Source: Halichondria panicea
Lineage: Eukaryota > Porifera > Demospongiae > Suberitida > Halichondriidae
Assembly (NCBI RefSeq): GCF_963675165.1
Contig: NC_087391.1
Span: forward strand, 577,001-641,000
Direction: 5' to 3'
Length of the DNA: 64,000 bases
Each line of letters opens with the position of its first letter. Positions within the stretch are counted from its first letter, which is position 1. Below are positions 1 through 64,000 of the stretch, piece by piece. The notes under the pieces were generated by a model. The model had not been told where the DNA came from. It worked only from the letters and a program-made list of their open reading frames with translations, and searched no databases. The position numbers were made by a program, and so were the translations under genes.

Positions 1-718
1 GATTAATGCAGGAATGAATCTCAAGGATGTGTGCAGCGAGATCAATAAGGTGAGAGGAATGTGCTAGAGAACTCTATATCTTGAACTATGTTACTGGATT
101 GTTGGTGTATAGTACTTGTTGGTAGCCAATAACTCGCTGTAGTTGTGTGGCATATACCAAAGCCTCTATCCCTGTTCTTCAAGGTTGTGTGGCATATACC
201 AAAGCCTCTATTCCTGTTCTTCAAGGTTGTGTGGTATATACCAAAGCCTCTATTCCTGTTCTTCAAGGTTGTGTGGCATATACCAAAGCCTCTATCCCTA
301 TTCTTTAAGGTTGTGTATTGAATTTCTGACTGGAACGCTTGTAGCTCATTACTTTATGTAGCTGTTGACATTATTTTATGGCATGTATCTAGTTCACATT
401 ACCCCTCCCCCTCTTCAGGTGCAAATGGGCGGTACAGACTGTGCTCTCCCCATGATCTACGCCCAGCAGAAAAAGCTTCAAGTGGACGTGTTCATAGTCT
501 ACACAGACAGTGAAACCTGGTTCGGGAAAGTCCACCCAACAGTGGCCCTCAAGGAGTACCGCAGTGCCATGGGTGTCAATGCCAAGCTGATTGTATGTGG
601 GATGGCCTCCAATGGCTTCACTATCGCTGACCCTGAAGACTCTGGCATGCTCGATATAGCAGGATTCGACTCTGCTGCTCCGGAGATTATCAGGAGCTTT
701 GCTGTCGGAGACATCTAG
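1..718 (+). CDS. RO60: 60 kDa SS-A/Ro ribonucleoprotein, C-terminal end (partial)
   Basis: The 3' end of an RO60 (TROVE2) gene; the rest lies upstream of the window. Exons read as 2-49 (entering at the edge) and 419-718, stop TAG at 716-718. The exon 419-718 encodes GGTDCALPM, then DVFIVYTDSETW and KLIVCGMASNGFTIADPED, close to the C-terminal von Willebrand A domain of animal RO60. RO60 binds misfolded small RNAs and Y RNAs as a ring-shaped HEAT-repeat protein; the VWA part carries a metal-ion site. The protein ends with SFAVGDI, close to where the human protein ends. The intron (50-418) carries a 42-bp minisatellite. Identity is strong; the start is not visible. Confidence 0.93.
142..309. 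repeat. 42-bp minisatellite, four copies
   Basis: Four nearly identical 42-bp units start at 142, 184, 226 and 268, each beginning GTTGTGTGGCATATACCAAA, with single-base differences, followed by a short partial fifth copy. They lie inside the last RO60 intron. Because 42 is a multiple of three the array is open in more than one frame, which produces spurious short reading frames. Confidence 0.93.
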
Positions 719-960
719 GAACAATGTACATACGTTAAAGCTAGTGAAACTTCTAGGACATTTCCATGTGCAATCTGAGTTATTATTTTTTTGAACCTCT
801 ATATAGAATTATATTTTTTGAACACAGTTGGCAAAATTTTTATGAGAAATGAACTGTCATCTCGTCAATTCATAGAGATAATTATGACATTGTATTCGGT
901 GACAAAATTGAATATTTGTAATACACTGTTGTATAAGCTTCTTCTATAAATTGGTTCTTC

Positions 961-2501
961 CTATTCTATGAGTTTCTTTGCTTGGAAGAACCTCCTGAGA
1001 TAGAATATCTGCCATCCAGCCAGAACAAAGAGACAGAGCATTGAGAACACGCTGAAATAGAGCACTCTGGTGTTGGTCGACTCTGCAGAGGGGAAATACT
1101 GTACTGACTGCAAGCAATAGACAAATGGTTAATTAGATAGAATGATAGGCATAGCCTTCAAAAATTAGTTTAAACAAAAGGTGCATATTAAGGCGAGCTG
1201 GAGGAGTGGAATCTAGAGGTACTAACTTCACACAAGACGGGTTCAATAGTTCTAGTAAGAGGTCTATCAAATGGATATAGAAAATCCACAGTTATGAAAG
1301 ATATTCAACTGTACAACAAGCGGCCATTGATGATACCAATAATTTTAATCAAATTTGATAGGCCTCTGTACCTACCAACTTTACTACACCACCCTCCAAA
1401 CACCCGGGCCACCTGACATGTATACAAATACAGTGTGTGGGCGTACCGTTGGTGTCTCTCATTTCCTCCTCTCTGGCCCTCATGTAAGCAAAGTCATTCA
1501 CGATGGACTCGGCCAAATCCTCAAGACGACGAAGCTCTAGCTCCAGTGGCTTCAGTTTCTCAGCCTTGCCAACCTGAGAGGGACAGTGGATTTGAACCCT
1601 TGACCTTCAGATTAGAAGTATAATGCTCTACCAAGTGAGTATACATGACACGCATACACTGTACTTTCAACCCCACAGCAACATACACTGTTCCTGCTTA
1701 TTGGTGTAGTTTCCACCAACTTGACCACACACCATAAATTAATTGCCACAATCAAACACACACGCCCACTCACATCATCGTAGTTCTTAGCTTCCACCCC
1801 GTGCTTGAGAGACAGCGATACCTCTCTGGTTGAACCTTGACCCCCTGGACCTGCAATACCATCTAATAACAATTGCTATTAGCTACCTGTACAGTGGTAC
1901 AAGTAACAACTACATGTAACTATAAACAAAATATTATAGCCATAGGATGACAAACAAAAATCCACCAGATGCTTTGTAATTATACGACCAGTGTCTCATG
2001 AATAAGCCACACCTCCCTCGAGAGGAACTCACCTGTCACTGTTGAGTGGAAGCAGACCTCAAACATGTCATAGTCGTCAGTAGTGAACGCAAACTTGCCC
2101 TTGGAGGCATCGTCCTGGTTGTACAGAGTGTGCCCCTTGGAGTCAGCTACCTGAGAGAAACAATGGATACTGTTCTAGCTTAGGTACATTGGGACACACG
2201 TGGTGAAATGCATGGTGTTTACAATTGGTATAATTATAATCAGTAAAATGATGTGAACGGTTGTTATTAAGCTTATACCAATTAATTAGTAAAGTAGATG
2301 TCATGATGGTTCAAGTACCTTGAGATCTGTTCGTATTCCCTGGACATCTGAGAGCTTGTATTCTCCCACCACCAACACATCTTTGTGTACCTCTTCTTGT
2401 AGACACTTCTGAGCGTCTGCAGGCAGATCAAATGATATGGAGCTAGAGAGATGACAGTGGAGGGCCACCAGGACAATCAGAAACAGAGCTCCTCCTTTCA
2501 T
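961..2501 (-). CDS. TMED10: p24-family cargo receptor TMED10 (p24 delta)
   Basis: Five exons read as complement 2319-2501, 2033-2150, 1774-1850, 1447-1573 and 961-1082, giving about 208 residues in consistent phase. The order is signal peptide ([20 protein letters not shown]), GOLD domain with two cysteines ([14 protein letters not shown], then DYDMFEVCF), coiled stalk ([14 protein letters not shown]), one membrane span near the end, and the tail [11 protein letters not shown]. The tail has the FF pair used for COPII and the dilysine used for COPI retrieval, as in human TMED10. The protein cycles between ER and Golgi in the early secretory pathway. An in-frame ATG exists 12 codons upstream, but the chosen one directly precedes the signal peptide. 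The gene is head to head with MRPL33. Confidence 0.95.
1577..1640 (-). other. possible tRNA-derived remnant
   Basis: On the minus strand, just upstream of TMED10 exon 4, is TCACTTGGTAGAGC followed by CTTCTAA and then GGTTCAAATCC. These resemble the A box and D arm, an anticodon loop with TCT, and the B box of a tRNA. The T stem has two mismatches and the acceptor ends do not pair, so it is not a functional tRNA as read. It could be a tRNA-derived short repeat or chance. Confidence 0.25.
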
Positions 2502-2825
2502 GGCGCTGGAGAGGTGAAGGGTGAGCTGTATAGTCAATGGAGGAGGTCTGTACTGTGTAGGGTACTTGGTACTGGTGCCACGTTCACAATGATGTCACAA
2601 AGAAGGCGAGCGTTATATGGAAAAAGATCGTTAATAAAGCTAACTGTTTCTTAGCCTCGATTCCAGGCCGCTCTCAATTGAGAAAGACATGAGGGGCTTG
2701 GGATCGAGGCTAACTGTTTCTCAGCAAACAGTTTGTTCTAACGACGACCTTTCCCTAATAAATAATATATGCAGTTAGTTTCACGGGCGATCTTTACCGA
2801 CTTACTATTCTGTCTTGATATAATT
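2502..2825. promoter_or_regulatory. shared upstream region of TMED10 and MRPL33
   Basis: These 324 bp separate the start codons of two divergent genes, so the interval must hold both 5' UTRs and both promoters. No TATA box is obvious. A short inverted repeat lies inside (about 2651-2712), with TTAGCCTCGATTCC at one side and GGGATCGAGGCTAA at the other, probably a tiny hairpin element. Confidence 0.5.
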
Positions 2826-3094
2826 ATGGCTAGAGGAAAAGCCAGGTAAGACACATCAATGACAATAATTGTGTTGCTTTATTGCATGTACAGGGTGATT
2901 GTGACCAGACTGGTGAGTGCAGCTGGAACTGGATTCTTCTACACCATCAAGAAACCAAGAATCAAGGATCGCATGACGTTACGGAAATACGACCCTGTTG
3001 GTAGGATTATAGACATCAGCGTACACTAACAAACTTTTTCTTTCTCCATGCAGTTCGACAACATGTGTTATTTGTCGAGCAAAAGAAAAAATGA
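2826..3094 (+). CDS. MRPL33: mitochondrial large-ribosomal-subunit protein bL33m
   Basis: Three exons (2826-2845, 2894-3000, 3054-3094) encode about 55 residues. The second exon holds VIVTRLVSAAGTGFFYTIKK and the rest reads KYDPVVRQHVLFVEQKKK, matching mitochondrial L33, which sits in the large subunit of the mitochondrial ribosome. Only six residues precede VIVTRLVS, so the N-terminal presequence is shorter than in human. The introns are 48 and 53 bp. The gene ends 117 bp from the WRAP73 stop, tail to tail. Confidence 0.92.
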
Positions 3095-3211
3095 CAGTCA
3101 AATTAATTATTATTGTAAACTTATTATTTATGTCTTGATTCATCCCATCCTTTCACTCAAATTTATTAACGTGAAATGAACAGTGCATACAGATTAGGGG
3201 GATAAAAATGA

Positions 3212-4811
3212 CTAGACTTCATTATTGACATAGCACAGGCAGAAATGGGTAGTACCGACTAATGCTAATGCAGAACCTGCTGAATGCCACACTAGTTTGT
3301 CCACAGTAAAGTTCGAGTCCACCGGCACAGTCACACTCACACAGCCAGCAGGGGACCATAGATATAGTTTGTTGTTCCCTGTACAGAGAGCAAGTCTGGG
3401 CTGAAGAGGGTCCCATTTGAAATCAGACACGGGGCATGATTGAACGAGTATGACAACCAGTTTCAACTTGGTCATGTCCCAGATCCATATCGTGTTAGGC
3501 ATGTTATCATTCCTGGTTGCAATGTACGTACAGTCCACACTGAACTTGACTAGTCCAACTCCAAGCTTTGGATTCGGTTTTTCTGGATTTGGTTTCACAC
3601 TTGGAACAGTAAACGGCAATTCTTGAGGTTCATATTTGCTCTGTATTGGAAATACAGTCCCTGCAATAGACTTGGTTTTTCCACTTGTGGCGAATTTACT
3701 CTCAATCTCTTTGTAGACAATAACAGAGTCTTGGTCCATAATTGAAGAGGGATGGCTGCACTCCACAATAGGTTTCCAGGTAATGTGGTTGAGGAGACGC
3801 AGCTTCTGATCGAAACTCCCAACAGCCAGAAATTGTCCCGTAGGTGACCACACAACTGTTTTGATTCCCAGGGCATTCTCGTAAGCAGAATATGCTGCCA
3901 AACACTGGCCTTCGATGGAATAGAGCAGCAATCTATAGTCCAGTGATGACTCCCACACACACAGTACTTTATCGTTTGGTGACCATTTCAGTCCAGCTAG
4001 ATCGTTGGTATCCACTGGAAAATTCCGTATTAGCTTCCACTGCTCGCAATCGAAAAGGCTCACAAAATCTTTACAATCTCTACGCTCTGCCAATGCCATG
4101 AAAGCTCCATCACTAGTGAAGTCGAAGCCACTCTTTAGCTTAGGGTACTTGATGTACGAGACGGTTTTATTTGAGAGAGACCAGAGTGTTATTCTTAGTT
4201 GGAACTCGGCAGTGGTGAGTATATGACGACTGTCTGGGGTCCAGTGAGCAGCTAGTAGGCCGGCAGAACCCTCGTCTATCTTGCACCTCCACTGTGCCTG
4301 CTCTATTGACCAGACCTGAGGCAATGAATGGAGAGGCTGATGTATGTATACAAAAACACGTACACGTATGTCTACTATAAGTACGCAATGGGCACACTAT
4401 GTCTATGTACTAGCTCCTAGCCAGGTGTATGTACAGTTTAAATTTCTTTTACAAGAGGCCCCATTCTAATAATGCTTGTTTTGTATACACTAACCTCGAA
4501 AACGTAATTATTAAAAAGCGACACCTTTATTCAGAAGAAATACGCTAGGCGGACAAAACATTCACTAAATACTAAGCACACACTCTTACCTGTACTATCC
4601 CTCTCTTGAGCATACCACACAAGAGGAACAGAGAGTCGGGAGACCAGGAGAACACTTGAACTGGGTCCACACAAGTCTGCAGGTTGATGATTTGGAGGGT
4701 CTTGCAGTCTCGGATCACCAGACGGTACTGACAGCAACTGGCTATGTATTGGCCATCGGGGGAGAACTTCACCAAGTGCTTGGTTTGCTGGAAAGCATCA
4801 GAAAAGTTCAT
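3212..4811 (-). CDS. WRAP73: WD-repeat protein WRAP73 (WDR8)
   Basis: Two exons, complement 4590-4811 and 3212-4315, give about 441 residues. The start MNFSDAFQQ matches the human start MNFSEVF. Diagnostic stretches include [85 protein letters not shown] and LYLWSPAGC, spread over the WD40 blades. The family is a WD40 propeller that works with SSX2IP/MSD1 at centrosomes and spindle poles. The start codon lies 171 bp from that of the divergent WRAP53 gene. Identity is very firm. Confidence 0.96.
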
Positions 4812-4982
4812 CTTTATTACTTACTGTATCTTTTTGAATTTGTACGCCCACTTAAATTTCTAAATAATGCCCATTTATTCCATTAAGAGCACACTCCACA
4901 TGGCTTGCTAGGTGGGCGTTACCCCCCCTGAGCTACTTTGATTCTTTGATTTTAACATTTGGATGACCTACTTACAAAAGCA
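4812..4982. promoter_or_regulatory. divergent promoter region between WRAP73 and WRAP53
   Basis: Only 171 bp separate the start codons of two divergent WD40 genes, so both transcripts must start within it or overlap it. It contains AT-rich stretches and a C-run at 4923-4929 but no clear TATA box. A bidirectional promoter is the simplest reading. Confidence 0.6.
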
Positions 4983-7900
4983 ATGGATGAAATGATGGTG
5001 GACATTAGTGTAGTGTCTTCAGCTGAACAATGTGAGCAAGTACCCTCAGAACATGAGCCTGTATTAACCTCGACACAGATGGCAACTGTACTGGACAACC
5101 AAGACACTGATACGCAGGCACATGATACCAGTACTGATCTGAGCTCGCAGCCAGAGGTGGACACATTTCTAAATGCCCCACCAACTATTAACTCCAACCC
5201 TTCTAATGAGAGTGATGATCCTGTAGTCGAAATCAACATTCTTATTAATGATGATCAACAGAACAATGAACTTCCTCCACCAGCGATGAACGAATCCACT
5301 CACTTGTGTCCTGACCAAAGCAGTGAGAGCAGTCCTCCCCTAGAGTCGTGTCATCCAGTTGGTGGGAGCAGTCCTCCTCTAGAGCAGTGGCATCCAGTCG
5401 GTGAGAGCAGTCCTCCCCTAGAGTCGTGTCATCCGGTTGGTGAAAGCAGTCCTCCTCTAGAGCAGTGGCATCCGGTTGGTGAAAGCAGTCCTCCTCTAGA
5501 GCAGTGGCATCCGGTTGGTGGGAGAAGTCCTCCCCTAGAGCAGTATCGTCCAGCCACCAGTGAAAGCAGTCCTCCCCTAGAACCATGTCATCCAGTTGGT
5601 GAGAACAGTCCTCCCCTCGAGCAGTGGCATCCAGTCAATGATGATACTCCTTCAAATATGAACACAGATGAATGTGAAGGGACGGAGAGCGGTGGCAAGA
5701 GGTGTGTTCAACCAGAGTGGGGTGTTTGTGTGCTAATTTTGCTGCTGTTCCTATACTATATGTAGTTTTGTGCTGGGTAGTGACCCAGTATTGCTGACAG
5801 GGTCATGGAAAGAATTCAAAGGCAATAATTTTCTCCGAGGTTGCAAATGGTAAGTGCCCATAGTCAATGGAGTATAAGAGTTTATTCTTTGCCCTTGTCC
5901 CCAGGTCACCTGATGGGACCTGCCTATTGACTTGCAGTGATGATGATGTAATGAGACTATATAATCTACCCACAGAGCTGTACCAGTCTGGAGCCACTGA
6001 GAAACTACCTGAAATTGTGAGCATCATTTGAGCAGGCTTATGTACATAGTACACATGTATGTAATACCAATTTCATTTGTTGGTGCCAATTTTCTCTGCT
6101 TTTAACAGACACCTGTTCTGAGAGTGCCTCATGCCTCTGGTATTTACGACTACTGCTGGTATCCAAGCATGAGCTCGTGGGAGCCAACTACATGTTGGTC
6201 AGTTACTCATTACTCCCTCTTTGTTCTCTAGTTCAAAGACTTTTTTTAATTGCAGTTTCGCCACCAGTTGTAAGGACCAACCCATACACATGTGGGACGC
6301 CTTTTATGGGAGCAAGAGAGCATCATATGTACCCTACAACCATTTGGTGAGCTTTAGAATAGCGGGTTGCTTGCTTGCACAATAATGAGCAACGACGTTT
6401 AAAATCCAACTGAAAGTTTTTATTCGACATAATTATATACATACACGTATATTTTGTCAGGACAGACTAGCCATAATTAGAAAAGGGTTTCATATCATTA
6501 TTCAGTGTAAACCTTCTAGCTACAAAGTGTCATTGTCATTCACTATACTCAAGCTAGAGTACAGTCTGGTATGATTGGTGCGATCGGAACATTAGCAGAT
6601 AAACACGAGACACATGGCCCTGCTCCCTCATCACATGGGAGACAAGATCCAGCTCCACCGAGGGTTTGAGCTACGAGATCAAATGATGCTTGTACGACAA
6701 AATTGACAAAACAGACAAGGTCGAATTCAGGCTTTGTGGCTACACTCTCAGTAGTGCCACTCTTGGTAGTTCCACTCTTGGTAGTGCCGCCAGTTGAATG
6801 TCTTGCAAGGGCAGGGTTGAGGTGGACCAGCAGTACACCAGCTACTACGGCCAGAACTAGGAGCTTCTTTGCAATCATGGTTGATGAGGTATACTAGAGT
6901 TCTCTTCAGTTGAAGATGTACACACTCTTTGATTGTTATGAACGATTCGTGCATGCTGGTTGCATTTTATAGGATTGCTGTTTAATAAAAATGTAGAAGT
7001 TGACAGCCAAGACCTGTATTTTGATTCTATTAGGTACGCTTTCAACATGTTTGTTTCTTCTTCAGAGTATCTTCTTCACACTTGGTCCCACTGATTTGTG
7101 TATTAGGGTGCCTCTAAGCACTGGAGGTGACAGCCAGCACATTCCGTAGTCCATCAACAGTTTAATTGTTTTGGTTCACTAATATTAAATTATTGTTGTT
7201 GAGACTGTTTCAGTTGAATTGATCCAATTTGAACGATTTTTTGATTTTCTGAAAGTTTAGAACAAAACCTTTCAAATGGTGTCATCCATATATAATAATG
7301 GCCCATGGTCCAAGGCCAAAAAATGAACCCAACATCATTTGAACAGTCTTTTTCTAAGCTTTTGGAAAATTTAATTTTAGACATTGGATCTACGATAATT
7401 ATACCAAAGTTATGGCTGCTGAAAGTTGAAAGATGGACTCATGACTAATTTATTGCTGGCAGGCAGTAATGCATGTCCTAGTCTAGCGTGATCATTCCTC
7501 ACTGACTGCACTCATAGGCCCCCTGCATTTAATTGAGCATGCATTTAATTTGAGCTTGCAGGCATATTTAGGGTTCTGCATGTAATCTAAAATGGGATTT
7601 TTGTAACAGTTCATTTATTTAGCCAAGTCTTCGGAATAGCTACATATAGAAGTGTTTGATAACACTCTACACACACACGTAGGTTTGTCAACAGCATTCA
7701 ATTTGATTGTCATTGACACAAACATGAAATGTCATACATACACTTAAAGTTTTTCGTCGACGTATAACTAACAACGTTGCAGTGTTAAGGAGCCGCAGTC
7801 CTCTGGGATGGTGGGTGGAACAGGCATGTTATTGAGGAGACATAATGCACATTCTCCCATTCCTTTGTCACATGGAAAGCAGGCTCCCAGACCAGCAAGG

Positions 7901-10661
7901 ATTTGACCAGCTGCATCGAATATTGCCTGAACTAGGAAATTGAAAAAGCAGACAAAATCGAACGTTTGAGTCACTTCGCATCCATCTTCAGGTTCTTCAA
8001 CTGCACTAGTTCTGCTTCTAGTTGGTGTAGTCCTGCTGCTGCTTGATTTTGACTTCATAGTGACAGCTGGAGTCAGCTGGGCCATCAAGAGTCCAGCAAC
8101 AATCAATACGAAAATGAGCTTCTTTTCAATCAATATCATGATGGCAGTTTATAGCTGTATTATAGATTAGCCTCAGGCAACACTCTTTTATTGCTGAACT
8201 GTTTTGTGTGTACAATAGGCTAATGCACGCATGCCAAAGGAGGGGGCATTGTGATATCACACACTGTAAAGTGCTCTGAGGTACCTGTGGTAGCTTCCTG
8301 TTAGGTTGCCAAAGGCGGGACAAGTGTTTAAGTAGCATCATGTGTTCAACCCCACTACTATTATTCACACATCTTGGCATGTACACACTCGAAGTCTAGA
8401 TCACCATGAAAATTTGATTAACAATCAATAGTGTGGTTAAGAGTGCAATATGGGATTAATAGCGCGAGTATCAAGCAATGGCAAGGATACTAATTGCACG
8501 AGGCGTAGCCGAGTGCTATTAACCTTGCCAGTGCTTGTTATGAGTGCCATTAATCCCTTATTGCACGAGTAGCCATACTCTAATTGTGTGTGATCATTTT
8601 AAGGCGTGGCCATTATTCGAAAACAATACGTTGTCATTGACAGCGTACCACTACTGGACCGGATGTGATACGTGATAATTGCTGTACATGTTCCAGTGCA
8701 CTAATAGCACATCATACGATTACATGCACACACATTGCAATTGAGCGAATAATCTACAGTGGTTGTGTACTGGATATTTGCTTCCATTGTGAAATGTGCT
8801 GTTAATGTTTCTCTTCCGTATTGACAGGATGAGGTGATATCTCCGTGTTCCTTGGCCTTCAGTCTCGATGGTGAACGGTTGTATGCAGGATTCAACAAAT
8901 CCATTAAAGTCTTCCACACTTCAAGACCTGGCAGAACTTGCACCAGTAGAAGCACATACGGTTTGTGAACTAAAGTGGGGTATTGTAATTTATTTTCATT
9001 TCGTGTTTTTATCTATTCACCTGCAGACAAGAAGAAAGGTGGTCAGCCAGGACTCATCTCTTGTATAGCTATGCATCCCACCCAACCTGGCACGTTTGCT
9101 CTGGGCTCCTACTCTTGTTCAGGTACATGACCACACATACATACGTACTGTATAGCGGGTTATTTTTGTATGGTGGAAATTTTTGTATACTTTGTATTGA
9201 AGAGAATCATCCGAAAATTAAAACTATTGTGGCTACTCTACCACAATAGATTCAACGTCACTATCCTGAGCTGTACAAAAGGAAATATTTAAATGGGTCG
9301 TTCGTATGAAAATTACCCGCTATACGGTATACTACAGTAGCAGTGGTATGATTGCTAGTAGCAAGACTGTTCTTCAAGAATGTTATTAATGGCTCATATG
9401 CATGTTTTGTCCCTTTCAGTTGCCCTGTATACTGACAGTACAAAATCTCCGATTTTCACGTTCACTGATTTGGGTAGTGGAGTCACTCACATGCAGTTCA
9501 CTAAAGATGGGCACAAGTTGTTAGTGGGATACAGAAAGGTATAAATATAGATATAGGTGGTGCCACAACAGTCTAGTGTGTATTCTAAAGTTGGCAGAGC
9601 TTGCCATCAGAAATTGAATTAATCCATTCAATTTATCTATGATATAGAGTACCGTTGTGTGTGTGTATCCTTTAATTAGATTTGTGTTTTCGTTTACAGA
9701 GCAACTTCATTAGTTGTTGGGATCTGCGGAATCCCGTGACTGAGTGTGTGTCCATGGAGAGAGAGGTGGATACAAACCAGCGGGTCTATTTCGATCAAAC
9801 AAGGTAAGGAAGGTAGGTACATATCCATGCAAGTGCCATTGTAGCTCAAATTGTGTGTATTCTAGTTCAACTGTATGTACTGTGTCACTGTGCCAAAGGT
9901 AGACACTCTTGTGTGTACTTAACTTAACTTATTGTCCGTTACATAGTAGTGTTACATGGTCTGTGGCTATAATTATGTGATTTGATTTGTTTCATGAATA
10001 TTCTTTATTCCTCTGATTCAGTGATGGTGGCTACCTGCTGTCAGGTGGCACTGATGGTCGGGTGCATGGCTGGAGTACACAGCTCATGCAAGACACTCTC
10101 TCCTCCTCAAGCTCTGATGGTCTTGTATCGTCGTGTTTATGCTTCACTGCTCATGAGGACGCTGTCAATGGATGCAGGTCAGTGTGTGTGTGTATAGTAG
10201 CCTATGTATTCTTAGCCAATGCATTGCTGTAACTATAACACTAGAACTGTAAATCCTTCTAGAGCTGCATTTATAGCACTGTACTATGTGCAGTAATTCT
10301 AAATTAAGCTGCTTTTCCAACTCTCATGCATTGATGGTACTCTTACATCATACAGTTACTAGTCTAGGCTGTGCACCTTGAACCCCCCCCTACCTTATTC
10401 ATGATAATGCCTGCCTGTAGTTGTCACTCTAAGGTGAATGGTCTGCATGCTTTGCTGACTGTGCATATCATTGTTCACGACTGTCTACCATTATTTTATC
10501 ACAACAGTGTACATCCCACCCTCCCTCTGTTGGCCACCGGCTCGGGTCAAAGGTCATTCCCTAGAACATACGACTCAGATTCAGACTGTGATAGTGTAAT
10601 AGAAATTAGTGAGGAAATAGAAAAAAGCGAATGTTCTGTTAAAATTTGGTCTCTTTTATGA
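4983..10661 (+). CDS. WRAP53: telomerase Cajal body protein 1 (WRAP53/TCAB1)
   Basis: Eleven exons read as 4983-5701, 5766-5849, 5905-6016, 6109-6197, 6256-6346, 8828-8960, 9027-9122, 9420-9538, 9700-9803, 10022-10177 and 10508-10661, about 618 residues with matching phases. An acidic N terminus with a 13-residue repeat is followed by the propeller: [80 protein letters not shown], then [14 protein letters not shown] near the end. The human protein binds the CAB box of scaRNAs and telomerase RNA and directs them to Cajal bodies. Intron 1 is only 64 bp. Intron 5 (6347-8827) hosts two antisense genes. A TTG eight codons upstream of the ATG is open but not a likely start. Confidence 0.94.
5325..5639 (+). 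repeat. 39-bp coding repeat, eight copies, in WRAP53 exon 1
   Basis: Eight tandem 39-bp units encode 13-residue repeats of the type [13 protein letters not shown] or [13 protein letters not shown]; one unit has an extra codon. The array keeps the frame and lies in the acidic, low-complexity N terminus ahead of the propeller. The reverse strand is also open because of the repeat. Confidence 0.93.
6549..6878 (-). CDS. small secreted cysteine-containing protein, nested copy 1
   Basis: An unspliced 109-residue frame on the antisense strand of WRAP53 intron 5. It has a clear signal peptide ([19 protein letters not shown]), a Thr/Ser/Lys-rich spacer with three copies of GTTKS or GTTES, then a hydrophobic core [16 protein letters not shown] and a cysteine tail with [10 protein letters not shown] and SCLSANVP. 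Six cysteines follow the signal. It is clearly paralogous to the frame at 7768-8139. A CCTATAAAAT TATA-like box lies on this strand about 90 bp upstream (near 6965-6973). No family was recognised. A secreted peptide or small membrane-associated protein is possible; the function is unknown. Confidence 0.72.
   Translation of the reverse strand: MIAKKLLVLAVVAGVLLVHLNPALARHSTGGTTKSGTTKSGTTESVATKPEFDLVCFVNFVVQASFDLVAQTLGGAGSCLPCDEGAGPCVSCLSANVPIAPIIPDCTLA
7199..7396. repeat. hairpin element of the GATCCAAT family
   Basis: An imperfect inverted repeat of about 200 bp. The left half contains GATCCAATTTGA and TTTTCTGAAAGTTTAG, the right half TCTAAGCTTTTGGAAAAT and ATTGGATC, with CCATGGTCCAAGGC near the centre. 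Related copies occur at about 20185, 23715, 35320, 40220, 57145 and 61360. Probably a non-autonomous DNA element. Confidence 0.65.
7768..8139 (-). CDS. small secreted cysteine-containing protein, nested copy 2
   Basis: An unspliced 123-residue frame, antisense inside the same WRAP53 intron. It shares the plan of the 6549-6878 gene: signal peptide ([20 protein letters not shown]), a Ser/Thr/Arg/Lys-rich spacer, the core [20 protein letters not shown], then [20 protein letters not shown] and a final EDC. Two extra cysteines appear, one before the core (DGCEV) and one at the end. Conservation of the core and cysteine spacing, while the spacer has diverged, argues that both copies encode real proteins from a tandem duplication. 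No known family was recognised. Confidence 0.74.
   Translation of the reverse strand: MILIEKKLIFVLIVAGLLMAQLTPAVTMKSKSSSSRTTPTRSRTSAVEEPEDGCEVTQTFDFVCFFNFLVQAIFDAAGQILAGLGACFPCDKGMGECALCLLNNMPVPPTIPEDCGSLTLQRC
8429..8592. mobile_element. foldback (MITE-like) element with long terminal inverted repeats
   Basis: The two halves are inverted copies over almost the whole length: the left arm holds AGAGTGCAATATGGGATTAA and CAATGGCAAGG, the right arm CCTTGCCAGTG and TTAATCCCTTATTGCACGAG. No coding capacity. It sits in WRAP53 intron 5, downstream of both nested genes on the WRAP53 strand. Non-autonomous DNA-transposon origin is inferred from structure only. Confidence 0.75.
9149..9348. mobile_element. 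MITE-like element, CCGTATAGCGGGT family, copy 1
   Basis: About 200 bp with inverted ends: GTATAGCGGGTTATTTTTGT at the left and ATTACCCGCTATACGGTAT at the right. The inside shares ATCATCCGAAAATT and TATCCTGAGCTGTAC with copies at about 12704 and 54966. It lies in WRAP53 intron 7. No open reading frame. Confidence 0.8.
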
Positions 10662-10896
10662 CTCTTTTGTTATCAATCAATTCACCATGACAACTGTAAA
10701 AGTAAATTCCATTTTTGTTGCATAATTAGCTGTTACGTTTCATTGTTTGTTTTGAATGTGAATGGTTATTCCTGCGCTATATATACGGAAGATACGTTAG
10801 ACACATTGTGTACATACAGTAGGTTTGACTATGAATATAATTAAGTGGTTTCACATGATATAAAGTCAACCACTTCCATTGAACTGAAAGCTGAAA

Positions 10897-11550
10897 ATGG
10901 CAGTTCATGCTTCAGCTACTGAGCCCCTGATATCAAGAGCAGATGATGTGGAGACAGCTGTTATACAAGGTGGCAATGTTCAGATACAGGAAGTTGGCCA
11001 GCGTGTAATGATCGGAAAGTACATGTACTGTCGAACTAACTTCTATATCGATCAGAGTCGAAAGTACGTCGGCAAACGAAAGCTAACGAAGTATGTCTAC
11101 ATAAAATGGCTGCACTGGATGTACATTCTAATACTCCTAGGCAGTCTGTTCTCCCCATTGAACTATATAGCCGCTTTTGTACTGTTTGGAGTGCATTTTC
11201 TTGTGTGTGCTATCTACACTCAGCACATGTACGTGAACATAGTCACGATGTGGCATGTTCTCAAGCAACCCTCCGTCCCTGATCACCAGCTACCACGAAA
11301 CAATGCATTCATAGAGATACAGCTGGACCGCTGTGAAGCCCTGTATGCAGCATCATACCGGGCAGGCATTGGATTTGTTGCACAATCGACAACACGACAA
11401 ACGGTCGAGTTTCAAGTGTTTCGGAAGTCGACCGTAAGAGTGATGAAGAATTGCGTGGCTGCATCGACATTGTGTTTCATAGGCTCGCTCTTTATGTTTC
11501 TGTACTGCTACATCTGGGGTATATTGTTGATACTGGAGGGACACTATTAA
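10897..11550 (+). CDS. unrecognised single-exon membrane protein
   Basis: One 217-residue frame without introns, unusual beside its intron-rich neighbours. Residues 1-70 are hydrophilic. A hydrophobic hairpin covers about 72-108 (YILILLGSLFSPL, then AAFVLFGVHFLVCAIYT). A soluble loop lies at 110-180, and a second hydrophobic stretch at about 184-213 (LCFIGSLFMFLYCYIWGILL) could span once or twice. There is no signal peptide. Three to four spans with both ends cytosolic is plausible. I recognise no family. It could be a retrocopy or a lineage-specific gene. It starts 235 bp after the WRAP53 stop on the same strand. Confidence 0.72.
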   Translation: MAVHASATEPLISRADDVETAVIQGGNVQIQEVGQRVMIGKYMYCRTNFYIDQSRKYVGKRKLTKYVYIKWLHWMYILILLGSLFSPLNYIAAFVLFGVHFLVCAIYTQHMYVNIVTMWHVLKQPSVPDHQLPRNNAFIEIQLDRCEALYAASYRAGIGFVAQSTTRQTVEFQVFRKSTVRVMKNCVAASTLCFIGSLFMFLYCYIWGILLILEGHY

Positions 11551-12288
11551 CCGATCCCCTGAGGCCTCTCCCCCCTTTATGTGTTTGTGTATGTGTGCAG
11601 ACGATTAATGATACCGCAACAATTTGGCTTGTTTTGTATTTTTTGTTATCAAGAGTATAATTACTCATCTACTCATTATCATGTACATTATGCACCTATC
11701 AATGTGTTGCCCCACTACCCCCCCCCCGGGACATACGGGGGAATTTGATCTAATTTGACCTGAAATGTTGGCCCCATACTGGGGGATTTGAACCTGGCTT
11801 TGCGTAGTAAAGACTCTTTTATAACCTGTTTTGATGTGTGCAACTGCTTGGGGCTCAAAAATCCTCTGTTGACTGGGGGATTTGAACACAGAATCCTTCC
11901 CCCATCAGGGGGAATTTGACCTGAGGTAAGGTCAAATCCCCCATATAAGCCCGACCCCTCCTGGGGGGGGGAGTGGGGGGCATTACACACGTAATAATAA
12001 TTATTGCAATCCGCGGCCTAGCCCTGAGGGAGCTCCTAATTGGGCTATGAATATAATTAAGAGTGTTAGGCTGAAATGTATGGCGTCATTCAGCATAGTT
12101 ATGCCTACCACAACCATTGAGGTTTAAAGCTATGACCAGCCCCACCCCTCTTTCTTGGGAAGGGGAATTCCCTATAATTATTACACAACACAAGAGAGCT
12201 TGGATGCACAGCTAGTTAATTGCACAGTAAATCGCACACGAGGTATGTAGCAGCTTCACAATCAAATTTGCAAGACGTCTATAAAGCG
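11551..12288. other. intergenic gap with G-rich direct repeats
   Basis: No gene is seen. At 11720-11975 there are dispersed short repeats of the type GGGGGAATTTGACC or GGGGGATTTGAAC together with C- and G-runs, on both strands. Some resemble tRNA B boxes in reverse (GGTTCAAATCCCC), but no tRNA fold is present. The last 100 bp or so must contain the promoter of the downstream receptor gene. Confidence 0.6.
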
Positions 12289-15200
12289 ATGACAAGAACC
12301 ATACAGCTCTTGGTCTGGTTGTGGGTGGTGGTGTGTGCTGCAGTCGGTCAAAGAACACAGACTCTCACTCTCATCTCGTCCAACTCAACCCCTCAAGTGC
12401 TCAGTGCTGTGCAGTTAGCAGTGGAGCACATTAACACAAACCCTCACCTCAACTTCACTCTGCATCTCATCTCAAGACATGCACCGGTAAGAGACAATGC
12501 ATGGTAAAAATACTTAATTATGATAGTTTGTCTGCAATCTACGGTGGCCCTGAGTGCTACTCTAGTTGATAGTTCATACTTGATAGTTCAAATGCCTAGT
12601 TGGTAGTTCGCAGTTGCTACTTGATAGTTCAATCCTATCAAAATCACGTTTTTGCTCAACATCTTCATCTTTGTGTTTGTATATTAACTCCTGGTAGTTT
12701 AGAATACCGTATAGTGGGTTATTTTTGTATGATGGAAATTTTTGTATTATAGAGCATCATCCGAAAATTTAAAACTGCCAATTTTTGTCTGCACAATGCA
12801 TACAACGTCATTATCCTGAGCTGTACGAATATTAAAAATCCAAAAATTAATTATGTTAGAATTCATACAAAAATGTGTACTAATTACTCGCTATACATGT
12901 AAAGGATGTACTGTGGTAACGTAGTATGCTTACCAACACTAGATAATCTTATACAATCTCTTTCATTGCCACGCATGAGTAACACCAGATGCATTGTGTG
13001 TACATGTAGTGTGACCACCGAAGTGCCCAGCGAGTCTTCTATCAGACGTTGCTCGCTCGTGATAATCAGTTGGCAGTCATAGGGGCTGGCTGTTCGGAGG
13101 CCTCTACTGGAGTAGCAGAGATTGCCCGCTATTACAACATTCCCATGGTGATGATTTATGAGCTATATAATTATAGCAACTTCATAATGATTAGCAACGT
13201 CAATTGTATACCTTTTGAGCTTTTGATTATTTGTGTGTATATTTTAAAATAAACTTTTTATTCTTTGTGATTACAAATACTTTTAATCTCTGTTTCACAT
13301 TGCAGCTGTCGTACTCATCCACGAGCGAGGAGCTGAGTCTTCGTAGTGACTTCCCCACTTTCTTCCGTACAGTGCCCTCGGACAACAGCCTGACAGCTGG
13401 CATTGCCGGCTTCATCGCCACCTACCCAGAGTGGACCAGGGTCATCATACTCACCCAGGACACAGAGCAGTACAAGCTGGTGAGTCTATCATAGCAGTTG
13501 CCTCTCTTCAAAATTCACCTTTAAATAGAAGGCCCTAATTTGATAGACTGGGCCCAAACATCAAAGCTACGCTGTTCTTTGCAGAAAACTGAGTCCAGTA
13601 ATTATTCCATGTCACTTTACATAATTATGGAAATGAACGCAAATGGGCTGGGCAGTATTTGTAGTCTGTACCTACGGTTGCTCGTGTGATAGTCACTCTG
13701 ACACACTGTTTCCCCATGCATGCAGGAAAGCATAAGACTCGTGGATCGACTTGAGCTCATGAATGTAACCGCAAGGACTTCCTTGTTGCTTCCTCCACAG
13801 CTCAACCAGTCAGTATCAGCATCTCCATTTGTAAGTCAACATCACACCAACCAAAATTTGCACGTGTGGTTGATAGTATTTTGAAACAGTTGCTGCACAC
13901 ACAACTAAGAGTGACTTTTGGTGGTTTGCTTTAGACTCGTGTTTGTCTTCAAGTTTCAGCCATTATCTACAGAAATGTACATACATGTGTTTTTCATACA
14001 GCCTGCTGATAATCGTATATTTGTACTTAACATGGAACCAGCCGAAGCTGTCAATGTGGTCTGTCAGGTGAGTGGTTCTCTTAACTCAACTGAAGAATTG
14101 CCACCAATTTGTATTCTATAGTCTGTCTTTCTGTGTCACTACAAATGAAACGATTGTTCGTGATGTATTGATTCTTTGTGTTCTGTGTACGTGTATGCAT
14201 ACCCACTGTAACTGTATCTCATAACACTGCAGGCTATTCAAAGAGGATTGGAGCTCTTTGACTATGTGTGGATCTTGCCGGGCTGGTACACTGAGGAGTG
14301 GTGGATAGATACCGACAAAGTGCAATGCAACGCCACCTCTCTGGCCCGTTTCCTCACCGGACAGGGAGCCATCTCTGTGGGCTATTACCCACTCTGTGTG
14401 GGAGACACCCCGGCTGATGTCACAGGAATTGTGAGTAGTGAAAGCAATAATAACAATCATGAAACCTTCCTAATTAACTTCCTTCTTATACCACTAAGTC
14501 CCTAACCAATTATTGTACCCTTAACAATAATTATACCCCCACTTTTGGTTTCTTTGATTTCCCCCCCCCTCCCCGCACAGACTGCGAGCAACCTGACCAC
14601 ATCCCTCCAATCCTCCGCTCCCTATGCCTACGATGCTGTCTTGGCCCTAGCGTTGGCTCTCAACCAAACACTAGAGGGTCTGAACCAGACACTAGAGAGT
14701 CTCAACCAAACACAGGGGGAGACCGGAGACACTCAGCAGCTGAGACAGAGAGTCATCCACACCCTTGATCAGATGAGCAGTTTCCAAGGTGTCTCGGTGA
14801 GACTCTTAAGTTAAAGCTGATTCTGTAATATTGATTATTCGTTGATCATGGTAGGGTCGTGTTGATTTTAAGAATGGTACTCGAGCGACGAGCAATTTGT
14901 CTGTGCATCAATACCGAGGTGAGTCCTCCACTGTCATGTAATTATGGTCTAGCCAAACACCTGTCAACAACTGTGAGCTTGCTAGTAATAATATGTACTT
15001 AATATACTTATTGTATATGACGGTCATTTTGCCTTTTAAGTACTAGCTGGAACATTAAGCATAGCTACGAGTCATTTCATTTGTGTACATTCCATTCATT
15101 TGTTAGGACATTGGCGAACTTGTTGAGATCAATAATTTCATTATTAAGCACCTAATTGTGTATGGTACAATAGAATGATCATTGCTGTATGCACTTAGAC

Positions 15201-18200
15201 CTGTACTTGTTATTGAACTCTACAGATGTCCTGTAATTAAATTATACTACAACCATCAAACCAAAACAGCTGCTATCTGTAATACAGTGTCCACTTGTTT
15301 CATTTCTCGCTACAGAGAGCAATGGCACCACACGTCTGGTTCCAGTGGGGACCCTCCACCTGTATGGAGAGAACACATCAGTCAGCTTCATCACTGGTGA
15401 GAGCAGGACAGGGATATGGGCGGAGGGGGAAGCCCCTTCAGACGGCACACCCATCACTATGCACAACTTCCCCTATCTTTGGATCACCATTTCCTCTTAT
15501 TTGTTTGCCTCTCTTGTCATTCTCGGAGCCCTCTTTTCAATGGTCTTCACTGTCATCTTCAGGAAGAGAAAGTAAGTCATGCGATTCTTCCTACCCATGC
15601 CATAGAGAGTAATACCATAGATGTATATTCTACTGTAACGCATGTATGAACTAGCGTTTACCTGACCTCTGTGTGTATCTGTAGGTTGGTACGATTGACT
15701 AGTCCTAACCTCAACCTGGTCATTGCATTTGGAGTGATCCTGTTCAACTGTTCAGTTTTCTTCTTTGCCTACCCGTCTATATCTGACTCAGTGTTGGAGG
15801 TCTTCTGTGCTGTGAGTGTGTACATGGTAGTCCTCAATTCTGCCTCTGCAAGCACATATACGAATGCACAATCATTATAGCTGAGCTTGCAATACGTGCG
15901 CAGTAGGTATTCCTCTATTAACTCTGTTCCTGAATTTATAGTTTTCCCTCCATTATGTGCAGCTTCGAGTGTGGACAGTGTCTGTTGGAGTATCACTGTG
16001 CTTTGGTACAGTCAATGCTAAGATGTGGAGAATCTACTCCATCTTCCACAACCCAAACCCTGCCAAGAGGAAAAGGGTATGTTGAAAATCACTGCATAGT
16101 CTTAAAACGTAAATCTGAAATTGGTGAGTACTTGGTTCTGTACGGTATAAGACTCTGCAACAGTGTTGTACATACTAGCTCAAGCCCCTCCCCTCACACC
16201 CACACACAGCCACTGAAAGATTGGCACTTGCTCCTGATTGTCCTTGTGTTTGTCCTAGTGGACGTGATCATCCTCACCCCCGTCAGTATTCTGGAGTCAT
16301 CTCGTCTCGCCCCACGTAGAGTGCCAGATGTGGAACATCCACCATCCGTCAATGTATGTAACAATACCTTATAAGGCTGTGCATGATCTCTGAGCGAAAT
16401 GCAGTATAAGCTATAGAACTGCTACCGTATAACGGGGTATATTTCGAGGGTATAAAAATTTTCGTGGTTTTCGAAACACACTGATTAAGTGTGTACTGCG
16501 AACATTTATACCCACGAATTTAATATCGCATGTATGCATGCTGCAAAAGGCTGCTATTCCACAAAAAGTAAATCCGCGAAAACCTTTCTAAACAGTCATT
16601 CGGCGAAAGTTTATACCCTTAAAATATACCCGCTATTTAAAACCAACAACAGGAGGATGGGATCACTGTCAACTACGAGGTGACTCTCTGTGAATCTGAC
16701 AGACGTGTGATTTGGTTGGTACTCGTCTTCGGTTACAAGGCAATTGTCCAGGCAATCGGATTATTCCTTGCTCTTAGGATTAGAAACATCAAGGTAATTA
16801 TATTAGAGAGATCGATAAGTTTGCAATCGTAATGTCTATGTCTAAAGTATGTTGAGTTTGTACTTTTATTTGTACACCAAGCCTGGGACATAGATCCTCG
16901 TGCCCATGTATACCGTATAATGCTCGATCAGAGGCCGCTCTTGTATAAAGGCCGCTCTCAAATAGTAGCCTCCTTTGCTAGCAAAATGAAACATTTAGTA
17001 GCCGCGGCTCCTGATCAAGCATTATTATACGGTAGTTTATATTGAACCCTCCCCTCTCAGATAAAAGTATTGAACGACTCTAAAGAGATTGCTGCCACCC
17101 TCTACCTGAGCAGTGCTATTCTTGCTGTGGTGGTCATCGTCTCTGTTGCCCTGGACGACAGACTCAACTTGTACTCTGTTATCTACGGCTATGGCATACC
17201 TCTCTCAACCAGTGTCGTCCTCATCGTTGTATTCTTCACAAAGGTGAGTGCATGGTGGGGAATTAACACTCAATCAGACAACACACAATCCAGTTTGTGT
17301 ATATTGGTAACCTGTTTCTGCAGGCTTCCTAATAGCATTTCTTTGTCAGCGAGCTACAGTATTACCTAAATGCTGTAAAATCCTGAAAAAAACATTTTTC
17401 CCAGAACATTCACTGTACTCAATTCACCATTCTATATATTTAGCTCAGAATCTAACGACAAAGTATGTATATGTATGTATGTATGTATATAGCTGTAATT
17501 TTTAGCTTATGCAAACTTTTTATTCAATCCTCATTTACTAGAATCTGTGTACAATGTATACACATGTATGTACATGTACACTATACTGTGTAATTTGATG
17601 CTTGTTACCATTGTACCCAGATGGTGCGACTGTACAAGGACCCGAGGGGTGAGCTCATCTTCACCCATCATGCCCCTCCCACTGGTACGATGGTATCTCC
17701 CCCCACGAGTAATCCTCCTTTCCCTAGCAAGAGCATCGATCACCCGACAGAGGACAAAGTTGAGTCACTGGAGAGGCAGGTCAGAGCACTGCAGAGCAAC
17801 CTGGAAATGTACCAAACAAAGGTGGGTGTCACTAAAAGGCCACTGAACAATTTGTTTAAGTCTGCATGATAAGTTAGTATGTTTTCAGGGTAATATGTTA
17901 GTAGCTTGTTTTGCTTTATATGATTACTGCATTGTTTTTCTTCCTACAGAATTGTACTGATGATGGCAATGGCAATGGCAATGGCAATGGCAATGGCAAT
18001 GGCAACGGGACCCTGAATGAGATTACCACTACAGTCCTGGATGACTCTACCATTGACTCGGGCAATGGCTCCACTGATTGTGGTAATGGCAACGGCAACG
18101 GGGCCCTGAATGAGACCACTACTACAGTCCTGGATGACTCTACCATTGACTCGGGCAATGGCTCCACTGATTGTGGTAATGGTTTCGAGCTGAAACCACT

Positions 18201-18240
18201 GGGAAATGAAACAGTTATACAAAACAATCAAAGCATTTAA
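12289..18240 (+). CDS. metabotropic GABA-B-like class C G-protein-coupled receptor
   Basis: Sixteen exons (12289-12486, 13010-13147, 13306-13479, 13726-13830, 14002-14067, 14233-14430, 14581-14796, 14855-14918, 15316-15571, 15685-15811, 15963-16076, 16210-16353, 16653-16793, 17061-17243, 17621-17821, 17950-18240) give about 871 residues. Signal peptide, then a Venus-flytrap domain with GAGCSEASTGVAEIARYYN, SDFPTFFRTVPSD and YVWILPGWYTEEWW, seven membrane spans (about 440-708), a short coiled coil (VESLERQVRALQSNLEMY) and an Asn-Gly repeat tail. The LNDSK stretch before span 6 and the GCS and FPTFFRT motifs place it near GABA-B receptors. The GABBR1 tyrosine in FYETEA is replaced in NMEPAEA, so GABA may not be the ligand. 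Several N-linked glycosylation sites are present. Confidence 0.9.
12704..12899. mobile_element. MITE-like element, CCGTATAGCGGGT family, copy 2
   Basis: Starts ACCGTATAGTGGGTTATTTT and ends with a decayed ACTCGCTATACATGT. The inside has ATCATCCGAAAATT and TATCCTGAGCTGTACGAA in the same order as the copy at 9149. It lies in intron 1 of the receptor gene. The ends are more diverged than in the other copies. Confidence 0.75.
16422..16645. mobile_element. MITE-like element, second family, copy 1
   Basis: Left end ACCGTATAACGGGGTATATTT, right end AAAATATACCCGCTATTT, with GGGTATAAAAATTTTCG and CGAAAGTTTATACCC as inner inverted repeats. It shares ACATTTATACCCAC and TCGCATG with the copy at 51430. 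It ends about 10 bp before exon 13 of the receptor, so it nearly abuts a 3' splice site. Confidence 0.78.
16911..17036. mobile_element. short hairpin element, CCGTATAATGC ends
   Basis: About 125 bp. Left end TACCGTATAATGCTCGATCA, right end TGATCAAGCATTATTATACG; inner halves GAGGCCGCTCT and AGCCGCGGCTCC are also partly inverted. It lies in receptor intron 13. The ends share CCGTATA with the other small elements here. Confidence 0.78.
17968..18185 (+). repeat. coding repeats in the receptor tail
   Basis: A run of GGCAAT hexamers encodes alternating Gly-Asn, followed by two copies of an approximately 90-bp unit encoding TTTVLDDSTIDSGNGSTDCG. Frame is kept to the stop at 18238-18240. The tail is predicted to be cytosolic and disordered. 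Confidence 0.88.
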
Positions 18241-18848
18241 TAACATTCACTTTTTTCTGTTGGTGTTGTTGTATCCACAATGCATTGACATGCGCATGCG
18301 TTCTTTGCTTGCAACAAGAGGGTGGGGCTGCTCTTACCTGTTAATGAATACCTAGCAGTGCACTCCTGATATTTAACCAGGGGTGAGATAATGGTTGCAA
18401 GAGTTGGTGGTGTGTCCATGCGCTGGGGCAAAGCAAGGAGGATGTCATTATAGAGGCAAGACAGCACCTTAATAAACTAGAAAGCTAAAAATCTATATAC
18501 ACACTGCATAATTATTTTGTAGCTAAATCCTTGAGAGCAACTGTCATTCTCTATAACTATTTTATTACAGAAAGTCAATCGTGATTTACCTAGATGGTGC
18601 TATCCTACCAGCAATCGATGCACACTAATGATAATTTATCGCAAGCCATCAAAGCAATGAATACAGACAGACACCTAGCTGTGGTGAGAAAGGGAGCCTA
18701 ACATTCATACACTGTCAGGAGGAAATTTAATATATATTTATAGGAATATTTATAGGGAACGTACATACACTGTCAGGAGGAAATGCAGGTAGCAAACCGA
18801 ATATCTTACACTGCCAGTTTGTTTAGGGTACAACGGAAAAATTTGGCA

Positions 18849-19330
18849 AGTACAGCCCTCTACACTTCAGGGTGTGTGAATGCTGATGTTGAAATCACTG
18901 CCAAGGATACCGAGACAGCAGTAGAAGCTGCTTTGAACCTCTTTACTGGTCTCGAAGGAATCAAAAATACTACTCTGCTGTAATTACACTTGATAGTAAC
19001 GAAGATGTTGCTGTAACTTGCAAATATTTTAAGAAATCAGCGTTTAATTGTGGTTTACCCAAGGGATATTTGCTGCCAGAGACGGAAACTAATCAAGTAA
19101 GAACCTGGTTCCTCAAAGACATTGCTCCAAATGGACAATACATAGCACCAATGTATAAACAGAACTACCCTGGTTTTTATGCCAACCTGTTGAACAAATA
19201 TTATAGAGGCAACAGGTACGAAATATTCAACTATCACATTGAAGTTAAACCGGGAAAAAAGAGCGAAAGTAAACAGGACAGCCTCGAATCCAAACTATTG
19301 AGGATGCTTCTTTCCCGTATACTTCAGTAA
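18849..19330 (+). pseudogene. broken copy of the secreted-protein gene at 22031
   Basis: Aligns to the intact gene from ALYTSGCVNA to LRMLLSRILQ. It has lost the 5' part including the start codon and most of the signal peptide. The deletion joins at AAGTA/CAGCCCTCTAC, removing about 450 bp relative to copy B. A one-base deletion near 18960 shifts the frame and leads to a stop at about 18982. Two cysteines of the intact protein are also changed (GGCYANL to GFYANL, SGCKQD to SESKQD). Translation of the full product is not expected. Confidence 0.88.
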
Positions 19331-19535
19331 AGCACAATACTAGGTTGAGGAGAATTTTGTAGAGCGTATAGTTATTACTTAGCCCATTGGATGACTTGGG
19401 TAGTTGGTTTAGCTTATAATAATAATAATTATATGCGTGATACCGGTACACCAAACAAGACGGAGGGAAACAAGACGGAGGGGCCAAGTAATCCACTTGG
19501 GCAAAGCTCCATCCACTACATCAATAGCGCTAGCC

Positions 19536-19905
19536 TGAAACAGTACAATACCGAACAGTACAATACCGACCAGCTACTGTAACAGTGGATAGATGTGGGG
19601 CCGGGGAGTACAATGCCGACCAGCTACAGTGGATAGATGTGGGGCCGGGGGAGTACAATACCGACCAGCTACAGTGGATAGATGTGGGGCCGGGGAGTAC
19701 AATACCGACCAGCTACAGTGAATAGATGTGGGGCCGGGGAGTACACTGAATACCGAACAGTACAATACCGACCAGCTACAGTGAATAGATGTGGGGCCGG
19801 GGAGTAGAATACCGAACAGTACAATACCGACCAGCTACAGTGGGATAGATGTGGGGCCGGGGAGAGTGTACAAAGTGGGATAGATGTGGGGCCGGGGAGA
19901 GTGTA
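19536..19905. repeat. approximately 45-bp minisatellite, about seven to eight copies
   Basis: Units contain AATACCGACCAGCTACAGTG and GATAGATGTGGGGCCGGGGA with small length differences. Copy B has a single unit at about 23375-23425, so the expansion happened in copy A after duplication. Several reverse-strand frames through it are repeat artefacts. Confidence 0.9.
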
Positions 19906-20590
19906 CAAAGTGTGATCAGTAGTTGTGAGAGCAACTGAGATTATATTGATTTCAGTGGATCTGTTGCTCTTGGTTTTGCCACCTGTGCGCATGCACGGGG
20001 TGAATGCTAACATCTTATTTACTACCTAAATCATTTTGCTGTAGGGGTGATACTGATACAGTGAATATAGAGATGAGAACTGATCATGACTGGTTGTACT
20101 GTAATGGAGATGGTGACTAGCTGAGTTTGTGTTGTGTATGTAATCAATTATGGAATCTGAAGAATTTTCATTGGTTGAACGTGTTTAAGTTTCAACAGTC
20201 ATAACTTTTGCTTTGATGATCGATAATTATTCTGAAAGCTTAGAAAGAGACCATTCACCATAATTTGGTTTTTTTCGCCCTTGGACCATGAGTTATTCAC
20301 TTAAAGGTGTTTTTCTGTTGCAATTGGATCCACGGAACTCAAGTTTATATGGCAACTGAAAGAGTTCCAGAGCCATTAATTAGACGAGGGGCAGTTGTGT
20401 ACTTCTCCAGTGAAGCAGTATAGGAAATCTACTGATGACATTGCTTAAATAAAATTATGGGTATTATTATACCTGCATACATTATTGCTGAATATAAACA
20501 TTATTGTGTTACAAGAACAACAAACTTGGGGATGATGAAAACAAGTGATCAGTACAAGAGTAGACTGTGAATTACTTAGCAACAAGTGAG

Positions 20591-20687
20591 CTAGCTTTTG
20601 TGAATGTTCAGAGTCAGTTGAAGGTAGAGAGGCTTAGCTGAGAGCAGCGACAACTTCTTGCGATGGAAATCAGTTGGCTTTTTGTAA
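20591..20687 (-). pseudogene. orphan duplicate of the last AIDA exon
   Basis: Identical in plan to the AIDA terminal exon at 24116-24212, including the stop and the acceptor TGCAG. One difference changes AAA to AAG (silent). Only ten bases of the preceding AIDA exon were duplicated, so no gene can form. It marks the breakpoint of the segmental duplication. Confidence 0.9.
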
Positions 20688-21167
20688 CTGCATCGAAAAA
20701 TGAAATATTTAATTACAATTATAATATATTACCGTATACAATTCTTAGCAACCCATAAAAACTTTATCATTTTTATAATGTGCATGCACATTGTAATGCT
20801 AAAGGCTCACATTTCCAGAGCCAATTACAGGGGTGAGATAATGGTTGCAAGAGTTGGTGGTGTGTGACTGACTGCATGTCCATGTGCTGGGCTGTGTTGT
20901 CATTAATGGTGAGAGTGTAATTAGCAGTACTAGCACTCACACCACACCACAGTATACTGCCGCAGTGTCCATGTGCTGGAGCAAAGCAAGGAGGATATCA
21001 TTATAGAGGCAAGACAGCACCTTAACAAACTAGAAAGCTAAAAATCTATAATTATACACACTCATGCACTGCATAATTATTTTGTAGCTAAATCCTTGAG
21101 AGCAACTGTCATTCTATAACTATGCCAATCGTGCACACTATATAAATGATTATTTATTGCAAGTCAT

Positions 21168-21470
21168 CAATATACAGACAGACACCTGCATGTATAGTGA
21201 GGAAGGGAGCCTAACATCCATACACTGTCAGGAGGAAATTCAATATTTATATAGAAATATTTAATATACAGACAGACACCTGCATGTAGTGAGGAAGGGA
21301 GTCTAACATCCATACACTGTCAGGAGGAAATTCAATATTAATTTATATAGAAATATTTAATATACAGACAGACACCTGCATGTAGTGAGGAAGGGAGCCT
21401 AACATCCATACACTGTCAGGAGGAAATTCAATATTTATAATATTCATAGGGAACGTAATATTCATGCGTA
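21168..21470. repeat. about 97-bp tandem repeat, three copies
   Basis: Each unit contains ATACAGACAGACACCTGCAT, GGAAGGGAG and CATACACTGTCAGGAGGAAA. Copy A has one unit near 18660-18740. The repeat lies upstream of the intact secreted-protein gene and could be part of its distal regulatory region; there is no direct evidence for that. Confidence 0.85.
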
Positions 21471-21611
21471 ATCACACTGTCATGAGGAAATTCAAATATG
21501 TATAGGAATATTTATAGGGAACGTACATACACTGTCAGAAGGAAATGCAGATAGGAAACTGAATATCTTACACTGCCAGTTTGTTTAGGGTACAACGGAA
21601 AAATTTGGCAA

Positions 21612-21763
21612 GTACTATATATATTGACCGAATTGGCGGTTTTAATTTGGCGTCTCAGGCGTGGCTACTACGGCAATGATGTTGCGTGCACTGGAACTTT
21701 AATGTGGTAGTTTTAAATTTGGCGATCTTTGGTAAAATTCACCATTATACGGTATATACGGAA
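21612..21763. mobile_element. possible small element present only in copy B
   Basis: Bounded by TGACCGAATTGGCGG and CACCATTATACGGTATA, with AATTTGGCG at both sides. It starts exactly where copies A and B stop matching (after AAATTTGGCAAGTA). Either it was inserted in B, or A lost it with the flanking promoter region. Confidence 0.5.
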
Positions 21764-22030
21764 CATGTATAGGGAACCTAACATGCATGCATGCACTGTG
21801 AAGGAAAATTTAGGTGTAAGGTATATACAATTTCAACGCGTCACATGGTATTAATTCCCACAGGTGTTGACATTGCATGCAACTAGGACTGTTCCGGATT
21901 GAAACTATAGGACTGTTCCGGAATGAAACTTAAGTAAGGAAGTTAGTGTTTCCTCGTCTAGTATATAGCTATGCAAGAGTGCACAGCTCCCCTCATATCA
22001 AGATTTTAACTGGTTGAACCAATTTTGAAA

Positions 22031-22543
22031 ATGAATAGCGGACTACTTCTGCTGCTGGTTGCAGCCCTCTACACTTCAGGGTGTGTGAATGCTGTTGATA
22101 TCACTGTCACTGATACCGAGAAAGCAGTAAAAGCTGCTTATGACCTCTTTACTGGTCGAACGACGAATCAAAAAGACTACTCTACTGTAATTACACTTGA
22201 TAGTAACGAAAATGTTGCTGTAACTTGCAAATATTATAAAAAATCAGCGTTTAATTGTAACTTACCCAAGGGATATTTGCTGCCAGAGACGGAAACTAAT
22301 CAAGTAGGAACCTGGTTCGTCAAAAACATTGCTAAAGTCTATGGAGTATACCAAACACCAGTGGATAAAAACTACGGTGGTTGTTATGCCAACCTGAAGG
22401 ATCAAGATTTTTACGGAGGAGGCAAGAAGTACGAATTGTTCAACTATCACATTGAGGTTAAACCGGGGGAAAAGAGCGGTTGTAAACAGGACAGCCTCGA
22501 ATCCAAACTATTGAGGATGCTTCTTTCTCGTATACTTCAGTGA
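22031..22543 (+). CDS. small secreted protein of unknown family
   Basis: An unspliced 170-residue frame. The signal peptide is MNSGLLLLLVAALYTSGC, cleaved probably after VNA. The mature part begins VDITVTDTEKAVKAAYDLF and has four cysteines (VTCKYY, FNCNLP, GGCYAN, SGCKQD), which would allow two disulfides, and ends LRMLLSRILQ. Alternating polar strands such as YSTVITLDSNENVAVTCKYY and KYELFNYHIEVKPGEKSGC suggest a beta-rich fold. I recognise no family. A broken paralogue lies at 18849-19330. Upstream there is no clear TATA box. Confidence 0.78.
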   Translation: MNSGLLLLLVAALYTSGCVNAVDITVTDTEKAVKAAYDLFTGRTTNQKDYSTVITLDSNENVAVTCKYYKKSAFNCNLPKGYLLPETETNQVGTWFVKNIAKVYGVYQTPVDKNYGGCYANLKDQDFYGGGKKYELFNYHIEVKPGEKSGCKQDSLESKLLRMLLSRILQ

Positions 22544-24115
22544 AGCCGCTAATACTGGGTTGAGGAGAATTTTGTAGAGCGTCTATATGTATAGTTACTA
22601 CTTAACCCATTGGACAACTTGGGTAGTTAGTTTAGCTTATAATAATTATTATGCCAAATTAGATAATTATGTTCATTTTAGTTCAAGTGAGTGTATGCAT
22701 AATTATGATGAACACTATTAAACAGTGGTGTATTATGGTTTTAATTGAATTGGCCAATTAAAAATTATGTTAATCTAACTGGGACATTTATTTTTAAGCC
22801 GTGTCACTATGGCCGTGGAATTATGGCATAGTGTGGCTCTCTTACTCGATGCATGTTTTTGGTTCTTTTTCGGTCAATCCTACTAATAACGTTGCAAACA
22901 TTTAAATCCTTTGTGTGTCTGGTTCCCTTTCTTTTTGCTGTAATTCTTCCCCTTAAAAAGTTGACATGCTTAGTCTGCCAGTTTAATAGCTCTTTGTTTT
23001 TTTACACTGTTTTTTAAGGTTTCAGACTCAGAAGTTTGCTAGGTGCATGTATCCACACTTTATACCTAATTATAATTATTCACAATAATTATTTTGCTAC
23101 AGATATGATGATGTAACTCATCACACACACGTTCTGTCACATGCAGGCAAGGTCCAAACTATACGGAGAGCACATACAAGCACAAGATGTAGGTGCAGGA
23201 GGGAAAGCCAGCTGACACATCCTCTTCTATATAATTATACCATTGAGAGGTAGCCACCAGACCAACTGTTAGCCGCTCCAAACGATACCGGTGCACCAAT
23301 TTAACAAGACGGAGGGCCAAGTAATCCACTTGGGCAAAGCTCCATCCACTCCATCAATAGCGCTAGCCTGAAACAGTACAATACCGACCAGCTACATGCA
23401 ATGGATAGATGTGAGGTCGGGGAGAGTGTACAAAGTGTGATCAGTAGTCGTGAGAGCAATGGAGATTACATTGATTTCAGTGGATCCGTTGCTCTTGGTT
23501 TTGCCACCTGTGCGCATGCACGGGGTGAATGCTAACATCTTATTTACTACCTAAATCATTTTGCTGTAGGGGTGATACTGATACAGTGAATATAGAGATG
23601 AGAACTGATCATGACTGGTCGTACTGTAATGGAGGTGGTGACTAGCTGAGTTTGTGTTGTTTATGTAATCAATTATGGAATCTGAAGAATTTTCATTGGT
23701 TGAACGTGTTTAAGTTTCAACAGTCATAACTTTTGCTTTGATGATCGATAATTATTCTGAAAGCTTAGAAAGAGACCATTCACCATAATTTGGTTTTTTT
23801 CGCCCTTGGACCATGAGTTATTCACTTAAAGATGTTTTTCTGTTGCAATTGGATCCACGGAACTCAAGTTTATATGGCAACTGAAAGAGTTCCGGAGCCA
23901 TTAATTACACGAGGGGCAGTTGTGTACTTCTCCAGTGAAGCAGTATAGGAAATCTACTGATGACATTGCTTAAATAAAACTATAGTCATTATTATACCTG
24001 CATACATTATTGCTGAATATAAACATTATTGTGTTACAAGAACAACAAACTTGGGGATGATGAAAACAAGTGATCAGTACAAGAGTAGACTGTGAATTAC
24101 TTAGCAACAAGTGAG
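22544..24115. other. 3' flank of the secreted gene and duplicated non-coding DNA
   Basis: No gene is seen. Contents are an AT-rich stretch to about 23270, one unit of the copy A minisatellite (23375-23425), a member of the hairpin family near 23700-23880 (GATCGATAATTATTCTGAAA), and sequence that is the 3' UTR or downstream flank of AIDA on the minus strand. Confidence 0.6.
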
Positions 24116-26122
24116 CTAGCTTTTGTGAATGTTCAGAGTCAGTTGAAGGTAGAGAGGCTTAGCTGAGAGCAGCGACAACTTCTTGCGATGGAAATCAGTT
24201 GGTTTTTTGTAACTGCATCGAAAAATGAAATATTTAATTACAATTATAACCGTACAATTCTTAGCAACCCATAAAAACTTTATCATTTTTATAATGTGTA
24301 TGCACATTGTAATGCTAAAGGCTCACATTTCCAGAGCAGCCTTGCCAGGTTTGATTTCGTCCATTTCCATGAAAGAGAAGCACTTGGTACTGACTCTCTT
24401 CTTGTTCGGCTTGTAATGCTTGAACTCAAAGAAGATGGCCGCTCCCTCCGGCAGCTCCTCTAGTGGTGATCGTATCAACACTGACACACCAAACTGGATG
24501 TGGGAGCCCTCTTTCTGATTGGCTAGCGGAGTGTCCTGGGACACCTCTATGTCATCGCCATGGAAATCTGAAGAACAAAGAGTGGGTTTCAGATTTAAAG
24601 CGACAAATCGATCAGTTGTAGAATGTAAATAATTTATATTGTATATGTAAAATTAATATAATTATTGTATATCACCATTGCTAACACTACCAGGCCAATA
24701 GCTACATGTACAGTGGCATAGCCACTACGACCAAGTTGTTCTTTGTGTGATATGGCTTAGGTTGTCTCACTTTTAACACTGACACTGATGTAAGGGTCGA
24801 GGTAGTATTGAGGATCTTTGATACCAAACTTGTCAATGGAGATGGTGAGGTAGTTGAGACCGGGTAGCATATCACGACTTGTTATCAGACTGCCAGCTGC
24901 AAAACAAACACCATGGTTACACAACATACACACTAAACATCTATGTACACCATGATTAGTGTGTATGTTATTGATAGCTTTCAGTTCTCTACTCTTGATT
25001 GTAGCTATACACAGATATATACAAGCATTGGTAAGCAGTTCCAACAGCAAATGAAAACGTTATATTGCTTATCTTCCAAATGTAGTTATACAAACAATAG
25101 CAAAGATAAGAAAATCCCACAAGGATTATAGACAGACATTTGCTCAGGGCCGGTGGACCTTCAGCGAGTACTGGAGGCCCATCCTCCTTGCTTGCCACGC
25201 CCCCTTCTGCAGGAGGTATAATATCGCTGAGATCTGCCTCCATATCCGACACACTCACTGATCTCTCTCCGAGGCCCTGCAGAGCTGAGGGCATGGAGGG
25301 AATTATTGTACAATCACATAAAATATACAATGAGTTCACTACAATCATTATTTATATCTGCACAGCAGATGTTGCATATCAACAAATGTAAGAAGCTGGC
25401 AACACACTCTTGAGTAGGAAACACACTCTTGAGTAGGTATTATTCGGTAGCAGACAATATAAACTATCACCTACCTGTTATGATTCGGTTGATGCAAGTG
25501 TAAGTGGAGGCACTGGAATCTTGCACTGAAGAGAGGTCTTGAAGACTCCTCCCCCTCTGTTGCAGAGCAGCTGCAATCCTCCACAACAAGAGCTATGATG
25601 GAGAGATGGTGACCTAGTAGTACCTCATGATGACGATGATGGGACTTACCTTCTCTTTGTGGGAGAACACGTCGGATTCTGGTGTAGACAATTGCTCTAG
25701 TTTGTGCGAAGCTCTGTATATTAAAAAACACGCACATAATTAACTACAGAGCACTGTTAATAGCGTTCAATAATATTATTATGAACAATGGCTTCAATAA
25801 ATATAATAACAATAATAATAATTAAACACACCAGAATAAAGGTGTACATGTATGTACAGGTATGTAAAAGATTATGTATAGACAATCAGCAGTGCTAGTG
25901 CAGTGCAGTGAGTCACAGCAGATATTATTATATTATTCTACTCAGTTCTCAACATTCATTGCATTGGCACTACTGACATTAGACTTAGTAAGTAATGCTA
26001 TGGCCTGTGTCTCACTTGACGAGTTCCTCAGATGCCTCCAGAACCATCCCCCATTGCTCCAGCTCAGAGCAGCGCTGCAGAATGCTCACCAACTCAAGCA
26101 CAGTCTTTTTCAACTCACACAT
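24116..26122 (-). CDS. AIDA: axin interactor, dorsalization-associated protein
   Basis: Seven exons, complement 26016-26122, 25650-25713, 25475-25592, 25159-25284, 24771-24896, 24327-24567 and 24116-24212, about 292 residues (human 306). The C-terminal C2-type domain is clear: YLTISIDKFGIKD, YYLDPYISVSVK, EGAAIFFEFKHYKPNKKR, STKCFSFMEMDEIKPG and YKKPTDFHRKKLSLL. The N-terminal helical part is more diverged (LEQWGMVLEASEELVK). In vertebrates AIDA binds Axin and limits Axin-driven JNK signalling. The donor of exon 4 is uncertain: GAAG/GTCCAC is used here, but AAAT/GTCTGT keeps the same phase. The start is 103 bp from the divergent WARS1 start. Confidence 0.92.
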
Positions 26123-26225
26123 CTCTGCAAGTAAGGAGGCGGGGCTCCAGAGCAAAAATGTGGGCGGGGCTAAACTTAACCGCACACGTGGATTTTTTAT
26201 AGAAGAGAGAACAAAGCAAAGCATC
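26123..26225. promoter_or_regulatory. divergent promoter region of AIDA and WARS1
   Basis: Only 103 bp between two start codons. It contains GGAGGCGGGGC at about 26136-26146 and GGGCGGGGC at about 26163-26171, GC-box-like sequences in an otherwise AT-rich region, and no TATA box. A bidirectional GC-box promoter is likely. Confidence 0.65.
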
Positions 26226-28240
26226 ATGGCGGAGGAAGTTAGTCAGAGTACAGGGGTAGAGGAGGTAAAGACAGGCGATGAAGAGCAAGTGGTGACACCG
26301 TGGGTGGCCCATGCTGGCACGGGGGATAAGGGCATCGACTATGAGAAACTGATCAGTGAGTTTCAATGCATAATTGTATGATTGCATCATCTGTTTACCC
26401 TGGCCCTAATGTTGTGTTATCATCGTAGGACAGTTTGGGAGTCAAAGGATCAATGACGAACTCCTGCAGAAAATTGAGGCTGTCACGAAGAAGAAACCTC
26501 ACCACTTCCTCCGAAGAGGCATATTCTTCTCACACAGGTTGGTCTTTACTAGTATATTGTAGGACATTACTGACTGATTGACTGTGTTGTGTGTTCACAC
26601 AGAGACGTGGAGGGTATACTGGATGCATATGCTAACAACAAGCCGTTCTACCTGTACACTGGTCGAGGGCCGTCCTCTGAGTCCATGCATTTGGGCCACC
26701 TCATCCCCTTCATGTTCACAAAGTAAGACACCAATCCTCCCCCCATCTCCACACACACACTTCCACACCCCTCACACTTTACACACCCACACAGGTACCT
26801 CCAGGATGTGTTTGACGTGCCTCTTGTGGTCCAGATGACGGACGATGAGAAGTTCCTCTGGAAGGACCTCACTGTAGAGGAGGCAAACAGACTAGCCTTT
26901 GAGAATGCCAAGGACATCATTGCCTGCGGGTTCGACATTAAGAAGACCTTCATTTTCTCTGATATAGAGTACATAAGGTGGGTACATTGTCCCGTAATTT
27001 AGATGGCCACACGACATAGAATAATAATAATAATATGACTACAGTGCATAGTTGGACTGTGAGAGTCTTTTGTTGGGTCTATTTTGTGAAGGCGTGTTAG
27101 GAATTTATTTCAGCAGGTTTTAAAACAATCTCTCTGCAGTTCTGAGCCCAACTTTTACAAGAACATCCTCCGAGCACAGAAGTGTGTCACCACTAACCAA
27201 GCCAAGGGCATCTTTGGTTTCCAAGACACTGACTGCATCGGCAAGATCAGCTTTCCTGCCATCCAAGCTGTTCCAGCTTTCAGCACCACCTTTCCCAAGA
27301 TATTCGGCAGCAAGAAAGATGTCCAATGTCTCATCCCCTGCGCCATTGACCAGGTTAGTACTTGTTAGTACTCAGGTGCATTCTCTATATTTATACTAGG
27401 TGTGTGTATGCCTGCCTGCAGGAATCACCACTTGGGCTACAGTGTGCTCTCTAGCTAGTATAGTTATAACCAAGAGTTGTTATAACTTCCTGTGATTAAG
27501 TACCTTCACTGTCACTCACAATGTTTGCTCCTCCTCAGGATCCATACTTTAGAATGACGCGTGATATAGCTCCCAGACTTGGTTTTCACAAGCCGGCCAT
27601 CATCCACTCCTCGTTCTTTCCTGCCCTCCAAGGTCCGCAGTCCAAGATGTCCGCCTCTGACCCCACCTCCTCCATCTTCCTAGTCGACTCCATGAATGAC
27701 ATAAAACAAAAGGTTGGCATAGCAATAGTGACGTTAATTTTTGCTTTATTCCTTGTCTTTCCAGATCAACAAGTATGCCTTCTCTGGTGGGCGTGACACT
27801 AAGGAGGAGCACGAGCGACTGGGGGGGAACACGGACATTGACGTCTCCTATCAGTACCTGACCTTCTTCCTTGAGGACGATGAGAAACTGGCCCACATCA
27901 AACAGGTCCATACCTCAGAATGTATACTCTACAGTCGGGGACGATTGTGCTGTGTCCCTTGCTTGTAGAGACGTATCTTTGGAACTACTATACACATTTC
28001 AAGAGCCTTTACTAGCTAACTAACTCACGATAATAAAATTATATTGAGTACATTATTGAAGCCCCTCCCCTCCAGGAGTATGAGGCCGGCCGCCTCCTGT
28101 CTGGTCACCTCAAGAAGGAGCTCATCTCCGTCCTGCAAGCAATGGTGACCGAGCACCAGGAGAGGAGGAAGACTGTCACTGACGACATGGTGCGCACCTT
28201 CATGACCCAGCGACCTTTGAACTTTAAGTTGGCTAGTTAG
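26226..28240 (+). CDS. WARS1: cytosolic tryptophanyl-tRNA synthetase
   Basis: Eight exons (26226-26355, 26429-26537, 26603-26722, 26795-26977, 27140-27353, 27539-27712, 27765-27905, 28076-28240) give about 411 residues. The class I signatures are present: HLGH in [13 protein letters not shown] and KMSAS in [14 protein letters not shown]. Other matches are [27 protein letters not shown] and [19 protein letters not shown]. The enzyme charges tRNA-Trp in the cytosol. The protein starts directly at the catalytic part, with only a short acidic leader and no WHEP domain, unlike full-length human WARS1. Confidence 0.96.
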
Positions 28241-28437
28241 TGAACTTTTGAAATAAAGAGATTTTATGATATAATCGATTCAACAATCAGAACAATTATG
28301 TATACAATTGATTATGTCATGCTACGTATAAAATACAAAAAATTATAAACTTCAAAAATTAGAATTGATCGATGTCATTTAAATGATTGGCCTAAATTTG
28401 TTCTATCAATTTTGAGCGTTTGTGTAATATTGTCCAC

Positions 28438-28707
28438 CTATAGGAGCACTGTGGCCACGCCCATTGTCACGAGGGTCACAAGGGCACTCCACACACTCAG
28501 GCCACGCCCCCCACACGTAGCCGCCTCCACAGTGTTCACGGCATCACCAAATATGTTGTTGAGGGCGACTTCGTTGGGGCTGGGTTGGTCTACATTCCAC
28601 GAGATGGTCATACACTCTCTATCAGGATCAGTGGACGAGGTGTTGGAGTAGACAAAAGATGGTCCCCACAGCATCTCACACAAACCCTTCCCACTCCCGT
28701 ACACGTC

Positions 28708-28749
<42 letters not shown>

Positions 28750-29434
28750 TGGGTGTGTGTGGGTGTGGGTGTGTGTGTGTGTGTGTGTGGGTGTGGGTGT
28801 GTGTGTGTGTGTGAGGGTATACAAGAAGTACCATTTGTGTGGGAGAAATTGTGTCAACTGTTCGCGTTACTAGCTCAAACGGAATGCTCACTTAAATTAA
28901 TCTTTAAAAAGGTTGGCATCTGATGCCCTAATATTAAACTTAGTGGTGGATCCTTGAGACCTTGTATCATCCTATCTAGTTAGGCAAGCAAAAAAAAAAG
29001 AAAAAAAAGGAGAACAAAAGAGCAAACAGGTATAAAAAGCAAACAGATGCCCGACCTTGAGAGTCGAGAATGATGGGTTAAAGAGTCTTTAACGGTGCAC
29101 CAACCCTCCCCATTCATCTGTTGCATTCAGACCAACTAGTATACTGAATAATTATTGTAAGCTATTCACTTGGGGCCATGCTGATTGTAACATTCGATGT
29201 AATGCTGACATAAAGTATAGAACTTATATTAGACTTGATATTGGCTGCTGTAATACTTCAACTTAGCTTGTGCATGGCTGTGTGCTTGTGTACTAAATCG
29301 AGGCTTAATTTATAAGGTACAGGCCTGTATTGTCTGGGCCAGGTTTTTGATAATGGGGATGGGTCTATGTGGTTCTTCTAGGTGGCAAACACCATATAAT
29401 CATTAACCTCTAATTTTGGTTCTTAAATAGATAG

Positions 29435-29499
<65 letters not shown>

Positions 29500-30901
29500 G
29501 TGTGTGGGGGGGGGAGTGTTAGCTCAATGTAACATTCATACCAGAAATGTGTAGAAGCAGCGAGTAGCTATATATAGAGTAGAAGCAATATTGAATGTTA
29601 CAGTGACAAAAAAAATAAGTATTCAGACTGAGTGAAATATTCTACTCTTTTGACAGATTATTTCTTAATCAAAAACTGTACGCTATATATTCTAAGCAAC
29701 GACTCTCGAGTAGTTAAGGCAGATATAAGTGAGAGCCCTTCAACTTACGAGAAGGTCCTACAAGACGAGGAGTTGATACAGAGATTCTTCTCATTGACAT
29801 AGAGCCAGTCACTGATCCAGTTAGTGGCACAGGTCATGTCTGCCGCACACGCATCGTACCACTCGTCACAGAACTCCCTGCACACTGGCAACTGGAGGAC
29901 GGCACTCGTGTAGTTGGGGTTCCGCCAGTGAGCCACATTAGGGGAGCATCTGAGGAGGCGGAGGGGAGAGTGGACTTACCAGTGTGGTAGCTAGACTAAT
30001 CTATCTATAATAATGTGGCAGTGTGGTAGCTAGACTAATCTATCTACAATAATGTGGCAGTGTGGTAGCTAGACTAATCTATCTACAATAATGTGGCAGT
30101 GTGGTAGCTAGACTATATCTACAAAGATTGATAGGATTGCAATACACATGCTACTACAATACAGTAGGTGCATGCATTTCAAGAGTGAGCTTTAATACAT
30201 TGATTACATGTACACACCCCTCTTGCATCAACCTGACTAAGTGCTGACAGTAAACACTGATTACCTAACCCTACTCCCTAGTGTGCATGGAGAATGTAAC
30301 TCTGAGAGATCTCACCTATAGAAGCATTCCATATTGACAAAGTAGTCATGACAACGATCGGACAGATTCCCGCAATGGTCCCACCTAAACCCATCCACAT
30401 CAGTGACTCGAGGTGTGTCCAGTTGTTCTGTGAACTCAGCCGTACAGCATGTCTCATCCCTCCACTGGAAGCAGGCCTTGTAGTCTGGGCCCTCAGGCTC
30501 TGGACATGCCAGCTCCTTGTGCTTGTCCCCTGGGAGACACTCACCTGCATGTACACACCACGGGAATATTAATAAAAGAGTGGGTGTATTTTACAGGGTC
30601 TAATGCACACAACGCATGTTCAGGACGAGCTAAAAACATGAATAACGAGCTGTATTACCATGAATAATAAAATGATAACGAGCTAGCTAGCCCCTGCTCT
30701 GTTATCAATTGCAACCATCTACACAGTCACTCCAAAATATGATCAGAAATTCAATGCCCCATTTTATGTAATTCTAGTTGATCAGTACTGACCTGGCCTG
30801 TACTTTGTGTGGACCACACTGTGGTCATCGTCATCATGATCTGCTCCCGTCCACTGAAGCAGTAGTAGCAAGGCCAGGCACACTCGCAGCCAACCCATCA
30901 T
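28438..30901 (-). CDS. folate-receptor-like secreted or membrane-anchored protein
   Basis: Four exons, complement 30793-30901, 30316-30544, 29749-29949 and 28438-28708, about 269 residues. Signal peptide (MGWLRVCLALLLLLQW), Asp/His-rich stretch, then the Cys-rich folate receptor fold: CFQWRDETCCTAEF, GFRWDHCGNLSDRCHDYF, ECFYRCSPN, LPVCREFCDEWYDACAAD and TCATNWISDWLY. The C-terminal hydrophobic end (WSALVTLVTMGVATVLL) fits a GPI-attachment signal or a terminal span. In human folate receptor alpha the ligand-contact stretch is NWHKGWNW; here it is NWISDWLY, so His and Lys are not kept and folate binding is uncertain. A (CA)n tract directly precedes the last exon. Confidence 0.87.
28709..28813. 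repeat. (GT)n microsatellite abutting a 3' splice site
   Basis: About 100 bp of GT with GGGT interruptions. On the minus strand it is (CA)n ending directly in the CAG of the last intron acceptor of the folate-receptor-like gene, so the usual pyrimidine tract is replaced by alternating CA. Confidence 0.93.
29436..29499. repeat. (GT)n microsatellite
   Basis: About 31 uninterrupted GT units followed by a G-run, inside the last intron of the folate-receptor-like gene. Confidence 0.95.
29980..30120. repeat. 39-bp minisatellite, about 3.6 copies
   Basis: Units start at 29980, 30019, 30058 and 30097 with CAGTGTGGTAGCTAGACTAA. Located in intron 2 of the folate-receptor-like gene. Confidence 0.92.
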
Positions 30902-32299
30902 CACTTCTTTAGCTAGTTTTCAGTGTTGTGCAGAATATCTCGGAACAAATCAGCCTTTAACTTTTATAGGGCTAATATACACACGGAAATAACAACTTAT
31001 TAACATGTGGTTGGACACCTATGAATATTTAATAATGTGGTCGACAACACGATGGAATGCATACCAGGTGCATCAACAGGTCTAAACAACATATGCACGT
31101 ACAGCTGTTTGCATAGACCTTGCAAAATACTGCCTAAATTCCTTATCATTACCACAAAATCACCATACAATGTTGCTATGCAAACAACATGTAGTCTTGA
31201 GCAATGATGGCTTCCAGAACGTGGATGTATTCTGGCTTCAATGATGCTCAAAGAGAAACACTGGTGAAAAACCTTTGCGAATGAGCCAAATCAGCAGAAA
31301 ATGTAACCCTTTGCGATCTAACTATTGCGTTCTGGAAAGGATTATGTGTACAACCCTCGCAAAGTTCGCAAATGTTTGATGCTCGCAAAACATTCGTAAT
31401 ACAGGTAATCCTAGCTCTCTAGATTTTGCCCCTGAGCTATTAGGCTGGCCTCCAGACTATTCCCATAGTCTAGTTCTAGAAGCCATCATTGCTCTTTATA
31501 ACTACATGTATACTACATGCATGTACATGTACATGTACTATTTGTTTGCATAGCAACATTGTATGGTGGTTTGTGGTAATGGAGTGGTATTTTGCAAGGT
31601 CTGTGCAAACAGCTGTACAGCTGTTTGCATACAGCTGTTTGCATAGACCTTGCAAAATAATCAGCTCACTGCATTACCACAAAACTACAAAATCATCATA
31701 CAGTGTTGCTATGCAAACAACATGCAGTCCTGAGCAGTCTAGAAGTTGTATATGGGTACTTTTTGAGTAAACCCTTGAAAAGTACCTGCTATAAGATGGT
31801 ATCAGGAGTACTCCTGGTGGTATCAAGAGTAATGCTTTTATCTACTCTTGGTGGTATAATTATGGTGAGGTTTGAAGAAGTTTCAGGCTGAAGAAACTGT
31901 TAGTACGAAGTACCTTAAACACTAACAGATCACAAAATATTGTTTGGTGCTTATCTAGTAGAAAAATATGTTCGGACTTGACAGTCAAAACCGGTATACC
32001 GCAGTGAGCAAGTTAGTAGGTTCTTTAGTGGAACAATTTTTTGTACAGCACAAGTCTCAGCGTAAGGCGTTGGTAAACCATTCTCTACTTAAATCCTCCC
32101 GGTTCTATGAGTCTCTATATAGCCTATTTCCATGCACCATTGGTCACTTTATTTTTATTTAGTCATTGTGAATGTGAATGTACCCAATACTATTTGTTTG
32201 CATGATGGTTTTGTGGTAAGCAGTGAATGATTTAGTATTTTGCAAGGTCTATGCAAACAGCTGTACAGCCGAACAATAAAAATATTGAGACTGAGTCCA
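30902..32299. other. gene-free repeat-rich interval between two minus-strand genes
   Basis: No convincing gene. It holds the promoter of the folate-receptor-like gene at its left (a TATAAAAGT-type sequence on the minus strand near 30960-30970), the inverted repeat cluster described separately (31069-32275), and the downstream flank of UTP25. Short frames here overlap the repeats. Confidence 0.7.
31069..32275. repeat. cluster of four alternating inverted copies of a ~130-bp sequence
   Basis: Copies lie at about 31085-31225 (direct), 31485-31615 (inverted), 31615-31745 (direct) and 32185-32272 (inverted). All share GTTTGCATAGACCTTGCAAA at one side and GTTGCTATGCAAACAA at the other. The middle pair meets at a perfect 26-bp palindrome at about 31604-31629 (half: TGCAAACAGCTGT). 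This could fold into long hairpins. A foldback transposon family is the likely source. Confidence 0.82.
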
Positions 32300-35200
32300 T
32301 CAAGTCCCCATAACAATCATATGGACATTATCGTTTGATTCCAACATCTTGCGAGCTCTGACGTTGCCCACTATTCTACTGAGCATGTGCAGTTCGTAGC
32401 GTGAGTAGAGGACTGTGCACGTGACTCCGCCCATCTGCCCCGCCTCCTCCAACATATTGACTAGCTCCGGATAGAACTCGGCGTAGAGAGGGAGGGAATA
32501 AAAGATGAGATGATGAATCCCTCGGAGATGGTACCTGCAGAGAAAAAAAAATCAACTATATATTATTCGAATAATTATAGCAAGGTCAAATGCAGTACCA
32601 ATATATAATTATATGCTGGGCTAGCTGCATGCATGTATGGAAGTGTTGTACATGAAGTGGAAACACCATACGATGGATACAGCAACGTACAAAAGCTATC
32701 ATCTAAGGCAGATAGTGTGCAAAGACCACTAAAGACAAGTATATATGCCTGGGACTTCTACATGGAAAATGCTAACTTTTAGCTGGTTGGAGCTTACCAG
32801 CTCTACAGCATATAGATAGAAGCGCTTTTTAACAAGGAATCCAATGGTATATGAAACTTTGAAGTATGACAAAGTTAGGACAATTTTATGAAGGTCAAAC
32901 TCAACACAATAATTAAATGATAGAACTTCATTATAACCACACCTCCTAAAAAAGTGCAGTCTCTCTGTGTAGAGGAGGAAGTGTTTCTGCTTATGGTAGA
33001 ATTCAGTCCTGCAGCGAGATACTTGAGAGGTCTTAGTGTACTCTGAGAGCAGGCAATGGGAAAGCTCCGCCCTTTTCATGTGGTTACGCACACGCACAAA
33101 GTCAAAATAGGAAGGCACGAAAATGGCCGTCTGTTTAGTGAGCTCTCCACAGAAATCAGGGAGAATCTGAAGAAAATGTAGTAAAATGTTCAAGTTTTAG
33201 CAGTCAACAAAAAACAACAATGCACAATAATTATGCCATAAATTCAAAAGACTAAGTACTCAGTCTCTTGCACATTTTAACCTTATTGCAACATTATTTT
33301 ATTGACAACAAAATAATGAACAAGGTTGTTTGTATACAACACAACACCTGTACTCACCTTCTCAACAAAGTAAGTCAGTCTTGCCTCGGGCAGTTCCTTG
33401 TGAGAGAGGCAGTGCACTCTGTGGAAGACTTGTGGAGCTTGGACCACCACCTGACTCACACAGCCGTCACCAGGCCCCTCCCCCACACGCACACGACCAG
33501 CATAGTCTGACAGGAGACGAGTGAAGGACAGTAACACAAAATGACGGTACATACTAACACCAGGGAAAACTTCAATACGAGATTTATTATCTAGCCTTGC
33601 CACCAGGCTCTCTAATGTCAATATAAATATTTTGTAAGGTAACAAAAGAATTATACACCAATAGCCCCCCCCCCACCCACACCCACACCCACACACCCAC
33701 ACACACACACAAGAGGATACTGTGACAGTAGTTGTTGAAGAGAGCGTTGATCTCGGGAGTGAAGAAGCTGCTGAAGACGAGCGTCTGACGATAGTACTTG
33801 CCCCACTCGTTCACCGCCCACTCACGCAGACGAGATATGTCCGCACCGTGAGCCTCTCTGGGGGTCAGGTGGAGATGGGCGAAGATGTGCTGTGTGTGAG
33901 GTGAGAGAGTGTGGATTATGTGAGGGTGTGCTGTGTGTGAAGAGTGGAGTGTGAGGGTGTGAGGGGGCGTGTGTGGTGACGTACCAAGAGATGGTCCCAG
34001 TTTTGCATGAGGAACACATCACATTGGTCCACTATCAACAGCTCAATGGAGGACAGGAAATCATAGTCTCTCGTCTTCTCCCTGAAGCAGAAAAATGAGT
34101 GAACTTCGATAATCGATAATTCAAGATGATACTTCACACAATTTCTAAAAGTATTGTAATTGATATTTAAATCTGTGAGGCGTCTCAAACACGTTTAAGG
34201 ACCATTAACTTAGAGCCTCTTAAGGACATCAAATTTAATAACCAAGTTCAAGTGTGTCTCACCCGTCTGCCCCTAGGATGGTGCGCAGGCCGAGGGGGGA
34301 GGCAAGGATGATGTCTGATGAGTAGAACTCAGAGTACAGTCTCACAAGGTTCCTCTTTATGGACACACCCACTCGGAAACAATCGTCAATATTACCAGCA
34401 AACATCTCTTCATAAGATTCTGTGTCAAGGACAAAGCAATAACAGTCACTTCATTCATGTATAAACTATTGGGGTTGCATATAAATAGATATCTTTCACT
34501 AACAAGTGTCAAGAATTCAGCTATAAGCTAGCTACAATGACCATACGATATAAAGGCCAGGTCCCATTTGAGTACAAAACAACCTTCAACAAAGGCCACC
34601 TCTGGAAAATGGCCCGACTTTGTTCCCAAAACCTGACTGCTAATAAAAGAGAGTTCCACTGTATTCAAGAGAGTACATTTTCCCACTCACTCGGTTTCTT
34701 GATCTTTGACGGCAGGTGTGCCTCTTCACTGAACTCCTCCTGAAATCTCTTCTTATGACTGACCACCCCCTGTGTACAAGTGTGTGTGGGTGTGGTCAAC
34801 ACGCCCACTCACTCACCTCCCCCTGAGGCAGCAGTAACTCCACTAGTGTGTTGATTGTGCGTAGGGCACATTCACGAAATGGGAGCAGAATCAAAACCTT
34901 GGGACGAGTAAGCCCCTGATCACCAACGTCACTAATCAGTAGAACATAGCAACAATCAGAGCATCTCGTATAATAATCATACAATGCAATTCACGTACTC
35001 AATGACTTTGTTGGTCTTTGCTGCTTGCACCAGTCGTGCTTTGTTTTTGAGAACTCTAGATCGTGTCCTATTGGAGAGAAAATACTGATACTATTATTAC
35101 ACCCACGCACGCACACCCCCACCCTCACCCACACATGCACACCCCCACCCACACCCACACACGCGGCAGTGTCTTACTTCAGTACGTGGTTGAGTGCGTG

Positions 35201-37008
35201 GAGGAGGTAAGTTCTTCTAATCTCTTCTCCATTCTCAAACGTACGTCTCATGAACAACAGGTCCTGAAACACAAGCACAGGGCTGGGTCACATGCACAAT
35301 CACAATTAAATAGAATTTTTGACCAGCCATAACTTCAGTTCCGTTGGTCCAATAACATTAGACTTCTGAACGCTTAGAGAGAAGTTATTCAGATAATGTG
35401 TTAAAATCAAAAGTCTATTTTGGGCCTGTTTTTGACAGTCTTTTCCAAAAATTCGAAATTATAGCCAGTTTCAAATCTGAAATTTGAACATACTCAGAAG
35501 CATTCAGAAAATAGTTGACATCAAAACACTAGTTACAGAGCCAACTGTAGTCATTTCAAAATGAAGGGGACCTAGCTAGTACATTAGCTTCACCTTATAA
35601 CTGTTCAAGATATTGAACATGCTCTGTTGTAACCGTGGTGATGTGACAAGGCTGTGATGCTGCTTCAACTGTTGCTTCAGCTGCAGTGAGCAACGGTCAA
35701 TAATAACACATCGCTACATAAAGAGAACCGCTTACAAATAGTTGCTCATTTCCAGGGACTCCAATAACACTGGCTCTCTCTGGCAATGGATTGGCTACCT
35801 CCACCGCTCCTAGTAATGTGTCCTGTAAAAGGGAGGGGCCTGTCACTAGGGGTAACTATTACCGTGGTAACACTCACGTCAGACTGTGTGTAGGAGGGAG
35901 GGTGGTTCTGAGCTAGCTGCTCCACTTGCTGGTCAGTCAGGAGTTGCTCAAAGTGAACCTTGAATGGATCAATGTTGGTAGTCTCTGCACCTTCACAACC
36001 ATCACTCTCCACATCATCACAACCATCACCCTCCACACTCTCCACATCATCACAAGCCTCACTATCATCCCCAGGATCGTCAGCGTCACTCTCCACACCA
36101 TCACTAGCACCGCCCACACCATTACTGCCCACACCATCACTATCCACACCATCACTGTCCACGCCATCACTAGCATCACTTTCCACACTCTCTCTTCTAT
36201 TCGATAACGATGTACTTAACTCCTTTCGTGTCTTCTTGGCATCCTCTGTCTTGGGCCGTTTTGCCATTGGACCGAGTACACCTAGTAAGAGGTCATAGTC
36301 CGTGGGATCATCCTCCTGGGGTCAAAGGCCAACGTAATGACAAGGTATACACGTATTGTATCATGAGTCCATACTAAAGAGAGAGAGTATCAAACGTAGC
36401 ATCAGATGTATTCGGAAAGTAACGTACTTCCTGCTTGGTAACAGACCAATCAGAGTGCCTGGAGCCGCCACTTACCTCGAGGCAGCAACAACGTTACTGC
36501 CAAATTGTCATTATTGATCACGCGTTTCAGACAGGAAGTCACGTTACTTCTGAATACATCTGATGCACAGTATTGTGTTCGATATTCTCTCTATTATTTA
36601 TATAGACTCTTGATTAATATGCTGATTCCAGACAGGTTGACTTGCCTCATCACTGGAGAGGGTACGAGTAGCGTGGGGGGGTGGTCTCTTGTTTGGTGCT
36701 TGGGGGAGGGGGGCTGGTGTCACATGACGTCTCTTCTTCACAACTTTTCTACCTCCTTTACGTCTCCCAGAGTGTCGTCCACCACGCTAGCGTATAGAGG
36801 GTGGGGTTGGAACACACATGACAGAACACTAGCTTAGATATTAAACACTGGGCAGACAATCATTGTGTACAATGAAGTATAATAATGATGTCAGATCCAT
36901 GATCATGCTGTTTAATTTTCATAAATTCATAATTATGAAGAAGTATCTTGTGAAGTACTTGTCTACAAAGGGCCATCTTTTTGTATTGTGATCAACACTC
37001 ACCCCCAT
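32300..37008 (-). CDS. UTP25: U3 snoRNA-associated protein 25 (DIEXF/Def)
   Basis: Fifteen exons from 37003-37008 (two codons, ATG GGG) through 36646-36786, 35878-36315, 35736-35822, 35594-35680, 35178-35263, 34999-35067, 34817-34931, 34691-34769, 34263-34419, 33985-34081, 33721-33889, 33358-33611, 32943-33166 to 32300-32534; about 747 residues (human 756). Acidic N terminus with DGVDSDGV repeats, then [69 protein letters not shown] and [17 protein letters not shown], typical of the helicase-like but motif-poor UTP25 family that acts in early 18S pre-rRNA processing. Intron 2 appears to be of GC-AG type (GAG/GCAAGT). It follows MCM5 on the same strand by 286 bp. Confidence 0.93.
35315..35535. 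repeat. diverged member of the GATCCAAT hairpin family
   Basis: CCATAACTTCAGTTCCGTTGG, AACGCTTAGAGAGAAGTTATT and later GAAGCATTCAGAAAATAG are weak inverted matches of one another and of the copies at 40215 and 57140. It lies in a UTP25 intron. Boundaries are approximate. Confidence 0.5.
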
Positions 37009-37294
37009 GCTGTGTTTAACTGGTAAAGAATAGAAGTTTAGCTAGTATAGCTAGCTGCTGTATAAATCTCGATTCTCTTTTGGACTGATTTCTGATTCTA
37101 GCCTGCCACGTGGTCTGCAAGTACACCAGCCCCACCCACTACAATGCTGCAGGAGTACTTGAGGGCGGCCATCGTATGAAACCACAGCCGGATCTAAGTT
37201 TAACCATCTTTACCCAAAACAGCAGTCCCAACTTTTTAATTAAATGTGATAACAATTGTCCAGTTAAAGTTCTGATCATAGTTTCAGTTTTAGT

Positions 37295-42184
<4,890 letters not shown>

Positions 42185-42370
42185 CTTGCAGTGGATTTGA
42201 AACACCCACTTCAATCAATCTCCACCCATAACTTACACACCAGCCCACCTCTCTTGGGAAGAGTAGCATTGCAGTTGTTTAGCTAACGATCTTTACAACT
42301 AAAAGCTGGTCATTACTTTTGGGCAGATTTGACGATTCTTACTCACCATAGCTACTGCACTGCACTCTGC
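42185..42370. promoter_or_regulatory. divergent promoter region of MCM5 and the gene at 42371
   Basis: 186 bp between start codons. Contains AAGTAATGACCAG-type AT-rich sequence and GGGTGTTTC near the MCM5 side. No TATA box is seen. Confidence 0.5.
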
Positions 42371-42867
42371 ATGGCTACAGGTGTGGGAGTAGTCCAGCTC
42401 CCTGGGCCCTTCACAAAGATAGTGGTGTTCAGAGACAAAGTGTTCAGGCTCAGATACATACTGAGGTAAATGTGGAATTAGCACAACCATTCACAGTACT
42501 GTAGTGTCAGTCTCTCCATCATATCATCAACCGTCCACCCTCTGTAGTAACTGTAGTGTGTCGGATGTCAACCTCAATGCTGATGCACTACAAGCTGACC
42601 TCACGGTGACAATACTATAACCTGTGTGCATACAGTCTGTCAATGTTCCCCCCTGTAGAGAATGACTGAGGGAATTCTGGAACAATGGTTGTCTTATAGA
42701 AGACTACCCCCCCTCAAGACAGACTACATGTTGGTCTACCCCGGGCTCCTAGACTGGGGTCTGGTCATGGCCAACAAGCTACTCTTCTATCAACATGAGC
42801 GTAACCTGCAGCCACACCCACACACTATCCAACTCTTTGTACACATCGTTGCTGCCCCCTACCACAC

Positions 42868-42933
<66 letters not shown>

Positions 42934-43420
42934 ACACCCACACACACACTGTCACTGTTTCATAGTATGCATTCTCTTCCTACCATAGAGGCGTCTAATA
43001 AGATTGCCCGGAAGAGGCCACACCCAGAGGATGTGAGCTTACCTGTGTGTACAGGTATTGTACGCAGCGAGTACTTGGTCAGGAAGAAGCTGCGTATGGT
43101 AAGCTCCAACCATCAATGTGTGTGGGGGGTCTCAAATTGTCTCCCACAGACCCCCAGTGTTGCTTGTCTGCCCTGTACTGGACATGCTCAGACTGGCCCA
43201 AGCCCGGATACTGTTGGTAAGGTAGCCAGGAACGTGAGGTCGGAGTTCAAAAAGCTCAGTAAACCGTCATCATCGCACACTAACGAGCGTCTGGAGGTTG
43301 TAAAGAACGAGGAGTCGTTCCTGCGCGGCATTGTGAGGTGGGTGGTTGCGTAGGAGTCGATCATCATAATTATGACGTAATCTCTGCAGATCTGTCAAGA
43401 CCCTGTTTAGTTGGACATGA
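42371..43420 (+). CDS. unrecognised 230-residue protein, divergent from MCM5
   Basis: Six exons (42371-42465, 42548-42605, 42659-42869, 42989-43098, 43150-43337, 43390-43420) with standard splice sites and matching phases, which is good evidence for a real gene. It starts MATGVGVVQLPGPFTKIVVF. The longest conserved-looking part is LPPLKTDYMLVYPGLLDWGL followed by VMANKLLFYQHERNL. The second half is basic, with KIARKRPHPEDV, RSEFKKL and a C-terminal FLRGIVRSVKTLFSW. No signal peptide or membrane span. The head-to-head position with MCM5 hints at co-expression with replication genes; the function is unknown. A (CA)n tract follows the third donor. Confidence 0.75.
42869..42951. repeat. (CA)n microsatellite next to a 5' splice site
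   Basis: Alternating CA with a few TA steps begins directly at the donor AA/GTACAC of exon 3 of the gene at 42371 and continues for about 80 bp. Confidence 0.93.
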
Positions 43421-43724
43421 AGAGAGATGCTTATAAAACTGTATACCATTTATCACACAAACTTTTCATAATCAATTTTAACAGCTCAGTTCATGACCAC
43501 CTCATTGTCATACCCACCCATATTCAATATTAATTTTAAACTTTGTCTTTATTATTGTCACTAAACATCAACATCAGTGATTTATATAATCATTTCACAC
43601 AATAATATTTAATGACAAATTATTTATGATCTACAAAACGATGCATGACATGTAACAACAAAAGGGCTGGGGAAAAGTTATAAAAAGTAAAAGTTGAGTA
43701 GAATAGCAAACACTACCAAACAGT

Positions 43725-46700
43725 TTATGTGTAAATGTGATGACTTGAGTAGATAAGCTGTCCAGGTTTGGAGCTGGTCTTGCAGGCCCTGGCCAGATCC
43801 CTCCTCATGCCGTGGTGCAGTGCTCCCACTGAAAACACTCCGAACTCTGTCACACCCTCACTCCACATGGTCGCATTCTGAGCAGAAATGTCTACAGAGA
43901 AGATAATCATGTAATGAAATAAGGCCAGAATTGTATTGACCATTATTGAAGCATAGCTACTGGAACATATCTCAATAGGAAAGAATTTTATGGCCATTAA
44001 TTGCAGATTACTATTGGAGGCTATGTAATGCTGTTAAATTTTATTACGGATTACAGAGACAAAGCTCCCAAGAAGAAAAATAGAGAAATATATTATTTTA
44101 TGCTGCTTTCAATGGGTACACTTTCACACTTTCACTCACAATCTAGGAGAGCAGGGAAGTCTGGTGCTCCATAGCTGGTCTTGGAGTGGAGGTTGTTGAG
44201 TTGTGGCTGTGAAGGTCGCCTCACCATGCACTGAGGGCCGGCAGTCTTGAGCCCCAGCTGCAACAGAGCAGAGGCCAACTCGTCGGGAGGGGAGTTGATG
44301 TTGGTGAGGAAGACTCTCACGTCCAGGTAGCGGTGGACGTGGTCATCCTCGCACAACTCAGACAGATAGTCTGTGAACCACTGTAAAAAGGGGAGGGAGG
44401 ATATTCACTTGTAGAGCTTTAGGTCAGCATGTAGTACACAAACAAGATCAGTTGATGAAACCATACGATTATGTATATTTAGCTATTCTTATCAACTTTA
44501 TGGGAAGACTTGCAGCGTGCCAGTGGTGACAGACAGCCGGTGGTATGGTGGTATACTTACCTCAAAATCGTGTCCACTGGGGACCACCCAGACAATGTAG
44601 AGCTTGGTCAGCACAGGACTGCAGCTGTAACAACACAACCACATACTGAAACACCACCACACACACACACTGCATGCTCAAACCACAAGGGCTGCCCTGA
44701 GGCTATCATAGTGGATGTTGGTGCATACCCTAAGGCAGCAGCTACCACTGTTGCAGTCAGTGGATTGCATAACAAAAAATTCCCAGGCAGCAAAACCATG
44801 CATACTTAACTCAAGCGTGAAGTAGAAAACTAGTATTAATATAGTATTATTGCTGTGGTTTTTCTATGGGGTCAATTCAAGTGGTAGCTAATTAACGTAA
44901 TTATGTACAAGTGGTGTGTTTGGATGGCTACAACCACTTACCCACAATGACAAGCATTTCCTTTCCTGTACTCTAGGAACCTCTTGATGATAGCCTTGGC
45001 AACGTGCGGCCCTGAGTCACCTGCACACACTAGCGTAGAGATCTTGTGGTCAAACAATAGCTGAGAATGATACGCTGGGCCATGCCTGAGCGGAAAAATA
45101 GCATAATTATTTTCAATCAAAATGTATTACAAACAGACAAACAGGTTGATTCTTTCTTTCAAGAAATGTACATTTTCTGTTTCCTATGACAACAATAAAA
45201 CTTACGGTCCAGTGAATTGAACGGCTGAGAGATCAGCCTGGTGTTGGCTTGCCTCTGTGCTCTCTATGGTCACGGCCTCCTTGTTCTTGAGTCTAGAGTC
45301 TTTCCTCTGATTGGTTGAACTGTGCATGCGATAGGGATGTGTCTTGAGGTATTGAAAGGCCTCCATAGTCCACGGCTCAGCAGAGTAGGGAACATGAACT
45401 GTAAGTCTCTGCAGAGAGAGAGAGGGTGGATCACATATATACAGTGTGTTGGATAGCTTACCTTGTCTTTAGGCCCTGAGCTTATCTGACAAGGCTGCCA
45501 GTTGAAGTAACCTGAGTGAGTTTAGGAGACAGGGATAATGTACTGTGAGATGACATGTGAGGTGATAGTATAGGAACAGTCAGGGGAAGAAAGAGTGAGT
45601 GATAATGGATATAGTATTGACTGTACCTATCCAAGGTAGGTTGAGTAGCATGTACTGTCCAGGCTCAAACTTGAACTTAGGAGGTCGTTCCAACTCAATG
45701 ATGGCTGTACGAGACTGATCGTCATAGCGACCCGCACAGTCAACTCGTACAGAGTGACGTGTGATAGCGGTGTAGCGATATACTCTCTCCACTAACACAA
45801 GCAAGGCAAAGGGAAGCAACCACGGCCAATAGGAGTGGTTGAAGTAGCTGACTCCATGGATGACCAGCAGTAGGTAGAAGGCACACAGACACACCCAGTG
45901 AATGATGTAGAACGGAATGAATCGCAACACTCGACGGATGGGACCTATCGAGCTTATTGCTAGAGTTAGGAACAGGAGAGCAATAATGAGGCCAGTGATG
46001 GTAGGACCAAGGTGAGTGAGGAGGTTCTCTGTGAATCGTTCGCTGGTGGAGAGGGGGGCAGTACTATTGTCAATGGTAACGGCAAAGGAGACTAGATGGA
46101 GAGTGACGTGGATCAATGACCAGACGAGGATACCACAGGACACCAGCACGTGCATCAGTGTAGTCCGGGTGAGTGGGAGATACTGTGTGTGTGCGTGCGT
46201 GCGTGCGTGCGGTTAGGGACACAGTTAAAAATGCAAAAAAGCAATTTTTATAAGGCTGCTGGAAACCTTTGTTTTGGTCAAAATTAGCACGTCTCTGCAT
46301 GATCTTGGGATCTAAAACACTATTTTAATTATGAGGGACTTCCTAATACCTCTGCATGAATACAACTTCTAATTGAAATATCCTAACTCTAATTATGAAT
46401 AGTCAACAACTACCTACTAAACTGCTTCCACTATATAAAAGCTAGCGTACCTTGTTCATCCAGACACTGCTCCTCATTGCAGTCACCACAGAGCTGAGAG
46501 TGGGCAGTAACACAAGAACTGTGTTCATGCTCAATACAGGTCCGGCTCCATACGCATACCTCTCCATGCCTAATCGATCCGTACTTACCACACCCACTAC
46601 AAATACAAAGACGTTGAGGAGTACGTAAATGAGTAACCAGATGAGGGAAGTTGCTGAGTTGACAAAGAACCCTTTCGTACTGCTGGACACTCTCTCCCTT

Positions 46701-49700
46701 CGTGACAATTCGCTTCCCTGCGATCCTTTGGTCTTTCCGTACCGAGCGATATTCCCAGACTCGCTAATATAGAGCTGATGTTTTGAGAGGAGCTTGATGA
46801 GGCTAACGAATGGCATCACTCCAGTGGTGCCTGGATCTCCTTCCTGTAGGGGGAGGGAAGTGGTTCCTGGTTAAGTCACAGCTATACAGGCCAGTGTGTC
46901 TGGCTATTGACCCCAAAAGTATTGAATGCATTTGCATTTTTACAGGTGTGACCTCATAAGAGGATCTACCTGCTGAGGTGAGAAGCATAAGGGCATGAGA
47001 ATCACACAAGGTGACCATGACAGCTGTGGGAAGAGCTACAAGCTATAGGCAAACTGTGCAGCACATGGGGCGAGAGTGTTGCCAAGATACGTAAGGTTAC
47101 TCACCCAAAACCATACATATGGAGACCAAAAATATTCCATCAGGTGCCATGGTGTTTACATTGGGAATACAAATTCAGGGCTAAAAACCATACAAGCACT
47201 GTTTACCTTCATGATTCCTGCAACCATTTGCTCAATCTGGTGAGGCTCTACCTCGAAGTCAGTGGCTCTGAGGCTGCTCACAAGCACTCTCTCTAGCTCC
47301 TTCTTTGAGATGTGGGCTGCATTCATCAGGTTGTGAGCGATCTTCATCTGAGCCCCCACTGCCAGAGACTGAGGATGTACATGTGCAGTAGAGCATTCAA
47401 TACAGTCATACATGCATGCACAGTAGCATAGAGAGAAACACACGCACACACACGAATAACTTTCAGCATTGAAACTAGTTCCGGTTAGCCCCCATTTGTC
47501 AAATGTCAGACAAAAATATAGCTGCAGTGCCTAATTATTGACCCTCAAAAGAACCACAATGCAAACAACACCACGAATGTACAACATGTCACCTATAGGG
47601 AATGCTATCCATCTTCCTGTTTCACATGTGATTCCTTCCTTGCATTGTAAAGACCCATAAACACAAACAGGAGATTCACTACCCAGCATGCATGCACTCA
47701 GGTACACGAGGGCTTAGACACTAATTACAGTAAGGGCTCACCCTTTGTTTTAGAGACAGCTCGTTGATGTCACTGGTACTCCCGATGGAGCCCCCTGTCT
47801 TGCGAGTCATCTCAGAGATGACCCCCGTGTAGAACAACTCCCCCTCAATGACGAAGCTAGTCACATGCACCTCGGCTGGGATCTCGTGCCCACTCTTGGT
47901 GAGAGCGCGTACCTCGTACAGTCGAGCGTGCTTCTGTTCCTCTGGAGCATACGAGTGTTTGCGGAGGTACTTGAGAGTGTCGGTGGTTCGATGGTTGATA
48001 CCGAAACGGTGCTTCTCCCGGAAACTAAGAGGAACAATCATCTGCAGAGGAAGTACGTGTGTAGGAAATGAGTGGACTGACAACTTTATAACTGTCATGA
48101 ATGCATTTTTTGGTTTGTACATATAGTAACTAAGCATGAATATATTGAAGATATGGTACCAACTGTTAGCTAATAATATAGCTCAGTTGTACCAGATCCA
48201 GTGTAAAATACTTAGATTACTTATTGCCCTCACTTCTAAGTTGCTGCCAATGGCCTCCCCTGGAGTGTAGCCGAACATCCTTGCAGCACCAGTGCTCCAG
48301 AACACAATGTCTCCCACAGAGTTGGCACACACGATGGCGTCCTGAGATATATGCATCACCGATCGAAAGGCGTTGTCTGTGAACACATCTTGTGTAGTGC
48401 GCATAGTATCATGGCTGATGCTGCGAGGGAGGTTCCCCCCACCAGGGGGCTGGAGATTCACAGGTGTGGGGGGCACAACAGTCGCTTCAATTTGAGCAAC
48501 ACTCACTTTCTTCTTTCGCGGACGAGGGGAGCTCTCAAACATACTGTCTCCGGAGGGTGTTGGGGAGATTCCCCTACGATTTGATTTCTTGACGGCCAGT
48601 CCATTGCCCATATTATGAAACGGACAGCCACCACCAGTGGGAGTAAAATCAGTTCCCTCGAGGGGGGCGGTGGTGATGATGGGAGGGGGCATAAAGGCAC
48701 CCTTCCTCCTACGGCTGATAGGAGCCTCTCCCTGGGGGGTCGTTGCTAGGTGAGCCGGTAGCGTCGTAGCTTTGTCTGTGTCATCTGGAGTTAGAATATC
48801 TGGAAACACGTCATCTACTCCTCGTCGAGCTCTCTTAGAGTGTCGAGTGATTCGTAGGGACCCTCCCTTCTCCGTCTCATCATCGGCAAGGTGGGCGTAG
48901 TGATGATTGAACGTCTTAGCTCTGGTGACCTTTCCACCCACTATGACAACATCGTCGGGACTGCTTTGATCTAAATTGTCTGCACTTTGAACCCTATCGG
49001 CTTGTTCGGAGCTAGCTAAATACATACGCACTTTCTCGTCTGTTCCGAGTTCATCATCAGGAGTGGGCGGCATGGAGCTGTCTTGTTCTGATACCATCCG
49101 ACAGAGGGGGGCTGTCGATACTTCGAGATCATAACTCTCAGACTCTGATTCCTGATCTGGTTTGGAATCCTCCTCGTAATGTCCATTTCCATTCTCATAC
49201 GGCTGGTTGTTGTAGAGAGGGTGGTGTCTGAACTCAAGGTTGAGCTGCTCTCTCGTTCTAGTAGAATCAAGGAAATCCATACTTTTCTTTCGTAGTTGTA
49301 TCATCTTTTCGTCTGAGATAACATTCTTGTCCAAACGTTGCGGACCCTTCAAACTGGAGAAAGAGGAATTTCGAGATTTGAGTGCTATTTCATCTTTAGA
49401 TTCTTTGTTGGTCTGATTCGGGATAGAGTAACTGGAGACCTTCTTTGCAGACCGAGGCACAAAGATGTAGACTACGGCCGCAATGACTAGCCAGACACCG
49501 TACACTGCACAGATGATGTAGGCAGCAAGGGGAAGCACTGGAAACACGGAGAGACCCTGTATGGATAAGATAATCACCATGACATCAATTTCCTCCAAGG
49601 AACAGAAGAGATAGCTACAACAACGCATACATGTACACTGAAACCCTGGTCTATAAAAAAAAAAACAGTTCTGTATATAGCTTGGTTTTTGTCAATTCAA

Positions 49701-51886
49701 TTTAGGCATGTCAATCTAAACATGTCAAAGTGCTGCTAAATCACTCACCAGTAATACATTCCCCATTCCAAAGAAAGTGACAATTTGTCCAGCTTTCTTG
49801 TGCCAAGTCCTTGGCTTTCTGAGCAGGAGCAAGGGCATCCCTAGAGTAGCCAATAGCAACAGGGCAAGCCCCAGCAAACTGTGAATGAGGTAGCGAAAAT
49901 GTTTCCCGTGAGTCAGCTGCACGAATACAATTACAAGAACGAATCCAATGAGAGCGAGCATTATGCCCAGAGGCTGTACGATCTTGTGGGCCAACTTGAC
50001 TTTGTTGTAGGCAAGAAATGCACCAATTGGTAGTAATACTCCGAATGCAGTGGCCATGAGTGCAGCGTGTGTGTAGAGGAGTGGTAGGAGACCAGTAAGA
50101 GGGGGGGAGGGTGCACTCATGACTGTGATGGTGGCTTGCAAGGAAGTGTCCCTCTCACAGGTGACCCGATAGTTGCCAGGAGAGTTGAATTGGTATGACG
50201 TCATGGCTGTATGGAAACAAGATCATTCAGACACTGCACTACAATGGTTTGCATTTCCTAAGAGACCTTTTACATGCAGTGTTTGTGGTCGCATTATGGG
50301 AAATCACTGCGTGTGGTAAAAACATGTTTACAACGATAATTATACAACTCACATTGATCCATTGAGGTCAGTAGGCGATCATCCCTCCACACTTGAGAGG
50401 TACAATTTACAGCCTCTCTCAGTTTCTCCCCCTCCATGCGAACAAATGCCCACTGCAAAACCTCTCCCGTGTTTAGTCGATACTCATTGCTGTGGTTACT
50501 GCAACCACTGCACACTGCGATGCTGTACTGGGCCTGCACGATGCTCATGTTCCCCTGGACCCCAACCTCAGGACATTGGTAGCGATAGTCACCTGGCAGT
50601 GCAGCCACAAAGCCAGCTGAATACAGTACTGTGTGTGCGTGCATGTAGAGAGAGAGGTTCAAGGTGTTGGCCCACAATCTAATTCACACTGTGGAACAGG
50701 TGCTTCTTAGGTGAACTAATTCAATTAGAAAAAGCAAAATACTGCATGTGTGTTGGGCTGTTGAAAAAGGTGCAACAATTAACTCAGTGCACATACATTG
50801 TTGTGAGTCTTGGTCTGTGAAGGTACAATTTCCTCCGTCTACTAGTTCACCAGTAGTTGTCAGTTGCCACTTTAACGGTGTTCCCATAACAACATGGGGT
50901 CCGGCTCTGCAGGTAGCTGCAAGAAATACAATAATTAGTGTGTATATATACAGTTTCAGTATTCACTACCGGTATGTGATTGGGCTAGTCGGTGATCTAT
51001 GGAGGGTGACATGTATTGAGAGGATGCGCATCAATGCAGCCTGTGATTCTCTCCATTAAACCAGCTATTTCCTGTAGGCAACTACGGTTACCTATAGGGT
51101 AATGTCCACAATAGATCCTTGCATGCCAGGGTGCTTACAAGGGATGCAGCTGAGTGCATGCCAGGGTGCTTACAAGGGATGCAGCTGAGTGCTATCGCAG
51201 CAAATGGTGAAAGTGCAATCAACTGTCACCACAAATAATTATAAGCCCCACATTGTGTCTCTTAATTCTCATTACAATGGCTAAATGAATTAGAGCTATT
51301 TTGCATGATGGTGGGGTAGTTTTAATGAATGGAGGGCAAATTGGCAAGCAAGAAATAGCATACCAAATTACGGCAGACCATGCATTATCATGCCATTATC
51401 ACCAAATAAAGCATACTGCACTGTATGGAGCGGGTGTATTTGGAGGAAATGTTGCGGTTTTCGCTGATTAAATTTACTGTGAACATTTATACCCACACAT
51501 TTAATATATCGCATGCATGCATGTGCCAAAAGATCGCTAGCCATTGAAAATTAAATCCGCAAAATCCTTTCTAAAGATCTTTCCGTGAAAGTTTATACCC
51601 TGAAATATACCCGCTATACAGTGTGCAGTGCAATGCAGTAGCTATACACAGGTCTAGTCAGTTTAATATTAATTTTACTGTAAATTCAGCAGAGCTAATA
51701 ATTTTTACGATTATTATAACATATCCACTAACTAGTATTCTGGTGCATGCATACAGTAACACATTAGATCTAGTACATACCTGGTACAGCATCAATAGGG
51801 ATGATGAGTCCATCTCCAGAGCTTGCTTGAGCAAAGGCTGCATGTACAAACCAGCACACTAGCAGGCAGCCACTCCAGCTCTGCAT
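43725..51886 (-). CDS. cytochrome b561 - PAS - ferric reductase/NADPH oxidase-like fusion protein
   Basis: Sixteen exons, complement 51781-51886, 50797-50916, 50353-50616, 49749-50206, 48234-49556, 47742-48041, 47207-47368, 46970-47023, 46451-46843, 45627-46182, 45462-45511, 45206-45408, 44942-45085, 44561-44624, 44140-44380 and 43725-43891; every phase fits, about 1,534 residues. Signal peptide; ectodomain to about 195 with PGDYRYQC and PGNYRVTC (cupredoxin- or Ig-like). Cytochrome b561 core at about 200-345 with histidines 210, 237, 272, 299. Charged linker. PAS domain at about 711-838 (DAIVCANSVGDIVFWSTGAA). Ferric-reductase core from about 960 with histidines 1071/1085 and 1155/1169. FAD-domain strand FEPGQYMLLNLPW. 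NOX-like end with HDFEWFTDYL. The 54-nt exon 8 is the weakest. It likely moves electrons across a membrane under PAS control (inferred). Confidence 0.85.
46183..46212. repeat. GT/GC microsatellite abutting a 3' splice site
   Basis: TGTGTGTGTGCGTGCGTGCG lies directly upstream (on the minus strand) of exon 10 of the fusion gene, so the acceptor is preceded by alternating CA/CG rather than pyrimidines. Confidence 0.88.
51117..51190. repeat. two direct copies of a ~36-bp unit
   Basis: GCATGCCAGGGTGCTTACAA is repeated at a distance of about 36 bp, each copy followed by GGGATGCAGCTGAGTG. It lies in intron 1 of the fusion gene. Confidence 0.85.
51430..51622. mobile_element. MITE-like element, second family, copy 2
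   Basis: Left end GAGCGGGTGTATTT, right end GAAATATACCCGCTATACAG, with GAACATTTATACCCAC and GTGAAAGTTTATACCC inside, in the same order as the copy at 16422. It is in intron 1 of the fusion gene. The left end is decayed. Confidence 0.72.
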
Positions 51887-52074
51887 GACGTCCCTCTATG
51901 GTCACAGATACAGCTTAGTAGTAGAGCACTATAGCTACAAGCACTAAGTTACTAGCTAAGGTTTTATGGTAGTAAGAGGAAGTTGGTCTTCAGGCAGTTT
52001 TATATTTGTTCATTGAGCTACGCCCACACACTACATATCAAAACTAGTCAAGGTCAAAAGGGTACAAAACAAAG
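51887..52074. promoter_or_regulatory. divergent promoter region of the fusion gene and HEATR5
   Basis: 188 bp between start codons. No strong TATA box; a GGTTTTATGG-type sequence lies near 51960. A shared promoter is inferred from spacing only. Confidence 0.5.

Positions 52075-64000
<11,926 letters not shown>

Follow-up and report, generated by a model that had tools for sequence, protein, structure and literature searches.

A minus-strand gene at 43725..51886 of the window (the whole stretch of 64,000 nucleotides from Halichondria panicea that was analysed) is almost certainly the DspNOX orthologue of the host sponge. DspNOX was reported in 2022 from four demosponges, A. queenslandica, X. 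bergquistia, T. wilhelma and E. muelleri (Hewitt and Degnan 2022, PMC9524095), and since the same domain order was published there, the statement of the first-pass annotation that no described protein has this order does not stand. Judged from the sequences, the architecture is already known, and what is new is the loss of donor-site residues together with invariant cysteines in the half that contains the best-conserved window of the protein.

Gene model and order of modules

The gene was rebuilt from the sequence with its ATG at 51886 and the end of its stop codon at 43725; all features given below lie on the minus strand. In the splice model, 15 exons join in frame to give 1,520 residues, with no internal stop and with GT-AG introns in 14/14 cases. 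A single fused gene with exactly these limits and an unbroken phase had been claimed before and is borne out, including by the same order in relatives; the sixteen exons and approximately 1,534 residues given with that claim are revised to the figures above. A protein search of the sponge's own genome gave 17 matches, of which 15 fall at this place and cover the 15 exons, and the remaining two are weak (E 0.003 and 0.18) and belong to another NOX gene. No second copy of DspNOX was found among the 14 candidates scored, a search that could miss a distant copy, and exon 5 had no match to phage in a contamination check.

The protein begins with a hydrophobic N terminus, by eye a putative signal peptide, which is encoded with the start codon by exon 1 (51781..51886) and is likewise seen in the relatives P0001, P0003 and P0005. 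There follow an ectodomain, a five-helix b561-type core, a long linker, a PAS domain, a degenerate EF-hand pair, a NOX core and a dehydrogenase-like half. The ectodomain (50353..50916; exon 2, 50916-50797, and exon 3, 50628-50353) has two cupredoxin-like-looking repeats according to the splice model, the alignment and weak profile hits (Cu nitrite reductase, E 0.07; amicyanin, E 0.94). Of the cupredoxin copper ligands (Cys, His, His, Met), the Cys is kept, and by eye the His and Met are not at matching places.

The published description of DspNOX comprises five extra Cyb561/DUF2427-type helices, a long disordered stretch, PAS or PAS_9, an EF-hand region and a four-histidine NOX core (PMC9524095). 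Here, five hydrophobic helices are found at residues 215-352, before the NOX part; a linker at 357-700, judged by eye to be disordered, leads to the PAS domain; and the NOX core carries His1057 (46152-46150), His1071 (46110-46108), His1141 (45900-45898) and His1155 (45858-45856), with the FAD_binding_8 family (PF08022) over its cut-off behind it. In the published account, two cupredoxin domains are assigned to E. muelleri alone and are placed 'at the C-terminal' (PMC9524095); the ectodomain described here is N-terminal and can be aligned in this protein, P0001, P0003 and P0005.

Relatives and evidence for a single fused gene

Five relatives (P0001-P0005) were matched, a likeness that goes beyond chance: three of them align over 98% of the length with identities of 38-47%, and the other two over 78% and 89% of it. 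Together with the present protein, they make up six family sequences from possibly just four lineages, P0003 and P0005 being near-identical gene models and P0004 close to both. The EukProt entries Em0019g755a and Em0019g766a are among the relatives matched and, from their prefix, are presumably from E. muelleri. With the C-terminal region as query, the same five relatives were recovered along with three canonical EF-hand NOX proteins (P0011-P0013). The Amphimedon, Tethya and Xestospongia proteins of PMC9524095 were absent by name among the matches of three protein searches, made with the fusion, with residues 1-383 and with the C-terminal region.

The fusion is not an annotation artefact, because P0001 is an uninterrupted frame of 1,528 codons on a transcript-like contig of 4,965 bases and the four other relatives have the same domain order as far as each extends. 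A search for the fused order in other proteins had been suggested earlier, and the order was found in P0001-P0005 over the parts covered. P0001 spans the exon junctions, 11 of the 14 without gaps within 5 residues and three with short gaps, and P0002 is a single frame of 1,388 codons on 5,048 bases. These unbroken frames make it extremely improbable that two adjoining genes, one for a b561 protein and one for a PAS-NOX protein, were misread as one. Exon 5 alone encodes the last b561 helix, the linker and half of the PAS domain and so bridges the two supposed genes, and the same order has been published from four demosponges (PMC9524095). The uninterrupted relatives, together with exon 5, led to the rejection of split genes or a mis-joined model. 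A stand-alone ectodomain-b561 protein that could have been the source of the fusion was sought with residues 1-383, and the best 8,000 candidates (about 0.55-1.75 times the query length) gave no more than two stretches of exon 5, P0009 (97% identical) and P0010 (88%), which is weak evidence against such a source.

The b561-type core, the PAS domain and the EF-hand pair

Exon 4 (49749..50206) encodes the end of the ectodomain and b561 helices A-D, and exon 5 (48234..49556) the fifth helix, a linker of approximately 350 residues and the first half of the PAS domain. Five helices are predicted in the b561 core, one fewer than had been claimed; the four well-placed histidines of the same claim were confirmed as His214 (50069-50067), His241 (49988-49986), His276 (49883-49881) and His303 (49802-49800), all in exon 4. 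All four are present in this protein, P0001 and P0005; P0002 has Tyr for His241, the P0003 model has a gap at His303, and P0004 is without coverage of the b561 histidines. The Pfam family proposed for checking, Cytochrom_B561 (PF03188), had no match to this protein or to P0001-P0005, nor at the DspNOX place in the genome search. PF03188 hits have been published for two other sponges (PMC9524095). DUF2427 was over cut-off in two of the six sequences (P0003 and P0005, the E. muelleri models) and below it here (E 0.009).

For comparison by hhalign, one PF03188 locus of the sponge's own genome (L029) was used as b561, with a stretch that we liken to COX15 as negative control. His241, His276 and His303 paired with histidines of L029 in a weak match (P 0.0014, probability 17%). 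The PDB profile search gave no b561 match, and by-eye inspection of four DOMON loci in the own genome, where an FRRS1-type b561 was sought, revealed no b561 exon. We take the ectodomain-b561 part to be similar to the FRRS1/CYBDOM type, with which it shares an ectodomain at the N terminus and, after it, a core of five helices with two histidine pairs; it differs in having no DOMON match, no PF03188 match and no b561 among its PDB profile hits, and in being fused to PAS-NOX. The b561 assignment is drawn from histidine spacing, the weak DUF2427 match, the one hhalign match and the PF03188 hits published in other sponges.

A PAS domain between the two haem cores had been claimed, and both PAS_9 (PF13426, E 1.1e-7) and PAS (PF00989, E 1.5e-5) are over their cut-offs. 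It runs from approximately 48392 in exon 5 to approximately 47805 in exon 6 (47742..48041), and at residues 726-831 it forms the second-best conserved stretch of 106 residues, with a mean identity of 73%. Among the 14 PDB sequences at E<=0.001, 13 are haem-PAS sensors, FixL being the best (8e-15), and the NCBIfam matches are to PAS-type models alone, FixL included. His772 (48011-48009) aligns with the proximal haem histidine of FixL (His194/200, F helix) and is present in 4/4 sequences covering it; it is absent in all six other S-box PAS domains that reach this column (five repeats in P0006 and one in P0007). A proximal histidine is required for haem but does not suffice, and the PAS domain is perhaps haem-loaded. 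FixL and DosP, oxygen sensors of the haem-PAS type, are the nearest PAS relatives of known structure, but in our reading Tyr stands here in place of the distal Arg220 of FixL, and the domain is attached to a membrane redox protein rather than to a kinase or phosphodiesterase.

An EF-hand pair, which the first-pass annotation did not include, lies between the PAS domain and the NOX core at residues 866-945 (46754..47368; exon 7, 47368-47207, and the start of exon 8), and the NOX5 alignment runs from residue 876 onward. The pair is degenerate in 6/6 family sequences, with the loops placed by eye: loop 1 is without acids at positions 1, 3 and 5, and loop 2 is without Glu12. The label 'calcium-regulated' is doubtful, because the loops have no calcium ligands. 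The Ca2+ regulation proposed for DspNOX (PMC9524095) is thus not borne out by the loops of the six sequences examined.

The NOX core and the residues lost on its donor side

The best PDB match of the protein is NOX5, over residues 876-1470 (E 4.5e-37). The haem core itself occupies 45763..46672 in exons 8 (46843-46451) and 9 (46182-45627), where NOX5 and csNOX5 membrane domains match. It was reported that His101, His119, Thr178 and Gly179 mark ROS-generating NOX proteins (PMC3591440). Their equivalents, placed in NOX2 register by pattern, are His1057, His1075, Thr1109 and Gly1110, and these are kept in every family sequence that covers them. Wherever covered, the eight haem histidines are conserved, the Tyr of P0002 at one b561 histidine being the sole exception. 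The earlier claim of a second haem-binding core stands as regards its four well-placed histidines; Ferric_reduct (PF01794) is not listed for this or any other of the six spliced proteins, and a six-frame search put it over cut-off in this gene, on a stretch that contains two stops and extends into the intron preceding exon 9. As a separate observation, the position of the oxygen-centre Arg of NOX2, R54 (PMC13296129), holds Tyr or Phe in 6/6 family sequences, with the Arg of DUOX1 and the Lys of NOX5 aligned there. Its loss was dropped as an argument, as Phe or Leu occupies the same column in the controls P0011-P0013 (alignment A2).

Behind the haem core lie an FAD-lobe-like region (45073..45762; the end of exon 9, exons 10, 45511-45462, and 11, 45408-45206, and the start of exon 12) and an NADPH-lobe-like region (43725..45072; exons 12, 45085-44942, 13, 44624-44561, 14, 44380-44140, and 15, 43891-43725). 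Identity is 40-43% in the FAD-like part and 43-50% in the NOX helices. The FAD pocket of NOX2 consists of P339, F340, T341 and R356, and T341K prevents FAD loading (PMC13296129). In 6/6 family sequences, the HPFT motif is replaced by QPCQ (as here), EPCY, QPCP or HRCY, so that F340 becomes Cys and T341 becomes Gln, Tyr or Pro; R356 becomes Pro, and P339 is kept in three of the six. The controls in the same alignment have HPFT in 4/4, with Arg at R356 in P0008 and Lys in P0011-P0013. The GxGxxP NADPH loop and the CG near the C terminus are likewise lost in 6/6 and kept in 4/4 controls. The C-terminal Phe is absent from all six family sequences and present in P0008 and the own-genome NOX loci L027 and L028; the last residues of P0011-P0013 are VFG. 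L028 has all five patterns (HPFT, HIR, GxGIGxTP, CGP and terminal ENF) and L027 four, HPFT not being found by pattern. Compared with NOX5 and DUOX, the NOX membrane signature is shared, but the FAD-pocket, NADPH-loop, CG, terminal Phe and Ca ligand residues are missing and b561 and PAS are added. Loss of FAD/NADPH residues goes unmentioned in sections 6 and 13 of PMC9524095.

The label 'NADPH oxidase' is doubtful, because donor-site residues are lost in 6/6 sequences, and the self-contained, regulated electron pump that had been envisaged is not supported in an NADPH-fed form. It is somewhat unlikely that the protein is an active oxidase under Ca2+ and PAS control, passing electrons from NADPH through FAD and two haems to O2 and carrying a second, ascorbate-fed ferric reductase in its b561 part: such an enzyme has been proposed for DspNOX (PMC9524095) and would agree with the kept HHHH and membrane signature, and with FAD_binding_8 over cut-off in 6/6 and NAD_binding_6 (PF08030) in 5/6, but it would have to work without its FAD-pocket, NADPH-loop, CG and terminal Phe residues and with ligand-poor EF loops. 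This protein itself is below the PF08030 cut-off (19.4 of 22.2 bits). The PF08022 and PF08030 matches over cut-off in 6/6 and 5/6 leave room for an altered kind of flavin or nucleotide binding.

The loss does not look like decay, because the best-conserved stretch of 106 residues in the whole alignment (1355-1460, mean identity 79% to the five relatives) lies in the same half. Six cysteines are invariant in the family (n=6): Cys1239 (45491-45489) in the FAD-lobe-like region and Cys1336, 1361, 1363, 1365 and 1395 in the NADPH-lobe-like region. The loop of Cys1361-1365 contains CPSC in human NOX5, so the cysteine pattern may in part be an old one. Donor-site loss alongside a strongly conserved part of the tail would also suit a dead pseudo-oxidase that serves as scaffold or sensor, with b561 as the sole working relay and the redox or O2 state reported through PAS and the tail. 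This is quite unlikely, as the haem histidines and the equivalents of His119, Thr178 and Gly179, needless in a dead core, are kept wherever covered.

The explanation favoured by a little is, as a whole, that of a DspNOX orthologue with two relays and an altered donor side. Its mechanism, in which PAS gates two outward relays and the NOX core is uncoupled from NADPH/FAD, is put forward tentatively. The chain would enter the membrane twice, with the ectodomain outside and the linker, PAS, EF-like pair and tail in the cytosol, and would form a five-helix b561-type diheme core and then a six-helix NOX-type diheme core. Electrons taken up by the b561 core, with cytosolic ascorbate as their probable source, would go to an acceptor close to the ectodomain, and the NOX core looks still able to deliver electrons to O2 or metal outside. 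A PAS domain, perhaps haem-loaded and sensing O2 or redox state, may gate both relays. The cytosolic half would no longer draw from NADPH via FAD in the NOX manner and would instead serve as a regulatory or docking domain that bears cysteines, or use another donor. More speculatively, and on balance unlikely, DspNOX might be a novel type of membrane redox sensor-reductase and not an NADPH oxidase. Its two diheme relays would include an O2-reducing core severed from NADPH/FAD, and its dehydrogenase half would have been remodelled into a six-cysteine domain, perhaps holding metal or disulphides, that is fed electrons or signals from elsewhere, such as from ascorbate via b561, with a haem-PAS oxygen sensor, the fifth haem site, in control.

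DspNOX has been labelled a superoxide-producing, calcium-regulated NOX on the strength of its four haem histidines and of predicted EF-hands, and counts of sponge NOX proteins from HHHH alone are unsafe. DspNOX would thereby move from 'a NOX with extras' to a testable case of a NOX with a replaced donor side.

Gene model and relatives of DspNOX

The DspNOX gene lies on the minus strand, with its ATG at 51886 and its stop codon ending at 43725. Joining the exons at GT-AG borders gave 15 exons and 1,520 codons with no internal stop; the limits are identical to those of the first-pass annotation, but its exon count of 16 and its length of about 1,534 residues had to be revised. At the exon 2/3 junction, about a dozen residues fewer are found in this protein than in P0001 and a second possible acceptor for exon 3 occurs 12 bases further on, so that a small exon could be missing from the model there. 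The gene is flanked on the minus strand by the start of an MCM gene (41681-42184; MCM_N E 1.5e-16), presumably MCM5-like, and by a divergent plus-strand neighbour (52075-54000). The probable start codon of this neighbour lies 189 bases away from the start of DspNOX. The neighbour has no Pfam match, and its N terminus resembles, in our estimation, HEATR5 proteins. A minisatellite at 52649-53241 (period 38, 13.2 copies, 99% match), adjoining a 51-base array, repeats what seems to be the end of an exon of this neighbour, with its 5' splice site (GGCAACAAGCT followed by gtgagt), so that several donor-like sites follow one another.

When 5.8 billion proteins were searched and 6,586 candidates scored, eight proteins were returned, five of which (P0001-P0005) had at least 78% coverage; the others were two PAS proteins and a Babylonia areolata dual oxidase. 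P0001 is a single 1,528-codon frame on a 4,965-base contig, and it is taken as a transcript because fewer than 380 bases are left beyond that frame, against 14 introns in the gene of the window. The proposed fusion is therefore real. P0002 has 1,388 residues (5,048 bases) and P0004 has 1,177, starting at the last b561 helix. P0003 and P0005 (EukProt Em0019g755a and Em0019g766a) are, judging by their prefix, Ephydatia muelleri. These two are near-identical gene models with different pieces absent: both are without the second half of the PAS domain, the fourth b561 histidine is absent from P0003 and some NOX helices from P0005. The pieces are probably skipped exons, and the gaps may explain why the published count lists just three extra helices for E. 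muelleri, together with two additional copies without HHHH. No second DspNOX copy was found among the 14 candidates scored in a search of the window's own genome. The genome does have two NOX loci besides this one: L027, a DUOX that includes a peroxidase part, and L028, another NOX.

The first-pass annotation was aware of no published protein with such a domain order; the architecture is in fact that of DspNOX, named from four demosponges (Hewitt and Degnan 2022, PMC9524095). Its parts are given there as PAS, a long disordered stretch, five additional helices matching PF03188 or PF10348 (E. muelleri has three), an EF-hand region and the NOX core; the HHHH motif led the authors to infer superoxide production, and the EF-hands to infer control by calcium. 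A literature search by name, and the titles listed under its domain and sponge topics, yielded nothing on DspNOX besides that paper. There, only E. muelleri is credited with two cupredoxin domains, placed 'at the C-terminal' (PMC9524095), whereas in the present alignment the ectodomain is N-terminal, with identities to this protein of 33% (P0001), 27% (P0003) and 26% (P0005).

The b561-type core and the PAS domain

Pfam matches over cut-off in the spliced protein were PAS_9 (E 1.1e-7), PAS (E 1.5e-5) and FAD_binding_8 (E 2.2e-7); NAD_binding_6 fell under its cut-off (19.4 of 22.2 bits), and neither Ferric_reduct nor Cytochrom_B561 was listed. In a six-frame genome search, Ferric_reduct did exceed cut-off at the locus, in a stretch including some intron and two stops. 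Among solved structures, residues 876-1470 matched NOX5 (E 4.5e-37) and residues 706-840 FixL (E 6e-7). By hydropathy, residues 215-352 contain five helices; the NOX part likewise shows five, and homology would place a sixth NOX helix near 1168-1186.

There is moderate support from sequence for assigning the first membrane core to the b561 type. It carries four histidines on successive helices, and DUF2427 matches weakly across this part (E 0.009), exceeding cut-off only in the two E. muelleri models, P0003 and P0005. PF03188 gave no match in this protein, in P0001-P0005 or at the locus in the genome search; the matches published for DspNOX (PMC9524095) were counted as support. L029, the sole protein of this genome found to match PF03188, was weakly matched by hhalign (P 0.0014, probability 17%; negative control P 0.57), with three of its histidines falling on His241, His276 and His303. 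In P0002 the His241 position is Tyr, and since this is a ligand position, the inner b561 haem may have been lost there. The helix count would give an outside ectodomain, five helices, a long cytosolic middle, six helices and a cytosolic tail, in which topology His214/His276 would hold the outer b561 haem and His241/His303 the inner. Elsewhere in this genome (G000), 19 DOMON exon matches, many of them clustered, lie at C1:14.86-14.92 and 17.66 Mb, C12:175-181 kb and C4:5.06 Mb (loci L035-L044); we take these to be copper mono-oxygenase-like (DBH/MOXD) genes and not FRRS1-type b561 proteins.

A profile built from four PAS domains had FixL as its top match among PDB sequences (E 8e-15), and the 14 sequences at E up to 0.001 comprised seven FixL, four DosP, two other haem-PAS entries (1s66, 1v9y) and one histidine kinase. 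Entries 1s66 and 1v9y are presumably DosP. His772, present in all four family sequences covering the position, aligns with the proximal haem histidine of FixL, His194/200 (PMC10765370). Its equivalent is absent from six other S-box PAS domains reaching the column, five being repeats of one protein. Unlike FixL, which has Arg220, DspNOX has Tyr in the alignment read by eye. A haem in the PAS domain is possible.

The NOX core and its dehydrogenase half

His101, His119, Thr178 and Gly179 are given as marks of ROS-generating NOX (PMC3591440). His1057, His1071, His1141, His1155, an extra His1075 and Thr1109-Gly1110 are kept in every family sequence covering them, and by these residues the NOX membrane core is intact. 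With loops placed by eye, EF loop 1 (NLMNAAHISKKE in this protein) has no acids at 1, 3 and 5, and loop 2 (DPGTTGVMPFVS) no Glu at 12, in any of the six sequences; calcium binding is doubtful in all of these and not in E. muelleri alone.

In NOX2, the flavin-ring pocket consists of P339, F340, T341 and R356, and FAD loading is prevented by T341K (PMC13296129). In all six family sequences HPFT is replaced (QPCQ, EPCY, QPCP or HRCY), with P339 retained in three, and R356 by Pro; all six also lack the NADPH-lobe GxGxxP, the CG close to the C terminus and the final Phe. HPFT, GxGxxP and CG are present in all four controls of the same alignment, a DUOX (P0008) and three EF-hand NOX proteins (P0011-P0013), where the R356 column holds Arg once and Lys three times and the C terminus of P0011-P0013 is VFG. 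L028 carries HPFT, HIR, GAGIGVTP and CGP and ends in ENF; in L027 there are four of these motif kinds (HIR, GxGxxP-type, CGP, terminal Phe), HPFT not being found there by pattern search. DspNOX is therefore a NOX by its membrane part and fails by its dehydrogenase part.

The donor side of the family thus reads as rewritten. It has not decayed: residues 1355-1460 form the best-conserved 106-residue window of the whole alignment (mean 79% identity to five relatives), and the next-best stretches are PAS 726-831, at 73% to three relatives, and the EF-like region, at 65%. By part, identity is 62-70% for the whole NADPH-lobe-like region, 67-75% for PAS, 43-50% for the NOX helices and 40-43% for the FAD-like part. 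In the dehydrogenase half, six cysteines (1239, 1336, 1361, 1363, 1365, 1395) do not vary within the family, and among the controls only P0008 has Cys at any of these places (1365). The CxCxC at 1361-1365 invites the idea of a metal, cluster or disulphide site, and this part of the pattern may be older, since human NOX5 carries CPSC in the same loop. As far as the consulted sections of PMC9524095 and the literature searches show, the loss of donor-site residues is new.

The first-pass observation thus stands with small corrections, and its interpretation was partly right. The published reading of DspNOX as an NADPH oxidase is a less likely alternative, favoured by the FAD-domain profile, which still matches. 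Most likely, DspNOX would be a PAS-gated double haem reductase, with a NOX core that has ceased to draw electrons from NADPH by way of FAD as NOX enzymes normally do.
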